In this document: positions 1-64,000 of the stretch, one piece after another
Layout: the number at the start of each line of letters is the position of its first letter
Numbering within the stretch: position 1 is the first letter of the stretch
Position numbers and translations under genes: made by a program
Assembly: GCA_039555135.1 (NCBI GenBank)
Contig: CP114179.1
Span: 1,364,001 to 1,428,000 of the forward strand
Length of the DNA stretch: 64,000 bases
Direction: 5' to 3'
Source: Phycisphaeraceae bacterium D3-23
Lineage (GTDB): Bacteria; Planctomycetota; Phycisphaerae; Phycisphaerales; Phycisphaeraceae
Notes under the pieces: generated by a model
Databases searched by the model: none
What the model was told of the DNA's origin: nothing
What the model saw: only the letters and a program-made list of their open reading frames with translations

Positions 1-191
1 CACCCCGACGCCCAGACCACATGCGACACCACCGGCACCAGCAGCGCGCCGATCACGAACAGCGTCACCGGGTCGGGCAGCTTGTTGCCCAGCGTCTCGA
101 CCAGGTTCAGCAGCCGTGCCGCAAGCCCTCCAGCCTTGGAAGGGTCGGGACCACCAGCGCCAGATGGGACGGTCGAAGTGATGTCATCCAT
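1..191 (-). CDS. AbgT-family transporter, N-terminal fragment
   Basis: Only the first 63 codons are present; the gene runs off the left edge. Reading the minus strand from an ATG at 191 gives a short Gly/Pro/Ser-rich leader followed by RLLNLVETLGNKLPDPVTL and a hydrophobic stretch. That 'VE-x-GNKLP-x-P-x-x-LF' segment just before the first membrane helix is characteristic of the AbgT family (p-aminobenzoyl-glutamate and related transporters, inner membrane). No strong ribosome binding site is visible before the ATG. The gene diverges from the acetyltransferase at 280. The family call rests on this N-terminal signature alone. Confidence 0.72.
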   Translation of the reverse strand, partial: MDDITSTVPSGAGGPDPSKAGGLAARLLNLVETLGNKLPDPVTLFVIGALLVPVVSHVVWASG

Positions 192-279
192 CCGAGGATT
201 GTGCGGGAAGCGGCGCGATCCGGCAAGGGGTACGATCCGCCGCACGAAACCACGCCGCCATCACGCAGTGATCCATACG

Positions 280-795
280 ATGCCGATCTCGCTTGAACCC
301 CTCCGACCCGGCCACGAGGCAGCGTTCCTCGCCGCCGTCGAACGCAGCCGAGCACTGCACCACCCGTGGGTCGATCCGCCCGCGTCGGCCGAGGCGTTCC
401 GCGCCGGCGTCGCAAAACTCGATGGCGAACGCAGCCACAGCTTCCTCGCGGTCAACGACGCCGGCGACCTCGTCGCCTGCATCAACCTCAACGAGGTCGT
501 CCGCGGCGCGTTCCAGTCCTGCTACATGGGCTACTACGCCTTTTCGCCCTTCGCGGGCACGGGGCTGATGAAGCAGGCCATGACGCTCGCCCTCGACAAG
601 GCCTTCAACGAGCTCGGGCTCCACCGCCTCGAAGCCAACATCCAGCCCGGCAACGCCGCGTCGATCGCGCTCGTGCAATCGCTCGGCTTCCGACACGAAG
701 GATTCAGCCCCCGCTACCTCAAAATCAACGGCCAATGGCGCGACCACGAACGCTACGCGATCACCGCCGAGGACTGGCTTATTGTTTCCGACTGA
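280..795 (+). CDS. GNAT-family N-acetyltransferase, RimJ/RimL-like
   Basis: A 171-residue single-domain acetyltransferase predicted to transfer acetyl from acetyl-CoA to an amino group. The core has YYAFSPFAGTGLMKQA, matching the pyrophosphate-binding loop after beta-4, and RLEANIQPGNAASIALVQSL followed by GF, the hallmark of the RimJ/RimL ribosomal-protein N-acetyltransferase branch. The frame is open further upstream to 82, but family length and the start of the first beta strand (MPISLEPLRPGHE) favour the ATG at 280. It is followed 17 bases later by the sulfatase, probably a separate transcription unit. Substrate unknown; RimJ-like enzymes of this size act on ribosomal proteins, small metabolites or antibiotics. 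Confidence 0.85.
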   Translation: MPISLEPLRPGHEAAFLAAVERSRALHHPWVDPPASAEAFRAGVAKLDGERSHSFLAVNDAGDLVACINLNEVVRGAFQSCYMGYYAFSPFAGTGLMKQAMTLALDKAFNELGLHRLEANIQPGNAASIALVQSLGFRHEGFSPRYLKINGQWRDHERYAITAEDWLIVSD

Positions 796-812
796 GCCGG
801 TACGATACGCGG

Positions 813-2268
813 ATGAAACGCACTCCCCTCGCCCTGCTCCTTGTGCTCTTCCTCCTGGGCTGCTCATCCGCCCCCGCCGACGCAGCCGCCGACGACCCCG
901 CGCGCGCAACGCGCTGCCGCCCAACATCATCGTCTTCTTCGCCGACGACATGGGCTACGCCGACCTCTCCTGCTTCGGCGCGCAGACCTGCTTCACGCCC
1001 AACCTCGACGAGCTCGCCGACCAGGGGATGCGCATGACGCACTTCTACACCGCGAGCCCCGGCTGCTCGCCCTCCCGCGCCGCGCTGCTCACCGGCTGCT
1101 ACCCCCAGCGCGTCGGCATCCCCACCGTCATCGGGCCCGGCACCGACTACGGCCTCAACCCCGACGAAACCACCATCGCCGAACTCCTGCGTGAGCAGGG
1201 CTACGCCACCGCCATGGTCGGCAAGTGGCACATCGGCTACGGCGCCGACCACCTGCTCCCGCTCCACCACGGATTCGACGAGTACCTCGGGCTCCCCTAC
1301 TCCAACGACATGTGGCCCTTCCACTACGGCGACCACGACCGCGGACTCGTCGGCAACCCGAACTGGCCCGACCTCCCGCTGATCGACGGCAACGAAGTGG
1401 TCGAACTCAACCCGCGCCAGGACTCGCTCACCCCGCGCTACACCGAGCGAGCGCTCGACTTCATCGACCGCTCGGCCGACGAACCCTTCTTCCTCTACTT
1501 CGCCTACTCGCACCCGCACGTCCCGATCGCCGCGAGCGAAGCGTTCCGCGGGACTTCGGGCCAGGGGCTGTATGCCGACATGGTCGCCGAGATGGACGAC
1601 GCCGTGGGCCAGGTCGTTGATCGTCTGCGCGAGTTGGGCATCGATGACAACACGATGGTCGTCTTCACCAGCGACAACGGGCCGTGGACTCGCTTCGGCA
1701 ACCACGCCGGGTCGGCCGGCCCGTTCCGCGGCGACAAAGGCACGACCTTCGAGGGCGGCATGCGCATGCCCTGCGTCGTCTGGTGGCCCGGGCATATCCC
1801 CGCCGGCACAACGTGTACCGAAGTCGCGACGACGATGGACCTCCTCCCCACCGCCGCCGCGCTCACCGACGCCCCGCTGCCGCAACACAAGATCGACGGC
1901 CACGACATCTCGCCGCTGCTGCTCGGCGAAGACGGCGCGACGACCCCCTACGACGTGTTCTACTACTACTGGCCCGGCGAGCTCCAGGCCGTGCGCGTCG
2001 GCGACTGGAAACTCCACCTCCCCCACAACCACCGCACCGTCGAAGAAGCCGGCCACGACGGCACCCCCGGGACGCAAGGCAGTGCGCGCGCATCGAGCTG
2101 TCGCTGTACAACCTCGCGGATGACCCCGCCGAGTCGATCAACCTCGCGGACCAGCACCCCGACATCGTCGCCGAGCTGATGACACACATCGAAAGCGCCC
2201 GCGCCGACTTGGGCGACACGGGAACGAACAACCCCGGCACGGGCCGCAGGCCCGCGGGTCGGCGCTAA
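813..2268 (+). CDS. Sulfatase, lipoprotein leader, reading frame broken twice
   Basis: Formylglycine-dependent sulfatase of the alkaline-phosphatase superfamily, probably removing sulfate from a polysaccharide outside the cytoplasm. The ATG at 813 starts a lipoprotein signal (MKRTPLALLLVLFLLGC, Cys after LLG). The catalytic part reads PNIIVFFADDMGYADLSCFG, then CSPSRAALLTG, where the Cys of C-x-S/P-x-R becomes formylglycine, then VGKWHIG and the DNGPW segment. The signal peptide, the catalytic body and the C-terminal IELSLYNLADDPAESINLA are in three different frames. The breaks lie at about 891-908 and 2080-2092, each inside a GCGCGCGC tract; removing one GC unit from each restores one continuous protein. 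Converges with the FAD oxidoreductase, whose stop is 4 bases away. Confidence 0.85.
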
Positions 2269-2272
2269 CGCG

Positions 2273-3445
2273 CTACCCCTGGCTCGGCAGCGCCGGCTGA
2301 GCCGGCGACAGCGACGCCCCCCACATCCGCTCGGCCAAGCCAAACGCCAGCGTCATCCCTAACCCCATCACACCGAACACCGTCACGCCCGGCTCGGGCT
2401 CTGTCACGAGGTGTGTCTGGCCCGGCGCACTCAGATATACCCCGTGCCAACGCCGGCGGATCGTCCAGTCGGGGAGTTCGATCAGTTCCCGCAACTCGCG
2501 CAGGATCAAGGTGTTGATGTCCTCGCGATCGAAGGGCGAGACCTCCTGGCCGTATTCGTGCGAATCACCCAGCACCACCTCGCCCGACGGATGCTGCGCC
2601 GCGAGGACGTGGATGCCGTAACGCTCAAGCTCCGGCCGCTCGGATACGATCCGCGCCTTCAGCGCCGGCAGCGAAGCGCAGCCCGCAAACGAAGCGTAGT
2701 GCCGCAGCGCCAACCCGCCCGCGACCATCGGCCCGCACGACCACCCGCCCGGCTGGGGGGCGGTCGACAGCATCTGCAGCTTGCACTTGCGCACACCCCG
2801 CTGCGCAAAAACCTCGGGGTAGAACTGACGTGTCTGCGCCCCGCCACATACCACCACACGTTCTCCGGCCACGTACCGCCCGCCGTCGCCGCAGGTCACA
2901 ACGCCCGGCCTCACGCCGACTACCGCACGCTCGTACGCCACACGCACACCGTGCCGTTCCGACAGCATCGCGGCGAGCTTGGGCAACGCGCCGCGCGGGT
3001 CGATACCGACCTCCGTCTTGCTATACATTCCCCCGACGACCTGCGCGCCGTTCGCCGCGGGGCACCGCGCCCGCACCGCGTCGCGCCCAAGCATCTCGCA
3101 GTCATACGCCAAGCCCTGGGCCGCCTCACAAAACTCACGGAGCACTGCCCACTCATCCTCCCGCGTCGCAAGAAACACCATCCCACGGGTGTGGCTCGCA
3201 AACCCCGCCTGCTCCGATGCCTCCAGCCATAGTGACCGGCTGCGCATCGCCGCGTCGAGGTCGACGCCCGCCGGAAGGCACACCGGGCACACCATCCCGA
3301 AGTTGCGGATCGAAGCCCCCTGCGCATAAGGCGACTGCTCCAGCACCACCACGCTTCGGCCCGCACGTGACGCCGCCCAGGCCTGCGCCAGACCCGCGAT
3401 CCCTCCGCCGACCACCACCACATCAAAACGCTCTGCCATCGTCAT
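2273..3445 (-). CDS. FAD-dependent oxidoreductase, TIGR03364-like (DAO fold)
   Basis: A 390-residue D-amino-acid-oxidase-fold flavoenzyme. The N-terminus has the Rossmann dinucleotide motif VVVVGGGIAGLAQAWAASRA and then VVVLEQSPYAQGASIRNFGM. The QGAS-x-RNFGMV segment is the diagnostic stretch of the TIGR03364 group, whose members often sit beside 2-aminoethylphosphonate genes and oxidise N-methylated aminophosphonates or similar amines. No phosphonate gene is visible here, so substrate is open. The C-terminus has the usual GVMGLGMTLAFGLAE cap. I prefer the ATG at 3445 (AGAGAG just upstream) over the more distant ATG at 3466. Cytoplasmic: no signal peptide. Confidence 0.82.
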   Translation of the reverse strand: MTMAERFDVVVVGGGIAGLAQAWAASRAGRSVVVLEQSPYAQGASIRNFGMVCPVCLPAGVDLDAAMRSRSLWLEASEQAGFASHTRGMVFLATREDEWAVLREFCEAAQGLAYDCEMLGRDAVRARCPAANGAQVVGGMYSKTEVGIDPRGALPKLAAMLSERHGVRVAYERAVVGVRPGVVTCGDGGRYVAGERVVVCGGAQTRQFYPEVFAQRGVRKCKLQMLSTAPQPGGWSCGPMVAGGLALRHYASFAGCASLPALKARIVSERPELERYGIHVLAAQHPSGEVVLGDSHEYGQEVSPFDREDINTLILRELRELIELPDWTIRRRWHGVYLSAPGQTHLVTEPEPGVTVFGVMGLGMTLAFGLAERMWGASLSPAQPALPSQG

Positions 3446-3601
3446 GCTCTCTGGGTCGACCAGCATAGCCCCGCGCCTTGCGTCCGGGTCCGCGCAGACA
3501 GCCGATCACCGATTCCTAACAACGTGGACTTGCACAGAGTAGACGAGACATAGCCAAGTCAGAAAGCGCCTCCCCTAAAGGCGCTCGGCCTGATGGCGTG
3601 T

Positions 3602-6600
3602 CTACTGCGGCTTCACGCCGCGAGGGTTGAGCGCATCGAATCGGCGGGGGCTTGGGGCCGTGGCTGCTGACGCGGCATTCGCGTCGGGCAGGCGTGTTGC
3701 AGGCCGGGCGAGCGACAACGCATCGGTGCCGGCTTGCGACGCGATGGCGGCGGCGGCCCGCTGCGTGTCAGACGGGGTCGGCCGCGAGGGTGCAGCCGAG
3801 TCGGGTCGGCGGGTCGGCGGGACTGACGTGGCCGGGGACGCGTTGGGTGCCGGGCGGGTCGGCGCGGCGCCTGCATCAGACCCGTCGCCGGCCGCATCGC
3901 CGCGCGACGCGCCTGCACTACCATTGTTCGTGTCGCCGCCAGTCCCGTCGCTGTTGCCCTCAGTCTGACCCGCGGTTCCCCCACCGGTGCCGGGCTCACT
4001 CCCGGGATCGGCCTGATCGTTGCTGGTCGGTCGGGTGGACGGGTTGCCGTTGCCGAAGTTGGCGATGACGATCGAGAGGTCGGGGCTGTTGACGGTGCCG
4101 TCGCCGTTGAGGTCGGCGGCCGCGGCGGCGGCGCTCGAGCCCGCCGCGTCGCCCCATAGCGCGAGGATTTCATCGAGGTCGGCCGCGCCGACAAAGCCGT
4201 CGCCCGTGATATCGCCGGCTAAGCCCACCGCTTCGTCGGCCCCGGGCGTGCCGTGGGTCGTCGTCGAGGCCTTCCAGTTCGCGGGATTGTTGTAGTCGCC
4301 GTCGGGATCGATCACGACGAGCGAAGGCCCATCGCCGTCCGGCGTCTGGGGCCAGGCGGCTGCGTCGTTGTAGGTGAACTGCTGGATCGTTCCGCCGTCG
4401 GCGCTGCGCAGCGTGAGTTGTTCGCCGTCGTTGCTCAGCCGGCCGCTGTAGACACCGGCGACATTGATGCCTGTGCCGTAGCGCTCGGTAAATGCGGCCA
4501 GGTCGTCGACCACCACGACGCGTTCGCCCGGGTCGAGCGCGGCCAGACCGAAGGTGTAGCCCACGCCCTCAAACTTGCCGTCGACTACGGCCTGCACGAG
4601 CGTGACACCGTCGAGCGAGATCGTCTCGCTGGAGGTGTTGAGCAGCTCGATAAACTCGAACACGTCGCCGTTGGTGAAGCCCGCGGCCGCTTCGGCAGCG
4701 CTCGGGCCTTGCGGGTTGTAGTGGACCTCGGTGATGCGCAGGTTGGTGCTGTCGGCCAGGGCATCGGCGAGGACGAAGTCGGCCTGGATCTGCGCCGACC
4801 AGTCGCCCGAGCGCAGCAGCCGCGCGGTCACGGTGGCGTGGTCGGGCAGCGCAAACGAGCCGGAATAGGCGATCGCCGATGCGCTAACGCCCCCACCGAT
4901 CAGCCGGGGGTCGCTGCCGTCGAGCGTGTAGTAGATCGTGCCGGCGGGCTCGGCGTTCAGGATCGACAACTGGCCTGTCGGCAAGGCACCCCCGTGCTGT
5001 GAGAACGACGGCGCGACATGCGTTGAAGCGGAAGGCAGCCAACCCTGGCTCTGGAATTGGCTGATGACGATCGGGCCGCGCTGCGCGAGGAAGGTGTTGC
5101 GCAGCCAGTCGACCTCGGCCAGCCAAGTGGCCTTGGTCTTGGGCGGGTCGTTGTGCTGGTCGCCCCAGCGTGCGGACTCGGCGATGATGGCCAGGTCCAT
5201 CTGCGCGGCGCGGGCGTCGAGCATCGCGTGGACGTTCTCGACGGTGAGCGGCCCGTCGTTGTAGAACAGCGCCTGCACGCGGTCTGCAAATCGCAGGCGG
5301 TACTCGGCGTTTTCGGTGAGCTGCTGGTGGATGTAGCGCGGGTTGAGCGTGCTGGTCGAGGTGCCGGTGGAGATATCGCCCGTGCCGTTGTGGTTGATGT
5401 TATGGTCGCCCGCGCCGAGGTTGTGCTCGTTGTCGTGGGCGATCCAGCGCCAGCCGTGACTTCCATCTTGCGGGCGGATCGCCCAGAAGTTGTTCGGGCC
5501 GCTGTTACCCAGGTTCAGCGGCATGTCGCGGTTGGCGGTGAAGTTGACGCTGATCATGAAGTCGATCAGGTTGTCGATATCGAGGTGCTGTTCGAGCGCG
5601 GGATTTTCGCTGCCGTCGGCGTTGAGGCCTTGGATGGCAAAGTAAGCGGCGTTACTGGCGAATCCCGCGTTCGTCAGCGAAGAGAGCGTGCCCCAGGCAC
5701 TGAGGTCGCCGTCGGTCGCCTCGATGTTGCCACCGCTGGCCTTCACCGCGTCCCAGGTCTCGTCCGTCCCGCCGTAATACGACGAAGCATAGTCGGCCTC
5801 GGGGCGCTCTTCGGTCTGGTAGAGCCCCCAGTACACGCCGTTCAGATAGAGGTGGTAGTAGTCGCCGCGGGTATGGGCGTGCCCCATCGCGCCCTGGATA
5901 TCGCGCGAGAGGATGTCGCGCAGGAACGTGTTGTGGTTCTCGTTGTTGCCGGTCTGGTTGCTCCACGCGTAGTTCTGCGCGGTGCGGAGGTCGAAGGCGT
6001 CGAACGCGTCGGCCCCGCCCTCGCCGAACATCGGGAAGTTGAGCATCCCGTCGCCATACTCGTTACGGAAGAACAGGCGGAACGAGTGCTTGGGGTTGAA
6101 GTCGCCCCGGCTGAACCCGCCGCGGATGCGCAGGCCGGCGTCGGTCTGGAACGCCGTCGTGCCGTCCCCATTAATCATCTCGATCGACGTCGGCCGCTCC
6201 CACGTCTTGCCGTGGCCCCCCGCGTTCACATAAATCCCCGTCCCCGAGTCGAACAGATGATCCGTGTCGGTCACCAACGAGATCGTCGGGATATCGGTCA
6301 GCGCGTCGGTGAGCTGCGGGCCCCAGGTCGGGTCGTTGACGATGTCCGGGTCCATGCCGTAGTCGAACTGCTGGCCATTGACCGAGGAGCTGGGGAACCC
6401 GGCGGCGATCGTCGTCGCCGAGGATTGTGTCAACACATCGGCGAGGAAGAGGTAGGTGTGCGTGTCGATGTTGGTCGGCTCGAAGCCCAGCCGGAAAGCC
6501 GCGGCGCGGACGGTGGTGGTGGCGCTGACATTGAACGCGCCGGTGAATGCCGTGCCGTTGGTGATGTTCAGGCTCGCATCGACCGTCGGGGCCGAGCCGT

Positions 6601-7798
6601 CGGTGGTGTAGACGATCAGTGCGCCGGGGGTGGCGGAGGTGATGTCGAGGTTGAACGCGCCGGTATAGAACCCGCGGTCGTGGCTGAACGCGGTGTCGGC
6701 GACGAAGCCGTCAAAGGCCTCCCCGTTCGCGGCGCCGGGCGTCGGGTCTTGGAAGTAGCCCGTCTCGACCGGCTCGGTGATCCCGCCGATCTCGCCGACC
6801 AGCCCCGCGTCCAGCAGCATATCCGAGCTGTTGCCGCCGTTGAGTGCGTGGATGGCCAAGACATTGGTCCCGACGATGAGCGCGCCGACATCCGCAGAGA
6901 CGTCGATCTCGGAGAAATCTTCGACGACAATCCCGTCGCCCCGCCCGCTGGTCGCCGACGAGTTCCAACCCGGCGACCCGGGCGCGAAGTGCTCGGTCAG
7001 GTATTCGCCGTTGAGGTAGGCGACAAACCCGTCGTCGTACATCATCCGCAGGGTGAGCCCGCTGAACGCGCCGGGGTTGGGGAGGTTGAACTCAAAGCGG
7101 ACGTAGGCCGTCGTCGTGCCCGAGGGCAGCGTCGTGTTGATCAGGTCGGCGAAGTTGACGGCGTCGCCGGGGTTATTCTCGTAGCCGATCCCCGCGGTGC
7201 CGGTCGCCCACGCATTGTCGTTGAATCCGGCCTGGGTCCATGAAAGCCCGAGGTTGCCGTTGGTCGGCACGAGGTAGGACAGCGACCCGCCGGGGTCGAG
7301 GATCGTCTGCGAACTCGACGACATATCGATGCCGTAGGAGACGTTGGCTTCCTGCGATGGGTACTCTGGCGCGTATTCGTAGGCGACGGTGGTGCCATCG
7401 TCCTCGACCAACGCGAGATACTCCCCTCCGGCGCTCAACGCGAAGTTGGTGTGCAGCTCGGTGCCGTCGGCGTCGGCCCGGTCCTTGCCCGACGCGAACA
7501 CGACCAGGTACTGCCCCGGCGCGAGCGACACATCGGGGAAGGCCCACTGATTGAGATCGCCGGCGTCGTCGGTCAGGTGCCAGCCCTGCAGGTCCAGCGC
7601 CGTGTCGCCGGCGTTGAACAGCTCGATCCAGTCGGAGCTGTCGCCGTCCTCATCCTGCAGCCCGTCGCTGTTGGACGCGAGGAACTCGGTGATGACCGGC
7701 ACGGCCGTGAACAGAAGCCGGGGCTCCAACACATCCAGCGGAGCAGGGCTGACGTCGGATGAAGTGGCACAGCGGGCGGCACGCGCAAAAAACAGCAT
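3602..7798 (-). CDS. Giant secreted protein: LEPR-XLL leader, lamin-tail, CotH kinase, dockerin-like repeats
   Basis: 1,398 residues. Order: planctomycete surface motif LEPRLLFTA at residues 24-32; a lamin-tail domain (about 33-150, ITEFLASNSDG... DWIELFNAG); a beta-rich region; a chitobiase C-terminal-like domain (about 370-450, YTTDGSAPT); a CotH kinase-like domain (about 490-850, RIRGGFSRGDFNPKHSFRLF and HDNEHNLG); a second chitobiase-like domain (YYTLDGSDP, about 950-1010); a second lamin-tail domain (ITEVHYNPQGPS, about 1040-1170); two calcium-loop dockerin-like repeats (GDITGDGFVGAADLDEIL and ADLNGDGTVNSPDLSIVI); and a disordered Pro/Ser/Thr/Ala tail of about 130 residues. It is probably displayed on the cell surface and may attach to other proteins or polysaccharide. 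AAGGA lies seven bases before the ATG, and a sigma70-like promoter lies at 7876-7904. Confidence 0.9.
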   Translation of the reverse strand: MLFFARAARCATSSDVSPAPLDVLEPRLLFTAVPVITEFLASNSDGLQDEDGDSSDWIELFNAGDTALDLQGWHLTDDAGDLNQWAFPDVSLAPGQYLVVFASGKDRADADGTELHTNFALSAGGEYLALVEDDGTTVAYEYAPEYPSQEANVSYGIDMSSSSQTILDPGGSLSYLVPTNGNLGLSWTQAGFNDNAWATGTAGIGYENNPGDAVNFADLINTTLPSGTTTAYVRFEFNLPNPGAFSGLTLRMMYDDGFVAYLNGEYLTEHFAPGSPGWNSSATSGRGDGIVVEDFSEIDVSADVGALIVGTNVLAIHALNGGNSSDMLLDAGLVGEIGGITEPVETGYFQDPTPGAANGEAFDGFVADTAFSHDRGFYTGAFNLDITSATPGALIVYTTDGSAPTVDASLNITNGTAFTGAFNVSATTTVRAAAFRLGFEPTNIDTHTYLFLADVLTQSSATTIAAGFPSSSVNGQQFDYGMDPDIVNDPTWGPQLTDALTDIPTISLVTDTDHLFDSGTGIYVNAGGHGKTWERPTSIEMINGDGTTAFQTDAGLRIRGGFSRGDFNPKHSFRLFFRNEYGDGMLNFPMFGEGGADAFDAFDLRTAQNYAWSNQTGNNENHNTFLRDILSRDIQGAMGHAHTRGDYYHLYLNGVYWGLYQTEERPEADYASSYYGGTDETWDAVKASGGNIEATDGDLSAWGTLSSLTNAGFASNAAYFAIQGLNADGSENPALEQHLDIDNLIDFMISVNFTANRDMPLNLGNSGPNNFWAIRPQDGSHGWRWIAHDNEHNLGAGDHNINHNGTGDISTGTSTSTLNPRYIHQQLTENAEYRLRFADRVQALFYNDGPLTVENVHAMLDARAAQMDLAIIAESARWGDQHNDPPKTKATWLAEVDWLRNTFLAQRGPIVISQFQSQGWLPSASTHVAPSFSQHGGALPTGQLSILNAEPAGTIYYTLDGSDPRLIGGGVSASAIAYSGSFALPDHATVTARLLRSGDWSAQIQADFVLADALADSTNLRITEVHYNPQGPSAAEAAAGFTNGDVFEFIELLNTSSETISLDGVTLVQAVVDGKFEGVGYTFGLAALDPGERVVVVDDLAAFTERYGTGINVAGVYSGRLSNDGEQLTLRSADGGTIQQFTYNDAAAWPQTPDGDGPSLVVIDPDGDYNNPANWKASTTTHGTPGADEAVGLAGDITGDGFVGAADLDEILALWGDAAGSSAAAAAADLNGDGTVNSPDLSIVIANFGNGNPSTRPTSNDQADPGSEPGTGGGTAGQTEGNSDGTGGDTNNGSAGASRGDAAGDGSDAGAAPTRPAPNASPATSVPPTRRPDSAAPSRPTPSDTQRAAAAIASQAGTDALSLARPATRLPDANAASAATAPSPRRFDALNPRGVKPQ

Positions 7799-7875
7799 GC
7801 GAATTCCTTAGAAGGAGCTTCGGAAACACCACCCAGATGTCCCAAACCACCCGTCGGTCGACGGGCCAGCACAAT

Positions 7876-7904
7876 ACTGTACAAGCTCGAAAGCCCGTAG
7901 ACAA
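7876..7904 (-). promoter_or_regulatory. Candidate sigma70-type promoter of the CotH surface protein
   Basis: On the minus strand, TTGTCT (7904-7899) and TACAGT (7881-7876) are separated by 17 bases, each matching the -35 and -10 consensus at four of six positions. Transcription would begin near 7868 and leave a leader of about 70 bases before the ATG at 7798. Prediction only. Confidence 0.3.
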
Positions 7905-7964
7905 TGTTTTTCGAGAATTTGACCGCTGCACCCCCGCGAGACCGGGGGTATCCTGTCCGGTCTT

Positions 7965-8972
7965 ATGCTTGAAAAGATCGATGAAATCCGTGCGCGGGCG
8001 ACCGCCGACCTCGAAGCCGCCAACGACCCCGAGGGGCTCGAACGCTTCCGCATCCAGTACCTCGGGTCCAAAGGCGAACTCAAGGCCCTCATGGGGCTCA
8101 TGAAAGACGTCCCCAAAGACCAGAAACGCGACTTCGGCCAAAACGCCAACGCGCTCAAACAAGACCTCACCACCGCCTTCGACTCCAAAAAAACGACCCT
8201 AGGCGGTGCCACTACAGCGGCACCGTCCGGCCCCCAACTCGACATCACCGAACCCCCCGCCCCGCCCGTCATGGGCCGACGCCACATCATCAGCCAGACC
8301 ATCGACGAGCTCATCGAAGTCTTCGCGCGCATGGGCTTCGACCACGCCGAGGGGCCCGAGGTCGAGGACGACTACCACAACTTCGTCGCGCTCAACATCC
8401 CCGAGACCCACCCCGCCCGCGACCCGCTCGACAACTTCTACCTCTCCGACCCCTTCGGCCCCAACCCGACGCTGCTGCGTTCCCAAACCTCCACCGTCCA
8501 GATCCGCGTGATGGAAGAGGTCAAGCCCCCGGTGCGCATCATCTCGACGGGCCGGGTCTACCGCCCCGACGAACACGACGCCACCCACTACTCCATGTTC
8601 CACCAGGTCGAAGGGCTCTACGTCGACAAAAACGTCTCGATGGTCGACCTCAAGAGCACCCTCATCCAGTTCGCCAAAGCGATGTTCGGCCAGGACGCGG
8701 ACGTCAAACTCGTCCCCAGCTACTTCCCCTTCACCGAGCCCTCGGCCGAGCTCTACGTCAAGATGGACCTGGGCAAAGGCCTCGAATGGATGGAGATCGG
8801 CGGCTGCGGCATGGTCGACCCGGCCGTGTTCGAACAGGTCGGCTACGACCCCGAAGAATGGACCGGCTTCGCCTTCGGCCTGGGCATCGAACGCCTCGCC
8901 ATGCGCAAACACAACATCCAAGACATCCGCTGGCTGTTCGAGAACGATGTAAGGTTCCTGCGGCAGTTTTGA
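7965..8972 (+). CDS. pheS: Phenylalanine--tRNA ligase alpha subunit
   Basis: 335 residues, normal length for bacterial PheS. It has the N-terminal coiled coil (LEKIDEIRARATADLEAAND, QYLGSKGELKALMG), class II motif 1 around GRRHIISQTIDELIEVF, motif 2 with the TGRVYRPDEHDATHYSMFHQ region and motif 3 at GFAFGLGIERLAM. It pairs with PheT in an alpha2-beta2 enzyme that charges tRNA-Phe in the cytoplasm. PheT is not adjacent: the next gene is an HNH nuclease of different base composition, bracketed by inverted repeats, so an original pheST order may have been interrupted or the subunits may be unlinked in this lineage. Confidence 0.97.
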   Translation: MLEKIDEIRARATADLEAANDPEGLERFRIQYLGSKGELKALMGLMKDVPKDQKRDFGQNANALKQDLTTAFDSKKTTLGGATTAAPSGPQLDITEPPAPPVMGRRHIISQTIDELIEVFARMGFDHAEGPEVEDDYHNFVALNIPETHPARDPLDNFYLSDPFGPNPTLLRSQTSTVQIRVMEEVKPPVRIISTGRVYRPDEHDATHYSMFHQVEGLYVDKNVSMVDLKSTLIQFAKAMFGQDADVKLVPSYFPFTEPSAELYVKMDLGKGLEWMEIGGCGMVDPAVFEQVGYDPEEWTGFAFGLGIERLAMRKHNIQDIRWLFENDVRFLRQF

Positions 8973-8980
8973 TTCGGAGT

Positions 8981-9015
8981 TTTTAACCGCAGAGGCGCGG
9001 AGGACGCGGAGGAAG
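8981..9015. repeat. Left inverted array of the HNH cargo locus
   Basis: Degenerate tandem 9-mers of the form GCAGAGGCGCGGAGGACGC, starting TTTTAACCGC and ending GGAGGAAG. An inverted copy lies at 9938-9987, immediately after the HNH stop codon. Confidence 0.85.
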
Positions 9016-9079
9016 ACAAGGCTCCTTCCCGAACTCTTACGTTCATCGTTCGCAATCATCCTAAACTAATGGAAGCGTA

Positions 9080-9937
9080 ATGAGCATTAGCAAATTTTAT
9101 CAGGAGACCTTGGGGGCCAATCTCAGCAATTCGAGATGGTCATGGGGCGCGACAAATCCGACAACAAACCAGTTATTCTTACGGGTTTGGGAGGATGAGA
9201 TTAGAGTCTTGAATGGCCAAGAATGCATTCTAATCCTTGGCTGGAAAGGTAAGAAAAAATCACATGGGTACCCTGAACGGGAGCAGCATGTCGAAGACAT
9301 GAAAAACGGAGTAGACAGCTACGGCGTCATCTGTACTGCAAAAGACCCCCAAGCATCGGGTAGCCGGACAATAACAAGTTTTGATCATGATGAGCTTCTT
9401 AGATTCGGCGAACTCATCTACGACAATGATAGAGTCTATGCGTCCATCGTCGGGAGAGTATCCGTCAATCATGTAGCGCGCAAGCAAACATCACAAAGCA
9501 CACTCTTACCTGACATGAAGGCGATCTTATCGAAATCAGGGAAGACCACAAAGGACGCGCTTGCCAAAGCGCGGATCGGGCAGGGTGTTTTTCGGGCCAA
9601 TGTACTTGATATGTGGGACTCTAAGTGTTGCGTAACAGGAATCTGTACTCCCGACGCCATCCGAGCATCGCACATAAAACCATGGCGCAATTCAACCGAT
9701 AGTGAACGCCTTGACCCATTGAACGGACTACCATTGGTAGCCACACTTGATGCACTATTCGATTCGGGATTGATTACATTTTCAGATGATGGCCAACTCT
9801 TGATTTCACCTCTTTTGCCTCCTGCTGATGTCAATCTCCTGGGACTGGCTGGCCTGCGCCTTCGTGATGCCCCGAACACATCAACACAACAATTTCTAAC
9901 CTATCATCGCGATACAATTTTTGTGTCGAAAATTTGA
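9080..9937 (+). CDS. HNH endonuclease (HNH_2-like), low-GC cargo gene
   Basis: 285 residues. The C-terminal third contains an HNH_2-type nuclease site: CCVTGICTPDAIRASHIKPW, then LDPLNGLPLVATLDALFD, matching the Cys-x-x-T-G ... A-S-H-I-x-P-W ... N-G-L-x-L ... D-x-L-F-D pattern of restriction-like HNH proteins. The N-terminal 150 residues show no family I recognise. Base composition is clearly AT-richer than pheS or the peptidase on either side. GGAAG precedes the ATG at normal distance. The gene is enclosed by inverted arrays at 8981-9015 and 9938-9987. Likely a DNA nuclease with defence or mobile-element function; no methyltransferase lies nearby. Confidence 0.85.
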   Translation: MSISKFYQETLGANLSNSRWSWGATNPTTNQLFLRVWEDEIRVLNGQECILILGWKGKKKSHGYPEREQHVEDMKNGVDSYGVICTAKDPQASGSRTITSFDHDELLRFGELIYDNDRVYASIVGRVSVNHVARKQTSQSTLLPDMKAILSKSGKTTKDALAKARIGQGVFRANVLDMWDSKCCVTGICTPDAIRASHIKPWRNSTDSERLDPLNGLPLVATLDALFDSGLITFSDDGQLLISPLLPPADVNLLGLAGLRLRDAPNTSTQQFLTYHRDTIFVSKI

Positions 9938-9987
9938 CTGCCTTCCTCCGCGCCCTCTGCGTCCTCTGCGTCCTCTGCGGTAAAAAC
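9938..9987. repeat. Right inverted array of the HNH cargo locus
   Basis: Starts at the base after the HNH stop codon. On the minus strand it reads ACCGCAGAGGACGCAGAGG repeated and ends in GCGGAGGAAGGCAG, the same unit and same inward end as 8981-9015. Confidence 0.85.
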
Positions 9988-9994
9988 CTCCCCC

Positions 9995-12187
9995 CTACTC
10001 CTCAACCCCCTCCAACATCCCCAGCCGCCACATCAAAAACATCCGACCGTCGGCGACGTCGCGGACGCGGAGGTCCAGCGGCTTGCCGCCGCCGTGGCCG
10101 CCGTCCTGGTCGACCCATAGGAGGACCGGGTCGGCGTCGCTGTTGTGCTGGGCGGTGTACTGCATCAGGGCCGCCATCTTGCGGGCGTGCAGCGGGTGGA
10201 CGCGGGTGTCGTTTTCGCCGGCGGTGAAGAACAGCGCGGGGTAGTCCGCTTCCGGGTCAACATTGTGGTACGGCGAGTAGGCGTGCAGCCACGCAAAATG
10301 CTCGGCATCCGCCGGGTCGCCGTACTCGGGCACCCAGTAGCGGGCCATCAAAAAGTCCTGATACCGCAGCATATCCAGGAGCGGCACGGCACAGATCACG
10401 GCCTCGAAGAGTTCGGGCCGCTGCGTCATCATCGCGCCCATCAGCAGCCCGCCGTTGCTGCCGCCGGAGATCGCGAGTTTGTCGCTGCTCGTGTAGCCCT
10501 CGTTGATGAGGTACTCGGCGGCGGCGATGAAGTCGTCGTAGACGTTCTGTTTTTCGCCCAGCGTGCCTTGCTTGTGCCAGGCGTCGCCGTACTCCCCGCC
10601 GCCGCGGAGGTTGGGGATGGCGTAGACGCCGCCCTGCTCGAACCAGGGGAAGAGGGTCGCGCTGAAGTACGGCGTCATGCTGATGCCGAACCCGCCGTAG
10701 CCGCTGAGCAGCGTCGGGTTGGTGCCATCCAGTTCGAGCCCCTTCTTGTGCACGATGAACATCGTCACGTCCGTGCCGTCGGCGGACTGATACGTCACCT
10801 GCTTGACTTCGACGAGCGACGGATCGACCGGCACCTCCACGCGGTGCCAGAGCTCGTATTCGTCGACGTCTGGCCGGGCGCTGATGTCGAGGCGGTAGAT
10901 GCTGCTGGGCGTGTTGAAGGAGGTGAAGCCGAGGTAGGCCTCGGAGCGGTCGAAGCGGGTCGAGAGTGAAGCGCTGCCGATGCCGGGGAGCTCGACCTCG
11001 CCCAGCGGTCGGCCGCCGAAGCTGAATCGTTCGATGCGGGTGCTCGCGCGGTAGCTGTACTCGGCATAAAGATCGTCGGAAGATTCCTGGATGCCTTCGA
11101 GCACCATGTCGTCGCGGTGCGGGATGAAGGGGGTCCAGTTTTCGCGGGCCGGGTTCTCGGGATCGACGCGGAAGACCGCGCCGTTGGGCGCATCGACCTG
11201 CGTCTGCACGACCATGCCGACGCTTTCGAGGAAGTCGGGGTAGGTGTTGGCGTCGGCGCCCTCGATCATCGTGACCATTTCCAGCTCTTCTCCGGCGAGC
11301 CAGTCGGCGACGTTGATGAGCCAGAGGTCGTTGCTGGAGGTCGAGGTGAAGTAGCCGATCGCGCCCCATCTGCCGTCGCGGTCCATCGTAAAGAACGGGC
11401 CCCACGTCGTGGCGAGCGGGCCCTCCTTGTACTGCTCGAAAAGGATGCGGTCCTGCGAGTGGTGTTGGCCGACGATGTGGTACTTGATCTGCGCGGAGTA
11501 GGGGTTGTCGACGTCTTCGAGGCAGGCGTAGAAGAAGCTCTCGCCATCGGGCAGCCACTGGACGCTGCCGACCTTCCCGGGGATTTCGTCGGCGAGCCAG
11601 GTGCCGGTTTCGACATCCATCAGGTTGAGCGTGCTGTTTTCGTCGCCCGCCTGGTAGGTGCCAAAGGCGAGGCGTTTGCCGTCCTGGCTGGGCGTCCACC
11701 ACGACATCGCGGTGAGGCCTGATGCGTCGAGGGCGTTGACATCGAGCAGGACGCGGGGCTCGCCGTCGTGGCCTTCGCGGACGTAGAGGACGGACTGGTT
11801 CTGGTCGCCCTCGCGCTGGGTGTTGAAGTAGAGGTTGTCGCGCATGGCGGGTCGGCCGACGTAGCCGACGGACATGAGCTCGCGCAGCCGTTGCTCGACG
11901 GCCTCGCGCCCCGGGAGGTTATCCAGCACCGCGCGGGTGTGCGCGTTCTGCGCGGCGGTCCAGGCGCTGACCTCGTCGGTGGTGTTGCCCTGCTCGTCGC
12001 CTTCGAGCCAGCGGTAGGGGTCGGTGATGGACAGGCCGTGGAGCGTGTCGGTGACGGGCCGCTGCTCGGTGGCGGGCGGCGCGGCGGGCGCGGACTCGGC
12101 GGCTTGGGCGTTGGCGTTCGTTGTCATAGCGAGGGCGGGCGCGAGCCCGAGGGTGAGGACGGCGGCGAGGGTTGGCGTGCGTTTCAT
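9995..12187 (-). CDS. Prolyl oligopeptidase family serine peptidase (S9A), secreted
   Basis: 730 residues with a cleavable signal peptide (MKRTPTLAAVLTLGLAPALA, then an Ala/Pro-rich linker). TDTLHGLSITDPYRWLEGD is the conserved N-terminal segment of S9A peptidases, followed by a seven-bladed propeller (roughly 90-430) and an alpha/beta hydrolase domain. The catalytic triad is visible: Ser in GGSNGGLLMG, Asp in GENDTRVHP and His in QDGGHGGGK. It should cut proline-containing oligopeptides in the periplasm, consistent with peptide scavenging. Transcribed alone; its stop lies next to the right array of the HNH locus. Confidence 0.95.
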   Translation of the reverse strand: MKRTPTLAAVLTLGLAPALAMTTNANAQAAESAPAAPPATEQRPVTDTLHGLSITDPYRWLEGDEQGNTTDEVSAWTAAQNAHTRAVLDNLPGREAVEQRLRELMSVGYVGRPAMRDNLYFNTQREGDQNQSVLYVREGHDGEPRVLLDVNALDASGLTAMSWWTPSQDGKRLAFGTYQAGDENSTLNLMDVETGTWLADEIPGKVGSVQWLPDGESFFYACLEDVDNPYSAQIKYHIVGQHHSQDRILFEQYKEGPLATTWGPFFTMDRDGRWGAIGYFTSTSSNDLWLINVADWLAGEELEMVTMIEGADANTYPDFLESVGMVVQTQVDAPNGAVFRVDPENPARENWTPFIPHRDDMVLEGIQESSDDLYAEYSYRASTRIERFSFGGRPLGEVELPGIGSASLSTRFDRSEAYLGFTSFNTPSSIYRLDISARPDVDEYELWHRVEVPVDPSLVEVKQVTYQSADGTDVTMFIVHKKGLELDGTNPTLLSGYGGFGISMTPYFSATLFPWFEQGGVYAIPNLRGGGEYGDAWHKQGTLGEKQNVYDDFIAAAEYLINEGYTSSDKLAISGGSNGGLLMGAMMTQRPELFEAVICAVPLLDMLRYQDFLMARYWVPEYGDPADAEHFAWLHAYSPYHNVDPEADYPALFFTAGENDTRVHPLHARKMAALMQYTAQHNSDADPVLLWVDQDGGHGGGKPLDLRVRDVADGRMFLMWRLGMLEGVEE

Positions 12188-12238
12188 AGTGAGTATGGTA
12201 CGCCTGAGACGCGTTGTGCGTTCGGGGAGATTGAGCGC

Positions 12239-12374
12239 GGCCGAGGCCGCTTCAGCGGCCCGGTGCTTTGTGTCTTGAGTCGTGAATCTTGAGTCTTGAG
12301 TCTTGAGTCTTGAACGCTACCGCATGCTTCACAACTGTTGCAATACATTCCGGGCCGCTGAAGCGGCCTCGGCC
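12239..12374. repeat. 25-bp perfect inverted repeat pair around CTTGAGT direct repeats
   Basis: Arms at 12239-12263 and 12350-12374 are exact reverse complements (CCGGGCCGCTGAAGCGGCCT plus CGGCC). The 86 bases between them hold about five copies of TCTTGAGT-like 7-mers. The same 25-mer occurs inside a gene at 50833-50857. The rest of the 12188-12491 gap holds only the terminator at 12418-12447. Confidence 0.9.
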
Positions 12375-12417
12375 AAAGTGCGCATGATTGAAGTCACCTG
12401 GGGCATCCTATCTACAA

Positions 12418-12447
12418 AAACAAGCCGCCCTCACGGACGGCTTGTTT
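12418..12447 (-). terminator. Rho-independent terminator of the lipoprotein gene
   Basis: On the minus strand, AAGCCGTCCGTGAGGGCGGC closes a stem and is followed by TTGTTTTTG, 45 bases after the stop of the gene at 12492. Confidence 0.75.
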
Positions 12448-12491
12448 CTTCGTGATTTCGATTTCATCTCAACAACAAGCAAGCCGTCGGC

Positions 12492-13238
12492 TTACTCCAT
12501 CTCCATCTGTTCTTTGAGCGCTTCCCACTCCACGATCGCCTGGGCGAGTTCCTCGGCGAAGGCGGCGACGGTCGCGTCGTCGATCGTGTTCTCGCCGACG
12601 TTGAGGACCAGCGCGTCGACACCCTGCAGCGCGGCGATCGGGCCGTCGCCCTCGACCAGTGTGTCGAGGTCGATGGTGATGTCGGCCGTGTTATCGATCA
12701 TCTCGACGCCGTCGATATCCTCGGCCTCGCCGGGCAGGACGTAGTGCTCGACGATCTCGATGCCGTCCATCATCTGCTTCATCATCTGCAGCTCGTCGGG
12801 GCCGGGCTTCTCGTAGTTCGCGAGGAGTTCCATGATCATGCCGCCGTTGACCGTCAACGTGCAGCCGTCGCCGTTCTCGGCGAAGGTGTAGTCGGCGAAC
12901 ATCTCTTCGGTGTCGCCGTCGGGCCCGGCGATCTCGTTGATGTCGTCAAAGTACATCGTGAAGCTGACGTACTCGTAGCCGCCGTCTTCCCACTTCTCGG
13001 GCTCGGTGATGGCGACGATGCCCTGTGGCATTTCTTCGCCGGTCATGTTTTCGAGCGTGAACTCGTCGAGCGGGTTCTCGCCGGCCTGCTGGGCCATCAT
13101 CTGACTGACGCCGAGCGTAAACTCGAGCTTGCCGGAGCCGTCGGGCATCACGGTCACGATCTGTTTCATCTTCACGCAGCCGCCGGCCAGCAGCACGCCG
13201 AGCGTCAGCATCAGGGTCGTCAGGGTTCGCATCAGCAT
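12492..13238 (-). CDS. Hypothetical lipoprotein
   Basis: 248 residues with a type II signal peptide: MLMRTLTTLMLTLGVLLAGG, then the lipobox Cys and VKMKQIVTVMPDGSGKLEF. The opening 'Cys-V-K-M-K-x-x-x-x-V-M-P-D-G-S-G' resembles lipoproteins common in planctomycetes that begin with a short beta hairpin. The rest is strongly acidic with no recognised domain and ends in a helical stretch (EELAQAIVEWEALKEQM). It is presumably anchored to the outer or inner membrane. GGAG precedes the ATG; its own terminator follows. Function unknown. Confidence 0.8.
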   Translation of the reverse strand: MLMRTLTTLMLTLGVLLAGGCVKMKQIVTVMPDGSGKLEFTLGVSQMMAQQAGENPLDEFTLENMTGEEMPQGIVAITEPEKWEDGGYEYVSFTMYFDDINEIAGPDGDTEEMFADYTFAENGDGCTLTVNGGMIMELLANYEKPGPDELQMMKQMMDGIEIVEHYVLPGEAEDIDGVEMIDNTADITIDLDTLVEGDGPIAALQGVDALVLNVGENTIDDATVAAFAEELAQAIVEWEALKEQMEME

Positions 13239-13423
13239 CAGAGGTCTCCGGGGAACAAGGGGTGGGGGTTCTGGGTTACGTACGGGAAAGACGCCGGGCC
13301 ACGGGCTCGCGCGTCGCCCTTATCCTACGTTAGCTGGCCCCGGCAGGTTGCAACATGAAGTGGATTTCATCCCGAACACACGCCGACCGCGACCCGGACG
13401 GCGCTCTAACACGTAGGGAAAGC

Positions 13424-14581
13424 ATGACGCCTCTCCCCTGCCAAATGCTGCCGCTGTTGGCCGTACTCTTCGCGCTGTGCCTGGCCCCGAAAGCCGCCGC
13501 CCAGGCCGACGCCGCCCCGCAGACCGGCACGTTCACGACACACTTCGACGAGCGCAGCCCGCTTTCGGACCTCAACGCCATGGCAGAGGTCGGCCGGTGG
13601 GACCGACGCCAGCTCCCCGACTGGGAGATCCGCGAGATCGAGTTCCAGATGGTCGTGCCCGACGATTACACCGGCGACGAGGCGTACGGGCTGCTCGTCT
13701 TCATCCACCCCTACGACGATGTCAACGCGACGAGCCCCCGCGCGTTCTTCTTCGGGCGCGTGGTCGAAGAGGTCCTGGCCGAGCACAAGATCATCTGGGT
13801 GTCGTACGACGCCGGGGGCAACGGCGTGCTGCCCAACAAACGCCTGGGGCTCGCGCTCGACGCGGTCCACAACGTAACGCAGCGGTACAACATTGATGAG
13901 AAACGCGTCTACGTCTCGGGCATGTCCGGCGGCGGGCGCATGACGTGCATGGCCGGGGTGTACTACCCGCAGGTGTTTACGGGCGCGGTGCCGATCGTCG
14001 GGTCGATGTACTTCCGACAGGTGCCGGTGCCCGAGGACCCGGCGCTCCGTGCGCTGATCCGCCCCGAGCCGGGCGAGCACGCGGTCTGGCCGCGGACGCT
14101 GTGGGCGCCGCGGCGCGACGTCCTGCGCGGGATGAAGGCGTCGCAGCGCTGGGTGCTGTTGACCGGGGATGCGGACTACAACATGCCCGAGATGCGCAGC
14201 CACTTCGAGCACGGCTTTCAGCGCGACAACTTCGAGCACGCGCACTACCTCGAAGTGCCCGGCATGGACCACGCCTTCCCGGACGCCGAATGGTTCGAGC
14301 AGGCGGTCGAGCTGCTCGACGCCCCGCTCAACGAAGCGGCCGACGCCGACGGCAACAACGTCGGCGACACCCCCCAGCAGCGGCGCGACGAGCAGCAGGC
14401 CCGCCGTCGTCTCCAGGCCGCCGAGCGCATGGTCGGGCCCGACCCCGAGCGCGCGCTGCGGATGCTCCGCCGGGTCGTCGAGCTCTACCCCGAGACGAAC
14501 GCCGCACAGCGCGCCGGCGAACTGATCGCGGAGCTTGAAGGCACCGAACCCGACGCAACCGCAGAACCCGCCGCCGAGTAA
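13424..14581 (+). CDS. Secreted alpha/beta-hydrolase (PHB-depolymerase-like esterase), paralogue 1
   Basis: 385 residues. A signal peptide (LLAVLFALCLAPKAAAQADA) is followed by an esterase fold: YGLLVFIHPYDD, then ALDAVHNVTQRYNIDEKRVY and the nucleophile elbow VSGMSGGGRMTCM (Ser in G-M-S-G-G), with His likely in VPGMDHAFPD. The last 75 residues form a TPR-like helical hairpin (QQARRRLQAAERM, LRRVVELYPETNAAQRAGEL). The frame is open to 13355, but AGGGAAAG sits before the ATG at 13424 and the signal peptide starts there. A paralogue with the same architecture lies at 15542. Natural substrate unknown. Confidence 0.85.
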   Translation: MTPLPCQMLPLLAVLFALCLAPKAAAQADAAPQTGTFTTHFDERSPLSDLNAMAEVGRWDRRQLPDWEIREIEFQMVVPDDYTGDEAYGLLVFIHPYDDVNATSPRAFFFGRVVEEVLAEHKIIWVSYDAGGNGVLPNKRLGLALDAVHNVTQRYNIDEKRVYVSGMSGGGRMTCMAGVYYPQVFTGAVPIVGSMYFRQVPVPEDPALRALIRPEPGEHAVWPRTLWAPRRDVLRGMKASQRWVLLTGDADYNMPEMRSHFEHGFQRDNFEHAHYLEVPGMDHAFPDAEWFEQAVELLDAPLNEAADADGNNVGDTPQQRRDEQQARRRLQAAERMVGPDPERALRMLRRVVELYPETNAAQRAGELIAELEGTEPDATAEPAAE

Positions 14582-14600
14582 GCGCCCACACCCTGCGCTG

Positions 14601-14673
14601 TTTCGCCGCCGCCCAGCGGGCAGCGCGTGGCTTCTCGTAGCATCGACGCGCTGCCCGTTGGGCGACGGCGAAA
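14601..14673. repeat. Intergenic palindrome, 'GCCCGTTGGGCGACGG' family
   Basis: 28-bp arms (14601-14628, 14646-14673), near-perfect reverse complements ending in CCGTTGGGCGACGGCGAAA. Relatives lie at 37405-37432 (half), 48717-48800 and 60832-60911. It may also terminate the esterase transcript. Apart from this and the promoter region of the HTH gene, the 14582-14921 gap shows nothing else. Confidence 0.9.
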
Positions 14674-14921
14674 CAAACGTCTCGCGACCCGATTTCTCGT
14701 CCATCTACCCGCCCCCAAAAAAAGCAGGGCGACGCCCGGAAACGCCGCCCCACCCCGAATAATCTGCATTCATTGTCCCTAAACAGCGTTCCCAGCGGTG
14801 AGAATCGGGCTGCACACTTTCCACGGCGCGGCACCCACCCGCCGATACGATTGCATGTGGACATAGGCCGGTGTTACGTTGTAGCCGGCTACCCTTCGCA
14901 CTCCGGGCCGGAGACTCACCC

Positions 14922-15419
14922 ATGCTCGCCAAGACCCTTCAACGCATCATCGACAAGAAGTTCACCACCGCCAAGGAAGTCAGCGAACTCGCCGGCGTCA
15001 GCCAGTCGACCGTCTACCGCTGGATCGCCGGCCAGTCGCAGCCCGACTTCGATTCCATCCGCCTGCTCGTCCGGCTGCTCCCCGACATGCGCGCCCAGAA
15101 GGCGCTGCTCACCGCGTTCACCGCAGGGACCGACTGGCACGCGACGCACATGAACCTCGAGCTCGATGTCAACGACGACGGCAAGGTCGACGCCGAGGAC
15201 GCGCTCGACGCGAGCTGCGAAGCGCTCAAGACCGCGAGCCACACCCTGCTCGCTATCCGCCAGGCCAGCAAGGGCAAGATCCTCAGCGGCGACGAAACCA
15301 TCGAGCTCATCTCGCACCTCAACCAGACCGTGCGCAACTGCACGATCACGCAGCGCATCCTCGTCGATATGGCCGAGCAGCGCAAGCGGCGCAAGCTGAA
15401 GCTGAAGCTGGCGGACTGA
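14922..15419 (+). CDS. HTH DNA-binding regulator
   Basis: 165 residues. The N-terminal 60 residues are a Cro/C1-type helix-turn-helix: FTTAKEVSELAGVSQSTVYR with WIAGQSQPDFDSIRLLVRLL after it. The middle has an EF-hand-like stretch (LDVNDDGKVDAEDALDASCE), and the C-terminus is a long helix ending in a basic tail (RKRRKLKLKLAD). The ATG at 14922 follows GGAG at nine bases; upstream in-frame codons lack a binding site. Placed between two paralogous esterases, it may control them, though only position suggests this. A 23-bp-arm hairpin follows the stop. Confidence 0.8.
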   Translation: MLAKTLQRIIDKKFTTAKEVSELAGVSQSTVYRWIAGQSQPDFDSIRLLVRLLPDMRAQKALLTAFTAGTDWHATHMNLELDVNDDGKVDAEDALDASCEALKTASHTLLAIRQASKGKILSGDETIELISHLNQTVRNCTITQRILVDMAEQRKRRKLKLKLAD

Positions 15420-15429
15420 GCGAAGCGGG

Positions 15430-15499
15430 GAGTAGCCACAGATTTCACAGATTGCGCCGATTCTAAATCTGTGTCGATCTGTGAAATCTGTGGCTACTC
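15430..15499. repeat. Palindrome with 23-bp perfect arms ('CACAGATTTCACAGAT' type)
   Basis: Arms 15430-15452 and 15477-15499 are exact reverse complements (AGCCACAGATTTCACAGAT). It lies 10 bases after the HTH gene and can form a strong hairpin. A half-copy (ATCTGTGAAATCTGTGG) occurs near 27350, beside another repeat array. Confidence 0.9.
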
Positions 15500-15541
15500 C
15501 GCTCTGTTACCCGTAACATAAGCAGAGAAAGTGAGGCCTCG

Positions 15542-16654
15542 ATGGCTCGTCGCTGCTTATGTGTTTCTGCTGCCGTGTTGTGGGTGAGTCTGTTGCTGGC
15601 CCACCCCGCCATTGCTCAAGACGCACCCGAGACCGGCCACCTCGAGCTCACCTTCACCCAGCGCCACTCCGACAGCGCGGTCGATCGGCTGCTCGTGCGG
15701 TTCCAGTTCCGGGGCGACCCCAACCAGTCGCCCGACCCGCGTGTCCATGCGACCGAGTACGAAATCGAAGACCAGACATTCCAGGCCTACATCCCCGAGG
15801 GCTACGACGGCAGCGAACCCTTCGGGCTCCTCGTCTGGGTCGCGGCGGACGACCGCGGCGTGACGCCCTGGCCCAACATCTTCGACCGACGCAAGCTCAT
15901 CGTCATCAGCGCGGACAACGTCGGCGATCGGCAGAACATCTGGAAACGCATGGGGCTCCAGCTCGACGCGGTCCACAACATGACCGCGCAGTACAACATC
16001 GACCCGCAACGCGTCTACATCTCCGGCTGCTCCAAGGGCGGACGGATCGCCAGCCAGCTCGGGCTCGTCTTCGCGGATGTCTTTGACGGCGCGATGCCCA
16101 TGGACGGCTGCGACTGGTACCAGCAGATCGAGGTGCCCGGCCGGGACAACGTCTTCTACCGCTCACGCTTCCGCCGACCCGCGCACCGCCTCCTGCGCTT
16201 GGCGAAAAGCGAAAACCGCTACGTCCTCATGACCGGCGAGCGCGACGAGAACCGCGACCAGACCCAGGCCTTCTTCGAGCACGGCTACGAGCGCGCGGGC
16301 TTCGAGCACGTCTGGTACCTGGAAGAAGAAGGCGCGACCCACTGCCGACACAGCGAGGCATTCATCGAGCGCGGCTTCGCACTGCTCGATTTACCCCTCG
16401 AAGACGGCACGATCCAGCGCGAAACGGCCGGCGAAGATGATGAAGAGAACGCACAGCCCGACCGGCCCCAGCGGCCCGACCGCGAGCCGCGTGCCCCGCG
16501 TGTCGAGACCGCCGCGCAGCTCCTCAACCTGGCACGCAACTACCTCGGGGCCGGGCTCAACGACCGCGCGAAAGCGAAGCTCGAAACACTGCTGGAGCTG
16601 TACCCGGACTCCGATGAGGCAGCGCAGGCGCGGGAACTGCTACGCGATCTGTGA
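15542..16654 (+). CDS. Secreted alpha/beta-hydrolase (PHB-depolymerase-like esterase), paralogue 2
   Basis: 370 residues, same order as the protein at 13424: signal peptide (VSAAVLWVSLLLAHPAIAQ), esterase fold with YIPEGYDGSEPFGLLVWV and LQLDAVHNMTAQYNIDPQRV, nucleophile elbow YISGCSKGGRIAS, probable His in EGATHCRHS, then a TPR-like hairpin (LLNLARNYLGAGLNDRAKAK, LELYPDSDEAAQARELL). The elbow is G-C-S-K-G-G here against G-M-S-G-G-G in paralogue 1, suggesting different substrate or rate. GAGG precedes the ATG. Ends at a shared bidirectional hairpin. Confidence 0.85.
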   Translation: MARRCLCVSAAVLWVSLLLAHPAIAQDAPETGHLELTFTQRHSDSAVDRLLVRFQFRGDPNQSPDPRVHATEYEIEDQTFQAYIPEGYDGSEPFGLLVWVAADDRGVTPWPNIFDRRKLIVISADNVGDRQNIWKRMGLQLDAVHNMTAQYNIDPQRVYISGCSKGGRIASQLGLVFADVFDGAMPMDGCDWYQQIEVPGRDNVFYRSRFRRPAHRLLRLAKSENRYVLMTGERDENRDQTQAFFEHGYERAGFEHVWYLEEEGATHCRHSEAFIERGFALLDLPLEDGTIQRETAGEDDEENAQPDRPQRPDREPRAPRVETAAQLLNLARNYLGAGLNDRAKAKLETLLELYPDSDEAAQARELLRDL

Positions 16655-16658
16655 CAAC

Positions 16659-16690
16659 TAAAGCCCGGGGGTGGCCTCCCCCGGGCTTTA
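16659..16690. terminator. Bidirectional terminator/palindrome 'TAAAGCCCGGGGG'
   Basis: A 32-base near-perfect palindrome (TAAAGCCCGGGGGTGGCC... CCCCCGGGCTTTA) between two converging genes; it overlaps the stop codon of the gene at 16688. The same element, perfectly palindromic, lies inside carB at 45987-46018. Confidence 0.85.
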
Positions 16691-17800
16691 CTCCCCTTCC
16701 GCGCCCTCGCCCTGCGCCTCCCCAAACACCGCGTGCATCATCGCCCGCACCGGCGCGACGGCCGCGCGAAAAGCGGCCGCCTGCGCCTGCCCCGCCCCGT
16801 CGTCGGTGAAGCCCGGCTCGGGGTAGCTGCCGAAATCATTGAGTACCATCTTCGCAAACAAATCCGCGAACGACTCGTGGGGGTGGTAGATGTTGCCGCT
16901 CGGGCTGTAGTGTGCCGTGTAGCCGGGCTCGTCGTGCAGCGGCGTGTAGACGGGCTGGCCCTCCGCATCGATCACGGGCCGCCACACCCCGTCGTCGTCG
17001 AGCCGGAGTTCGACGGCGACCTGCCGAAAATCGTGTGGCATGCGCGACGGGCGGTTCTCGAATCGCTCGATCACGATGTTGGGCTGGAGGTACCTGGCAT
17101 CGCGCGGCGTACCGACATACCGCACCCACCGCGTGTCCACCCCGTCGGGGTTGATGAGCTGCATCGCGGTGAGCTCGTCGCCGTACTCGATGGTTTCGAC
17201 GTGGACGAGCCCCCAGTGCTCGGTGTAGAACGCGGCGAAGGGCTCGGGATTCAGCCGCTGGACAACGTGCATCTGCTCGTGCAGCATCAACTCGACCTTC
17301 GCCATGACCATGCGGTGCATGGCATCCCGGTCGTCGCTGCGCGCGTTGACGATGAAATCCAAGACGCCCTCCGCCAGCACGATCGAGCGCCCGCGCGTGT
17401 GCGGCAGCCCACGCTCGACACCCGACGTCACCTTGATAAACGACCAGGGCTGCGCCGCGAACCCGGGGTAGTCGAACTTGACCAAGCTGTCGGTCAGCCC
17501 AACAATCGTCGAGAGCGCCTCCTCCTCTTCGTCGGTGAAGTCGCGCACGCAATCCGCGTAGTGCTGCGCGAAGAAGGCCTGCTGCTCTTCGAGTGTGTCG
17601 CCCTCGATCGCGATGCCCGACTTCACTTCCATCTCGTGGTGGCACAACAACGAGAAGTACGGCTCGACCGACTCGTCTACGATCGCCACCCTGGCGGCGT
17701 CCCCGGAGAGGAACGTGATGTCCGGGGCGTCCTGGGCCGACGCGATACAAGAAACAGACAAAAGAGTTGCAAAAATCAGAGTAAGTCGCAGTCGTGCCAT
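16688..17800 (-). CDS. Putative secreted zinc metalloprotease, family unknown
   Basis: 370 residues with a signal peptide (LRLTLIFATLLSVSCIASAQ). VELMLHEQMHVVQRLNPEPF contains an HExxH zinc-binding motif (H-E-Q-M-H), and the later IYHPHESFADLFAKMVLND could give a downstream Glu ligand, as in gluzincins. No named family is recognised. The protein is acidic in the first 120 residues and carries only four Cys. It converges on the esterase gene, sharing the hairpin at 16659-16690, which overlaps its stop. Protease assignment is inference from the motif and export signal. Confidence 0.7.
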   Translation of the reverse strand: MARLRLTLIFATLLSVSCIASAQDAPDITFLSGDAARVAIVDESVEPYFSLLCHHEMEVKSGIAIEGDTLEEQQAFFAQHYADCVRDFTDEEEEALSTIVGLTDSLVKFDYPGFAAQPWSFIKVTSGVERGLPHTRGRSIVLAEGVLDFIVNARSDDRDAMHRMVMAKVELMLHEQMHVVQRLNPEPFAAFYTEHWGLVHVETIEYGDELTAMQLINPDGVDTRWVRYVGTPRDARYLQPNIVIERFENRPSRMPHDFRQVAVELRLDDDGVWRPVIDAEGQPVYTPLHDEPGYTAHYSPSGNIYHPHESFADLFAKMVLNDFGSYPEPGFTDDGAGQAQAAAFRAAVAPVRAMMHAVFGEAQGEGAEGE

Positions 17801-17836
17801 CGATCTCTCTTTCCTAGTCCGTCATGAAAGAAGAAG

Positions 17837-17857
17837 CCCACGGATTCCATCCGTGGG
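17837..17857 (-). terminator. Hairpin after mqnC ('CCCACGGA-TCCGTGGG' family)
   Basis: CCCACGGATTCCATCCGTGGG forms an 8-bp stem followed on the minus strand by CTTCTTCTTT, 50 bases after the mqnC stop. Related hairpins lie at 19464-19488, 22544-22572 and 38265-38285. Confidence 0.6.
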
Positions 17858-17906
17858 AACACCCACACATGCAGTGTGTGGGCGTCGTCCAAGTCCCGAG
17901 AAAACA

Positions 17907-19388
17907 TCAGTTGTTCGGCAGCTTCTCGCCCGCGGTAATCGTCAGCGCCACCGCGTTGCCGTCCCCCCCACCGCCACAACTCCCCGAATCGCTTTCGACG
18001 TGTAACTTCTGCGCCCGCTGCGTGGACCAGTCGGTGACGGCCAGGTCGGGTGCGGTTGCCGGTGTGTCGCCGTGGACCTTGAGGAAGTTGTAGCCGTTGT
18101 CGCGCTGGGCGGGGGTGTAGCCCGCGTCGCGGATGAGTCGGCACAAGACCTGCTCGTTGAGGCAGTAGGTCGTGCCCGCCGCGCTGACGACGTTTTCTTC
18201 CATCATCACCGAGCCCATGTCGTTGGCGCCGAAGAACAGCGCGACCTCGCCGATATGCGGCCCCATCGTGACCCAGCTCGACCCGATCGAGTGGAAGTTA
18301 TCCAGGAACAGCCGGCTGACCGCCTGGGTACGGAGGTAGTCCGTCGCCCCGGCCATGCGCACGACCTTGCCCGCGCGGGGGACGGCATCGCCGCACGCCT
18401 TCTTGTCTCGCCCATCGACCTCGCCGGCGAAGACTTTGTCCGCCAGCACGTCGCCGGGGAACGGCGCATCGTCGGTGTAGTCGTAGAGCGGCAGGTTGCC
18501 CAGCGGCGTGTTCTCGCGCTGGAAGGGCCAGCTGATGAACGACACATAGCGGCCGGGCCAGCCCTGCGCGATCGCCTCGTCCTGCCGGTCGCGGAGCATG
18601 CGCATGTGGTCGATGCGGTCGGCGACGCCCTCGATATGGCCGAACATCATCGTGCCCGATGTCTTCATGCCCAGCTTGTGCGCCGTCGCCATGACGTCGA
18701 GCCACTGGTCGGCCGTGGCCTTACCCAGCCCGATGCGTCTGCGGACATGCGGCGCGAACACTTCGCCCCCCCCGCCGGGCAGTGAGTCGAGCCCGGCATC
18801 CATCAGCAGCCGCATGATCGCTTCGAGTTTCGCCAACCAGACATCCTGCCCCATCTCCTCCGACTTCCGGGGGTCGGTCGTCGGAAAACCATCGAGCTCA
18901 TACACCGCGACAAACTCGACAAACTCCGGCGGGCTGAAACCATGGATATGAACACCCGGGAACTCGGCCTTCAACCCGCGCAGCAGGTCGACATAAAAAT
19001 CCACACCCAGGTGCGGGTGCATGCCGCCCTGCAGCAGCACCTGCGTCCCGCCGATGGCGACGAGGGCGCGCACCTTGTCATGGAGCTGCTCTTTCGTCAG
19101 CACGTACGCATCGTCATCCCCCTCCTTGCGGAAGAAGGCGCAGAACGTGCAGGACGCCGAGCAGACGTTGGTGTAGTTGATGTTGCGGTCGATGACGTAG
19201 GTGCGCCTACCGCCGTCCTCCGCGCTGCCGTGGATGCGGTCGGCGACGGCGCTGGACCACCGGCCCAGCGCGTGCAGCGATGCCTCACGAAACAGGCGCA
19301 TGGCTTCCGGGGGCGAAAGCCGGTGGTCGCCGGCGATGACGGCGTCGAGTTTCAGTTCGCGTTCGAGGGCGGCGTCTTGGGTGTTCAT
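17907..19388 (-). CDS. mqnC: Cyclic dehypoxanthinyl futalosine synthase (radical SAM)
   Basis: 493 residues. MqnC cyclises dehypoxanthine futalosine in the futalosine route to menaquinone. The radical-SAM cluster site is NVCSASCTFCAFFRKEGDDD (C-x3-C-x2-C). Other family stretches are VLLQGGMHPHLGVDFYVDLL, HIHGFSPPE, PGGGGEVF and MMEENVVSAAGTTYCLNEQV, the last favouring MqnC over its relative MqnE. The protein is about 100 residues longer than usual: the C-terminal tail carries SGSCGGGGDGN and an unrelated end. Other mqn genes are not in the window. A hairpin follows at 17837. Confidence 0.9.
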   Translation of the reverse strand: MNTQDAALERELKLDAVIAGDHRLSPPEAMRLFREASLHALGRWSSAVADRIHGSAEDGGRRTYVIDRNINYTNVCSASCTFCAFFRKEGDDDAYVLTKEQLHDKVRALVAIGGTQVLLQGGMHPHLGVDFYVDLLRGLKAEFPGVHIHGFSPPEFVEFVAVYELDGFPTTDPRKSEEMGQDVWLAKLEAIMRLLMDAGLDSLPGGGGEVFAPHVRRRIGLGKATADQWLDVMATAHKLGMKTSGTMMFGHIEGVADRIDHMRMLRDRQDEAIAQGWPGRYVSFISWPFQRENTPLGNLPLYDYTDDAPFPGDVLADKVFAGEVDGRDKKACGDAVPRAGKVVRMAGATDYLRTQAVSRLFLDNFHSIGSSWVTMGPHIGEVALFFGANDMGSVMMEENVVSAAGTTYCLNEQVLCRLIRDAGYTPAQRDNGYNFLKVHGDTPATAPDLAVTDWSTQRAQKLHVESDSGSCGGGGDGNAVALTITAGEKLPNN

Positions 19389-19463
19389 GGCAAAGGAATC
19401 ATACCCACCCGCCGCGCCGGGGGCCGGGCTGTTCGCGACAGCGCCGCAAACCCCGCAAGAAAA

Positions 19464-19488
19464 AGCCCACGGCGGAAGTCCGTGGGCT
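19464..19488 (-). terminator. Terminator of the PEP-CTERM gene
   Basis: AGCCCACGG... CCGTGGGCT stem followed on the minus strand by TTTTTC, 30 bases after the stop at 19518; same hairpin family as 17837-17857. Confidence 0.7.
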
Positions 19489-19517
19489 CTTGGAGGGGCT
19501 CAATGTGTTGTCGCTGG

Positions 19518-20342
19518 CTACACCCGGCGTCGGCGGAGGAGCGCCAACCCGGCCAGGCCGAGCAGCGCGGCCGACCCCGGCTCGGGGATCGCTTCGAGGC
19601 GGACGTTGTCGATCCCGCCGGACTCCGAGGTCTGCGTGCTGTTGTTATCGACAAGCTCAAAGGCGACGAGCACCTGTGTGACGTCGGCCATGACTTCTTC
19701 GAACGTCGCGTCGCCCGAGAAGCCGAAGCCGCCGGCGGTGAGCCCATCGAGCGACGGGTCGAAGACACCGAGATCGATATCGGAGACGGGGATGAGCCCG
19801 CCGGGCCCGCCGTCGGTGAGGTTGGCGGAGACCGTGACCCAGCCGGTGTCGGCATCGCCGAGGCCGGGGCCGGGGAGGACCGCGCCAAACGCGTTGAGAT
19901 CGTTGACATCGCCCGAGACAAAGATGATCGCATAGGGCGCGACGCCCTCGGCTTCGGACCCTTCATCAAACAGACGGTGCTCGAACGAGAACGTCCCGCC
20001 GAGATAGCCCGACAGGTCACCGAGGTAATCCCCCGGCGCGTTGGCGAAGGACGAGGGTTCCTCGATCACGTCCGTGAACCGTGCGAAGCCGCCGGGGTTG
20101 CCATCGAACGCGCCGCCGCCTGCGTCGTGGACCATGTCCGGCGTGTTGGCGACCTCCGTCAGCGTGAACGACGGCGGGATCACCGTGAAATCGATATCAA
20201 ACCCAACCGCCGACCAGCCCTCAAGGTCCGAGTCAAACGTGCTCGTCACCGTCGGTGCCCCCGCCATGGCCAACGGCGCAGCCAACACACCCACCGCAGT
20301 CGATAACGCCGCGGTTTTCAATCCTCCGAGTCGATCCAGCAT
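19518..20342 (-). CDS. PEP-CTERM sorting-domain protein, laminin-B-like
   Basis: 274 residues. An N-terminal signal peptide (LKTAALSTAVGVLAAPLAMA) is followed by TSTFDSDLEGWSAVG, the opening typical of laminin-B-like beta-sandwich domains, and an extracellular acidic body. The C-terminus is a textbook PEP-CTERM anchor: IPEPGSAALLGLAGLALLRR followed by RRV, meaning export, then cleavage by an exosortase. No exosortase gene is in the window. The ATG at 20342 follows GTGGGGA; upstream in-frame codons have no signal sequence. Binding target unknown. Confidence 0.88.
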   Translation of the reverse strand: MLDRLGGLKTAALSTAVGVLAAPLAMAGAPTVTSTFDSDLEGWSAVGFDIDFTVIPPSFTLTEVANTPDMVHDAGGGAFDGNPGGFARFTDVIEEPSSFANAPGDYLGDLSGYLGGTFSFEHRLFDEGSEAEGVAPYAIIFVSGDVNDLNAFGAVLPGPGLGDADTGWVTVSANLTDGGPGGLIPVSDIDLGVFDPSLDGLTAGGFGFSGDATFEEVMADVTQVLVAFELVDNNSTQTSESGGIDNVRLEAIPEPGSAALLGLAGLALLRRRRV

Positions 20343-20520
20343 GGGATCCCCACTTTCTTTTCGATGCCTGGAACACATGAGCCAGCAAGAAGCACGGCAA
20401 CGGCGGCACAAAAGACAGCCCGCCCTTGGTTCCTCAATACTAACCCAACACGGGCCTCACACAAAGCGGAAAACGGCCACGCAGGGGAAAATGCACCGAA
20501 TCATGTGGCATGGCAAACCT

Positions 20521-20538
20521 CTAATGCGATCGCATTAG
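20521..20538. repeat. Perfect palindrome around GCGATCGC
   Basis: CTAATGCGATCGCATTAG is self-complementary over its full 18 bases. It lies in the 238-base gap between frr and the PEP-CTERM gene and could be a regulator-binding site or short hairpin. No other feature was seen in this gap. Confidence 0.5.
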
Positions 20539-20580
20539 CAGCAACGCAAACCATGCCACCTCAAGCGATAACGAAACGGC

Positions 20581-21147
20581 TTAGACCTCTTCGATCTGCT
20601 TGCTCTTCTCAGCCACCAGCTCGTCGATCTGCGACTCGTGCTTCTTCAAGAGCTCCTGGATGTCGTCCTTCGCGGCCTTGACATCGTCCTCGGACAGGTG
20701 CGCGTCCTTGTCCTTGCCCATCTGGTCGATGTGCTTGTTCGCATCACGCCGAGCGTTGCGCACCGCGACCTTCGCCTGCTCGCCCATCTGCTTGACCGAG
20801 CCGATGAGTTCCTTTCGGCGATCGCCCGACAGCGCGGGGATGCTGATCCGCACCGTCTTGCCGTCCGCCTGCGGGTTCAGACCGAGCCCGGCCTTCTCGA
20901 TGCCCTTGATGATGTCCTGCACCGTCCCCGGGTCGAACGGCTTGACCAACAACTGCGACGGCTCCGGGGCCTGCACCATCGCCAACGAACGAAGCTCCGA
21001 CTCGCTGCCATAGCACTCGACCTTCACAAACTCGATCAGCGACGGCGTCGCCCGCCCGGTGCGCACGCCCTTGAGCTCGCTCTTCAGGTAGTCCACGCTC
21101 TTGGCCATCGTGGCGGTCGCGTCTTTTTGGATGCTGTTCAGGTCCAT
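20581..21147 (-). CDS. frr: Ribosome recycling factor
   Basis: 188 residues, the usual length. With EF-G it splits the post-termination ribosome. Family features: LKSELKGVRTGRATPSLIE (the conserved R-T-G-R-A near the N-terminus), VQDIIKGIEKAGLGLNPQAD, then VRISIPALSGDRRKELI and a long C-terminal helix with NARRDANKHIDQM. In most bacteria frr follows pyrH directly. Here pyrH lies upstream on the same strand, but a zinc-ribbon gene flanked by inverted repeats separates them. Confidence 0.97.
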   Translation of the reverse strand: MDLNSIQKDATATMAKSVDYLKSELKGVRTGRATPSLIEFVKVECYGSESELRSLAMVQAPEPSQLLVKPFDPGTVQDIIKGIEKAGLGLNPQADGKTVRISIPALSGDRRKELIGSVKQMGEQAKVAVRNARRDANKHIDQMGKDKDAHLSEDDVKAAKDDIQELLKKHESQIDELVAEKSKQIEEV

Positions 21148-21227
21148 GTCAGGTCTCGCTTTCGGTCAGGGGGAAGGCGTATGATAGAGCGATTATGCGG
21201 TTGCTGCGAGTAGGGGAAGGGAACGAA

Positions 21228-21269
21228 ACGCCAAGGGGCCAAGGCGGGCCAAGAAGCCAAGGAAGGCAG
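21228..21269. repeat. Array of GGCCAAGG units, frr side of the inserted gene
   Basis: GCCAAGGGGCCAAGGCGGGC then CAAGAAGCCAAGGAAGGCAG. The reverse complement with about one mismatch in 32 bases lies at 21711-21750, beside pyrH. Confidence 0.88.
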
Positions 21270-21356
21270 ACGGGTGCCACATAGCGCAGCTATGTGCTTC
21301 GCAAGGTACGAGGTTGGTTGGCAGTCACGCACATAGCTGCGCTATGTGGCACCCGT
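21270..21356. repeat. 27-bp-arm inverted repeat 'GGGTGCCACATAGC'
   Basis: Arms at 21270-21296 and 21330-21356 are exact or nearly exact reverse complements (GGGTGCCACATAGCGCAGC). The second arm contains the TAG stop and last codons of the gene at 21342. Confidence 0.9.
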
Positions 21357-21698
21357 CGATAGTCGCGATAACTGATCCTGCAACTGCTTGATTTGTTTTG
21401 CGCGTTCTTTGTTATGTGGCCGTGCCTTCAGTCTACGAATCTTGTAGACAATCTGCCTGTGTCGCCACATGGCCCACTGCACACGCTGATCGTGTCGGAG
21501 CCGTTTGTGATCCAACAGAGCTTTGCGCAGTTTCCGCCACCCACGGATATCACGTTTCTTGGGAACCGGCACCTTATAGCCGATCAGCTTGCATGGCCCC
21601 GCACACGATGGACAACGCGGCGGCTTGTTCTCACCAAACCGCTCGCGACGAACACACATCCGACAATCAAAGCACACCCAACTATCCGAAGCCGGCAT
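21342..21698 (-). CDS. Small basic zinc-ribbon protein, repeat-flanked cargo
   Basis: 118 residues. SWVCFDCRMCVRRERFGENK and PPRCPSCAGPCKLIGYKVPV form two C-x2-C knuckles of a zinc ribbon. The rest is strongly basic and helical (RKLRKALLDHKRLRHDQRVQ, RRLKARPHNKERAKQIKQL), suggesting nucleic-acid binding. The start at 21698 has AGGAGG seven bases upstream; that site lies at the inner edge of the repeat array at 21711-21750. The last five residues (STGAT) and the stop are encoded by the 21330-21356 repeat arm. The gene separates pyrH from frr. Function unknown. Confidence 0.82.
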   Translation of the reverse strand: MPASDSWVCFDCRMCVRRERFGENKPPRCPSCAGPCKLIGYKVPVPKKRDIRGWRKLRKALLDHKRLRHDQRVQWAMWRHRQIVYKIRRLKARPHNKERAKQIKQLQDQLSRLSTGAT

Positions 21699-21710
21699 GA
21701 ACGACCTCCT

Positions 21711-21750
21711 CCCCCTTGGCTTCTTGGCCCCCCTTGGCCCCTTGGCCAAC
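21711..21750. repeat. Array of GGCCAAGG units, pyrH side of the inserted gene
   Basis: Inverted partner of 21228-21269; it ends eight bases before the pyrH stop codon. Confidence 0.88.
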
Positions 21751-21757
21751 CACCCAA

Positions 21758-22494
21758 TCACCCCGCCGAAACCCGCGTCCCGTGCGGCGTCCCCGCGACC
21801 ACCTCCGCGATATTCCCCGGCTGCTTCATGTCGAACACCACGATCGGGATGTTGCGCTCCTGGCACATCGCAAACGCCGTCGTGTCCATCACGCCCAATT
21901 CCTTCTCGATCGCTTCCTTAAACGTCAGCGTGTCGTAGCGCACCGCATCATCAAACTTGTTCGGGTCACGATCGTAGATGCCGTCCACCTTCGTCGCCTT
22001 CAAGACCGCATCCGCCCCGATCTCCGCGGCCCGCAGCGCCGCGGCGCTGTCCGTCGTGAAGAACGGGTTGCCCGTCCCGCCCACGAAGATCACCACCCGC
22101 CCCTTCTCCAGGTGACGAAGCGCCCGCCCGCGGATGTACCGCTCGGCCACGCTCGTCACCGACAGCGCACTCATCACCCGCGCCGGCTGCCCCAGACGCT
22201 CGAGCGCTTCTTTCAATGCGAGCCCGTTGATCACCGTCCCGAGCATCCCCATGTAGTCGGCCGAGGCCTGGTCGAACTTCCCCGTCGCCGCCAAAGTCCC
22301 CCCCCCGAATAATGTTCCCGCCCCCCACCACCACCGCGAGCTGCACGCCGTGCTGCGCCGCGTCGTACACCTCCCGCGCAATCAGCTCCAGCTCCGCCGG
22401 GTCGATCCCCGACCCGCCGGGCGCGCAGAGCGCTTCGCCCGAGACTTTAAAGCAAGACACGTTTGTAAGTTGGGCTTCCGGGGGCGTCGGGCAT
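21758..22494 (-). CDS. pyrH: UMP kinase, reading frame broken twice
   Basis: Amino-acid-kinase-fold enzyme phosphorylating UMP to UDP. Joining three frames gives a full protein: MPDAPGSPTYKRVLLKVSGE (start ATG at 22494), GIDPAELELIAREVYDA, VVVGGGNIIRGGTLAATGKF, ADYMGMLGTVINGLALKEAL, GGTGNPFFTTDSAAALRAAE, IGADAVLKATKVDGIYD, DTTAFAMCQERNIPIVVFDM. The first break is at about 22446-22452, where CTTTAAAG should be CTTAAAG; the second is in the nine-C run at 22298-22306, where eight would be in frame. Both are +1 changes. A GTG at 22460 could start a truncated form without the first beta strand. Divergent from acs. Confidence 0.88.
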
Positions 22495-22521
22495 GAAACA
22501 GAAACTCCGTAGGGGTACGGG

Positions 22522-22546
22522 ATTCTACTGCATCCGCGCAGTAGAA
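22522..22546. other. Hairpin in the acs leader
   Basis: TTCTACTGC... GCAGTAGAA forms a 9-bp stem with a 7-base loop between the divergent pyrH and acs starts. A second hairpin follows directly. Confidence 0.5.
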
Positions 22547-22572
22547 GCCCACGCTCGCCGAGCGTGGGCTTC
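22544..22572. repeat. Hairpin repeat GAAGCCCACGCTCG in the acs leader
   Basis: GAAGCCCACGCTCGCCGAGC then GTGGGCTTC is almost fully self-complementary; same family as 17837, 19464 and 38265, but 59 bases before the acs start rather than after a gene. Confidence 0.75.
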
Positions 22573-22630
22573 CGGGCGCGGGGAGCAATGTATACTCACC
22601 CCTCACCCACGATTTACCCCGGAGCCCGCC

Positions 22631-24742
<2,112 letters not shown>

Positions 24743-24801
24743 GCACGCGCAGCGGCCCCGCGTTGCTAAAAAAAGAAACGCCCCCCTGTGGGAGGCGTCG
24801 G

Positions 24802-24822
24802 CCCGGAGATGCGATCTCCGGG
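24802..24822. other. Hairpin after acs
   Basis: CCCGGAGATGCGATCTCCGGG forms an 8-bp stem in the 143-base gap before the NYN gene. A second GC-rich foldback, CGCCCCCCTGTGGGAGGCG, precedes it at 24779-24797. No T run follows, so termination is uncertain. Confidence 0.4.
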
Positions 24823-24885
24823 GGGGTGTCCATACGATTATAGGTATGATCGGCGATCGAGACAATGTTCTTTTGAGATTCCGCA

Positions 24886-25548
24886 ATGCCTCATCCCCCT
24901 CCATTCCGGGTCATCACCTACATCGACGGCTTCAATCTCTACTACGGCATGCGTGCGGCGGGGTTCCGACGGTACTACTGGCTCGACCTCGTCGCACTGG
25001 CAAGGAACCTGACCAAGCCCAACCAGACGCTCGTGGCCACCAAGTACTTCACCGCACGCATCGCCGGGCCCAGGCCCGCAGACTCCGCCCGCAAGAAAGC
25101 GGCCCTCGAAGAGAAACGCAAACGCCAAACCCACTACCTGGATGCGCTCCAGACCCTCCCGGACTTCCTGATGTACGAGGGCCATTACCTGCCCAAAGAC
25201 CGGCGCTGCCGACAATGCAACGCCCGCTGGACCGACCACGAAGAGAAGATGACCGATGTCAATATCGCCACCCAACTCCTCGTGGACGGCTTCCACGACG
25301 CCTTCGACACCGCGATCATCATCTCCGGCGACAGCGACCTGACCCCGCCCACCCTGGCCCTGCGCGAACACTACCCCGAGAAACGCATCATCGTCGCCTT
25401 CCCACCCAAACGACACTCCGTCCAACTCAAACGCGCCGCCCACGCCAGCTTCACCCTCGGCCGCGCCACGCTCAAACGCTCGCTCTTGCCCCAACAAGTG
25501 ATCCAGCCCAACGGCCACATCCTGAGACAGCCCCGCCGCTGGCAGTGA
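24886..25548 (+). CDS. NYN-domain (PIN-like) putative ribonuclease
   Basis: 220 residues of the LabA/DUF88 type, a PIN-like nuclease fold. The metal-binding aspartates are visible: [17 protein letters not shown] at the N-terminus, [17 protein letters not shown] in the middle and [19 protein letters not shown] later. An internal [16 protein letters not shown] adds a C-x2-C pair. The C-terminus is basic. Such proteins cut RNA in maturation, decay or defence. The gene lies between the real acs end and a duplicated acs end, so it arrived as cargo or within a duplication. No partner antitoxin is evident. Confidence 0.85.
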
Positions 25549-25595
25549 GAAAAGAGAGGTGCCACGCTACAATGATCGCGTCGTCAGCCCTGAAC

Positions 25596-25717
25596 CCCGC
25601 TCGGGCAAGATCATGCGCCGCCTCCTAAGAGACATCGCCGCCGGCCGCGAAATCACCTCCGATATCACCACCCTCGAAGACAAGTCGATCGTGGAGAAAC
25701 TGCAGGCGAGTGGGTGA
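25596..25717 (+). pseudogene. Duplicated 3' end of acs (copy 2)
   Basis: 122 bases matching 24621-24742 at roughly 96 percent. It still encodes the C-terminal [20 protein letters not shown] and ends LQASG-stop, with CTC/CTG, AGC/AGT, GGA/GGG and TAG/TGA as the visible changes. No promoter or start is attached. The pattern suggests a fragment from the acs gene of a related strain, or the original acs terminus displaced by an insertion that carried a replacement. The rest of the 25549-25859 gap holds the repeats at 25743 and 25798. Confidence 0.9.
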
Positions 25718-25742
25718 CCCCCGGAAGTTTTGCAAGGCAGGA

Positions 25743-25780
25743 TTGAACCACGAAGACACGAAGGGCACGAAGGAAGGCAG
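25743..25780. repeat. Left inverted array (CACGAAGGA type) of the three-gene patch
   Basis: TTGAACCACGAAGACACGAA then GGGCACGAAGGAAGGCAG. The inverted partner is at 27378-27413; the inward end GGAAGGCAG is shared with other arrays here. Confidence 0.85.
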
Positions 25781-25797
25781 AGCAAGCGAACGGTAGG

Positions 25798-25817
25798 ACA
25801 GGCATTCCTGCCTGTCA
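25798..25817. repeat. Palindrome GACAGGCATTCCTGCCTGTC
   Basis: GACAGGCA-TTCC-TGCCTGTC, with 8-bp stems. It resembles the core of the element inserted in scpA (53726-53788). Confidence 0.65.
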
Positions 25818-25859
25818 TTCGGCGCAGCCGAGGTCATGGACTCTCCAGAAAGGAACCCG

Positions 25860-26165
25860 ATGCCAGAGCCACATCTTGACAAACTATACGCCTACTATCC
25901 AAACATCATTGATCTGATGCCTGATCGTTTTAGCAGCCACGAATTCATCGAGCGGCTCTTTCAGCAACATCAGGCTGACTTCATTGATGCACTTTACAAG
26001 TATCGCAGCTTAGACGCACCTGTTCGATCACTTACTGCGCCTCTATCCAAACAACTGCACAACCACCCCCGTCTTGTCCAATATGATGGCCACGAACAAA
26101 GCAAGAACTTGTTTTCTGATGAAGGCCAGTGCGCAGTCTGGGTCAGAAAAAAACAAGCATCATGA
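25860..26165 (+). CDS. Small hypothetical protein, low-GC cargo
   Basis: 101 residues. AAGGAA precedes the ATG at 25860. Key stretch: MPDRFSSHEFIERLFQQHQA, DFIDALYKY, then LSKQLHNHPRLVQYDGHEQS and CAVWVRKKQ. This 'H-E-F-I ... L-Y-x-Y ... H-x-x-L-x-x-L-V' layout recurs in short bacterial proteins of unknown function and looks like a small helical, possibly winged-helix, domain. No signal or membrane segment. The AT-rich composition differs from the flanking genome. First gene of the patch enclosed by arrays at 25743 and 27378. Confidence 0.7.
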   Translation: MPEPHLDKLYAYYPNIIDLMPDRFSSHEFIERLFQQHQADFIDALYKYRSLDAPVRSLTAPLSKQLHNHPRLVQYDGHEQSKNLFSDEGQCAVWVRKKQAS

Positions 26166-26247
26166 TCGTGCAGTTGACGCAAGAGAAAGGTTGGACTGGG
26201 CTAAGACCAAAACAAAATATGGGCGTTTCTTCTGAAAGTCTCCCGTC

Positions 26248-26595
26248 ATGACAGATTGTGTTCACTGCCAAATGCCTGTCGATCCAAATGCAGAGATCTG
26301 TCCCTATTGCGGCAATCCGCATCCAGCCATCCGCTCACCTCTTGGGCCTGCACCTCAACAAAAAACGCCGGAAGATGCTACTGGTGATGTTGTCGTAGTT
26401 GCTCTTGCGGCATGGGTCTTTGCATTTTGCCCATTCACCTGCATCGTCTCAATCGTCTGTTGCTACCTCATTATGCAATGGCACAAAGACGCTCGACATC
26501 TCAATTTAGCTCATTTTTTTATCATTGGTGGCGCATTCGTAGCCACGGCAGTATCTATATTTTACATGGTGGCGTGGTTATGGCCCACACCATAA
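26248..26595 (+). CDS. Zinc-ribbon membrane protein, low-GC cargo
   Basis: 115 residues. The N-terminus is a zinc ribbon (DCVHCQMPVDPNAEICPYCG, two C-x2-C knuckles), followed by a Pro-rich linker and two membrane helices (VVVVALAAWVFAFCPFTCIV and FFIIGGAFVATAVSIFYMVA). Such ribbon-plus-membrane proteins are common and mostly uncharacterised. Base composition and size match the neighbouring cargo gene at 25860, with an 82-base gap and no clear terminator between, so they may be co-transcribed. Confidence 0.75.
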   Translation: MTDCVHCQMPVDPNAEICPYCGNPHPAIRSPLGPAPQQKTPEDATGDVVVVALAAWVFAFCPFTCIVSIVCCYLIMQWHKDARHLNLAHFFIIGGAFVATAVSIFYMVAWLWPTP

Positions 26596-26611
26596 TGGCT
26601 TCGGCGGGTAG

Positions 26612-26752
26612 CGGCGGATGGCCGGGGTGGAGCGAGTCCGCGAGTGACCCCCCGGAACGGGACACTTGGTCCTTGATGCGATGTGCAGTGCAGTCACCCA
26701 ACCCGCGTCTTTCCCCGGGGGCTCGCGGACTCGACCCCGGCCACCAGCCGCC
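26612..26752. repeat. Imperfect inverted repeat with CGAGTCCGCGAG / CTCGCGGACTCG ends
   Basis: Arms of about 32 bases at 26612-26644 and 26722-26752 (GGCCGGGGT... CGAGTCCGCGAG). The interior has CCCCGGAACGGGACAC. A relative with CCCCGGAACGGGAGG and TTCGCGGACTCAGCCCCGGC lies at 27216-27330; the pair brackets the gene at 26760. Confidence 0.7.
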
Positions 26753-26759
26753 CTATCAA

Positions 26760-27182
26760 TCATATCCTCGCCATCAATTCCGCGTTTGAGAGATTCGCTT
26801 CGGCTTCAAGCATAGCAGTGTAGTCGGGACTGTCGCCGGGATCGTGATCGATCATTGCCGCCAAGGCCTTTCGGTACTCGTCGAATCCCTCCCGTCGCCC
26901 AACGCTGCCGGAGTAATACCAGATCAATCCTAGCAGGATGATGCCGACGTACCATGGCAGCCAGCTATAGAAATAGATGCTGCCGGCCGTCAACAAACCA
27001 AAAGCAAACGCGATTCTATGCTGTGCTTTTCGTGCTCTGAGATAAGATTCGGGTAGATGCATCGCCGCCACTCCTTCGCCGAACTTGGGCAGGATCAATC
27101 TTGCCACAGTCATGCAACGATCGCAGAAAGTGGAGTAGGTGAAGTATAGAGCCCCAAAAATCAGAAAAGCGATTTCGCCCAT
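26760..27182 (-). CDS. Hypothetical membrane protein, cargo
   Basis: 140 residues. A hydrophobic N-terminus (AFLIFGALYFTYSTFC), then two closely spaced helices (AFAFGLLTAGSIYFYSWL and YVGIILLGLIWYYSGSV), then an acidic soluble tail of about 45 residues. No family recognised. It lies between two related inverted repeats (26612-26752 and 27216-27330) and inside the larger array pair. The AT-rich composition sets it apart from the chromosomal genes around it. Confidence 0.7.
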   Translation of the reverse strand: MGEIAFLIFGALYFTYSTFCDRCMTVARLILPKFGEGVAAMHLPESYLRARKAQHRIAFAFGLLTAGSIYFYSWLPWYVGIILLGLIWYYSGSVGRREGFDEYRKALAAMIDHDPGDSPDYTAMLEAEANLSNAELMARI

Positions 27183-27215
27183 ATCCAGATTGTACCCTAC
27201 CGGCGAGTGACAGCG

Positions 27216-27330
27216 GGCAGCGGGTGGCAGGGGCAGGGGCTTGGCGATGCCCCGGAACGGGAGGCGAGGAACATCGTCGCCGGGGGCGCGCTGCGGGGCT
27301 TCGCGGACTCAGCCCCGGCCACCCACTGCC
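27216..27330. repeat. Second copy of the CCCCGGAACGGGA inverted repeat
   Basis: Diverged relative of 26612-26752. With the array at 27378-27413 and the palindrome at 27437-27509 it accounts for the gap 27183-27491, in which I see no gene. Confidence 0.6.
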
Positions 27331-27377
27331 TCCTGCTCTCCATCTGCGCCATCTGTGAAATCTGTGGCGACTCCCCC

Positions 27378-27413
27378 GCCTTCCTCCGTGCCCTCCGCGT
27401 CTTCGTGGTTCAA
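27378..27413. repeat. Right inverted array (CACGAAGGA type) of the three-gene patch
   Basis: On the minus strand TTGAACCACGAAGACGCGGA then GGGCACGGAGGAAGGC, partner of 25743-25780. A half-copy of the CACAGATTTCACAGAT repeat lies just before it near 27350. Confidence 0.85.
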
Positions 27414-27436
27414 TCTGCCTGCCGGCGTTGCCCTCA

Positions 27437-27509
27437 ACGAGCCGCGACCGTGAGGGAGCGGGGCTGGCGAGTTGGCGGGTCGCCCCGCTCCCTAACGGTC
27501 GCGGCTCGT
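27437..27509. repeat. 27-bp-arm palindrome 'GAGCCGCGACCGTNAGGGAG'
   Basis: Arms 27437-27463 and 27483-27509 are reverse complements with one mismatch. The right arm supplies the end and stop codon of the gene at 27492. Confidence 0.88.
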
Positions 27510-27872
27510 CGTTGGGTTCCTCTGCGGTTCGCTGGGGGGACTGCCGGGGCTACTTCCGGGGGAACTTCCGGGGGCGGGGGCGCTTCCGGGGGTGACGATC
27601 TTGATCTTGGCCGGTTCGTAGAGGAAGGCGTCGGGGAGGGTCAAAGTGACCATGTCGTTGACCACGGCTTCCGGGGCCGGGAGGGCGAGCACGACCGGGG
27701 GCGTGGCCTCCGCCTGCGCTGCCGCTTTGGCCTCGGCCTTCGCGGCCAAGCTCGCCTTGATCTGGGCCTTCTTGCGGCGGTGCAGGTCGCGGTAGTAGTG
27801 CGGGTGGCGGGCGCGGAACTGCCGCTGGCGTTCGAGGTTGGACACGGGGGCTTGGTTGCGTACCACAGGCAT
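27492..27872 (-). CDS. Small conserved-looking protein with Pro/Gly/Ser tail
   Basis: 126 residues. The N-terminus reads SNLERQRQFRARHPHYYRDL followed by HRRKKAQIKASLAAKAEAKA, a basic helix reminiscent of short planctomycete proteins with the R-H-P-x-Y-Y-R motif. The middle is Ala-rich. The C-terminal 35 residues are low-complexity Pro/Gly/Ser (PGSSPGSSPG) built from CTTCCGGGGG repeats, and the last residues (TTSRDR) plus the stop lie in the palindrome at 27437-27509. Function unknown; possibly DNA-binding. Confidence 0.6.
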   Translation of the reverse strand: MPVVRNQAPVSNLERQRQFRARHPHYYRDLHRRKKAQIKASLAAKAEAKAAAQAEATPPVVLALPAPEAVVNDMVTLTLPDAFLYEPAKIKIVTPGSAPAPGSSPGSSPGSPPSEPQRNPTTSRDR

Positions 27873-28038
27873 ACTTACCCAATCGGCACAACCCTACCCC
27901 GGCTTAACCCGTCGGTTCGGCCGGATGCACGGGGGGCGAGGCGTCTGGGACGAGGGTTTTAGTGGCCAACCACGCGTTTTTGCGGTTACAGACGGGTGCT
28001 GCGGCTCCCAGAACACCGCGCCGCTTCAAACGGCGCGG

Positions 28039-28144
28039 GCGCAGCGTTATGCGGCGCGGGCGCAGCCCGGCGCTGCGCCGGCGCAGCGTTATGCGGCGCG
28101 GGCGCAGCTCGGCGCTGCGCAGGCGCAGCGTTATGCGGCGTCGG
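28039..28144. repeat. 42-bp tandem repeat, about 2.5 copies
   Basis: GCGCAGCGTTATGCGG begins at 28039, 28081 and 28123, exactly 42 bases apart, with GGCGCTGCGCC-like hairpins inside each unit. The 27873-28190 gap holds no other feature. Open frames through it are products of the repeat. Confidence 0.85.
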
Positions 28145-28190
28145 GGTGCCGCGCGCTCGGGGCCGGGCGGGTAGACGACCGTGCCGTCGG

Positions 28191-28925
28191 CTACTCCAGC
28201 AGCTCTTCGATCTGGTGGCGCAGGGTTTCCTGCAGGTTGTCGTCGCTGCCGGTGATCACCTCGACGACCGTGCCGTCGCGGTCGATGAGGATGAAGGTCG
28301 GCAGCCCTTGCACGCCGCAGGCGGTTTTCAGGTCGTCCGAGCCGTAGGTGAACGTGTAGGTGTAGCTGTGCTCGGCGGCATAGGCGCGGGCGGCGTCGGG
28401 GGTGTGGGTGAGCTGGCCTTCGTCGAACTCGGAGACGTTCGCGCCGATGACGACCAGTCCCCTGCCGGCCCACTCCTCGTGGAGGGCCTGCATGACCGGC
28501 GAGGTCGCCAGGCACGGGCCACACCACGACGCCCAGAAATCCAGGAGGACGACCGAGCCCTTCAGGGATTCAGGGGTCAGCGTGTTGCCGGCGATATCGT
28601 TCAGTGAGAAGGCGGGCACCGGCTTGCCGATGAGCGTGTCGGGGTCGGCCACGGCGTCTGTGTTCTCGTCGCGATACACACGGACGGGCCCGGACCCGCT
28701 GTAGCGGGAGAAGCTGGGGCCGTCCGCCGGCGGGGAGGGGCGCTCGCCTTCCAGCGTGCGTGCGACTTGCGCGGGCTGGGTATCGGTGGCTTGTTGTTCG
28801 GCGTGGTCTGGCGTGGGAGCGCCGGCGTCGGCCGGGTCGTGTGCGGCGGGTTCGGATCGGACGCAGCCCGACAGCGCGGCCGCCGCGATGAGAGACGTGA
28901 GGAGGGTGATCGAGGCGAGACGCAT
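28191..28925 (-). CDS. TlpA-like thioredoxin lipoprotein
   Basis: 244 residues. A lipoprotein signal (TLLTSLIAAAALSG then Cys) leads to a low-complexity linker and, from about residue 97, a thioredoxin-fold domain: GKPVPAFSLNDIAGNTLTPE, VVLLDFWASWCGPCLATSP with the W-C-G-P-C redox site, and VQGLPTFILIDRDGTVVEVI with the cis-proline. It should reduce or exchange disulfides outside the cytoplasm while anchored by lipid. A second TlpA-type protein lies at 58654. Solitary gene. Confidence 0.9.
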   Translation of the reverse strand: MRLASITLLTSLIAAAALSGCVRSEPAAHDPADAGAPTPDHAEQQATDTQPAQVARTLEGERPSPPADGPSFSRYSGSGPVRVYRDENTDAVADPDTLIGKPVPAFSLNDIAGNTLTPESLKGSVVLLDFWASWCGPCLATSPVMQALHEEWAGRGLVVIGANVSEFDEGQLTHTPDAARAYAAEHSYTYTFTYGSDDLKTACGVQGLPTFILIDRDGTVVEVITGSDDNLQETLRHQIEELLE

Positions 28926-29036
28926 GCGGGGCCTTTCGAGGTGGCGGGTCAGGGGGTTGGGGGGTAAGGGGGTGGCGCAAGCATCGTACGCCGGTGTCTA
29001 GAGTAACTTGCGTCGATCTTGGGCGGGTTGTCTTGG

Positions 29037-29164
29037 CTCCCTCCCCCTCGGAGGGGGAGGGCTGGGGTGGGGGTCGGCAGCTGGACCCGCTGCAACACAG
29101 GGCCCAACGTGATTCCCAAGGCAGACCCTCCCCCCAACCCCCTCCCTCCGGGCAGGGAGGGGGA
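29037..29164. repeat. Inverted repeat of CCCTCCCCCTCGGAGGGGGA type
   Basis: Arms 29037-29074 and 29124-29164 (CTCCCCCTCGGAGGGGGAGG and its diverged complement CCTCCCTCCGGGCAGGGAGG). This unit is widespread in unrelated bacterial genomes. The rest of the 28926-29359 gap contains GTTCCGGGGGTTCC repeats near 29305 and no gene. Confidence 0.85.
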
Positions 29165-29359
29165 GCCGGAACAAGGCCGACCATTCTGCCAGTTGCTCTA
29201 GTCATACACGCTATGGCACGCACTTTTTCCGACGCGATCGGAAACTTTTTGGCGGGCCTCTCCTTGTGGACCTTCCCGGCGACGCGGCCGGCGGGTGGCC
29301 GGGGGTTCCGGGGGTTCCAGGGACTAGGCCTCGGGCAACAAGGACGCCAAGAGGCGTGT

Positions 29360-30880
29360 CTAGTCGAGGTCCGGCGGGGCCCAGTCCGGGATGCCGCCGG
29401 CTTGCTGCTGGGCGTGGAACCACTCGTGGTACGGGTGATAGTCCAGCAGCGGCGCGTCTTCGTTGACCATGTGGGGGCGGACGGACTCCCACCAGGCGTC
29501 GTAGGCGGCGCGCATCTCGGCGGCGATGTCGGGGTGCTGGTCGATGACGTTGGTCCGCTGGCCCGGGTCGGCGTCGATGTCGTAGAGCGCATCGCCAGTC
29601 CCGTTGAGCACATCGCCCGCCTCGTAGCGCCAGCGCTCGCTGCGCACGGCGAACCGTTTGTATCGCATCGCTTCGGGGTCGGTGTTGCCCCGGCCCCAGT
29701 TGCCCGGTGCGCCTTCCTTGGCCCAGCGGCCGAGGTGGAAGAAGGTGTAGCGGTCTTCCCAGGTGGCGTCGGGGTCGGTGAGCAGCGGGAGCATGTTGCG
29801 GCCGTCCAAACCCTCGGGCACGTCGGCCCCGGCGATCTGGGCGAGGGTCGGGAAGTAGTCGATGTGGCGGAGCATCGTGTCGATGTCGCGGGCCGCCTCC
29901 AGCTGCCCCGGCCAGCGCCAGAAGCTGGGGACGCGCGAGCCGCCCTCGTGGTGCGAGCCCTTCATGCCGAGCATGCCGGCCGAGTAGTCCCCCATCGCCG
30001 AGCCGTTGTCGGACATAAAGATCAGCAGCGTGTTGTCGGCGAGGTCCCACTCGTCGAGCTTGTCGAGAAGCACGCCCATGTTGTCGTCGATGTTTTCGAT
30101 CATGCCGTAGAACCCGACGCGGCGATCTTCATCGGTGTGTTGTTGGTAGTAGGGCTTGTAGTCATCCGGGCAGATGAACGGGCCGTGGGGCGCGTTGGTG
30201 GTGATGTAGGCGAAGAAGGGTTCGGCTTCGTTTTGGCTTTGCTCGCGGATCCAGCCCAGGGCCTGGTGGAAGAAGACGTCGGTACAGAAGCCCTGGGTGC
30301 GGACGAACGAGCCGTTGTGCCGGATGACGGGGTTGAAGTATTGGTTGTCGGGCGCATCGGCGCACGAGCCGGGGTAGGCCTGCCCGATGCCGCCGCCGCC
30401 GTGGATAAAGACTTCTTCGAAGCCGCGGCTGCCGGGCTGGTAGGGCTCTTCATCGCCCAGGTGCCACTTGCCGAAGATGCCGGTGGCGTAGCCGGCGTCT
30501 TGCAAGGACTGCGCGATCGTGCGGGACGTTAGCGCCATGCGTTCGCGTTCGAGGATGGTGTGGGTGACGCCGTTGCGGAACGGGGCCATGCCGGACATGA
30601 GCGCGGCGCGGGTCGGGGCGCAGGTGGGGCTGACATGGAAGTCGGTGAGTCGGGTGGATTGAGAGTGAAGCTGGTCGAGGTTGGGGGTGCGGAGGTAGGG
30701 GTGGCCGTGGCAGGCGAGGTCGCCGTAGCCCTGGTCGTCGGTGATGACGAGGATGATGTTGGGGCGCTGGCCGGCAAGCGGGTGGTCGGCCGCGTCGTCG
30801 GTGGGTTGTGTGTCGGCGGTCGTGGCGCCGTAGGCGAGAGTAGACAGACACAGGATCAGGCAGGCGATGAGTCTTGGCAT
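29360..30880 (-). CDS. Arylsulfatase-type sulfatase, secreted
   Basis: 506 residues with a signal peptide (MPRLIACLILCLSTLAYG). Formylglycine sulfatase: RPNIILVITDDQGYGDLACH carries the metal-binding Asp pair, SPTCAPTRAALMSGM holds the C-A-P-T-R formylglycine signature, and IFGKWHLGD and MSDNGSAMGDYSAG follow. The intact frame contrasts with the broken sulfatase at 813. It probably desulfates algal or other polysaccharides in the periplasm. The sulfatase-maturating enzyme is not in the window. Start chosen at 30880 because the signal peptide begins there; the frame is open to 31051 but upstream sequence looks non-coding. Confidence 0.93.
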   Translation of the reverse strand: MPRLIACLILCLSTLAYGATTADTQPTDDAADHPLAGQRPNIILVITDDQGYGDLACHGHPYLRTPNLDQLHSQSTRLTDFHVSPTCAPTRAALMSGMAPFRNGVTHTILERERMALTSRTIAQSLQDAGYATGIFGKWHLGDEEPYQPGSRGFEEVFIHGGGGIGQAYPGSCADAPDNQYFNPVIRHNGSFVRTQGFCTDVFFHQALGWIREQSQNEAEPFFAYITTNAPHGPFICPDDYKPYYQQHTDEDRRVGFYGMIENIDDNMGVLLDKLDEWDLADNTLLIFMSDNGSAMGDYSAGMLGMKGSHHEGGSRVPSFWRWPGQLEAARDIDTMLRHIDYFPTLAQIAGADVPEGLDGRNMLPLLTDPDATWEDRYTFFHLGRWAKEGAPGNWGRGNTDPEAMRYKRFAVRSERWRYEAGDVLNGTGDALYDIDADPGQRTNVIDQHPDIAAEMRAAYDAWWESVRPHMVNEDAPLLDYHPYHEWFHAQQQAGGIPDWAPPDLD

Positions 30881-31117
30881 GGCTGTGGCCCTCAAGCGGT
30901 TAGAAATCGGTGAGTTTCTTTGCACGTTGTTCGTCTGCGTCTGCTTGCCGCCGCGGGGTTGTCGTGGCTGGGTCTCGCCCAGGCCCGGCAGGCACAGACG
31001 CCGTTCCGGGCATCGTACACCGCCCGATCGGTCTGGCACCCACACGATCACCCCAACACGCCCCAGGTCGACCCGCGCCGATACCGAGCCGGATCGGTGG
31101 GCTACACTACTGGCACT

Positions 31118-31642
31118 ATGAAACTATCTAACCTCGTACAGACGTTGCAGCAGCACCCCGACGCCGACCTCGCGTTTGTGTTGCCCGATGGCAAGCCCGT
31201 CCCGCCCCATTTCCACGTGACCGAGGTCGGGCGGGTGCGCAAGCAGTTCATCGACTGCGGCGGGACGCCGCGCGACACGGAGAGCTGTGTGTTGCAGGTG
31301 TGGGTCGCGCAGGACGATGACCACCGGCTCAAGGCCGGCAAGCTCGGCATGATCATCGGGCTGGCGAAGGACATCCTGCGAGGCGATGACCTGCCGCTGG
31401 AAGTGGAGTACGACGTGGGCGTGATCACGCAGCTCGCGGTGTCGGCGATCGACGCGAGCGATGGGCTGATCAAGCTGACCCTGGCGGGCAAACACACCGC
31501 GTGCCTCGCGCCGGACAAGTGCGGCGTCGAGGGTGATGCCGAAGGCAGTGGCTGCTGCACGCCCGAGAGCGCCGGCGCGGCCGGCTGCTGCACGCCCGAC
31601 CCGGCGGTCTCGCTGGGTGGCGGGCAGGGCAAGTGCTGCTGA
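31118..31642 (+). CDS. DUF6428 family protein with Cys-pair tail
   Basis: 174 residues. MKLSNLVQTLQQHPDADLAF, then PHFHVTEVGRVRKQFIDCGG and CVLQVWVAQDDD match the DUF6428 family, often found near arsenic-resistance genes. The C-terminus is unusual: EGSGCCTPESAGAAGCCTPD ... GKCC, three Cys-Cys pairs that could hold a thiophilic metal or arsenite. No arsenic gene is visible nearby. Start at 31118; upstream codons in frame lack conservation. Metal binding is inferred from the Cys spacing. Confidence 0.78.
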   Translation: MKLSNLVQTLQQHPDADLAFVLPDGKPVPPHFHVTEVGRVRKQFIDCGGTPRDTESCVLQVWVAQDDDHRLKAGKLGMIIGLAKDILRGDDLPLEVEYDVGVITQLAVSAIDASDGLIKLTLAGKHTACLAPDKCGVEGDAEGSGCCTPESAGAAGCCTPDPAVSLGGGQGKCC

Positions 31643-31696
31643 CGCGGCCACGAGACGCTGAGGGTTGCCGGTCTGTTGCCCTTGCTACTTCCGCCC

Positions 31697-32077
31697 ATGA
31701 GCGTGGCCGACAAACATCCCGCCGGCAGTCCGCTCCGCTGGTGGGGCATACGCTTGCCGTTTTACAACCTCGCGTTGGCCTTCTCGGGCGCCGCAGCATT
31801 CTGCTGCTATCTCCTCGCGATCGCCTTGTTCCGCCCGGACCTGGCGAATGACCCGGAGTTCGATCCGGGCGGCATCGCGGTCCTGATGCAAGCCGTCGGT
31901 TTCTGCTTCGCGATGATCCTGGCCAACGCCTGCTATCTGGCGCTCGGCCCCGGCCTCGAAACGTTGTTGCGCCCCGCCAGGCCGACCCCCTATCGCATTG
32001 TGCTGTTCTGTGCGGGCACGGCGTTTTCCGTCAGCCTGCCCTTCGGCATCCCTCTGCTTGTCGCAATCGGGCTGTAA
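31697..32077 (+). CDS. Hypothetical membrane protein
   Basis: 126 residues with three predicted membrane helices: FYNLALAFSGAAAFCCYLLA, AVLMQAVGFCFAMILANACY and IVLFCAGTAFSVSLPFGIPL. No domain recognised. Start codon 31697 is the likeliest; binding-site support is weak. It follows the DUF6428 gene by 54 bases and could share its transcript. The region after it (32078-32329) holds a solo repeat fragment (CGCGCCCTTCGTGTCTTC near 32130) and no gene. Confidence 0.6.
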   Translation: MSVADKHPAGSPLRWWGIRLPFYNLALAFSGAAAFCCYLLAIALFRPDLANDPEFDPGGIAVLMQAVGFCFAMILANACYLALGPGLETLLRPARPTPYRIVLFCAGTAFSVSLPFGIPLLVAIGL

Positions 32078-32329
32078 CTATCGCCGCCGCTTTGATTCTG
32101 TGCACTGCGGACCGCCTCCCCGCCTCCCCTCGCGCCCTTCGTGTCTTCAGGCCAACCGCTGCTGCCAAGCGATTGCTATCCCGCCCAACCCGACATCGCA
32201 CTTAGGATAGAACCCATCCCAGCCCCGCTATCATCCGTGTGTATCGCGGCTCCATGCCACCGCCTTGTTCCAGACCTCTGTCTTCCCAGCCGCTCTGTGG
32301 TTCATCCCACTCCCGAAGGAGCCCCGCAC

Positions 32330-32797
32330 ATGCCTATCACCCACACGATCCGCGTCGATGCGCCACGCCCCACCGTCTGGCAACACATCGAGGACCCCGA
32401 GTTGCAGAAGGCATGGATGACCGGGCTGCTCTCTAACGAGTTGATCGAGGGCGAAAAGTCCCAGGTCGGCGGGAAGTTCAAGATGGTCATCAAGGAAGGC
32501 CGGAAGGAGCAGACCTATGACGGCGAGATCACCGCGCACGACGAGCCGAATCACCTGGGCGTCGCGTTCTGGGGCGGGCACTTCAAGGGGGTGACGCGCG
32601 TCACCGCCGACTACCACCTGTCGGAAGACAACGGCGGGACCAGGCTCGACTACGTCTGCGACTTCGAGGGGGAGATGGGGTTCCTTATGAAGCTGATGAT
32701 GCCGCTGTTCATGTGCTTCGGCAAGATGCAGCTCAAGAAGATGCTGAAGAAGCTGAAAGAGAACGCCGAGGGCGGCGGGACCACGGCGGCGGCGTAG
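32330..32797 (+). CDS. SRPBCC (START-like) family protein
   Basis: 155 residues. The opening THTIRVDAPRPTVWQHIEDP is the first strand and helix of the SRPBCC fold, followed by KFKMVIKEGRKEQTYDGEIT, LDYVCDFEGEMGFLMKLMMP and an amphipathic C-terminal helix (MQLKKMLKKLKENAEG). The fold forms a deep hydrophobic pocket for lipids or cofactors. AAGGAG is nine bases before the ATG. It precedes ettA by 75 bases with a perfect palindrome between them. Confidence 0.85.
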   Translation: MPITHTIRVDAPRPTVWQHIEDPELQKAWMTGLLSNELIEGEKSQVGGKFKMVIKEGRKEQTYDGEITAHDEPNHLGVAFWGGHFKGVTRVTADYHLSEDNGGTRLDYVCDFEGEMGFLMKLMMPLFMCFGKMQLKKMLKKLKENAEGGGTTAAA

Positions 32798-32828
32798 GGG
32801 GACGATCAATGCACCTTGGCGCGAGGCC

Positions 32829-32846
32829 GGGGGACTTAAGTCCCCC
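32829..32846. terminator. Perfect palindrome GGGGGACTTAAGTCCCCC
   Basis: 18 bases, self-complementary, between the SRPBCC gene and ettA. No T run, so its role as terminator is uncertain. Confidence 0.5.
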
Positions 32847-32872
32847 TGCCCGGGTTCATTTACAATCCCCCT

Positions 32873-34570
<1,698 letters not shown>

Positions 34571-34573
34571 AAG

Positions 34574-35791
34574 ATGAATCAATCTGATATGCATTTTAAC
34601 TTTAAGCCAAACGCGAGAGTAACATTACAGCCAAATGTAAACGAGCCTACCTGCGGATCGACACGGTTTCGCTGGTTCACACATTTCGCCCTCCCATACC
34701 CGATCCCCAGCAAATCTGGGATTCGAGAAATCCGTAGAAAACTGGATTACGATTTTCAAATCGACCTTGCTTGCGGTGTCGATCGACACATAACTCTACC
34801 ACCCTCCGAGAATGCGATTCCAGTCGTTTCGTTGACTAATCGCAAGCAACATGACATCGCGTCCGAAGACGGCACCGATAGTTATCGAGAAGAGCTGCAA
34901 GGCATGGCATATTGTCTTGACACACGCGAATATCCGTCATTGAAAGATTGTCTGTCTGAGCAAGAAGATAAGTTAACCGCTTCGTTTCAATGCTGCCAGG
35001 AGATGATTCATAGCCTCCAAAAGTCCCTCCCTTATACTGTGAATTGGTCGGTTTTTCCACTATCATTCTATGATTGCGGGAGTATCTACTGTGGAGTAGA
35101 TCACTATTGCCCCAATCTAAACAAGTGGGTCCGCGTGGTGGATGGCATGAGCGTCTGTATACCTAGGCGTTTACTCTACCCGACATTCGTGATATCAGAA
35201 ATACTCACTCCACCCAATGAAGTGATGGATTTATGCAATGAACTCTTATGCGAATCGCATGTCGCGCTAATGCGAGATCTGCCTAGATCTGCGGTGATAC
35301 ATGCCTGCACGGCAGTTGAAATGCTTGCCAATCACACTTATGTTTTCTTACGATCCCAACAGCTCCAAGACAAAGGCCTTCCGCTTGATGACGCTAGAGA
35401 GATTGCGGATGATGAAAGAAGAAGCAAGCGAACAGACGAGCGTTTTCTTCTTCATAAAGGCCTGAAAAAAGCAGCTGGTGTATCGCTTCTCGAAGATGAC
35501 AAGGCCCTGTACGACGATTTCGGCAAGTACAAGCAATCTAGGCATAAAATTGCACATGCAGGCGTCTCACCTGTCATGGACGATGCGCGGGCATGCTATG
35601 CATGCGCATGCAGGGTGATCACATGGCTTTGTCAAAAATCTAACATCTCTCATCCGGCATTATCGCCCGATGTAGTAAGCTATATTCCTGGCTTTACGGT
35701 GACGCCTGGCGAAACCTACCGTCTTTCTGATCACGAAACAAAAGTACTGGCACGCTTCCTTACGATCTGCTCAAACAATGAACCAAAGTAA
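34574..35791 (+). CDS. HEPN-like protein, low-GC, unknown function
   Basis: 405 residues, AT-richer than both neighbours. The N-terminal 220 residues have no recognised family. The C-terminal half is helical: SAVIHACTAVEMLANHTYVF, then KYKQSRHKIAHAGVSPVMDD, whose R-x4-H (RHKIAH) matches the catalytic signature of HEPN ribonucleases, followed by ACACRVITWLC. HEPN proteins act in toxin-antitoxin, abortive-infection and CRISPR systems. The stop codon overlaps the next gene by 14 bases. No antitoxin-like gene lies next to it. Defence function is inference from motif and composition. Confidence 0.7.
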   Translation: MNQSDMHFNFKPNARVTLQPNVNEPTCGSTRFRWFTHFALPYPIPSKSGIREIRRKLDYDFQIDLACGVDRHITLPPSENAIPVVSLTNRKQHDIASEDGTDSYREELQGMAYCLDTREYPSLKDCLSEQEDKLTASFQCCQEMIHSLQKSLPYTVNWSVFPLSFYDCGSIYCGVDHYCPNLNKWVRVVDGMSVCIPRRLLYPTFVISEILTPPNEVMDLCNELLCESHVALMRDLPRSAVIHACTAVEMLANHTYVFLRSQQLQDKGLPLDDAREIADDERRSKRTDERFLLHKGLKKAAGVSLLEDDKALYDDFGKYKQSRHKIAHAGVSPVMDDARACYACACRVITWLCQKSNISHPALSPDVVSYIPGFTVTPGETYRLSDHETKVLARFLTICSNNEPK

Positions 35792-36209
35792 ACAAAAGTG
35801 TAGCACCGGGGTCCACCACGTCGCGGTGCGTACGCATGACATGGCCAAGTCGCTGGCGTTTTATACCGGCGCGCTCGGGATGACCGTCGCGGCGGACTTT
35901 GCGTTTGAGGGGATGCGGTTTGTCCATCTGGACACCGGCGACGGCTCGCTGCTCGAACTCGTTGAAGACGGCGAGGCGATCACGCCGGCGGACGAGCGCA
36001 ATGTCCACTGGCACCTGTGCTTCGGGACCGACCGGATCGAGTCGGCGATGGTCGCGGTCGCGGCGGCGGGGATGCCGGTGACGATGCCCGTGACGCCGTT
36101 GGAGCTGAACGACACGTCGGGCGGTACGCCCAGGGCCGTGCACATCAAGGTCGCGTTCTTCACCGGGCCCAGCGGCGAAGTCGTCGAGCTGCTGCAGGAA
36201 TGCGATTAG
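35778..36209 (+). CDS. VOC superfamily (glyoxalase/dioxygenase-fold) protein
   Basis: 143 residues forming one vicinal-oxygen-chelate module: TGVHHVAVRTHDMAKSLAFY, then LGMTVAADF, LLELVEDGEAITPADERNVH, and GPSGEVVELLQECD. The four usual metal ligands are present: His in GVHHVAV, Glu in LLELVE, His in VHWHL, Glu in VVELLQ. This resembles glyoxalase I or methylmalonyl-CoA epimerase-type proteins. The ATG at 35778 lies inside the preceding HEPN-like gene, so translation may be coupled even though composition differs sharply. Confidence 0.85.
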   Translation: MNQSKQKCSTGVHHVAVRTHDMAKSLAFYTGALGMTVAADFAFEGMRFVHLDTGDGSLLELVEDGEAITPADERNVHWHLCFGTDRIESAMVAVAAAGMPVTMPVTPLELNDTSGGTPRAVHIKVAFFTGPSGEVVELLQECD

Positions 36210-36284
36210 GCGGTCAGTTTTCGTACGGGCGGGTGTTCATCCCCGCTACAATCGTGTTTCACTTGAAACGCCAAGGAGCCCGCC

Positions 36285-37364
36285 ATGACGCAATACCAGA
36301 CCCCGCCCCAGCAGCACCAGCCGCAGTTGCAGAAGCCGCCCAAGGGGTGGTTCGCGCGGAACTGGTGGTGGTTCCTCGCGCTGGTCATCGGCGGGCCGAT
36401 CTTCTGCTGCTGCGGCGGCGGCGGGCTGATGACGTACATGGCGTCGCAGAAGATCAACCAGATGATCGAGGACAACCCGGCGTACAAGCAGGCGATGACG
36501 CTGCTCGAAAGCAACCCCGAAGTCGCGCAGGAGCTGGGCACGCCGATCACCGTGCCCGGGGCGATGGAGCTGATGAGCCAGGGCGGCGGGTCCAAGTCCG
36601 TCAGCGTGACCAGCAGCGGCAACAGCCGAACCTTCGACGCCAACATCCCCGTCACCGGCCCCAACGGCAGCGGCACACTCGTCATCGTCGCGGAGGACGC
36701 GACGAACAACGGCACGTGGACATTCAAAGAGCTCTATCTCGAGCTGCCCTCGGGCGAACGGATCGAGCTGGACACATCGTCGTTGCCGGGCGGGCTGCAG
36801 GGCAACAGCGGAGTGGGCGGGAGCAGTTCGATCGGCAACACGGGCGCGACGGCCGAGCTTGGCGAACACTTACCGCGCTCGATCAGCCCGAACTCGGCGA
36901 CGTCCATCGAACCTGAAAAAGACGACGACCCCTGGACCGCGTTCCAGGGCCGACAGGCGAGCATCCTGCAGGGCAATACGGGGAGTGCGCGGACGCAGTT
37001 CCGTGAAGTGACGGCCGTGCCGGGGACACGGCTGATCTATGTGACCCTCGACACCAACGCTGATGGCAGTCTGCTGCAAGAGGCTCGCCAGCACAGCGCG
37101 TCAATCGCTATGCGAGACCAGCGCGGGGGTTTCCACGGGCCAATTGGCTTTGCGTTGTTGCGCGAGGACCAGTCGATGAATCTCTCGCTTCGGCCACGTA
37201 ACACGATCACCGCCGACGACCTGCCGCGCGTCGATGGGGCCGACGTGCTTACGATCTACTTCGAGGCGCCCGTCGGTGTGGCGGTGACAGAATTCGTGCT
37301 GGGCGATCCGATCGGTGAGGCTCATCCGTTTTCGTCGCCGATCCGCGTGACGCCGAAGCGTTAG
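36285..37364 (+). CDS. Coa1-domain membrane protein
   Basis: 359 residues. A Gln/Pro-rich N-terminus and one membrane helix (WWWFLALVIGGPIFCCCGG) precede a Coa1/Tim21-like domain (about 70-165): NPAYKQAMTLLESNPEVAQE, LGTPITVPG, and DANIPVTGPNGSGTLVIVAE. Eukaryotic Coa1 helps cytochrome oxidase assembly; the bacterial members are mostly uncharacterised. The remaining 190 residues are a beta-rich periplasmic or extracellular region of unknown fold. AAGGAG precedes the ATG. The gene stands alone between the VOC gene and pdxJ. Confidence 0.78.
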   Translation: MTQYQTPPQQHQPQLQKPPKGWFARNWWWFLALVIGGPIFCCCGGGGLMTYMASQKINQMIEDNPAYKQAMTLLESNPEVAQELGTPITVPGAMELMSQGGGSKSVSVTSSGNSRTFDANIPVTGPNGSGTLVIVAEDATNNGTWTFKELYLELPSGERIELDTSSLPGGLQGNSGVGGSSSIGNTGATAELGEHLPRSISPNSATSIEPEKDDDPWTAFQGRQASILQGNTGSARTQFREVTAVPGTRLIYVTLDTNADGSLLQEARQHSASIAMRDQRGGFHGPIGFALLREDQSMNLSLRPRNTITADDLPRVDGADVLTIYFEAPVGVAVTEFVLGDPIGEAHPFSSPIRVTPKR

Positions 37365-37404
37365 CTCCTGTGTCGTGTCTGCGGCGCAGGGGCCCGACCC
37401 CTCA

Positions 37405-37432
37405 ACGCGTCGCCCGTTGGGCGGCGGCTAAA
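37405..37432. repeat. Half-copy of the GCCCGTTGGGCGACGG palindrome
   Basis: ACGCGTCGCCCGTTGGGCGG plus CGGCTAAA, matching one arm of 14601, 48717 and 60832. No opposite arm nearby. Confidence 0.85.
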
Positions 37433-37454
37433 CGGAGTTGTTTGCGAACCGCCC

Positions 37455-38219
37455 ATGCCTACGAAACTCTCGGTCAACGTGAACAAAATCGCGACGCTGC
37501 GCAACCAGCGCGACGGGGAGGTGCCATCCGTGTTGGCGATGTCGCGGCTGGCGATGGAGTCGGGGGCGCACGGGATCACGGTGCACCCGCGGCCCGATGA
37601 GCGGCACATCCGGCCGAGCGACTGCGACGACATCGCCGCGGCATTTACAGACGGCGGGTTCCGGGCGGGTGAGTTCAATATCGAGGGCAACCCGCTGGAC
37701 TTTGGGGGCGGGCATTTGATGCCGATCCTCCGGCGGATCAGGCCGACGCAGGCGACGCTGGTGCCGGATGATCCTGCGCAGTCGACGAGCGACCACGGCT
37801 GGGACGTGGTGGCGCACCTGGAGACGCTCAAGCCGATCGTCGCGGAGTTGCAGGGGCTGGGCTGCCGGGTGAGTCTGTTCCTGGACCCGGACCCGGAGAT
37901 GGCCAGGCGTGCTGCCGAGACCGGCGCGGACCGGATCGAGCTTTACACCGAGGGGTTCGCCAAGGCGCACACGGCCGGGGGTGATGCGCGTAGGCGTTCG
38001 CTCGATGCGTTTGCGGTGACGGCACAGGCCGCGCGGTCGGCCGGGCTCGGGGTGAACGCGGGACATGATCTAAACCTTGAGAATCTGCCGACGTTTCTGG
38101 ATGCGGTGCCCGGCGTCGATGAGGTGTCGATCGGCCACGCGCTGGTCGCGGATGCGCTGGTGATGGGGATGTCGGCGGCGGTGGCGGCGTATGTCGAGGT
38201 CTGCCAAGCGGCGGGCTGA
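37455..38219 (+). CDS. pdxJ: Pyridoxine 5'-phosphate synthase
   Basis: 254 residues. PdxJ condenses 1-deoxyxylulose 5-phosphate with 3-amino-2-oxopropyl phosphate in the DXP-dependent vitamin B6 pathway. Conserved: KLSVNVNKIATLRNQRD, GAHGITVHPRPDERHIRPSD (His/Arg catalytic stretch), EFNIEGNP, VPDDPAQSTSDHGWD, ADRIELYTEGFAKA, LGVNAGHDLNLENL and VDEVSIGHALVADAL. TIM-barrel, cytoplasmic. The other pdx genes are not here. A hairpin follows at 38265. Confidence 0.96.
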   Translation: MPTKLSVNVNKIATLRNQRDGEVPSVLAMSRLAMESGAHGITVHPRPDERHIRPSDCDDIAAAFTDGGFRAGEFNIEGNPLDFGGGHLMPILRRIRPTQATLVPDDPAQSTSDHGWDVVAHLETLKPIVAELQGLGCRVSLFLDPDPEMARRAAETGADRIELYTEGFAKAHTAGGDARRRSLDAFAVTAQAARSAGLGVNAGHDLNLENLPTFLDAVPGVDEVSIGHALVADALVMGMSAAVAAYVEVCQAAG

Positions 38220-38264
38220 GGCGGGTATCGCGCGGTGGGAAACGATATTGATTGATGGGTATCA

Positions 38265-38285
38265 CCCACGGATCGAATCCGTGGG
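38265..38285 (+). terminator. Hairpin after pdxJ
   Basis: CCCACGGATCGAATCCGTGGG, 8-bp stem, same family as 17837 and 19464; CTTCGGGGGTGTCTATTTC follows. Confidence 0.55.
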
Positions 38286-38382
38286 CTTCGGGGGTGTCTA
38301 TTTCTTGTCGAATCTTGAGGTTGCGCGGGTATGATGTACGTGTGGGGGTTGCCCTGTTTTTCTTTGTAGTGGGTGCTTGTTG

Positions 38383-41304
38383 ATGGCGCAGGTGCAAACG
38401 ATGCCGACGGGTTCCTCCGGGGCGGTGTTGCGGCCGGGCTGGGTGGCCCGGCCGACGGTGGCGGCGCAGGCGTTGGTGGCGTCGACGTTTGTGCTGTTGT
38501 GGGTGCTGACGGAGTGGCTGACGCAGCATTTCCTCATGGCCCCGGGCGTGAGCGGGTGGTACCCGCCGGCGGGGCTGGGGGTGGCGATGGTGTGGGCTTT
38601 TGGCGTGCGGTATGTCGGTGCGGTGTTTGTCGCGGCGTTCATCGGTCAGCTGGTGATGTGGTCTTCGGATGAGCCGTTGACCGCGCACTCGATTGGTGTC
38701 GGGTTGTCGGTGACGGCGGTGAAGGTCGGTGTGTATGTCGCGGTGGGGCTGATCCTGCGTCGGGTGATGCCGCCGATCGTGCGTATGGTTCGTCCGTGGC
38801 AGGCGGGGGCGGTGGTGCTGGTGCTGCTGAGTGGCGCGTTGGCGACGGCCCTGGGGGGGATCGGTCTGAAGGCGTTGTGGGGCGAACCGTTTGGCAACTC
38901 GTTTATCGCCGCGGCGTTGGGCTGGGCGGTGGGCGACGCGATCGGGCTGCTAATCGCGGCACCGCTGGCGGTTCGGGTGGTGTTGCCGGCGATGTGCCGC
39001 TGGCCGATGCTGTTGGCCCGCGCAGGCCGGGCGCGGCGTGGCGAGTTGCCGGAGATCCCCGGCGAGGTCGTGCGTCCGCTGGGCTGGGGCCTGGTGACGG
39101 CGGGGGTGATGGCGGGGCTCTACATTTGGCCGGCCACGCGCGACCTGAACGTCATGTACATCGGTTTTGTCGCGGTGCCGCTGATCGCGGTGGCATACGG
39201 CCTGTCGGGCGGTCTGCTCGCGCTGTCGCTGGTGAGCGTGCTCGGGCTGGCTGCGGTGAGCTGGTACCAGCCGGGCTTCGATGTGATGTTCGAGATGCAG
39301 CTGATGATGATCGCGATGGCGGTCTCGACGCTGATGATCGGCGCGATCTCGACGCTGCGCACGCGCGAGGAACAGTCCGCAAGCCGGGAGCGGCGGTGGA
39401 CGGCGCTGGCACTGCGAGGCGGCGGGCTGGGGCGTTGGCAGTGGGAAGTGGGGACCACGCACCTGGTGTCGGACTATGTCCTGACGGATCTGCTGGGGTA
39501 TGCCCGGCAGGATGTGCGACACGACACACGCTGGTGGCGCGAACGGGTCCACCCGGATGACGACCAGCCCCGGCGTGACTCGCTCGAGCGCTGCCTGTCG
39601 GGCGAGAGCGAGTACCACGAAGCCGAGACGCGGATCCTCGATGCCCAGGGCGGCTGGGTGTGGTACCACACCCAGGGGAAGGTGATCGCGGTCGATGCGT
39701 CGGGCAAGCCGACGCTCTTGGCGGGGACCCATCAGGAGATCACGGAGCGCAAGCGGATGGCGGAGCTCGAGCGGGAGGCCGAATCAAGCCAGCGGAGCGA
39801 GAAGCGTTTCCGCGCGCTGGCGGACGCTTCGCCCGTGGGTGTGTTCCAGACCGACCCACGCGGCGCGTTCATGTACGTCAACCCGGCGTGGACGCAGACG
39901 ACCGGGCTCGATATGGCGGACGCGCTGTACCGCCACGCCCCGGCGTTTGCGCACGTCGATGACCGCGACGCCGTCGCCGACCACTGGGCGACCGCGACGA
40001 AGCTGGGCATTGCGATGAGCTGCGAGATGCGGCTGCACCGGACCGACGACACAGCCCGGTGGGTCTCGATGCAGGCCAGCCCGATCATGCAGGACGACGG
40101 CCAGCTCTCGGGATACGTCGGGACCGTTGTCGATATCACCGACTACCGTGAGCGGGTCGCGATGATGGAGGACAGCGAGGCCCGCTACCGCACCCTGGCC
40201 GAGCACGCTAACGACATGATCTGGCGTGTCTCGGGGGCCGAGGCAATCTTTACATATGTCTCGCCCAGCGTGCACGCCCTGCTCGGCTACGCGCCCGAGG
40301 AGATGGTCGGCACCGACGCGTACGACTACTTCCACCCCGACGATGTCGAACAGGTCCGCGCCAAACACGGCGCGATGTCGCCTGAGCATCCCGAGTTTTT
40401 CAGCACCCACCGCTATCGACGCAGAGACGGGGGCTACATCGTGTTCGACGCGATCGGCCGACTGGTCGTGCCCGACGAGCCCGGCGAGCCGACGTACATC
40501 GTGGGGATCTCGCGCGACGTGACCCGCCGGGCCGAGGCCGAGCAGCAGCGCGAGGCGCTCGAGCAGCGGCTGCTGCAGAGCCAGAAGCTCGACGCGCTGG
40601 GGGGTTTCGCACGCGGGGTGGCGCACGACTTCCGCAACACGCTTTACGCGATCAACGCCTCGGCGCAGTCCGCCGCGAAGCAGATCGAGCCCGACCACGC
40701 CGCGCACCGCCCGCTGCAACTCGTGCAAGACGCCTGCGAACAGGCCAGCGCGATCACGCAGTCGCTGCTTACCTTCGCACGCGGCCAGGGCGCAACCAAA
40801 GAACGAATCAACCTGGCCGAAGTGGTATCGGAATCCGCCCGTCTGCTCGATGCCCTGTTGACCGAACGCACCCGCGTACACTGCGAGACGCCGACGGACC
40901 GGCCGCTTTGGATCGAGGGCAACCGGGCCGAGCTCGAGCAGGTCCTGATGAACCTGACGACCAACGCACGCGACGCGATGCCCGACGGGGGATCGGTCCA
41001 CGTCGCGCTGACCGACGACGATGGACAGGCCGTGCTCGCCGTCACCGATACCGGCCAAGGCATGACGCCCGACGTCATGCGCCGCGCACTCGACCCGTTC
41101 TTCACCACCAAGGCCCGTCTCAAAGGCACCGGGCTCGGGCTCGCGCTGGTCCACGGTGTCATCGAAAACCACGGCGGCACGGTGCTGCTACATTCCACGC
41201 CCGGCCAAGGCACGACCGTCACACTCAAGGTCCCGCTAGCCGCCGCGCCGGCCGTCGAAGCTGCCCCCAACCCCCTCCCCTTTCCAAAGGCTTCCGCCTC
41301 ATGA
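38383..41304 (+). CDS. MASE1/PAS hybrid sensor histidine kinase
   Basis: 973 residues. The N-terminal 330 residues have eight or more hydrophobic segments of a MASE1-type membrane sensor (VSGWYPPAGLGVAMVWAFGV is its typical stretch). Three PAS/PAC modules follow (about 345-455, 470-595, 600-715; for example HPDDDQPRRDSLERCLSGE, GVFQTDPRGAFMYVNPAWTQ and YVSPSVHALLGYAPEEMVG). The kinase core has the phospho-acceptor GVAHDFRNTL, the N box LMNLTTNARDAMPDGG, G1 DTGQGM and G2 GTGLGLALVHGVIENHGG. It probably phosphorylates the regulator whose ATG overlaps its stop (ATGA). The ATG at 38383 is preferred to upstream TTG codons. Confidence 0.93.
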   Translation: MAQVQTMPTGSSGAVLRPGWVARPTVAAQALVASTFVLLWVLTEWLTQHFLMAPGVSGWYPPAGLGVAMVWAFGVRYVGAVFVAAFIGQLVMWSSDEPLTAHSIGVGLSVTAVKVGVYVAVGLILRRVMPPIVRMVRPWQAGAVVLVLLSGALATALGGIGLKALWGEPFGNSFIAAALGWAVGDAIGLLIAAPLAVRVVLPAMCRWPMLLARAGRARRGELPEIPGEVVRPLGWGLVTAGVMAGLYIWPATRDLNVMYIGFVAVPLIAVAYGLSGGLLALSLVSVLGLAAVSWYQPGFDVMFEMQLMMIAMAVSTLMIGAISTLRTREEQSASRERRWTALALRGGGLGRWQWEVGTTHLVSDYVLTDLLGYARQDVRHDTRWWRERVHPDDDQPRRDSLERCLSGESEYHEAETRILDAQGGWVWYHTQGKVIAVDASGKPTLLAGTHQEITERKRMAELEREAESSQRSEKRFRALADASPVGVFQTDPRGAFMYVNPAWTQTTGLDMADALYRHAPAFAHVDDRDAVADHWATATKLGIAMSCEMRLHRTDDTARWVSMQASPIMQDDGQLSGYVGTVVDITDYRERVAMMEDSEARYRTLAEHANDMIWRVSGAEAIFTYVSPSVHALLGYAPEEMVGTDAYDYFHPDDVEQVRAKHGAMSPEHPEFFSTHRYRRRDGGYIVFDAIGRLVVPDEPGEPTYIVGISRDVTRRAEAEQQREALEQRLLQSQKLDALGGFARGVAHDFRNTLYAINASAQSAAKQIEPDHAAHRPLQLVQDACEQASAITQSLLTFARGQGATKERINLAEVVSESARLLDALLTERTRVHCETPTDRPLWIEGNRAELEQVLMNLTTNARDAMPDGGSVHVALTDDDGQAVLAVTDTGQGMTPDVMRRALDPFFTTKARLKGTGLGLALVHGVIENHGGTVLLHSTPGQGTTVTLKVPLAAAPAVEAAPNPLPFPKASAS

Positions 41305-41966
41305 CCCAGACCGACACCAAGACCCGTATCCTGCTGGTGGACGACCACATGATCGTCCGGGAATCGCTGGCGTGTCGGCTCGAAGACGAGCCCGACCTGG
41401 CCGTCCCCCATACCGCCGCCGACGCCGGCGAAGGGCTCGCGCTCGCCAAAAAGCACGATTTTGATATCGTCGTGATGGATATCGACATGCCCGGCATCAG
41501 CTGCTTCGACGCGGCGCGTCAGCTCGACAAGGGCGAGCAGACCGCGCAGGTCGTGTTCCTCAGCGCCGTCTGGAACGACAGCTTCATCGAGCAGGCCACC
41601 GCGGCAGGGGCGTGCGGCATGCTGAGCAAGTCCGATGCGCCCGAAGTCTTGGTCAACGCGATCCGCACCATCGTCGACGGCGGGGTCTACTTCTCCGACG
41701 AGGTCCGCAGCCGACTCCGCGTCCACGCCGCGAACCCCGAAGAGCCCAACGACGGCCAGACCCGGCTGAGCATGCTCACCCCGCGCGAGCTCGAAGTCCT
41801 ACGCGCCGTGGGCATGGGCAGCTCCCGCAAACAGATGGCGCAGGACCTTGGCATCAGCGGCAACACCGTCGCCGTCCACACCAACCGCATCATGCGCAAG
41901 CTCGACATCCACGACCGCGTCACCCTCGCAAGGTTCGCGATCAAAATCGGTCTCTCGCCGCTATAG
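41301..41966 (+). CDS. NarL/LuxR-type response regulator
   Basis: 221 residues. Receiver domain: RILLVDDHMIVRESLACRLE with the acidic pair, the phospho-acceptor Asp in IVVMDIDMPGISCFD, and CGMLSKSDAPEVLV with the conserved Lys. Output domain (about 155-221): LTPRELEVLRAVGMGSSRKQ, MAQDLGISGNTVAVHTNRIM, a LuxR-type HTH. Starts inside the kinase stop codon (ATGA), so the two are translationally coupled and form a two-component pair. Targets unknown. Confidence 0.94.
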   Translation: MTQTDTKTRILLVDDHMIVRESLACRLEDEPDLAVPHTAADAGEGLALAKKHDFDIVVMDIDMPGISCFDAARQLDKGEQTAQVVFLSAVWNDSFIEQATAAGACGMLSKSDAPEVLVNAIRTIVDGGVYFSDEVRSRLRVHAANPEEPNDGQTRLSMLTPRELEVLRAVGMGSSRKQMAQDLGISGNTVAVHTNRIMRKLDIHDRVTLARFAIKIGLSPL

Positions 41967-41972
41967 AAATCT

Positions 41973-41998
41973 AAAGCCCGGCCGAGGCCTCGGCCAGG
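41973..41998. repeat. Palindrome GGCCGAGGCCTCGGCC
   Basis: AAAGCCCGGCCGAGGCCTCG then GCCAGG, a short relative of the CCGGGCCGCTGAAGCGG family, six bases after the regulator stop. The rest of the gap to 42248 holds only the terminator below. Confidence 0.65.
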
Positions 41999-42043
41999 GC
42001 ACCGCACAGCCTTTCGCAAGTTCTCTAAACCCTCTATCACTCC

Positions 42044-42082
42044 AAAAAATAACCCGCGTCAGCAGACGAATCCACTGACGCG
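42044..42082 (-). terminator. Terminator of the 42.2-42.8 kb operon
   Basis: On the minus strand CGCGTCAG... CTGACGCG (8-bp stem) then GGTTATTTTTTGG. Confidence 0.6.
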
Positions 42083-42248
42083 AGCTTCCGGGGGCGAGTT
42101 GTGCAACAGGGTGTTCCTGTAGTTCTGAAATGTTATAACAACTCGTCGGCTGATGCAAGGGCGACGGCTCGATTTTTAGAATAAATCTAATAAATACGGT
42201 GTTTGGGCCTGGAAACGGCGTCCTGCCCCAGGTAAGGCCGATCAACAA

Positions 42249-42623
42249 CTACGATTCGAGGGTGCGAACGGCCCGCCGCAGCGCCGCTTGAGCGTCTTCA
42301 ATCAACTCGCAGGCCTGCTCAGGGACGCCTGCGTCGCCATACCGCTTAGCCAAGGCCGAGGCGTGGCGATCAATCAGCACCCCCGCGCGGGCGAGCCCCA
42401 GCGCCCTCTCTTCGGCGTCCAACTCATCCAGATGCGTCAGCGCAAACCACACCGCCTGGAGCCCGATCAGGTCGGCCAGCGAATCCCGCAGACGCCGGCC
42501 CGCTTCGTCGTCGGGCAAGGCGACCGCACTGCGCGCGAAGTCCGTCCACCGACCCAGCAGCACCGCCCACGTCAGACGCTCGGCGTCGAGCGGCTGGGCC
42601 GTGTTTTCATCTCGATCCGCCAT
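42249..42623 (-). CDS. Hypothetical helical protein
   Basis: 124 residues, predicted all-helical and soluble: LTWAVLLGRWTDFARSAVAL, LRDSLADLIGLQAVWFALTH, ERALGLARAGVLIDRHASAL. No signal, metal motif or family recognised. It begins 9 bases after the stop of the 55-residue gene at 42633, so the two almost certainly form an operon ended by the hairpin at 42044-42082. Possibly a planctomycete-specific protein. Confidence 0.75.
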   Translation of the reverse strand: MADRDENTAQPLDAERLTWAVLLGRWTDFARSAVALPDDEAGRRLRDSLADLIGLQAVWFALTHLDELDAEERALGLARAGVLIDRHASALAKRYGDAGVPEQACELIEDAQAALRRAVRTLES

Positions 42624-42632
42624 AACGACCCA

Positions 42633-42800
42633 TCAATCCGCGTAGAACCACACCGTGACAACACCGTCCGTATTGAACGCGCTGTGGGAGATGTTGATCA
42701 GCTTCCCGTCCGGCAGCTCAGAGGCAAACTCCGACGCCTGCTGAAACAGCGCGTCCCAGCTCCCCCACGCCGCACGAAACGACTTGAAAGTCACCTGCAT
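42633..42800 (-). CDS. 55-residue hypothetical protein
   Basis: Too short for most gene callers but well supported: AAGGAGA lies seven bases before the ATG at 42800 and the frame ends just before the next gene. The sequence MQVTFKSFRAAWGSWDALFQ, then QASEFASELPDGKLINISHS and GVVTVWFYAD looks like a compact alpha-beta domain ending in an aromatic strand. First gene of a two-gene operon. Function unknown. Confidence 0.75.
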   Translation of the reverse strand: MQVTFKSFRAAWGSWDALFQQASEFASELPDGKLINISHSAFNTDGVVTVWFYAD

Positions 42801-42927
42801 CTGACGATCTCCTTGGTTTGAGGATTCTTGGCCGGTCACTGCAACGATTGCAACACCTCGCGCCTGCGGACCTATGATACGGGTAGCCCGTGGCCGGGGA
42901 TGGGAATACCGCTCCAAGGAACCCGAG

Positions 42928-43743
42928 ATGCGACATCGACTGCACTTCTTAGCCGCACTTGTTCTGATCGGTGGCCTGTCCGCAGGCTCGATCCAGGCCC
43001 AAAACGACGGGGCCACCCCCGCGGCGCCCGCCCCACCGCCGGCCGAGCCGGCCCCCGCCGGCGAAACGCCTGACGACCCCCTCGCCCAGATCATCGACGC
43101 GTTCAACGCCGACGACAACGGCATCTTGATCGACCGCGAAGCGCGCACCATCGACATCGACGCCAAGGTCTGCCTGCGCGAGTGCGAGTTCCTCGAACAA
43201 CTCGCCTGCTCACAGGACACGCGCGAGCACGAGTCGCTGCTCGTGCTCCTGGCTAAGCCCTCCATGGTCCACACCGCCCTGCTGCTGCTCGGGGTCGAGC
43301 CCGGCGCGCCTTTGCAGTGGGTCGAGGAGGAAGACTCGGTCCGCACCATCCCGCCACGCGGGCCCGCCATCGGCGTCCTGATCGTAACCACCGACGACGA
43401 AGGCGAGGAAGTCATCACCCCCGCCAACGAATGGGTCAAAGACCAGAAGACCGACGAGGTCATGCGGGGCAACACCTGGCTCTTCGCGGGCTCGAAGTTC
43501 GTCGAGGTCAACGGCCAGGAGATGTACGTCGCCGACGCCTACGGCACCGCGATCTCGCTGGTCAACTTCGGCGACGACCTGCTCGCACGATCCACCGAGA
43601 TGACCGACAGTAACGACAGCCACGGCCGGGTCTGGGGCGCGAACACCGACGCCATCCCCGAGGTCGGCACCGAGGTCCGCATCCGGTTATCCGTCCCCGA
43701 ACCCCCCCAGCCGCCCGCCCCGGAGCCCCCCGCCGACGAGTAG
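42928..43743 (+). CDS. YdjY-domain secreted protein
   Basis: 271 residues. A signal peptide (LAALVLIGGLSAGSIQAQ) and a Pro/Ala-rich linker lead to a YdjY domain: GILIDREARTIDIDAKVCLR, LEQLACSQDTREHESLLVLL, KPSMVHTALLLLGVEPGAPL, and NTWLFAGSKFVEVNG. The domain recurs in planctomycetes and clostridia, sometimes near electron-transfer proteins; its role is unknown. Pro-rich C-terminus. AAGGA is seven bases before the ATG at 42928, which starts the signal peptide. Confidence 0.83.
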   Translation: MRHRLHFLAALVLIGGLSAGSIQAQNDGATPAAPAPPPAEPAPAGETPDDPLAQIIDAFNADDNGILIDREARTIDIDAKVCLRECEFLEQLACSQDTREHESLLVLLAKPSMVHTALLLLGVEPGAPLQWVEEEDSVRTIPPRGPAIGVLIVTTDDEGEEVITPANEWVKDQKTDEVMRGNTWLFAGSKFVEVNGQEMYVADAYGTAISLVNFGDDLLARSTEMTDSNDSHGRVWGANTDAIPEVGTEVRIRLSVPEPPQPPAPEPPADE

Positions 43744-43856
43744 CGACAAAAAAATGCCCAAAGGCCTGCTTGGGGCTGCATTTATGTTTGACAATCCGGC
43801 CCCGACCCGCCACAATGCAGGCTCGTCCACCGCACCACTAGAAGGGAACCTATCCG

Positions 43857-44117
43857 ATGCTTCGAGCCGCCCGAATGTTCGTACTGGGTCTGGGATTGTT
43901 TGCCGTCACGCTGCTGAGCGGCTGCAACACGATCACCTCCGCCGACATCCGCGATGACCCGACCCCCGAGCTCTACTCGCAGGCGATGAGCCGTGAGCAG
44001 TACCGCAACGACCGCGCCATCCACCGCCACCACGCCTGGCGTACGATGCACGACGACCTTGCCCGCCTGTTCTTGTTCGACAAGAACACGCAGCTCACCC
44101 CGTGGCCAACGCCCTGA
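43857..44117 (+). CDS. Small lipoprotein
   Basis: 86 residues. Signal and lipobox: MFVLGLGLFAVTLLSGC, then NTITSADIRDDPTPELYSQA, MSREQYRNDRAIHRHHAWRT and MHDDLARLFLFDKNTQLTPW. His/Arg-rich mature part, no known domain. An AGAAGGGAA-like site precedes the ATG, and a strong terminator follows, so this is a monocistronic gene. Small lipoproteins of this shape are common in Phycisphaerae. Confidence 0.82.
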   Translation: MLRAARMFVLGLGLFAVTLLSGCNTITSADIRDDPTPELYSQAMSREQYRNDRAIHRHHAWRTMHDDLARLFLFDKNTQLTPWPTP

Positions 44118-44140
44118 GTGAACACACAACCGATCGCTAC

Positions 44141-44173
44141 AAAGCAGGAACCCCAGCGGGTTCCTGCTTTTTT
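44141..44173 (+). terminator. Rho-independent terminator
   Basis: AAAGCAGGAACCCCAGCGGG then TTCCTGCTTTTTTT: a 10-bp stem with a seven-T run, 24 bases after the lipoprotein stop and facing the carB end. Confidence 0.9.
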
Positions 44174-44197
44174 GATGCGCCGTTTCGCGCATGCGGC

Positions 44198-47759
<3,562 letters not shown>

Positions 47760-47938
47760 CGTGTGGTTTCAGCAGGCGCGGGGGGATAGTGGTCGGCAGC
47801 GTGCCGCCAGCGGGTCGTTCCGGGTGATTCCGCCTGTTTCTTAGTCCGAGATCGCGCAAAAACAGGGCAAAATCCTAGCGAGTGTAGCGTCGTCGATCCG
47901 CCCGGCCAAGTCGGCAGGAACAACCCTACAATACACGC

Positions 47939-48202
47939 ATGAAATGCCATCCCCCCGCCGCGCCAGACCCCGCCCGCAGACGCCGAGCCGGCCGATCGCT
48001 GCCGGCCCTGCTCGCCCTGACCCTGCTGCTGGGCGGCGCGCCGCTCACCGGCTGCGTCGAGCTCAGCCGGACGGAGAAGGGCCGCTTCGGCAACCCGCTC
48101 CAGAACCATTCCGCCGGCTCACGCACCGAGTTCGATGCCGACAACTACAAGCCGCCTACCGTTGCTCAGAAGCCGTGGTACCAGCGGCTGTTTGATTGGT
48201 AG
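47939..48202 (+). CDS. Small lipoprotein
   Basis: 87 residues. A basic N-region, a hydrophobic core and a lipobox (LPALLALTLLLGGAPLTG then Cys) are followed by a short mature part: VELSRTEKGRFGNPLQNHSA, then EFDADNYKPPTVAQKPWYQR LFDW in two pieces. No recognised domain. Divergent from carB across a 179-base gap. The function of such short basic lipoproteins is unknown. Confidence 0.72.
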   Translation: MKCHPPAAPDPARRRRAGRSLPALLALTLLLGGAPLTGCVELSRTEKGRFGNPLQNHSAGSRTEFDADNYKPPTVAQKPWYQRLFDW

Positions 48203-48285
48203 GATGCAGAGGACCCGCTGAGACCCGACGCTTCGCGGACTCCGCGTCGGCGTGGGGCACCAGGATCTGTCTACAAGGAGCAGGT

Positions 48286-48345
48286 GGCACGGGCGTCCCG
48301 CCCGTGATGCGTGGCAATCCACGGCCGAGACGGCCGTGCCACCGG
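48286..48345. repeat. Inverted repeat GGTGGCACGGGCGTCCCGCC
   Basis: Left arm GGTGGCACGGGCGTCCCGCC, right arm CACGGCCGAGACGGCCGTGC then CACC, about 60 bases. Same layout as the element translated inside scpA. Confidence 0.8.
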
Positions 48346-48390
48346 ATCAGACAGAACCTAAAACCCATCGCACCAAGTACGAACCCCACT

Positions 48391-48708
48391 ATGACCGACC
48401 GACTCCACAAGCTTGAACAGATGCACGCCGGCGACCCGGCCGACGCCGACCTGCCTTACATGATCGCGATCGAGCACGGCAACGCCGAGCGCTTCGACGA
48501 CGCGATCACCTGGCTCGACAAAACCCTCGCGCTCGACGCCCACTACCACTACGCCTATTTCCAGAAGGCGAAGATGCTCAGCGAGTTGGGCGACGATGAT
48601 GACGCCGTGGCCGTGCTCGACGAGGGGATCGCCCAAGCCGCCGCGGCGAACGACGGCAAAGCGCTGGGCGAGCTACAGGAACTCCGCGGCATGCTCGCGG
48701 CGGGCTAA
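48391..48708 (+). CDS. TPR-repeat protein
   Basis: 105 residues, almost entirely two to three tetratricopeptide-like helical pairs: DADLPYMIAIEHGNAERFDD, AITWLDKTLALDAHYHYAYF, QKAKMLSELGDDDDAVAVLD, EGIAQAAAANDGKALGELQE. It is likely a small protein-binding adaptor. The open frame extends upstream through the 48286 repeat, but the ATG at 48391 starts the helical repeats. Soluble, cytoplasmic. Confidence 0.8.
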   Translation: MTDRLHKLEQMHAGDPADADLPYMIAIEHGNAERFDDAITWLDKTLALDAHYHYAYFQKAKMLSELGDDDDAVAVLDEGIAQAAAANDGKALGELQELRGMLAAG

Positions 48709-48716
48709 GCATCTCG

Positions 48717-48800
48717 TTTAGCCGTCGCCCAACGGGCGGCGCGCCGTTTGTGATGACAACAAGGACAAGGCGGCGCGCCGCCCGTTGGGCGACGGCTAAA
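48717..48800. repeat. Intergenic palindrome with 29-bp perfect arms
   Basis: Best copy of the family: arms 48717-48745 and 48772-48800 (TTTAGCCGTCGCCCAACGGG then CGGCGCGCC), exact reverse complements, 26-base spacer. It lies between two converging genes. Confidence 0.95.
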
Positions 48801-48851
48801 CAATCGGCACGCAACGACCCAACTGAAATCGCTGCGAGCTCATATCCCGCC

Positions 48852-49391
48852 CTACTCCGCCCCCCGCGCCCGCGCCCGGTCCACCTCCACCGGCGTCGGC
48901 CGAAGCCCTTCAAACGCCTCGCCCGGCAGGTTGCGCAACACCGCGAACCCCACCAGCACCACCAGCGCGCCCCACCCCACATACCCCGGCATCTGCCAAC
49001 GCCTCACTCGCCGGCCCGTCGCCGCTTGGTAGCCAAGCGACACAAGCGTCCAGAGGATCAGCGGCGTGCCGAGGATGACCAGCAGCGGGTTGTACCCCAT
49101 CGCGACCACAGGCCGGCCCTGCAGCATGTGGTGCGTCGCCCGCGTCGCCCCGCAGCCCGGGCAATACACTCCCGCGAACTGCTCGGTCGGGCAGCGCGGC
49201 AAGAACGAGTGCTCCAGCGGGTTGTTGAGCCCGAGCCAGGCCATCGCCGCCAAGGCCCCGACCCCCAGCCCCAGCGCGACCCAGCGCTGCCCGGTCGCTA
49301 ACCGCGGGGCGTCGCGCGCCGCGCTGTCGGGCGGGTCCATTGCGGCCGCGCCTGTTTTTTCATAGGATTCGGGCTGGCTTTCTGATTCCAT
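48852..49391 (-). CDS. DUF2752 membrane protein
   Basis: 179 residues, three membrane helices (WVALGLGVGALAAMAWLGL, LLVILGTPLILWTLVSLGY, GYVGWGALVVLVGFAVL). The signature CPTEQFAGVYCPGCGATRAT (C-P-x-C-G-x-x-R) followed by GRPVVAMGYNPLLV defines DUF2752. Family role unknown; the genes often stand beside CD225-type proteins, as they do here (divergent, 25 bases from 49417). Confidence 0.87.
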   Translation of the reverse strand: MESESQPESYEKTGAAAMDPPDSAARDAPRLATGQRWVALGLGVGALAAMAWLGLNNPLEHSFLPRCPTEQFAGVYCPGCGATRATHHMLQGRPVVAMGYNPLLVILGTPLILWTLVSLGYQAATGRRVRRWQMPGYVGWGALVVLVGFAVLRNLPGEAFEGLRPTPVEVDRARARGAE

Positions 49392-49416
49392 CCACCCATT
49401 TTAGCGGGGGCTATCC

Positions 49417-49704
49417 ATGTCACACTTCGCATCGCCTCAGATGCCCGACAGCCGAGGGCCGGCCGAACACAAACTCGCCCAGTCGATCCTCATCACGCTC
49501 TGCTGCTGCATGCCGTTCGGCATCGTCGCGATCGTCTTCTCGGCGATGGCGATGAGCGCGAACAAGGAAGGCGACTTCACCAAGGCCCACGAGATGGCCG
49601 AGAAGGCCAACAAGTTCGGCTGGATCGGCTTCTGGCTCGGGCTCGTCGCCATCGCCATCAACATCATCCTCAACGTCCTCGCGGCCATGGCCCAAAACCC
49701 ATGA
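49417..49704 (+). CDS. CD225/dispanin family membrane protein 1
   Basis: 95 residues, two helices: AQSILITLCCCMPFGIVAIV followed by FSAMAMSANKEGDFTKAHEM and GWIGFWLGLVAIAINIILNV. The order 'helix with C-C-x-P-x-G-I-V-A-I-x-x-A, cytoplasmic A-x-x-x-A-x-x-A-x-x-x-G loop, second helix' is the CD225 (interferon-induced transmembrane-like) pattern. Bacterial members are small membrane proteins of unknown role. The gene is followed by a second copy 35 bases later. Confidence 0.88.
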   Translation: MSHFASPQMPDSRGPAEHKLAQSILITLCCCMPFGIVAIVFSAMAMSANKEGDFTKAHEMAEKANKFGWIGFWLGLVAIAINIILNVLAAMAQNP

Positions 49705-49739
49705 GCCCGCGATGACTACCCCTTGTCCGGGTAACACCC

Positions 49740-50126
49740 ATGAACCAGCACAACGACTGGGACGACGAAGACAACGAGGACCCCGGCGGCTTCGACATCA
49801 ACGAACCCCCGACGCCGCCGATCGAGCAGTCCCAATACGCGCCCCACAGCCACCACGCCCCACGCCACCAGCGGCACAACTACAAGGCGGATGACCAGCT
49901 CGTCTCGTCCATCCTGATCATGCTGTTCTGCTGCCAGCCGCTGGGCATCGTCTCGACCGTGTTCTCCGCGCTCGCGATGTCCGCGAACAGTTCGGGCGAC
50001 TACGACACCGCCCACCGCCAAGCCAACACCGCGCGCAAGTGCAACGCCTGGGGGCTCGGGCTCGGGCTGGCGTACCTCGTGTTCGTCGTCATCATCATGG
50101 TGATCTCGATCGCCGCCGGCGGGTAA
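49740..50126 (+). CDS. CD225/dispanin family membrane protein 2
   Basis: 128 residues. An acidic, His-rich cytoplasmic N-terminus (DWDDEDNEDPGGFDINEPP) precedes the CD225 core: DQLVSSILIMLFCCQPLGIV, STVFSALAMSANSSGDYDTA, HRQANTARKCNAWGLGLGLA and YLVFVVIIMVISIAAGG. Tandem paralogue of 49417 and probably in the same operon. The longer N-terminal arm is the main difference. Confidence 0.87.
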   Translation: MNQHNDWDDEDNEDPGGFDINEPPTPPIEQSQYAPHSHHAPRHQRHNYKADDQLVSSILIMLFCCQPLGIVSTVFSALAMSANSSGDYDTAHRQANTARKCNAWGLGLGLAYLVFVVIIMVISIAAGG

Positions 50127-50145
50127 CCACCGCAGCCCATTGCGC

Positions 50146-50222
50146 CGGACAGCCGACGGCCTACGGACCGAACAGTGAACATCAACGTGAACGACCGGCG
50201 TCCGTAGGCCGCCGGCTGTCCG
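50146..50222. repeat. 23-bp-arm inverted repeat 'GGACAGCCGACGGCCTACGG'
   Basis: Arms 50146-50168 and 50200-50222 differ at one or two positions. It lies just after the second CD225 gene and could terminate it. Confidence 0.85.
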
Positions 50223-50263
50223 TGGTTTCGCTTGTCCGTGGTTCTTGAGTGAGGTGTGCCGAC

Positions 50264-51148
50264 TCAGTTTTGCGACGCATTCCCCTCGGCCGGGGGCGGC
50301 GGCGCGGGCGGTGCTTCGATCGGATCGACCGCGACGGCGGGGTCTTCGGGGCAGGCGATGTCGCCCATGATGAACTCGATCTCGCCCATGATCTCGGGCG
50401 GCTGGGGGGCGGGTTCGACGGGCTTGGGGTCGGGCGCAGCGGGCCCCGGCTGAACCGGCGCGATCAGGCCCATGATCTGCGGCACGGGTTCGACCGGCGC
50501 GGCGATACGGCCCATCAGGACCGGCGGCTCGACCGGCGGCGGCGCTTTGACGGTCTGTGCGAGGAAGCCGGCCGGCGGCTGGGGGATCGGCGCGGTGCCG
50601 ACGCCGGCCGCGCCGTACTGGGGCTGCTGGGTCGGCATCGGGCCGATCATCCCCATCACGCAGCCGGGCCCGCCCGCAGGCGCGCGTCCGCCGCCGAAGA
50701 CGACCGCGGCCGCGCCGGCGATCAGCGAGAACACCGAGAGGAACGGGACGAACACGTGGCCCGCCATGCGGTGGGACGCGCGGCGTTTTGTTGCGCGTGT
50801 GCCGGGGTGGTTTGAACGCTGCCGCTTGGTCGCCGGGCCGCTGAAGCGGCCTCGGCCGTGGGGAGCGCTGGGGGCAGGCGCGGCGGGCGGGGCGGGCTCG
50901 CAGGTGTCTTCGAGCGTGAGCAGTTTGCCCGTCGCGGCATCACGCCGGAAGCGGATGCACACGCCGGTCGGGTTGGCGCTCACGAACTGCTCCGCGTCGT
51001 CGCGGGTCATCTCGGAGAGGTTGTGGACGTGCTTCGCGCAGCTGTCGCAGAACTTCTTCTGCTCCCCGCCGGTCATGCCCGACCAGTCCTGATGGCACGG
51101 CTCGGCCACCCCGATCACATCCAACGAAATCCGCTTCTCTGACATCAT
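50264..51148 (-). CDS. Cys-motif membrane protein with Pro-rich tail and an in-frame repeat
   Basis: 294 residues. The N-terminal 70 residues carry EPCHQDWSGMTGGEQKKFCD followed by SCAKHVHNLSEMTRDDAEQF, a 'C-x3-W-x2-M ... R/K-x-C-x2-C-x-K-x-V-x-x-L-S-x-M' domain seen in bacteroidete and planctomycete proteins and probably binding metal. One membrane helix follows (FVPFLSVFSLIAGAAAVVFG), then a long Pro/Ala/Met-rich tail with repeated P-x-I-M-G motifs. Residues about 98-105 (GRGRFSGP) come from a 25-base repeat identical to those at 12239 and 12350. Start at 51148 after GGGAG. Confidence 0.8.
   Translation of the reverse strand: MMSEKRISLDVIGVAEPCHQDWSGMTGGEQKKFCDSCAKHVHNLSEMTRDDAEQFVSANPTGVCIRFRRDAATGKLLTLEDTCEPAPPAAPAPSAPHGRGRFSGPATKRQRSNHPGTRATKRRASHRMAGHVFVPFLSVFSLIAGAAAVVFGGGRAPAGGPGCVMGMIGPMPTQQPQYGAAGVGTAPIPQPPAGFLAQTVKAPPPVEPPVLMGRIAAPVEPVPQIMGLIAPVQPGPAAPDPKPVEPAPQPPEIMGEIEFIMGDIACPEDPAVAVDPIEAPPAPPPPAEGNASQN
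50833..50857. repeat. 25-mer CCGGGCCGCTGAAGCGGCCT inside a gene
   Basis: Base-for-base identical with 12350-12374 and the complement of 12239-12263. Read in frame in the gene at 50264. Confidence 0.95.
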
Positions 51149-51272
51149 CGCAATGGCTCCCGTAAAGCTGCCTTGTTGCGGGGTTAGATGCGCGGGGGGT
51201 CGGTGGGTTCCCGGAGAAATCAAAAAACGGGTCGAGGGGTCGAGTGATGCGTATACATGGTTCCCGGTCTTC

Positions 51273-51818
51273 TCACTTGGCCCCAGAGCCCCTGGGCCCC
51301 TGAGCCCCTCCCGCGTAGCGGGCCACAACCGCGTCCCACTTGCCCTGCGCTTTCAGGATGTGCTCGATCGCCTCGCGGGCGGCGCCGTGCCCGCCCCTGG
51401 CGTGGGTCACTAACATCGCCGCCTCCTTCACCTCGGCCACCGCGTCCGCCACGGCGATCGGGTAGCCCACCTTCGCGAACGCCGGCAGGTCGATAAGATC
51501 GTCGCCGACGTAGGCCGTGTGCTGCAGCGCGACGCCCGCCATTTCTTCGAGCGCGTGGACATCTGTGCCCTTGTCCTTGCTGCCCTGGATGAAGTGCGTG
51601 ATGCCCAGCTCGACCATCCGGTGATGCACGACCTCGCTTACCTTCCCCGTCAGCACCGCGACCTCGAGCCCGGCCGACTGCGCGAGCTTGACCCCCAGCC
51701 CGTCACGCACATGAAACTTCTTCGACGGCGTCCCATCGTCGGCGACGTACAGACCGCCGTCGGTGAGGACACCGTCGACATCAAAAATGATCAGCTTGAC
51801 TTCGTTGGCAACAGACAT
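51273..51818 (-). CDS. kdsC: KDO 8-phosphate phosphatase
   Basis: 181 residues, HAD superfamily subclass without a large cap. It removes phosphate from KDO 8-phosphate on the way to lipopolysaccharide core. Motif I: LIIFDVDGVLTDGGLYVADD; motif II: VLTGKVSEVVHHR; motif III/IV: SKDKGTDVHALEEMAG and YVGDDLIDLPAFAKVG. The last 15 residues are Gly/Ala-rich and extra. ATG 51818 follows the kdsD stop by 4 bases, with the binding site (GAAGGG) in the kdsD end, so the two are co-translated. Confidence 0.93.
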   Translation of the reverse strand: MSVANEVKLIIFDVDGVLTDGGLYVADDGTPSKKFHVRDGLGVKLAQSAGLEVAVLTGKVSEVVHHRMVELGITHFIQGSKDKGTDVHALEEMAGVALQHTAYVGDDLIDLPAFAKVGYPIAVADAVAEVKEAAMLVTHARGGHGAAREAIEHILKAQGKWDAVVARYAGGAQGPRGSGAK

Positions 51819-51822
51819 GGAT

Positions 51823-52875
51823 TCACCCTTCAATCACTTTCAGCGCCGCCAAATCCTGCACATCGATCAGCCCGACGGGTTTGCCGTCTGTAGCAACGAC
51901 GGGGATCTCGTCGAAGCGGTGCTCGCGCACGATGTGGACGGCATCGCGGACGAGCGCATCCTGCGGGAGTGTCGTCGGGTTCTTCGTCATGATCGCGTCG
52001 ATCGGGCTCTCCCAGACCTCCGGGCCGCGCTGGATCAGCGCGGTGCGCAGGTCGCCGTCGGTCACAAAGCCCACGAGCTTGCCCGCATCATCCACGACGA
52101 GCAGCGCGCCGGGCCGACGCAGCCCGCTGTCCTTCGCGGCCTGCTCGGCCTGGGCATACGCCACGCTCATCGCCGTACCCCGCGTAATCGTCCGCAGGTT
52201 CCCTTCGCTGATTCCGGGGGCGCTGCACTTGAACCGCATCGCCTGGGTCACGGGCATCATCTGCTTGCCCAGCCCGCCGCCGGGGTGGTATTTCTTGAAG
52301 TCGGTCGCGCTGAAGTTGCGCGCCCGCATCACGCTCAGCGCCAGCGCATCGCCCAGCGCCATTGTCGCGGTCGTGCTCGCGGTCGGCGCGAGGTTGTGCG
52401 GGCAGGCCTCGGTCACATCGCCGACGGTCAGCGTCACGTCGCACAGCCGGCCCAGCTCGCTGCCGGGCTTACCCACCAGCGCGATGGTTTTGATGTTGTC
52501 CTGCTTGAGCAGCATCGCGAGGGTCACGACTTCTTCCGTCCCGCCGCCGAAGCTCAGGAGCAGCACCGCGTCGCCGCGCCGGACCCTGCCCAGGTCGCCG
52601 TGCATCGCCTCGACGGGGTGGAGGAAGTGGCTGGGCGTGCCGGTGGACGCGAACGTCGCGCTGAGTTTTTGGCCGATGAGCCCGCTCTTGCCCAGACCCG
52701 AGATCACAAGCGAGCCCCCGAGCGTTTTGACCAGCTCGACCGCCTGGTCGAACTGGCCGTCCAGCCGGATATGCCCGATCGCGTCGCGCTCCGCGTCCAG
52801 CACGGTCTGCGCGAACGCAGCGTAACTCTCCCGGGTTTCGGGTCTTGGGTCGCGGGCTTCGGGTGGGGTGGACAT
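51823..52875 (-). CDS. kdsD: Arabinose 5-phosphate isomerase
   Basis: 350 residues: an SIS domain (about 30-190; VISGLGKSGLIGQKLSATFA, GTPSHFLHPVEAMHGDLGRV, and DAVLLLSFGGGTEEVVTLAM) followed by two CBS domains (LRTITRGTAMSVAYAQAEQA; ALLVVDDAGKLVGFVTDGDL; MTKNPTTLPQDALVRDAVHI). It converts ribulose 5-phosphate to arabinose 5-phosphate for KDO. First gene of the kdsD-kdsC operon; divergent from scpA across 43 bases, so the promoters must be short or overlapping. Confidence 0.95.
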   Translation of the reverse strand: MSTPPEARDPRPETRESYAAFAQTVLDAERDAIGHIRLDGQFDQAVELVKTLGGSLVISGLGKSGLIGQKLSATFASTGTPSHFLHPVEAMHGDLGRVRRGDAVLLLSFGGGTEEVVTLAMLLKQDNIKTIALVGKPGSELGRLCDVTLTVGDVTEACPHNLAPTASTTATMALGDALALSVMRARNFSATDFKKYHPGGGLGKQMMPVTQAMRFKCSAPGISEGNLRTITRGTAMSVAYAQAEQAAKDSGLRRPGALLVVDDAGKLVGFVTDGDLRTALIQRGPEVWESPIDAIMTKNPTTLPQDALVRDAVHIVREHRFDEIPVVATDGKPVGLIDVQDLAALKVIEG

Positions 52876-52918
52876 CGGTAGCCGCTATGATAACTGGCCC
52901 CGAGCCCATAGGCCCACC

Positions 52919-54142
52919 ATGCAAGAACCCGCCACCGTCCATCCCGAAAGCCCGAGCCCCCAGACCCCAGGCCCGGCACCCCAATCCGGCGACTACCGCA
53001 TCCGCCTCGACGCCTACGCCGGGCCGATGGACCTGCTGCTCTACCTCGTCAAGCGCCACGAGATCGACCTGCACGACATCCCCATGGCCAAGCTCACCGA
53101 GCAGTACCTGGGCCACCTCGAAGTCATCAAGCAGATCGACGTCGAGTCGGCCGGCGAGTTCCTCGTCATGGCCGCGACGCTCGTCGAAGTTAAGTCGCGC
53201 ATGATCATCCCCGCCGGGCAACGGCCCGACGAAGACGACCCGACCAAGGACATCGACGACGAGCCCGAATCCGACCCGCGCTTCGAGCTTGTCCAACAAC
53301 TCCTCGCCTACAAGGCCTACAAGGACGCGGCCTACGCCCTCGAAGCCCGCGCAGAGCAGTGGGAAGACCGCTTCCCCGTCAAAGCCAAAGCGGGACAAAA
53401 ACCCATCGCGCATGAGGCACCCGAAGAAAAGATGCTCGACCTCGAAGATGTCAATGTCTTCGACCTCTGCGAGGCCTTCGGCCACATCCTCGAATCCGTC
53501 GGCCACGTGGGCGACCACGAAGTCACCTACGACGATACACCCATCTCCCTGCACGCCGAGGACATCCACGACCGTCTCAAACGCGACGCCCCGCCAGACG
53601 GCCTGTCGCTCGCGGAGATTTTCGAGGGACGCAAAGGCAAGTCCGAGATGATCGGGCTGTTCCTCGCGACCCTGGAGCTGGTCCGGCAACACCTCGTGAC
53701 GGTGGTGGTCGATGACCCGATGGCCGGTGGCACAGGCATCCTGCCTGTGAAGACCCCTGCACCTGACAGGCAGGATGCCTGTCCCACCTTGAAGAAACCC
53801 GGGGCGCACATCCGTCTGGTGCTTGTTTCCGAGCAGGACCGCCAACGCGACCAGCACGACACCGACGCCGCGACCGACTGGACCGACGCCGAGACCGGCA
53901 AGATGCAGTACGACTGGCCCGATGCCGAGAGCCGATTGCGTTTCGAGCGCCGCGAACGCCTGCGCTCCACCCTGCAAGCCAAAGCGGACGCGGAAGCCAA
54001 GGGTGAGGCCTTCGACCTCAAGCAATACAAAGCCGCGCAGGCCAACAACGACGCATCGTTCGACGAGCTGGACGAAGAAGAACTCGCGATCGAGGAAGAC
54101 GACGCCGACTACCTCGAACACGGGGACGGGGACGATTCGTAG
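52919..54142 (+). CDS. scpA: Segregation and condensation protein A with an in-frame repeat insertion
   Basis: 407 residues against about 250-280 for most ScpA. The kleisin partner of SMC in chromosome condensation. N-terminal domain: YRIRLDAYAGPMDLLLYLVK, RHEIDLHDIPMAKLTEQYLG, ESAGEFLVMAATLVEVKSRM. Middle: KGKSEMIGLFLATLELVRQH. Residues 270-290 (GGTGILPVKT... RQDACPT) are encoded by a 63-base palindromic repeat that splits VTVVVDDPMA from GAHIRLVLV. The C-terminus is a long charged extension. The frame is open to 52868; ATG 52919 is chosen by family. scpB is not adjacent. Confidence 0.88.
   Translation: MQEPATVHPESPSPQTPGPAPQSGDYRIRLDAYAGPMDLLLYLVKRHEIDLHDIPMAKLTEQYLGHLEVIKQIDVESAGEFLVMAATLVEVKSRMIIPAGQRPDEDDPTKDIDDEPESDPRFELVQQLLAYKAYKDAAYALEARAEQWEDRFPVKAKAGQKPIAHEAPEEKMLDLEDVNVFDLCEAFGHILESVGHVGDHEVTYDDTPISLHAEDIHDRLKRDAPPDGLSLAEIFEGRKGKSEMIGLFLATLELVRQHLVTVVVDDPMAGGTGILPVKTPAPDRQDACPTLKKPGAHIRLVLVSEQDRQRDQHDTDAATDWTDAETGKMQYDWPDAESRLRFERRERLRSTLQAKADAEAKGEAFDLKQYKAAQANNDASFDELDEEELAIEEDDADYLEHGDGDDS
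53726..53788. repeat. 63-base palindromic element translated inside scpA
   Basis: Arms 53726-53750 (GGTGGCACAGGCATCCTGCC...) and 53764-53788 are reverse complements with few mismatches. Exactly 21 codons. The encoded TGILPV and RQDACPT peptides are familiar from many planctomycete and verrucomicrobial hypothetical proteins. Confidence 0.92.
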
Positions 54143-54242
54143 GATCCACAGCCCGTCCGGTTTCAGGCATCACCATCGACACCAACCGCGTTGCGATACA
54201 GCGCCGGGGCTCCACCCGCCACGCATCCAAACGAGAGAAACC

Positions 54243-56375
54243 ATGACCGCCACCGACACGACCACGCCCACCGACCTCGCCGACAACCCGCTGCTCGTCA
54301 AGACCGGCTACCCCGCGCTGGACCGCATCGAACCCGGGCACATCGTGCCCGGCGTCGAGCATCGCCTCGCCGTACTCACACAGCAGCTCGAAGCGATCGA
54401 GCAATCGCTCGAAGGCGGCGCGACGCCCACGTGGGACAGCGTGCTCCAGCCGCTCGAAGACATCGGGCAATCGTTCTCCTACTTCTGGTCGCCCGTCGGC
54501 CACCTGCTGGGCGTCAAGAACACCGACGAACTCCGCGAACAACACGAAAAAGTCCAGCCCAAGGTCGTACAGTTCGCGCTCCGCATGGGCCAGAGCAAGC
54601 CGATCTACGACGCGCTCGTCGCGCTGCGGGACGGCGACGCCTGGGCCGGGCTGTCCCGCGCCCAGCAGCGCGTCATCGAGCAGAAGATCCGCAGCGCGGA
54701 ACACGCCGGCGTCGCGCTCGAAGGCGACGCGAAGAAACGCTTCCTCGAAATCTCTGAAAAACTCTCGCAGCTCTCGACCGACTTCTCCAACCATGTCCTC
54801 GACGCGACCAAGGCCTACGAACTCATCATCACTGACCCGGACGACGCCGCCGGCTGGCCGACGACCCTGAAGACCGGCACCGCGCAGTCCTACAACCAAA
54901 AGCACAAGCCGGAGGAAGGCAAGGAGGCAACGCCCGACACCGGCCCGTGGCGCGTCACGCTCGACTACCCCAGCTTCGTCCCGTTCATGCAGCACAGCCG
55001 AAACCGCGCCCACCGCGAGACGGTCTACAAGGCCTACGTCACCCGTGCCTCCTCCGGCAAGCTCGACAACACCGACATCATCGAAGAAACCCTCAAACTC
55101 CGGCTCGAACGCGCCAAGCTGCTGGGCTACGAACACCACGCGGCGATGTCGCTGAGCACGAAGATGGCCAAGACCGTCGACGCTGTCACGAAAATCTCTG
55201 ACGACGTCCGCGCCGCCGCAAGCAAGACGGCCGGCAGCGACCTCGACGCCCTGCGCGAGCTGGCCAAGGCCTCGGGCCAAGCGGAAGCCCTCGCGCACTG
55301 GGACATCAACTTCTGGGCCGAGCGCCTCCGCGAGCAGAAGTTCGACTATACCGACGAGCAGCTACGCCCCTACTTCCCGATGCCGCGCGTGCTCGACGGG
55401 CTCTTCGGCGTGTGTACCAAGCTGTTCGGCACGACCTTCGAGCGCGACGACGCCGCGGCCCCGCGTTGGAACGACGACGTCCAGTACTACCACGTCAAGA
55501 ACGAGTCGGGCGACACCATCGCCGGGTTCTACCTCGACCCCTACTCGCGCCCCGAGAACAAGCGCGGCGGCGCGTGGATGGATATCGCACGCAACCGGCG
55601 GGTCATCGACGGCCAGGTCGTCAACCCCATCATCTACAACATCTGCAACGGCACCCCGCCCGTGGGCGACCCGGACAACGGCGGCACGCCCTCGCTCATG
55701 AGCTTCGCCGAGGTCGAGACCCTGTTCCACGAGTTTGGTCACGCGCTGCAGGGCATGCTCACGACTGTCGATTGTGCCGACGTCGCCGGCGTCGAGGGCG
55801 TCGAGTGGGACGCCGTCGAGATCTGCAGCCAGTTCATGGAAAACTGGTGCTACCACAAGCCCACGCTCGTCGGCATGACCGCGCACGTCGAGACCGGCGA
55901 GCCGCTGCCCGACGCGCTGTTCGAGAAGATCACCGCCGCGCGGACCTTCCGCATGGGCTCGCGCTACATGCGGCAGCTCGAGTTCGGCGTGACCGACATG
56001 ACCCTGCACAGCACGCACGACCCCCACGCCGGCAAGACCGCAAAGCAAGTCCACTTCGAGATCGCGACCGACTACTCCCCCCTGCCGCCCTCGAAAGACA
56101 ACCGCTTCCTCAACGCGTTTGGCCACATCTTCGGCGGCGGGTACTCGGCCGGGTACTACAGCTACCTCTGGTCGGACGTGCTGTGCGCCGACTGCTTCAG
56201 CGCATTCGAAGAGGCCGGGCTCGACAACGAAGAGCAGGTCGCCAAAACCGGCCGGCGCTTCCGCGATACGTTCCTGGCGTTAGGCGGCGGCGAAGACCCG
56301 GCCGTGGTATTCGAGCAGTTCCGCGGCCGGGGCCCAACGACCGACGCGTTCCTACGCATCAACGGGCTGGGGTAA
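54243..56375 (+). CDS. M3 family oligopeptidase (oligopeptidase A-like)
   Basis: 710 residues, cytoplasmic zinc peptidase degrading short peptides. Zinc site: EVETLFHEFGHALQGMLTTV (H-E-F-G-H) with the third ligand Glu in VEWDAVEICSQFMENW. Other family stretches: FYLDPYSRPENKRGGAWMDI and FGHIFGGGYSAGYYSYLWSD near the C-terminus. N-terminal LDRIEPGHIVPGVEHRLAVL matches the oligopeptidase A/PrlC branch rather than PepF. ATG at 54243 after GAGAG; upstream frame overlaps scpA and is not coding. Confidence 0.95.
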   Translation: MTATDTTTPTDLADNPLLVKTGYPALDRIEPGHIVPGVEHRLAVLTQQLEAIEQSLEGGATPTWDSVLQPLEDIGQSFSYFWSPVGHLLGVKNTDELREQHEKVQPKVVQFALRMGQSKPIYDALVALRDGDAWAGLSRAQQRVIEQKIRSAEHAGVALEGDAKKRFLEISEKLSQLSTDFSNHVLDATKAYELIITDPDDAAGWPTTLKTGTAQSYNQKHKPEEGKEATPDTGPWRVTLDYPSFVPFMQHSRNRAHRETVYKAYVTRASSGKLDNTDIIEETLKLRLERAKLLGYEHHAAMSLSTKMAKTVDAVTKISDDVRAAASKTAGSDLDALRELAKASGQAEALAHWDINFWAERLREQKFDYTDEQLRPYFPMPRVLDGLFGVCTKLFGTTFERDDAAAPRWNDDVQYYHVKNESGDTIAGFYLDPYSRPENKRGGAWMDIARNRRVIDGQVVNPIIYNICNGTPPVGDPDNGGTPSLMSFAEVETLFHEFGHALQGMLTTVDCADVAGVEGVEWDAVEICSQFMENWCYHKPTLVGMTAHVETGEPLPDALFEKITAARTFRMGSRYMRQLEFGVTDMTLHSTHDPHAGKTAKQVHFEIATDYSPLPPSKDNRFLNAFGHIFGGGYSAGYYSYLWSDVLCADCFSAFEEAGLDNEEQVAKTGRRFRDTFLALGGGEDPAVVFEQFRGRGPTTDAFLRINGLG

Positions 56376-56503
56376 GGCGTACGACAACATGGGGCAGGCT
56401 TTACTATCTGCCGGCAGGCGGAGCCGGGGCTGCTATACGTCAATCCTAAACCGCTTGGCCTACGGCCGACGTGCGACACAAGCCTCTGCCTTCCCGATGC
56501 ACC

Positions 56504-58456
56504 TTACTCCACGCGCGTCGCGCCGGGCTGTCCCATGAGCTCATGCAGGTGGACGAGGTATTCCGCATACACCCCGCGCGGCGTGGTCTGCTGCTTGACA
56601 CAGATCGCCGCGGCCTTCCCGACGACCTCGCCCATCGCGCCGCAAGTCCGCATCACCCGCACCGGCCCCAGGCCCTCTTTACTCACGCTGATGTCCCGCC
56701 CAGCCATGAAGAGGTTCCCGATGTTCCGGCTGTAGAGGGTACGGTACGGTGCCCAGTACGGCCCCTGGTACGTGAAGCCCTCGCCGGTCGTCGCCTGCGA
56801 GATAAACTCCTCGCCCTCGAGGTCGTCGTCGAACTGCGGGTGCGCGACGTGCAGGTCGATGTGCCAGGAGCACGGGAACGCCTTGTCTTCGTAGTCCCGG
56901 CCATCGAGGAAGTCTTCGGCCCCCAGCACCACATCGCCCATCAACCGCCGCGACTCGCGCTTGCCCGCGATAAATGCGGCCCAGCCCAGACGGTGATTGG
57001 GGTATTGGCCATCGACATTCTTGAGCGTGTCCCACGCGCCGTACATCGCGCGGAAGTTCAGGTCGCGGATGCGTTCGATGTCTTCGATCGGGTTCTTGTC
57101 AAAGCCGCTCTCCCAGAACCACCCGCCGAGGTTGGAGAGCGGGTCGCCGCCGCCCCACTGCCCGCGGTAGTTGGCCCGGCCGGGGAACGGTTTGTCGCTC
57201 AGGTCGATCGCCCAAGGGCATCGCGGGAACGGCTGCTCCGTGTCGCCCGCCTCGAAGGCCGCGCTCAGCGCATCCTTATCCTTACATTCGCATTGCAGGA
57301 CTTCTTGTTCGTCGTCGGCGTCGAGCACGCTCCACAGGTTACTGTTGCCCATATTCCCCGTCGGCGCAAACTCATAGTCCGCACCGGCCAGGTGGCCGAT
57401 CACCGCGTCGCCCGTGCAGTCGGAAAAGAACTCGCCCGCGACACGGGTCCATCGGCCAGTCCGCGTGCTCTGGATGATGACGGCGCGGATGGTGTCGCCT
57501 TCGGTCTCGACACGCACGGCCCGCTGCTGGTTGAGCAGGGTGATGCGGGGCTCGTCACGGACGATCGCGAGCTTGCGGTCGTCGTCGTAGAAGTGTGCCA
57601 ACTGGCCGTTGCGCGTGCCCTGGTGCCCGGCAGGCGAGGTCGGCAATATCTCCTGGACGATGTCGCCGACGTGCTCGAACGGCGCGACCTGGACCCGGCC
57701 CTCGGGCCAAACCCGCACCTCCGAGCTGCCGTTGCCGCCAAGCACCGCGCGGTCTTGCACGAGCGCGACACGCAGCCCCTGCCGCGCGGCCGACAGCGCC
57801 GCGCACGTCCCGGCGATCCCACCGCCGACGACGACCAGGTCAAACGACCCGCCGTCGTCCGGTTCTTCGGGGAGCCCAAGCAGCGCCCGGCGAAACCGCA
57901 TCAGCGCATCAAGCTCATTCGTCGGCTCAAACGCCGTGTCCTTGCAGAACAGCACCGCCTCGCAACGGCCTTCGAACCCCGTGAGGTCGTGCAGCGCGAC
58001 GGCCGTTTCGCCATCGACCGCGACCGTCCCGCCGTCCTGCCAGTGCCAGTCCGCGCCCTCGATGCCGAAAGTCGTTTCGAGCGGCTCGCCATCAACAAGC
58101 AGTTGGAACCTGCCCGGCGCGCCCGGCGCTTCCCACGGCGCGACCCAGTCGCGCGTCCGCACCCAGACGCGATACGTCCCGGCCGAGGGGAACGCGACTG
58201 ACGTCCTCGCATCATCCACCGGCACACCCAAACCGTGTGCGAGCAGGTACGGCGAGCCCATCTGGTCCATCGACTGCTGGTCCAAGTCCCACCCGCCGTG
58301 GTCGTCGAACCCCTCGGCTTCGAGGAACACAAACTCCGAGTCCGGCTGCCCGTAGGCGCTTTGCCGATCGGGCAACCCAAGCAAGGCCAGCAGCCCCACA
58401 CCACCCGCGTGTCCGATGAACTGACGGCGGCTAAGACTCCGGGTCAAAGCATTCAT
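56504..58456 (-). CDS. Tat-exported FAD-dependent oxidoreductase
   Basis: 650 residues. Twin-arginine leader: SLSRRQFIGHAGGVGLLALL. A carbohydrate-binding-like beta domain (about 45-185; VFLEAEGFDDHGGWDLDQQS, YRVWVRTRDWVAPWEAPG) precedes an FAD domain of the FAD_oxidored type: FDLVVVGGGIAGTCAALSAA, VALVQDRAVLGGNGSSEVRV, and a C-terminal IGNLFMAGRDISVSKEGLGP. Planctomycetes carry many such enzymes and some appear in polysaccharide gene sets; the substrate here is unknown. Folded before export. ATG 58456 follows AGGA. Confidence 0.88.
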   Translation of the reverse strand: MNALTRSLSRRQFIGHAGGVGLLALLGLPDRQSAYGQPDSEFVFLEAEGFDDHGGWDLDQQSMDQMGSPYLLAHGLGVPVDDARTSVAFPSAGTYRVWVRTRDWVAPWEAPGAPGRFQLLVDGEPLETTFGIEGADWHWQDGGTVAVDGETAVALHDLTGFEGRCEAVLFCKDTAFEPTNELDALMRFRRALLGLPEEPDDGGSFDLVVVGGGIAGTCAALSAARQGLRVALVQDRAVLGGNGSSEVRVWPEGRVQVAPFEHVGDIVQEILPTSPAGHQGTRNGQLAHFYDDDRKLAIVRDEPRITLLNQQRAVRVETEGDTIRAVIIQSTRTGRWTRVAGEFFSDCTGDAVIGHLAGADYEFAPTGNMGNSNLWSVLDADDEQEVLQCECKDKDALSAAFEAGDTEQPFPRCPWAIDLSDKPFPGRANYRGQWGGGDPLSNLGGWFWESGFDKNPIEDIERIRDLNFRAMYGAWDTLKNVDGQYPNHRLGWAAFIAGKRESRRLMGDVVLGAEDFLDGRDYEDKAFPCSWHIDLHVAHPQFDDDLEGEEFISQATTGEGFTYQGPYWAPYRTLYSRNIGNLFMAGRDISVSKEGLGPVRVMRTCGAMGEVVGKAAAICVKQQTTPRGVYAEYLVHLHELMGQPGATRVE

Positions 58457-58601
58457 GTGGCATCCTCGCATTTGATCAGGGCAACAAGATCGTTTGGGTC
58501 ATCATAAGGCATCCGACGCAGTGGACGGATCGCCTTGACTACAGTTACGTATCCATCGTGCAGCTGCGTACAAGGGATGAGGGCAAACGAAAACCAATCA
58601 A

Positions 58602-58631
58602 AAAGGCCGGCCACGCGTGTGGCCGGCCTTT
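58602..58631 (-). terminator. Terminator of the TlpA gene
   Basis: AAAGGCCGGCCACGCGTGTG then GCCGGCCTTT: a 12-13-bp perfect stem followed on the minus strand by TTGATTGG, 23 bases after the stop at 58654. Confidence 0.85.
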
Positions 58632-58653
58632 GCTTCTTATCTACCCGATCAGC

Positions 58654-59508
58654 TCAGTTCTGGTCCGCGCCGTCGAGCGTCTTGTGCTGCACGCGGAGGA
58701 TGTAGCCGCCGCTCTCGCCCGCCGCGAAGCTCGTCGCGTAGACCGTATACGTCCCGGCCTCGGCCGCGCGGACCGCCACGCGGGAGTTGGTCCCTTCCGG
58801 GCCGTCGTCGTTAACTTCCACCTTGCCCGACGGGCTGTGCACCGCGACAAAGGTGTCGAAATTGTCCGACATCATGTCGATCTGATAGGACTCGCCCGCT
58901 TCCAGCTCGATCTCGATCTTCTGCAGGAACTTGCCCTCGTCGTAGGTTCGGCCGTCCTCCTCGTCGAGCACCTCGTCCATCTCCAGCACGACCTCGTAGG
59001 TGTACGTCGGCAGCTCGGCGTCCAGGTACTCGACCGCGATGCCGTCCATCACCTCTTCGGTGAGCCCCATCGGGTGGCCGGCCCAGACCACTTCGCCCTC
59101 GGGTGAGAACACGAAGATGCTCGGGATGCCGGTGACACCGAAGTCCGCGGCCATGCCTTCCCACGCGTCTTCGTCGTGCGCGATGTGCCAGGGCAGGTCG
59201 TTCTCTTCGAGGAACGCATCGAGCGGAGCGCGTTCTTCGTCGATCGACATGCCGTACACGTCGACGCCCATCTCGTGGTAGCGCTCGTAGAGGTCCTTCA
59301 TGTGCGGGAACGAGCGGATGCAAGGCCCACACCAGGTGGCCCAGAAGTCGAGGACGACGACTTTGCCATCAAGGTCCTCGCTGCTGACCTCGACACCTTC
59401 GAGGGTGGTGAATTCAAACTCGGGCGAGTCGCCCACGCCGACATCGGCCAGGGCGGGGACGGTCATCGCCGCGATCGCGGCGGCTGCGATTCCGGTACGC
59501 ACGTGCAT
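58654..59508 (-). CDS. TlpA-type thioredoxin with PPC-like C-terminal domain
   Basis: 284 residues with a signal peptide (GIAAAAIAAMTVPALADV). Thioredoxin domain (about 25-165): PEFEFTTLEGVEVSSEDLDG, VVVLDFWATWCGPCIRSFPH (W-C-G-P-C), MGVDVYGMSIDEERAPLDAF and VTGIPSIFVFSPEGEVVWAG with the cis-proline. The last 100 residues resemble a bacterial pre-peptidase C-terminal beta-sandwich (GESYQIDMMSDNFDTFVAVH, NSRVAVRAAEAGTYTVYATS). Secreted thiol-disulfide protein. ATG 59508 after AGGAG. Confidence 0.88.
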   Translation of the reverse strand: MHVRTGIAAAAIAAMTVPALADVGVGDSPEFEFTTLEGVEVSSEDLDGKVVVLDFWATWCGPCIRSFPHMKDLYERYHEMGVDVYGMSIDEERAPLDAFLEENDLPWHIAHDEDAWEGMAADFGVTGIPSIFVFSPEGEVVWAGHPMGLTEEVMDGIAVEYLDAELPTYTYEVVLEMDEVLDEEDGRTYDEGKFLQKIEIELEAGESYQIDMMSDNFDTFVAVHSPSGKVEVNDDGPEGTNSRVAVRAAEAGTYTVYATSFAAGESGGYILRVQHKTLDGADQN

Positions 59509-59671
59509 CGTCAAACTCCTGCATGATTGGGGTCGAGCCACAGCCGACGACACCGCCGGCTTGTCCACTCAGTACGCCACATCGTACCGCGCAGTTCGGG
59601 TGGACCCTGGACGCCGGCAATTGCACACAATCGCGGGGTTGGGAGGGGGAATCGCCGTCTCGGCAGGTGGT

Positions 59672-59908
59672 TTAGAACCAGCCGAAGATCCAGTTCAAGG
59701 TGCCGAAGAAACAGACGACGAGCGCGATCAGGAGGATCAAAAAACACCCGGCGTCGCCGAACAGGTCCAGGATTCCGATCCGCAACTCGCCACGTTTTTC
59801 ACGCTCGGCCTGCTCCGAACTTCCGCAACCCGGGCACGCCTTGGGCGTGTTTGCGCCGAACTGCCGGCCGCATTGCTTGCACTTGAACACTGACTCGACC
59901 TCTCGCAC
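59672..59908 (-). CDS. Zinc-ribbon single-pass membrane protein (GTG start)
   Basis: 78 residues. The N-terminal zinc ribbon is FKCKQCGRQFGANTPKACPG then CGSSEQ (two C-x2-C pairs). A membrane helix follows: CFLILLIALVVCFFGTLNWI. No ATG is available in this frame; the GTG at 59908 has AAGG eight bases before it. A second GTG six codons later is possible. Similar architecture to the cargo protein at 26248 but with native base composition. Confidence 0.72.
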   Translation of the reverse strand: MREVESVFKCKQCGRQFGANTPKACPGCGSSEQAEREKRGELRIGILDLFGDAGCFLILLIALVVCFFGTLNWIFGWF

Positions 59909-59982
59909 GTTGATGGCCTTGCATCATCGCGGTGGGTATCGCTCGCGGACTCGCTCCACCCACCCTACGCGCCATGCGTAAC

Positions 59983-60789
59983 CTACTCCATCTCGCCGAT
60001 CTCGCGCACTTCGATGTCTTTGAAGCGCAGGTGCAGCTCGTCGTTGGCGTGCAGCTGCAGCGCGATCTGGCCGGCCATGCCGCAGTCGGCGGCTTCGTGG
60101 TGCTCGTCGTCGAGCACGCCTTCGCCGTCGTAGTCGCTGATGGTGAGCCCGTTGAGCGTCGTGGTGATCTGCGTGCCGACGCAGCGGATGACCAGGGTGT
60201 TCCAGACGTCGAAGGTGTCGTCCCCGTCGTAGGCGAACCGCCAGCCCTCGGGGTACGCGCCGTCGGGCGGGAAGGCCTGGGCGCGGCGGATGTTCCAGTC
60301 GGGCAGTGATGGGTGGATCCAGCGCTGGTGGCCGCGCGTCTCGTCGTAGATAAACCCGGTGCGGAACGGCGCGGGCGGGTGCAGGTCGATCTGCGGGCCG
60401 TTGAGCCAGCCCTCGCCGTCGTCGGGGTCCCATCGGCTGCGGATTTGGATGCCGGAATTGCCCGGGCTGTCGCGGTCCGCCTTGAATTTCAGGCGCAGCT
60501 CGAAGTCGGTGAGCTCCTGCTCGTGGATGAGCCAGATGTAGCCGTGGTCGCCGCGCTCCATGGAGTTGGCGACGAGCTCGCCGTCCTCGACCGACCAGAA
60601 GACCTTATCGACATCGCCGGGCAGGCAGCGGACCGCCCAGCCGTCGAGCGACTCGCCGTCGAAGAGCGCGGTCCATTCGGATTCGGCGGTGGTGGTCTCG
60701 TCGGCGACCGCGTCATCCGCGTTCGCGGCGGCGCAGCCGGGGAGGAGGAGTAGACAAGTAACAGCAGCTAGTAGCGGGTGGTTTCGCAT
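59983..60789 (-). CDS. DUF1080 (3-keto-disaccharide hydrolase) lipoprotein
   Basis: 268 residues. Lipobox: LLAAVTCLLLLPGC. The mature domain is a concanavalin-like jelly roll: ESEWTALFDGESLDGWAVRC, TDFELRLKFKADRDSPGNSG, IQIRSRWDPDDGEGW, and ITTTLNGLTISDYDGEGVLD. Members of DUF1080 hydrolyse 3-keto-glucosides formed by oxidoreductases; planctomycetes have very many. The Tat FAD enzyme at 56504 may or may not be linked. ATG 60789 starts the signal. Confidence 0.9.
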   Translation of the reverse strand: MRNHPLLAAVTCLLLLPGCAAANADDAVADETTTAESEWTALFDGESLDGWAVRCLPGDVDKVFWSVEDGELVANSMERGDHGYIWLIHEQELTDFELRLKFKADRDSPGNSGIQIRSRWDPDDGEGWLNGPQIDLHPPAPFRTGFIYDETRGHQRWIHPSLPDWNIRRAQAFPPDGAYPEGWRFAYDGDDTFDVWNTLVIRCVGTQITTTLNGLTISDYDGEGVLDDEHHEAADCGMAGQIALQLHANDELHLRFKDIEVREIGEME

Positions 60790-60831
60790 AACACCAGCAT
60801 ACCACCCGCCCCGCCGTGACTGCACGACCTG

Positions 60832-60911
60832 TTTCGCCGCCGCCCAACGCGCGGCGCGTGGGCCTGCGGGTATCCGGGTACCAACGCGCCGCCCGTTGGG
60901 CGACGGCTAAA
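60832..60911. repeat. Intergenic palindrome, GCCCGTTGGGCGACGG family
   Basis: Arms 60832-60859 and 60884-60911, with a few mismatches (GCCGCCCAACGCGCGGCGCG against CGCGCCGCCCGTTGGGCG). It fills most of the 60790-60939 gap. Confidence 0.9.
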
Positions 60912-60939
60912 CGGATCGGCCTGCGCGATGGGGCCTGGC

Positions 60940-61935
60940 CTACACCTTGAGCACTGCGCGGACCGCCGCGACTACCTCGTCGTGGAACTTGCCGTTGGTC
61001 GCCACCACGCCCTTGTTGTCGCGCAGCGTCCGGCCGATCGAGAAGTCGAGCTTTTCACCCGTGATATCGGTCACGGTACCGCCGGCCTCCTCGACGACGA
61101 TGACGCCCGCGGCGTGGTCCCAGATCTTTTCCTCGTAGTCCTTGCGCGTCGGCAGGCGGAGGTAGATGCTCGCGCTGCCCTTGCCGATCGCCGCGTACTT
61201 GCACTGGCTGTCGATGCGGTAGGGCTCCTTGGTGATGCCCAGCTTCTTGGCGATCTCCGCGGCGTCGCCGTGGCTCGAATGGCCCGACTCGACCGACTCG
61301 CAGAAGCGGGCCTTCTCGACCTCCTGACGCGACGCGACGGTGATCGGATCGCCCTTGACCTCTTCGCTGTCGATGAGGAGCCCCTGCGCGCCTTGGCCGC
61401 GCACGGCCGTGAAAATCGCGCCCTGCTTGCGCCCGACCTTCATCTTCGGGCAGCCCAGCACCCCAAGCACGACCTCGCCGTCTTCAATCAGCGCGAGCGC
61501 AACGGCGTAGTGCTCTTTACGCAAAAAGCCCTTGGTCCCGTCGATCGGGTCGAGAGTCCAGTAGCGCTTGCGCGCCTTTTCCTCGGCCTGGGCCGGGTCA
61601 AACGCGCCGCGGTCAATCCAGCTCAGGACCGCCGCCTCGCTCGCGTCCTCGCCGATCGCCTGGCCCGCCACGACGCGGACCGCCTCGCGCAGCTCCTCCT
61701 GCTCGCTGCCGCGCAGGTCGTCCGCCCCTTCCTCCCCCACCACCGGGTCCAGCGGGAAATGCTCGGCCAGATGCTTGCACACCACCGCCTGCGAGGCGAA
61801 GTCCGCCACCGTCACCGGGCTCTTATCTTTCTTTTCCAACGTGTCCGCCGACACCAGCGCCGATTGCACCTTCTGAGTGACCCAGCACGCGCGGCGCACA
61901 GCACGGACGGCGACTAACAGTTCCTGTTCAAGCAT
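60940..61935 (-). CDS. 3'(2'),5'-bisphosphate nucleotidase, HAL2-like
   Basis: 331 residues, inositol-monophosphatase fold. It converts 3'-phosphoadenosine 5'-phosphate to AMP, clearing a by-product of sulfate metabolism. Signature 1: TLDPIDGTKGFLRKEHYAVA (D-P-I-D-G-T). Signature 2: KIWDHAAGVIVVEEAGGTVT. N-terminus KDKSPVTVADFASQAVVCKH and VGEEGADDLR are metal-binding. The LEQELLVAVRAVRRACWVTQ opening resembles the yeast HAL2/plant SAL1 branch more than CysQ. The ATG at 61935 is chosen over the open frame to 62079, which is low-complexity. Confidence 0.9.
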   Translation of the reverse strand: MLEQELLVAVRAVRRACWVTQKVQSALVSADTLEKKDKSPVTVADFASQAVVCKHLAEHFPLDPVVGEEGADDLRGSEQEELREAVRVVAGQAIGEDASEAAVLSWIDRGAFDPAQAEEKARKRYWTLDPIDGTKGFLRKEHYAVALALIEDGEVVLGVLGCPKMKVGRKQGAIFTAVRGQGAQGLLIDSEEVKGDPITVASRQEVEKARFCESVESGHSSHGDAAEIAKKLGITKEPYRIDSQCKYAAIGKGSASIYLRLPTRKDYEEKIWDHAAGVIVVEEAGGTVTDITGEKLDFSIGRTLRDNKGVVATNGKFHDEVVAAVRAVLKV

Positions 61936-62017
61936 CGAGGCGGTTCCTACTTCGGGGATCGGACCGGGCATGGTACCGCAAGCACAGGGATTGCACCCCT
62001 GAGTGCTTGAAGCGGGC

Positions 62018-62039
62018 CCTGGTTGCTGAAGCAACCAGG
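62018..62039. repeat. Hairpin CCTGGTTGCTGAAGCAACCAGG
   Basis: CCTGGTTGCT GAAGCAACCAGG is a perfect inverted repeat between dnaB and the bisphosphate nucleotidase gene. The shared CTGAAGC core suggests a link with the CCGGGCCGCTGAAGCGG family. Confidence 0.7.
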
Positions 62040-62105
62040 CCGATTCGCTCGGCTCAATCGCACTGGGGCTGGGTCGCAATACGGCTAAAAGCTAACGGCT
62101 AGCCG

Positions 62106-63512
62106 CTAGTAATCCCCGTGGCCGGCGGCGAGGTTGTTGAACCGCGTCGTCGGGCCGTGGAACGTCAGCTTTACGACGCCGGTCGGGCCGTTGCGCTGCT
62201 TGGCGATGATGATCTCGGAGAGGTGGTTGGGCTCGTAGTCCGGGTCGGCACGGTGGTAGTAGTCCTCGCGGTGGACCATGGCGACGACGTCGGCATCCTG
62301 CTCGATCGAGCCCGACTCGCGCAGGTCGCTCATGCGCGGGCGGTGGCCCTCGCGCTGCTCGGCCGCACGGTTGAGCTGGCTCAAGCAAATCACCGGCACG
62401 CTGATCTCACGCGCCAGCGCCTTGATCCCACGCGACAAGCTGGACACCTCTTCCTGGCGCGAGTTCGCGCCGGGGTCGCTCATGAGCTGGAGGTAGTCGA
62501 CAAACAGGCACTTGATGTGGTGCTCGGTCGCCATCCGACGGGCCTTGGCACGCAGGGCCATGAGGTTCAGCCCCGGCGTGTCGTCGATGTACATCGGGGC
62601 CTCGGCGAGCTCACCGACGGTCATCTGGAGCTGGCCAAAGTCGTCGCGGCTAAGCATGTTCTTCCGCAGCTTCTGCGAGTCCACGCCCGAGCGCGAGCAA
62701 AGCAGACGCTGCGCAAGCTGCTGCTTGGACATCTCGAGCGAGAACACGCCGACGGGGATCTTGTTCACCGTCGCGATGTGTTCAGCGATGTTCAGCATAA
62801 ACGCGGTCTTGCCCATCGACGGCCGAGCCGCGACGATCGTCATCTCGCCCGGGTGCAGCCCGTTGGTCATCTCGTCAAGCTCGAAGAACCCCGTCTCGAT
62901 CCCGGTGACAGCCCGGCCGTCATGCGCCTCGAGCTTCTCCATCGTCTCTTCGAGCAAGGCGTGCAGGTCGGCGGCATCATCAATACCGCGCTTCTCCTGG
63001 ATCTTGAAGATCAGCTGGCCCGCCTTATTCAGCAGATCGTCGGCGGGGTCGTCGGTGTGGTAGCAGTCGTGCATCACCGTCGCCGACGCATCGATCAGCT
63101 TGCGCACCAGCGCCTTCTCGCGCACAAGCTGCGCGTAGTGCCCGGCGCTCACCGCCGAGGGCACCGACTCGAACAGCTCGATCAAGTAGTCCACCCCGCC
63201 GACCTTGTCGAGCGCCCCCTGGTCGGTCAGCTTCTGCGCGAGCTGGACCATGTCGATCGACTGGACGTGGTCGTAAAGCTCGACGAGTGCCTTGTAGATC
63301 GTGCCGTGGGCGGGCTTGTAGAAGTCCTCGGGCGACTTGACGATCTGCACGACCTCGCCGCAGACCCGCCAGTCGAGGATCATCGAGCCCAAGAGCGCGC
63401 ACTCGGCCTCGATCGCGCTGGGCGGGAGCTTGTCGAAGAGCTTGCCCACGTCGATGGTGCGCTCGGAGCGCTTGTCGTAGTTCGGGTTGCGCGGGGTCTG
63501 TGCGGTGGACAT
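62106..63512 (-). CDS. dnaB: Replicative DNA helicase
   Basis: 468 residues, the full length of DnaB. N-terminal domain: PPSAIEAECALLGSMILDWR and YKPAHGTIYKALVELYDHVQ. RecA-like core: LDEMTNGLHPGEMTIVAARP, Walker A ARPSMGKTAFMLNIAEHI, VGVFSLEMSKQQLAQRLL, Walker B KCLFVDYLQLMSD, ISVPVICLSQLNRAAEQREG and SDLRESGSIEQDADVVAMVH. Hexameric 5'-3' helicase at the fork. No intein is present at the usual P-loop site. No other replication gene in the window. Confidence 0.97.
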   Translation of the reverse strand: MSTAQTPRNPNYDKRSERTIDVGKLFDKLPPSAIEAECALLGSMILDWRVCGEVVQIVKSPEDFYKPAHGTIYKALVELYDHVQSIDMVQLAQKLTDQGALDKVGGVDYLIELFESVPSAVSAGHYAQLVREKALVRKLIDASATVMHDCYHTDDPADDLLNKAGQLIFKIQEKRGIDDAADLHALLEETMEKLEAHDGRAVTGIETGFFELDEMTNGLHPGEMTIVAARPSMGKTAFMLNIAEHIATVNKIPVGVFSLEMSKQQLAQRLLCSRSGVDSQKLRKNMLSRDDFGQLQMTVGELAEAPMYIDDTPGLNLMALRAKARRMATEHHIKCLFVDYLQLMSDPGANSRQEEVSSLSRGIKALAREISVPVICLSQLNRAAEQREGHRPRMSDLRESGSIEQDADVVAMVHREDYYHRADPDYEPNHLSEIIIAKQRNGPTGVVKLTFHGPTTRFNNLAAGHGDY

Positions 63513-63582
63513 CTAGCGTATGGTCGCAGGTCGGGGGGAGGGTGCAAGGCGGGCGGTAAAGGTTGTCGGTTACGGCGGGGAT

Positions 63583-63665
63583 AAGTGAGTGAACAGTGCA
63601 CAGTGAGCAGTGAACAGGTAAGGCCTTGCCTGTTCACTGTGGACTATTCACTGTTCACTTGTGAC
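63583..63665. repeat. Inverted repeat of GTGAACAGTG units
   Basis: Left arm AGTGAACAGTGCACAGTGAG then CAGTGAACAGG; right arm CCTGTTCACTGTGGACTATT then CACTGTTCACTT. Centre TAAGGCCTTG. It ends at the stop codon of the kinase gene. Confidence 0.85.
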
Positions 63666-64000
63666 TTACTCCGGCTCGGGCAGCGCGTCGCAGAAGCCGG
63701 CGAGGTCGGTAAGCGATGGGCTGTGGGCGTTTCGGACGTAGTAGCCGCTGGTGGCGGTGCCGGCGCAGAGCATCTGGTCGAGCGGGAGCCCGGCGAGGAG
63801 GCCGAGGCAGAAGCCGGCGTTGAAGTTGTCGCCCGCGCCGGTGGAGAGCTTGGGGTGGTCGATGAACGGGCCGAAGAAGGTGGCGCGGTGGACTTCGGCG
63901 TCGGGGTCGCGGGGGTCGCTCCCGGCGGCGAGCATCGCGCCCGCGGCGGCGCGGCGGGGGTGGACGACGCAGCAGCGCAGCCCGAGCGCGGCGCGGAGGT
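63666..64000 (-). CDS. PfkB-family carbohydrate kinase, C-terminal part
   Basis: The reading frame continues past the right edge of the window, so the N-terminus is missing; 110 codons plus the stop are visible. HPKLSTGAGDNFNAGFCLGL contains PfkB signature 2 (T-G-A-G-D-x-F-x-A-G-F) with the catalytic Asp and anion hole. It continues LAGLPLDQMLCAGTATSGYY. The sugar specificity cannot be read from this part. Upstream in-frame residues (RCCVVHPRRAAAGAM) suggest an acceptor-domain strand. Confidence 0.85.
   Translation of the reverse strand, partial: LRAALGLRCCVVHPRRAAAGAMLAAGSDPRDPDAEVHRATFFGPFIDHPKLSTGAGDNFNAGFCLGLLAGLPLDQMLCAGTATSGYYVRNAHSPSLTDLAGFCDALPEPE

Follow-up and report, generated by a model that had tools for sequence, protein, structure and literature searches.

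Downstream of pheS, in a stretch of 64,000 nucleotides from the genome of Phycisphaeraceae bacterium D3-23 (contig CP114179.1; hereafter the window), an AT-rich HNH nuclease gene (9080-9937, plus strand) is enclosed by inverted arrays of CGCAGAGGA-like units. This raises the question whether the enclosed gene is the cargo of a mobile element and, if so, which enzyme would move it. Inverted-repeat and unit searches delimit a left arm (8976-9018, plus strand), made of TTTTTAACC followed by three units of 8-9 nt at 8988-8995 (CGCAGAGG), 8996-9003 and 9005-9012 (CGCGGAGG), and a right arm (9939-9991, minus strand), made of four units, then GGTAAAAACC. The units of the right arm are read on the minus strand at 9972-9979, 9963-9970 and 9954-9961 (CGCAGAGG) and at 9945-9952 (CGCGGAGG). 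The arms match each other in inverted orientation over 20 nt at 90% identity (8976-8995 with 9972-9991) and over 23 nt at 87% (8996-9018 with 9939-9961); the entire block, 8976-9991, is the span of this match, and its ends are approximate. The first-pass annotation had the right array begin at the base after the HNH stop, which is close: the last base of the stop codon is 9937 and the first of the inverted arm 9939. It had also described the enclosed gene as AT-richer than its surroundings. The GC content between the arrays is indeed 0.472, against 0.647 for the window, and ranks second lowest among 631 windows of equal size; the interior of the block is foreign in base composition.

Units that are short and purine-rich could be ascribed to chance or to simple low-complexity repeats. 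However, when up to three mismatches are allowed, CGCAGAGGNCGCAGAGG has 12 matches in the window for 2.0 expected, a number reached in none of 100 shuffles, and a stricter two-unit pattern, with four matches in the window, all within the two arrays of the HNH block, is absent from 60 first-order Markov windows. At the scale of the class, the strict pattern ACCGCAGAGGNCGCAGAG is present in 24 of 198 genomes and its reversed control in none of them. The shuffle, simulation and reversed-pattern counts refute chance, which retains a negligible probability, and the presence of inverted arrays of one 9-mer series around the HNH gene, as initially proposed, is confirmed beyond shuffles and Markov windows. 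A CRISPR array was also ruled out: the units are 8 nt long and 0-1 nt apart, with no unique spacers. Two further elements are found in the window. A near-perfect, cargo-free palindrome of 60 nt (15435-15494), of the CCACAGATTTCACAGAT dialect and of the same element class, lies between two genes. A second cargo-bearing block (25741-27415) has nearly identical 36-nt arms of CACGAAG type, with a CCACAGATTTCACAGAT array within the right one. Between the arms lie three small open reading frames, one of which gives a weak zinc-ribbon match; they are richer in AT than the surroundings, the GC content being 0.542 for the interior and 0.617 and 0.699 for the flanks. Cargo is therefore not unique to the HNH locus.

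The HNH gene encodes a protein of 285 amino acids with an HNH_2 domain (PF13391, E 1.4e-10) and gives a PADLOC HNH match (6.2e-31). The C-terminal half of the protein (residues 154-281) matches PDB 6YEX (E 3.8e-21). The latter entry is VcaM4I, an EVE-HNH modification-dependent endonuclease in which, according to the domain description in the corresponding paper, EVE spans residues 1-147, a linker 148-178 and HNH 179-309 (PMC7897488). The window protein resembles VcaM4I in its HNH domain and, as far as that description goes, in its length layout. In its N-terminal half, Pfam gave no match to EVE or to another PUA domain. Because this half is unassigned, a modification-dependent restriction function can be proposed as putative, from the domain matches. 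A single-sequence fold prediction gave a pLDDT of 33, too low to be used, and no viral relative of the HNH protein was confirmed. As the only gene of the block, and one encoding a nuclease, the HNH gene might itself specify the driver, namely a homing-type nuclease recognising the two arrays. Nevertheless, a 50%-identical HNH gene is found in the congener G017 at a different location and has no arrays, and, throughout, these arrays are found without an HNH gene. Moreover, bracketing at HNH_2 loci does not exceed that of controls (median 11.0 versus 11.3; 29 of 30 loci usable), in a test that is weaker here because the domain lies within the gene. With 29 loci not above control, HNH_2 genes were rejected as habitual array cargo, and we consider it very improbable that the HNH enzyme drives the block.

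The first-pass annotation suggested that the block had been inserted between pheS and pheT and that the pheS downstream region should be compared in relatives. In this comparison, which included a few relatives with less than 1.5 kb of DNA downstream of pheS, the window's own locus is the only one of 30 in the family with the HNH gene or the arrays; all 29 relatives lack both. The genes located 3' of pheS vary from one relative to another (SAICAR synthetase, urocanase and pirin in three cases assigned with Pfam), and a pheT-like gene directly after pheS was seen at none of the relatives' loci read. Insertion into a pheS-pheT pair is thus not borne out, since the absence of pheT at this place appears, as far as seen, to be the normal gene order of the family. 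In the closest relative, G019, pheS is 91% identical and is followed by a urocanase gene. Because the genes after pheS differ in this nearest relative, there is no clean empty site for the HNH block.

A search for other array pairs in the genome, also suggested initially, did find further ones. Inverted pairs of the HNH-block unit are present in this 4.62-Mb genome at 1922998-1923460 (E2), enclosing a frame of 117 codons for which no Pfam family was found, and at 3865741-3865985 (E3) and 4234952-4235159 (E4), with interiors that contain CACAGAT-type arrays and no gene. For each of these CGCAGAGG pairs, both flanks match one contiguous stretch of G019 without the element (C9:267625-268173, C13:120991-121513 and C21:72734-73228 for E2, E3 and E4, respectively). 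The absence at these three sister sites indicates that the array class is mobile. The spacers at the G019 sites have diverged too far for exact ends or a target duplication to be read, and neither of these, nor a circular form, was seen for array elements. The view of the HNH block as a cassette without its own transposase is supported, the arrays being dispersed, patchy and in inverted pairs, with three out of three other pairs missing in the closest relative.

Both within this genome and in other phyla, more arrays of this kind are found, most of them gene-free palindromes. A 30-base version of the array was found in 10 stretches, in records of Bipolaricaulota, Angelobacter, Desulfobacterales and Chloracidobacterium, and the array is also present in 75 stretches of viral contigs and on Gemmatirosa plasmids. 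Among the 56 array loci that could be examined, out of 57 fetched, 27 have an inverted partner at most 1.5 kb away, versus 4 in the direct-orientation control. Paired loci have interiors of 16-438 nt, except for a single one of 1,097 nt. On one viral contig, several small phage genes each lie inside inverted CGCAGAG/CACAAAG arrays, in a cassette-like manner (L122 and L129).

The trail of the array pairs led to GxxExxY, a small PD-(D/E)XK nuclease (PF13366), which, rather than HNH, is the usual gene inside such arrays. Bracketing was measured to test the expectation that GxxExxY genes have such neighbours. GxxExxY genes occur in 97 of the 150 class genomes examined, and all 27 aligned proteins share D72, E82, K84 and Q96, which we take to be the PD-(D/E)XK catalytic site. 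The sample comprised 105 loci (30 + 60 + 3 + 12 by source), of which 101 had full flanks: 90 (30 + 60) were taken from the best-scoring class matches listed and 3 from the genome of the window. An inverted flank match score of at least 15 was obtained at 85 of these 101 loci, a set biased towards arrays by the 12 loci from genomes found through arrays, whereas none of the 54 control loci reached it and, of the mismatched flank pairs, 34 of 401 did; the median scores were 22.8, 10.1 and 10.0, respectively. The control loci, 54 long enough out of 60, came from pheS and kbl queries, and some of the kbl ones are paralogues. When 12 low-scoring GxxExxY loci were read by eye, several still had two-sided arrays (e.g., L384, L385, L403 and L404). 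A direct-orientation score of at least 15 is also reached by 24 of the 101 loci, because some contain several palindromes. At L214, L221, L429 and L431, the GxxExxY genes are located in multi-palindrome stacks with CGGCAA-type repeats in between.

Array dialects at GxxExxY loci include CGCAGAG, CACAGAG, CGCCAAG, CACGAAG, CACAGAT, CGCTGAT, ATGAAG and ACAGGAT. Outside the class, a clear bracket was read at four of eight GxxExxY matches in plasmid records, from Gemmatirosa, Bernardetia (imperfect), Bacteroides and Sphingomonas; none was clearly visible at the matches from Prevotella, Persicobacter, Fusobacteria and Treponema. On the Sphingomonas parapaucimobilis plasmid (L451), the GxxExxY gene and its CGCGAAG arrays lie between annotated fabD and fabG, which normally form a tight operon. 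No viral relative of the one GxxExxY protein searched was confirmed. An open-access search found almost no literature on GxxExxY (PF13366/TIGR04256), no description of its association with arrays in open papers (subscription papers and NCBI family notes lay outside its scope) and, for the array strings, chance or unrelated matches only.

Are the arrays related to the protein that they enclose? After loci scoring below 16 were dropped, 83 of the 101 GxxExxY loci were kept; the best arm period is 9 or 10 in 58 of them. Array similarity and GxxExxY similarity are correlated over these 83 loci (r 0.42, 0 of 999 permutations), and they remain so for pairs from different families (r 0.36, 3126 pairs, 0 of 1999 permutations) and within single genomes (r 0.69, 40 pairs). 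Among different-family pairs, similar arrays become more frequent as protein similarity increases: 6% of 643 pairs at the low end have them, and 62% of 16 pairs at the high end. The corresponding values are r 0.03 for the DNA just inside the arms (125 of 999 permutations), r 0.11 for the DNA just outside (0 of 999) and r 0.18 for the 40 bases that precede the matched gene and, in some loci, overlap the array (0 of 999). Across bacterial families, similarity of array dialect thus goes with similarity of the GxxExxY protein, whereas adjacent DNA follows the protein hardly or not at all. Linked DNA that is simply inherited together would not retain similar arms next to randomised sequence, whereas recognition by the protein would have this effect. 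The covariation would also be unexpected if GxxExxY were merely a frequent passenger of palindromes moved by a Y1 (IS200/REP-type) transposase or by another unrelated enzyme. Three Y1 genes do exist in the genome of the window, and the dispersed palindromes are REPIN-like in layout. However, arrays are present at none of the three Y1 loci, so that a Y1 transposase was ruled out as the bracketed gene, and we consider movement by such enzymes improbable.

The dialects of this particular genome add a constraint. Its four GxxExxY loci have CGCCAAG (two loci), CACGAAG and ACAGGAT arrays, and in none of the four do the arrays follow the CGCAGAGG dialect seen at the HNH block. By contrast, the congener G019 has a GxxExxY gene whose arrays share this dialect (L228). 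If GxxExxY does drive these elements, the HNH block would have been moved by a nuclease now gone, or by one tolerating a foreign dialect. Across genomes, the dispersed array was found in 4 of 16 genomes with a CGCAGAG-dialect GxxExxY versus 2 of 34 without (Fisher p 0.07; rank test p 0.025), which links the two weakly.

Other observations concern possible changes in place. In the tdh-kbl spacer (genes assigned by reading the sequence), four of five congeners have an array, with four different units (L290-L293, L309): a GxxExxY element with CGCCAAGG arms in G000 (C1:3414529-3414873) and, at the same place, palindromes of the CACAGAG, CGCCAAG and CACGGAT types in G016, G017 and G018, respectively. 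In G019, the spacer is 127 bp long and has no such arrays; it carries further array types in G033 and G045, and is short and array-free in G035, G047, G048 and G050. Different dialects in one congener spacer are unexpected from plain transposition. Moreover, phage contigs that are 91.5% identical over 2,404 bases have common arms and a different loop, and one dialect is nested inside another in E3, E4 and G045. Taken together, the dialect differences in the spacer, the differing loops and the nesting suggest that arrays are replaced where they already stood, or converted in situ. In the related phage contigs L093 and L147, AACTCGC and CTCCGTG array units, respectively, stand at matching intergenic places.

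Such changes invite another explanation, in which the arrays are intergenic hairpins with a local role, for instance in mRNA stability or DNA structure, that change by slippage, template switching or gene conversion. The HNH gene would then have arrived by ordinary horizontal transfer, and GxxExxY would be linked to the arrays for a regulatory reason. This would agree with a palindrome kept between the same two genes in most congeners while its units differ, with the phages that keep the arms and vary the loops, and with the gene-free state of most array pairs. It does not predict the covariation of arrays with GxxExxY across families, the patchy distribution of the strict pattern, or the absence of whole pairs at three congener sites. 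We therefore hold a purely local role to be unlikely, though less so than the involvement of a Y1 or HNH driver.

The kinship of the HNH block with the GxxExxY loci follows from architecture and dialect. In the explanation that we favour by a modest degree, the block at 8976-9991 carries cargo, is non-autonomous and belongs to an undescribed family of array-ended elements, for which GxxExxY is the probable driver in trans. The inverted arrays at the ends consist of some three units each, repeated every 9-10 bp, and the usual gene is GxxExxY. The nuclease would recognise the arrays, or a hairpin or cruciform formed by the two arms, cut at the arrays and thereby move or copy the DNA in between. 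A short loop is all that most copies retain, and some carry a gene, here the HNH nuclease; recognition, cutting and movement in trans are what we infer for GxxExxY. The observations that count against this explanation are the other dialects of the genome's own GxxExxY loci, the unbracketed HNH family, the weak link across genomes, the different dialects in one spacer, the direct-orientation matches, and the fact that no exact end, target duplication or circular form was seen. A broader proposal, advanced with more reserve and for which the odds are a little under even, is that GxxExxY and its arrays constitute an undescribed class of minimal mobile elements, present in several phyla, in which each nuclease reads its own dialect, seeds and reshapes palindromes and mobilises enclosed genes, including the HNH passenger of the window. 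Array recognition by GxxExxY, if true, would explain many unannotated palindromic repeats. Since array ends can enclose a restriction-like gene, as in the window, they may also help to spread defence genes.

How do these elements compare with known systems? GxxExxY loci (TIGR04256/PF13366, PDDEXK_3) share with the HNH block a gene enclosed by inverted short-unit arrays. The block differs in enclosing an HNH_2 gene and no GxxExxY gene, and its dialect is that of L228 in G019, unlike the four loci of its own genome. Because the enclosed gene is HNH_2, the block is grouped with these loci as no more than a non-autonomous relative that has the same type of ends. With MITEs and TIR transposons, array elements have in common inverted ends, short gene-free copies and absence at orthologous sites, and terminal inverted repeats are present in the HNH block. 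They differ in that no transposase is found inside and that the interiors of the copies read are unlike each other, rather than derived from an autonomous element. There is also a likeness in layout to REPIN/RAYT (TnpA-REP) systems, where a small nuclease gene is flanked by a repeat that is also dispersed as gene-free palindromes. There, the enzyme is of the Y1/HUH type, whereas GxxExxY is a PD-(D/E)XK nuclease and the ends are arrays of 9-10 bp units. If the proposed recognition is true, GxxExxY would be a PD-(D/E)XK counterpart to REPIN/RAYT.

What the first reader, a model, noticed from the sequence alone, without database searches (positions are those of the whole stretch)
21228..21750. 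Array-bounded zinc-ribbon gene splits the pyrH-frr pair
pyrH and frr are adjacent in most bacteria. Here they stay on one strand but are separated by a basic zinc-ribbon gene whose boundaries are near-identical inverted GGCCAAGG arrays (about 32 bases, one mismatch). The array starts just after the pyrH stop, and its inner edge contributes the cargo gene's AGGAGG ribosome site.
Basis: partly seen in the sequence, partly recalled or inferred. Interest (0 to 1): 0.8.

Follow-up and report, generated by a model that had tools for sequence, protein, structure and literature searches.

The report
Single-gene cassette between mirrored repeat arrays
A small zinc-ribbon gene sits between the essential genes pyrH and frr inside a pair of mirror-image short-repeat arrays, and it is one of dozens of such array-bounded units in this planctomycete genome; they look like mobile gene cassettes of a kind for which I found no description, and the repeat pattern at their ends depends on which gene is inside.

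Summary
In detail: 33-nt inverted GCCAAG arrays (one mismatch) at 21230-21262 and 21714-21746 enclose a basic zinc-ribbon ORF between pyrH and frr. It is not isolated. The genome has 81 GCCAAGNNGCCAAG hits (0 with the reversed pattern), mostly as inverted pairs around one small gene (GxxExxY twice, NADAR, phosphatase, lipoprotein) or a short non-coding spacer. In sister genomes the pyrH-frr site carries a different gene between related arrays; several other sites are empty. All 4 GxxExxY genes here, and 26 of 27 tested in the family, lie between inverted arrays whose motif differs between loci but matches between the two arms of one locus. Four-helix-bundle genes show the same with heptamers (22 of 29 array-bounded loci, against 0 of 48 for GxxExxY). 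Zinc-ribbon relatives elsewhere are integron cassettes or have no repeats, so this cargo looks like a hitchhiker. Best reading: a family of inverted-tandem-array-bounded single-gene cassettes that fold into hairpins and move or are exchanged as units. The mobiliser is unknown; a cargo-encoded GxxExxY-type nuclease is a candidate. Integron and REP-transposase explanations were not supported. No exact empty site was found at pyrH-frr itself, and one other site points to loss, not gain.

The parts
21758..22381 (-). pyrH (UMP kinase), 3' part; upstream codons 22310-22460 are in another frame across a run of nine C
   Evidence: ORF list; tblastn against sister pyrH loci
21714..21746 (.). array arm next to pyrH: (GCCAAG)x4 with spacers GG, GGGG, AA when read on the minus strand
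   Evidence: the repeat finder I1, 97% complementary to the other arm; whole-genome family
21705..21710 (-). AGGAGG ribosome site of the zinc-ribbon gene, 3 nt inside the array arm and 6 nt before the ATG
   Evidence: sequence
21342..21698 (-). cargo: basic zinc-ribbon protein, 118 aa (WVCFDC...CPSC...GYKVPVPKKRD plus a long helical C-terminus); no Pfam or NCBIfam family
   Evidence: homologues; model pLDDT 78
21269..21357 (.). nested perfect inverted repeat, 29-nt arms with a 31-nt loop (GGGTGCCACATAGC...), including the cargo stop codon; also present, shorter, in G019 next to the same right-hand array
21230..21262 (.). array arm next to frr: GCCAAG GG GCCAAG GCGG GCCAAG AA GCCAAG G
   Evidence: the repeat finder I1
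20581..21147 (-). frr (ribosome recycling factor)
   Evidence: single copy in 46 of 51 family genomes
23573..23692 (.). second array hairpin: an in-frame insertion of about 34 codons in acs (acetyl-CoA synthetase), arms of GGYCAAGY units about 23581-23625 and 23642-23679, flanked by GACTACAACTGG / GACGTCTACTGG (9 of 12 identical)
   Evidence: sequence; alignment to solved Acs leaves query residues 316-349 unmatched
63588..63659 (.). array hairpin with heptamer units AGTGAAC AGTGCAC AGTGAGC AGTGAAC, no cargo
   Evidence: inverted repeat I8
15424..15505 (.). array-type hairpin (GCCACAGATTTCACAGAT), no cargo
   Evidence: inverted repeat I11

Best explanation
The segment is a single-gene cassette bounded by inverted tandem arrays, one member of a large dispersed family. 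SHOWN: two matching inverted arrays enclose one small gene or an empty spacer; the arms can pair into one long hairpin on a single strand; units lie between genes, and one hairpin lies in frame inside acs; the same sites hold different cargo, or nothing, in relatives; array motif varies between units but matches between the two arms of one unit; array period goes with cargo family (8-10 nt for GxxExxY, mostly 7 nt for four-helix-bundle genes). INFERRED: the unit moves or is exchanged as a whole, through a folded single-strand intermediate or through recombination between array-bearing alleles. Arrays serve as ends and as portable homology, so resident cargo can be swapped. The two arms stay matched because one is copied from the other in the hairpin, or because the unit is copied from one strand. 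Units that carry GxxExxY (PD-(D/E)XK nuclease fold) or four-helix-bundle genes are the probable self-propagating kinds, each with its own array grammar; the zinc-ribbon, NADAR, phosphatase and empty units use GxxExxY-type arrays and would be passengers.
For: 81 vs 0 array hits, mostly as facing pairs. 45 two-armed units in own and sister genomes; arms match within a unit more than when shuffled among units (z 8.3, 0 of 10,000; own genome alone z 5.5). Outer edge consensus TTTTAAC. Cargo annotated as GxxExxY, NADAR, dual-specificity phosphatase, unknown. Different cargo at pyrH-frr in G016 and G019. Array-free counterparts in G019 at other sites; one site has phosphatase (own), other content (G016) and 4 bp between the stop codons (G019). 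The same unknown cargo gene lies at unrelated sites in own genome and G016. GxxExxY flanked by matching inverted arrays in 26 of 27 family loci and 18 of 27 wider loci; four-helix-bundle genes in 21 of 27 and 9 of 13; frr 0 of 26; random positions 22 of 1500. Period 7 in 22 of 29 vs 0 of 48, Fisher p 1.5e-13. Array number per genome follows GxxExxY copy number (rho 0.55), not Y1 transposases (rho 0.08).
Against: No movement was observed. No exact empty site at pyrH-frr. At lolC-lolD the cassette is shared with the more distant G016 and absent from the nearer G019, which points to loss or allele replacement there, not recent insertion. Target duplications are only suggestive (acs 9 of 12; lolCD overlap). 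No enzyme is shown to act on arrays. Relatedness of genomes is not controlled in the copy-number correlation. The loci compared are the best-scoring matches, usually one per genome. One-armed and mosaic units exist (L191, L160).
Confidence: 0.6

Rival explanations
1. RNA-level element: the arms form a long stem in the transcript (terminator or RNase III-type processing site, as in 23S rRNA intervening sequences), and genes in the loop are tolerated or regulated; mobility is incidental.
For: Arms pair strongly; the four-helix-bundle cargo is the family of 23S intervening-sequence proteins (PF05635); units sit inside operons (atpH-atpA, lolC-lolD) where excision from mRNA would help.
Against: Does not explain different cargo at one site, cargo-specific array period, or tandem-repeat arms; stems 400-600 nt apart are unusual for terminators; no Rfam match in the 2.2-kb segment.
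Confidence: 0.2
2. Passive recombination: the arrays are ordinary dispersed repeats; cargo is exchanged by homologous or annealing recombination between arrays at different sites, without a dedicated enzyme.
For: Same site with different cargo and partly shared right end in own genome and G019; arms about 33 nt; mosaic arms in L191 and L160.
Against: Does not explain how new sites are colonised (in-frame acs hairpin, 4-bp convergent gap), nor why array period follows cargo family.
Confidence: 0.25
3. Integron cassettes: the arms are degenerate attC sites handled by an integron integrase.
For: Zinc-ribbon relatives are integron cassettes in several genomes; edges carry AAC...GTT; some relatives have IntI.
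Against: Own genome has no IntI match above the cut-off; only 8 of 90 edges fit RYYYAAC; units are dispersed singly, not in an array beside an integrase.
Confidence: 0.04
4. REPIN-like units moved by a RAYT/Y1 transposase.
For: Palindromic, dispersed, intergenic; Y1_Tnp homologues exist (3 weak ones here).
Against: Array number does not follow Y1_Tnp number (rho 0.08); ends vary in sequence from unit to unit, unlike REPs.
Confidence: 0.04

Closest known systems
Mobile insertion cassettes (MIC) and MITEs (from general knowledge)
   Same: Inverted terminal repeats around a passenger gene or nothing, no transposase inside
   Different: Known ones have fixed ends recognised by one transposase; here the ends are tandem arrays whose motif changes from unit to unit while the arms stay matched
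Integron gene cassettes
   Same: One small accessory gene per unit; the zinc-ribbon gene family itself is carried by integrons in other bacteria
   Different: No attC, no integrase in this genome, dispersed single units
REPINs / RAYT system
   Same: Dispersed intergenic hairpins
   Different: No correlation with Y1 transposases; carry genes; variable arrays
23S rRNA intervening sequences with four-helix-bundle ORF (PF05635)
   Same: Inverted-repeat stem around a four-helix-bundle gene
   Different: Here at protein-gene junctions, with tandem heptamer arms; also with other cargo
Heptamer direct repeats of cyanobacteria and Beggiatoaceae (TAACTGA, PMC4679880)
   Same: Short tandem intergenic repeats with 7-nt period
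   Different: Reported as direct repeats upstream of genes, with a single inverted case in that genome; no cargo-bounding pairs described in the passages read

Membership tests
Integron cassette | attC core sites (RYYYAAC ... GTTRRRY) at the boundary | tested here: not met
   8 of 90 outer edges fit RYYYAAC; consensus TTTTAAC; by contrast attC-type cores flank zinc-ribbon relatives in L212, L214, L219, L220 and, downstream only, L222
Integron cassette | integron integrase in the genome | tested here: not met
   TIGR02249: no match over the cut-off in G000
REPIN/RAYT | number of elements goes with a Y1 REP transposase | tested here: not met
   rho 0.08 over 51 genomes
MIC/MITE-like inverted-repeat element | matched inverted ends around cargo, many copies | tested here: met
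MIC/MITE-like inverted-repeat element | ends conserved across copies and shared with an autonomous transposon | tested here: not met
   array motif differs between loci; no shared transposon was found, but only two transposase/integrase families were searched
MIC/MITE-like inverted-repeat element | target-site duplication | tested here: inconclusive
   acs 9 of 12; lolC-lolD overlap duplicated but direction unclear; none evident at the phosphatase site
23S rRNA intervening sequence | located in 23S rRNA and removed from the rRNA | tested here: not met
   units examined lie beside protein-coding genes; window unit is between pyrH and frr, no Rfam hit
23S rRNA intervening sequence | stem cut by RNase III | not testable with these tools
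   needs RNA data

The most novel reading that the evidence does not exclude
A distinct class of mobile gene cassette whose ends are inverted tandem arrays that evolve freely in sequence but are kept identical on both sides, with at least two autonomous lineages, a GxxExxY nuclease kind (8-10-nt units) and a four-helix-bundle kind (7-nt units), that also carry passenger genes such as the zinc ribbon here and leave empty hairpins across genomes.
Probability: 0.4. Interest if true: 0.9.

Novelty: new variant of a known kind. Interest (0 to 1): 0.74.

Why it matters
GxxExxY and four-helix-bundle proteins are very common in environmental genomes and have no known role. If they are the engines, or the chief passengers, of array-bounded cassettes, this explains both their spread and many unexplained short palindromic arrays in intergenic DNA. 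It would also add a route besides integrons and transposons by which single genes enter tight operons such as lolCD, atp and pyrH-frr, and it poses a clean question: how can the two ends of an element stay identical while their sequence drifts?

Tried and rejected
First attempts at a protein alignment failed on coordinates and were redone. Integron and RAYT ideas were tested and not supported. No array match in viral contigs, no zinc-ribbon match in phages and one weak plasmid match. Literature searches by array sequence, by GxxExxY and by combined terms found no description; only open PubMed Central text was searched. A gain-only reading of array-free sites was dropped after G016 was found to share the lolC-lolD cassette. 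No tRNA or Rfam feature explains the locus. A fold search of the zinc-ribbon model was not run because the model is mostly one helical hairpin of moderate confidence.

Full report
What is there. Between pyrH and frr (both minus strand) the window holds a 33-nt array at 21230-21262 and its inverse at 21714-21746, with one mismatch and 451 nt between. Inside are a zinc-ribbon gene (CDS 21342-21698, minus) and a nested perfect inverted repeat of 29 nt. The AGGAGG of the gene stands 3 nt inside the array arm. As a single strand the unit folds with both arms paired, z -11.2. The protein has no Pfam or NCBIfam family; five relatives align on WVCFDCxxxVRR, CPxC and GYKxPVPxKR, and the model shows a small strand region followed by a helical hairpin.

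It is one of many. In the 4.62-Mb genome GCCAAGNNGCCAAG occurs 81 times, against 0 for the reversed pattern. Most hits form facing pairs. Units range from empty hairpins (16-50 nt between arms) to 630 nt of cargo. Cargo genes include GxxExxY (TIGR04256) twice, a NADAR protein, a dual-specificity phosphatase, a lipoprotein-like protein and unknowns. Forty-five two-armed units from this and sister genomes share an outer edge TTTTAAC followed by three to four GCCAAGNN units; arms match within a unit far better than between units (z 8.3; edges). Several units contain another array pair of a different motif in the loop (sequence). Such arrays are abundant in about a third of 51 family genomes (16 with 15 or more) and nearly absent in the rest.

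Comparison of sites. pyrH-frr: own genome zinc ribbon; G016 a 99-aa ORF between AACGCCAAGAC arrays; G019 a small membrane protein with decayed arrays but a right end shared with ours (GGGTGCCACATAGC hairpin, then CTTCCTTGGC); G018 no array. Of own-genome units elsewhere, flanks were found in G019 for most of 18 tested, and the array unit is absent there at lolC-lolD, the phosphatase site, and the sites in L046, L007, L052 (two) and L013. The phosphatase site is 4 bp between convergent stop codons in G019, and a different array unit in G016. At lolC-lolD, G016 shares the cassette and the lolD start ATGACGTC, so the nearer relative G019 probably lost it or received an empty allele. One unknown cargo gene occurs at unrelated sites in own genome and G016; the G016 copy has a GCCAAG left arm and a GCAGAG right arm. 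In acs of this window an array hairpin forms an in-frame insertion of about 34 codons that solved acetyl-CoA synthetases lack, with a possible 12-nt duplication at its edges.

The general rule. GxxExxY loci were collected without reference to arrays. In the family, 26 of 27 have matching inverted arrays within 200 nt on both sides; in a wider sample of the phylum 18 of 27; in G009 5 of 7. Motifs differ from locus to locus (CGCCAAG, CACAGAG, CGCAGAG, CACGAAG, CAGGAT, TCGGAT) but agree between the two arms. Four-helix-bundle loci: 21 of 27 in the family and 9 of 13 in own genome plus G009, with mostly 7-nt units (AGTTAAA, CGGGTAT, GGTCAAA). Controls: frr 0 of 26; random positions 22 of 1500. Period 7 is best in 22 of 29 four-helix-bundle arrays and 0 of 48 GxxExxY arrays (p 1.5e-13; one duplicate locus left out in each group). 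In own genome one four-helix-bundle gene with arrays sits between atpH and atpA.

The zinc ribbon is probably a passenger. Its relatives are few (4 of 50 other family genomes), scattered over Planctomycetota and Gamma- and Betaproteobacteria, and sit in integron cassettes in at least four genomes (L212, L214, L219, L220; L222 has a core on one side), or without repeats, as beside a CBS-domain gene in G016 and G019. None of the 14 has inverted arrays.

Mechanism. Best supported: an inverted-array-bounded cassette that moves or is swapped as a unit. What acts on the arrays is not shown. An integron integrase is absent here and edges do not fit attC; Y1 transposase number does not follow array number (rho 0.08) whereas GxxExxY number does (rho 0.55), without phylogenetic correction. 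The cargo-to-period rule makes the cargo protein a plausible recogniser of its own arrays, but this is inference. Passive recombination between arrays and an RNA-processing role remain open.

Known or new. Within the open literature searched, no description was found; subscription journals and preprints were not searchable. The architecture is nearest to inverted-repeat-bounded cassettes (MIC/MITE), but lacks conserved ends, so it is filed as a new variant with a substantial chance of being a class of its own.

Noticed in passing
window 23573-23692: An array hairpin (GGYCAAGY units) is inserted in frame in acs, adding about 34 residues missing from solved acetyl-CoA synthetases; edges GACTACAACTGG / GACGTCTACTGG may be a target duplication.
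   Followed up: partly
window 24621-24738 and 25596-25713: The 3' end of acs is repeated directly (118 nt, 98%) about 0.97 kb downstream, with a gene at 24886-25548 (looks like a NYN/LabA-type protein, not tested) between the copies, like an integration that rebuilt its target.
   Followed up: no
window 22300-22310: pyrH changes frame at a run of nine C: sequencing error or real frameshift.
   Followed up: no
window 14599-14675, 48716-48801, 60825-60918: A dispersed REP-like palindrome family (GTTTAGCCGTCGCCCAACGGGCGGCGCG...), arms 31-38 nt.
   Followed up: no
window 25743-25782: A one-sided array of CACGAAG units (AACCACGAAGACACGAAGGGCACGAAGGAAGGCAG); no inverse partner was seen in the next 900 nt read.
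   Followed up: partly
L062 / L212 (G035): A chromosomal integron with near-identical attC-type sites carries a zinc-ribbon homologue.
   Followed up: partly
L211 (G000:C1:3147190-3147700): A four-helix-bundle gene with GGCCAAGT arrays lies between atpH and atpA of the ATP synthase operon.
   Followed up: partly
L191 and L160 (G016): Mosaic units: one arm of GCCAAG type and the other of GCAGAG type, with the same inner edge GGAAGGCAG in L191, suggesting motif turnover or arm exchange.
   Followed up: no

Follow-up and report, generated by a model that had tools for sequence, protein, structure and literature searches.

In all likelihood, the 25-mer CCGGGCCGCTGAAGCGGCCTCGGCC that lies inside a gene of the window (the whole 64-kb stretch of DNA analysed here) is a REP-type element spread by a clade of REP-associated tyrosine transposases (RAYT), with relics remaining in this genome and with surviving in-gene copies that keep the reading frame. 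Tiny translated palindromes are here tied to a candidate transposase clade, and with dozens of genes in several congeners they provide a countable case of how mobile hairpins enter housekeeping proteins.

The 25-mer and its host gene

A search of the window for the 25-mer gives exactly three hits, even with up to three mismatches permitted, while 0.01 matches are expected from dinucleotide shuffles. The first-pass annotation had noted the same unit in both arms of an intergenic repeat at 12239-12374 and in the gene at 50264; the identity is exact, and at its third site the unit is translated as part of a real gene. The features concerned are as follows:

50264..51148, minus strand: host gene, ~294 aa, likely start ATG 51148
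50833-50857, plus strand: copy in the gene, exact match to CCGGGCCGCTGAAGCGGCCTCGGCC, family model R1
50836-50851: stem GGCCGC/GCGGCC of this copy with loop TGAA, family model R1
50852-50855, minus strand: foot CCGA (CnGA type) of this copy
12239-12263, minus strand: intergenic copy, upstream of the prolyl oligopeptidase-type gene 9995-12187
12350-12374, plus strand: intergenic copy, inverted partner of 12239-12263

Every copy is more than an arm, forming its own hairpin, GGCCGC-TGAA-GCGGCC. The two intergenic copies are spaced by 86 nt as an inverted pair, and their feet are directed outward, which differs from the pairs found beside transposase genes.

The host gene matched no Pfam family; by sequence comparison it is nevertheless a real gene, because the sister species G002, a congener, carries an orthologue with 64% protein identity. 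For its start, ATG 51148 fits better than TTG 51328 of the listed 354-aa ORF. The protein consists of a Cys-containing N-terminal domain, which is also present in more distant relatives, followed by the element-bearing linker, a hydrophobic stretch and a proline-rich tail, and the 50833 copy is translated as GRGRFSGP between the N-terminal domain and the hydrophobic stretch.

In the G002 orthologue, the same linker contains CCCGGCGGCTGAAGCGGCCTCGGCC, which differs from the 25-mer by two changes, and the gene DNA is ~72% identical. Since the unit is common to both orthologues at this divergence, the insertion at 50833 is most likely older than the split from G002. The recent spread proposed earlier from perfect identity over 38 kb is thus not supported for this copy, and the 38 kb between copies is uninformative on age. 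The whole 25-mer is still common to five copies in the D3-23 genome, which may be a sign of constraint or homogenisation.

A dispersed hairpin family in Phycisphaeraceae

The suspected dispersed family of palindromic repeats with translated copies was readily recovered. The 16-mer hairpin core occurs nine times in the 4.62-Mb D3-23 genome, compared with zero for the backwards control, and a covariance model combined with a relaxed search retrieved about 20-29 copies there (~20 strong; 29 at E <= 1). Model matches were present in all four congeners, with about 24-29 in each of three of them, as in D3-23, and eight in G002; G010, which belongs to another genus, contained 67. REPs typically exceed 100 copies, and the 29 and 67 matches in D3-23 and G010 are modest in comparison. 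Among the matches listed, down to E 0.046, there was none in 12 other scanned relatives (the scanned genomes outside G000-G004, G007, G010, G012 and G041), and the exact core was absent from 28 of the 32 other-genus genomes of the same taxonomic family; several of the relatives are fragmented MAGs. In public named genomes, a 22-mer was nearly confined to Phycisphaeraceae, Phycisphaera and Planctomycetota MAGs, with three records elsewhere. A Blast comparison of the relatives' exact-core loci with those of D3-23 revealed no site in common.

A survey of 79 copies from six genomes, based on pattern searches, the covariance model and retrieved genome stretches, revealed a common architecture: a 6-bp stem, a TGAA loop and a 5' foot CnGA, in a unit of about 25-36 bp. 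The stems show compensatory changes (GGCCGC, GCCCGC, GGCCGA and GGCCGG), and the loop is TGAA in 71 of the 79 copies. The foot (CGGA, CCGA, CAGA or CTGA) adjoins the stem on the opposite strand in 65 of the 79, a count obtained with a covariance model partly trained on the foot; among copies found by the core alone, it is present in 9/9 from D3-23 and in ~2/3 of those from the congeners and G010.

The associated transposase clade

A Y1_Tnp gene in G041 has palindromes with the family's apex on both sides, and its protein, used as a query, retrieved a clade of RAYT proteins in Phycisphaerales. Apex-matching palindromes lie within 250 bp of 17 of 20 clade genes examined (12 on both sides, 5 on one side). 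Palindromes with TGAA, TTCA or TTAA loops occur at 3.24 per kb within 250 bp of RAYT genes versus 0.042 per kb farther away, a 77-fold difference. In G010, one RAYT gene has inverted pairs on both sides that match the model of the window's family (E 1e-5 to 6e-4). In the alignment of intact clade proteins, HxH (mostly NHYH) and YxxxQ are kept. The only NCBIfam match for two clade proteins was REP_Tyr_transpos, at scores under the cut-off (64.9 and 57.4 versus 80 bits), and for Pfam Y1_Tnp one of them was above the cut-off and the other below.

An intact RAYT gene flanked by exactly the window's family is thus found in the other genus, G010, and not in the D3-23 genome, in which the clade was found only as broken relics:

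1021377-1021936: RAYT relic, frameshifted, flanked by a different stem, ACTGGTTGC...
1062744-1063011: RAYT relic with an internal deletion (middle gone)

Because the clade is present there only as broken genes, the copies in D3-23 are probably relics, and mobility of the family has probably been lost in this genome. In the congeners G002-G004 no match to the RAYT clade protein was detected, and G001 yielded only a distant one. The Y1_Tnp genes that D3-23 carries at 1313070 and 3886903 were rejected as candidate drivers because different palindromes, GGCAGACATTCCTGTCTGCC and GGCGGGCATCCTGCCCGCC, accompany them.

Copies within genes and their reading phase

Using a simple codon-usage caller, the gene calls of which are approximate, 49 of the 79 copies in the six genomes were placed within genes, which is rarer than the ~81% coding density of the same loci (P = 8e-5). 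The earlier impression that translated palindromes are far more frequent than expected therefore fails for the frequency of in-gene copies, but it holds for their phase, which is far from random. The 49 copies are distributed as 33 in frame -1, 10 in frame +1, three in -0, two in -2 and one in +2, so that the alanine-rich frames -1 (AEAASAA) and +1 (AAEAASA) hold 43 of them; frame -0 (GGGRFSG) is that of the window's 50833 copy. The sixth frame has a stop and holds no copies, and by construction it cannot be counted as open. Across 43 genes counted as independent on protein similarity alone, use of the five open frames is uneven (chi-square P = 4e-12) and the orientation is 33:10 (P = 6e-4). 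Scoring the flanks alone gives the same phase picture. Native alanine-rich sequence mimicking the element could account for part of this bias.

Comparisons with orthologues indicated that codons were gained in frame at the element in thrS and thiF of D3-23 and in maf of G010. The copies in tadA and coaBC of G003, and those in mqnE and pheT, leave the aligned length about equal to that of element-free relatives. The element sequence in G003 coaBC (L252) and tadA (L264) lies on native helix positions, with the length unchanged relative to the orthologues. Such length-neutral copies have no proven explanation: a similar segment may have been converted, an insertion may have been followed by a compensating deletion, or residual chance may be involved. 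If confirmed, they would point to a spreading route other than insertion.

In the dnaE linker, TTCA-apex hairpins with differing self-complementary stems are located at the same place in the congeners (L294-L297, from G003, G002, G001 and G000, respectively) and in G010 (L304). With a TNAA or TTCA apex, the hairpin was scored in G000, G001, G003, G010 and G032, and weakly, with wobble, in G002. The linker was considered as an element site conserved family-wide, and this was rejected because the hairpin is absent from the 22 other relatives scored.

Origin of the copies

The most probable history is one in which an HUH/Y1 RAYT clade would have spread a short hairpin of single-stranded DNA, with 6-bp stem, TGAA loop and CnGA foot, in Phycisphaeraceae. 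The transposase would recognise the hairpin apex and the foot on single-stranded DNA and then move or copy the unit. Insertions in genes would have survived only if the frame was kept and the peptide tolerated, which would explain why alanine-rich frames are over-represented, in linkers and loops. With the recognisable clade members broken in D3-23, the copies of this genome, that at 50833 included, would probably be relics inherited vertically. The sequences show the family, the hairpins beside transposase genes, the relics, the biased phase and the copy common to a sister species; that the units transposed, and that purifying selection produced the bias, is what we infer from them. The length-neutral copies in tadA and coaBC of G003, mqnE and pheT stand against the insertion model, as simple insertion does not explain them.

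Those in tadA and coaBC would fit local conversion or template switching without transposition, in which near-matching alanine-rich coding sequence would be converted and the copying of one arm onto the other would keep the stems perfect. The exact codons of the G003 tadA and coaBC copies have P ~6e-6 given the peptide, and the dnaE linkers of the congeners, with different self-complementary stems round TTCA at the same place, are also consistent with conversion. However, the thrS, thiF and maf copies add length in frame, and such hairpins are tightly linked to the transposase clade, which makes conversion as the whole explanation unlikely. A combined scheme, which we regard as doubtful, is a predominantly intragenic REP suited to translation, with five of six frames open and alanine-rich peptides in the two preferred ones, that overwrites native alanine-rich segments length-neutrally in a conversion-like manner.

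The conserved position of the 50833 copy and the covariation of the stem would also be compatible with a hairpin kept by selection for a cell function, such as a terminator, an RNA processing signal or a protein-binding site. This is very improbable, given that copies lie within housekeeping genes in both orientations, that the intergenic ones are at varied distances from genes, that the inspected flanks contain no U-tract and that the copy number ranges from few to tens among congeners. Under synonymous shuffling, ~6 hairpins of a general type, with any 6-bp stem, a TGAA loop and a GCC tail, are expected per genome, and a few weak in-gene matches may therefore be due to chance. That the family as a whole consists of chance palindromes from GC-rich, alanine-rich coding sequence is extremely unlikely in view of the nine exact cores against zero in the backwards control, the 28 of 32 other-genus genomes lacking the core and the identical 25-mer in the intergenic copies.

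Relation to known systems

The best reading, judged by analogy, is that of a new REP family resembling TnpA-Y1 class 3, the closest system described. In the excerpted account of Quentin et al. 2018 (PMC6006769), class 3 is found mainly in Planctomycetes, Acidobacteria and Proteobacteria, has a Y----Q type signature, and its genes are flanked by atypical CnGA-foot hairpins that recur in the genome. The present system agrees with this account in its occurrence in Planctomycetota, in the YxxxQ motif and in the foot, which is CnGA in 65 of 79 copies; the TGAA/TTCA/TTAA apex and the phase bias of intragenic copies are seen in the present family and do not figure in that account.

The hairpin with a 5' foot, and the tyrosine HUH transposase gene with inverted REP pairs on its flanks, resemble the E. 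coli REP/REPIN and TnpA-REP system, in which the foot is GTAG, the stem is bulged and the copies are mostly intergenic (PMC8266576). GTAG- and CGTC-tagged REPs are palindromes of 20-40 bp that carry the tag terminally and occur singly or as inverted pairs; intragenic, translated cases are documented, including those in Opitutus terrae and Rickettsia conorii, although most surveyed REPs are intergenic (PMC3733652). The present family is likewise palindromic with some copies translated, but 49 of its 79 copies are intragenic, and its foot in 65 of 79 copies is CGGA, CCGA, CAGA or CTGA, with neither a GTAG nor a CGTC terminal tag encountered. Rickettsia palindromic elements lie in frame in unrelated housekeeping genes, but they are ~150 bp long and carry an ORF, whereas the present unit is about 25-36 bp and comes with a candidate transposase clade (PMC10969869). 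As intragenic translated REPs, Rickettsia palindromic elements and class 3 TnpA-Y1 are all documented, what is new here is the family; the phenomenon is already known from such repeats described in other bacteria.

Other repeats in the window

The first-pass annotation had counted four genes with translated palindromes. Besides the host gene, carB, acs and scpA do carry them, but as three further repeat families distinct from that of the 25-mer, so that four different families rather than one element are involved:

45986-46019: palindrome of another family inside carB (44616-47759, minus strand), translated in a short hypervariable linker
53726-53788: GTGG-foot inverted REP pair in scpA (52868-54142, plus strand)
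~23580-23679: inverted array of (t/c)caagtgg octamers, translated in acs (22493-24742, plus strand; likely start 22631)

The carB family is terminator-like, with 15 loci in the genome (<=3 mismatches). The scpA pair is a 63-nt in-frame insertion that the sister species G002 lacks, and it fits the GTAG superfamily in its GTGG variant (PMC3733652). The acs array breaks into normal AcsA sequence.

Several additional repeats were observed. An inverted-repeat family whose foot is GTTTAG and whose arms are perfect over 31 nt occurs at 48716-48801, with related sequences near 14598-14688, 37403-37447 and 60829-60926, and GTTTAG-foot hairpins also flank transposase genes in relatives (L187, L188 and L200). 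A direct repeat of 118 nt, 98% identical, links 24621-24738 at the 3' end of acs with 25596-25713, ~1 kb downstream. A tandem repeat of ~five 21-bp units (GCGCGGGCGCAGC...) occupies 28033-28158, and CACGAAGACACGAAGG-type repeats, some of them inverted pairs, are located at 25741-25778, 27378-27415 and 32122-32148. Outside the window, REP-type palindromes at positions 77-99 and 1820-1857 of L060 (G000:1311571-1314726) are placed right where predicted ORFs begin, with the peptide GRHSCLP, and probably represent either mis-called starts or translated REPs.
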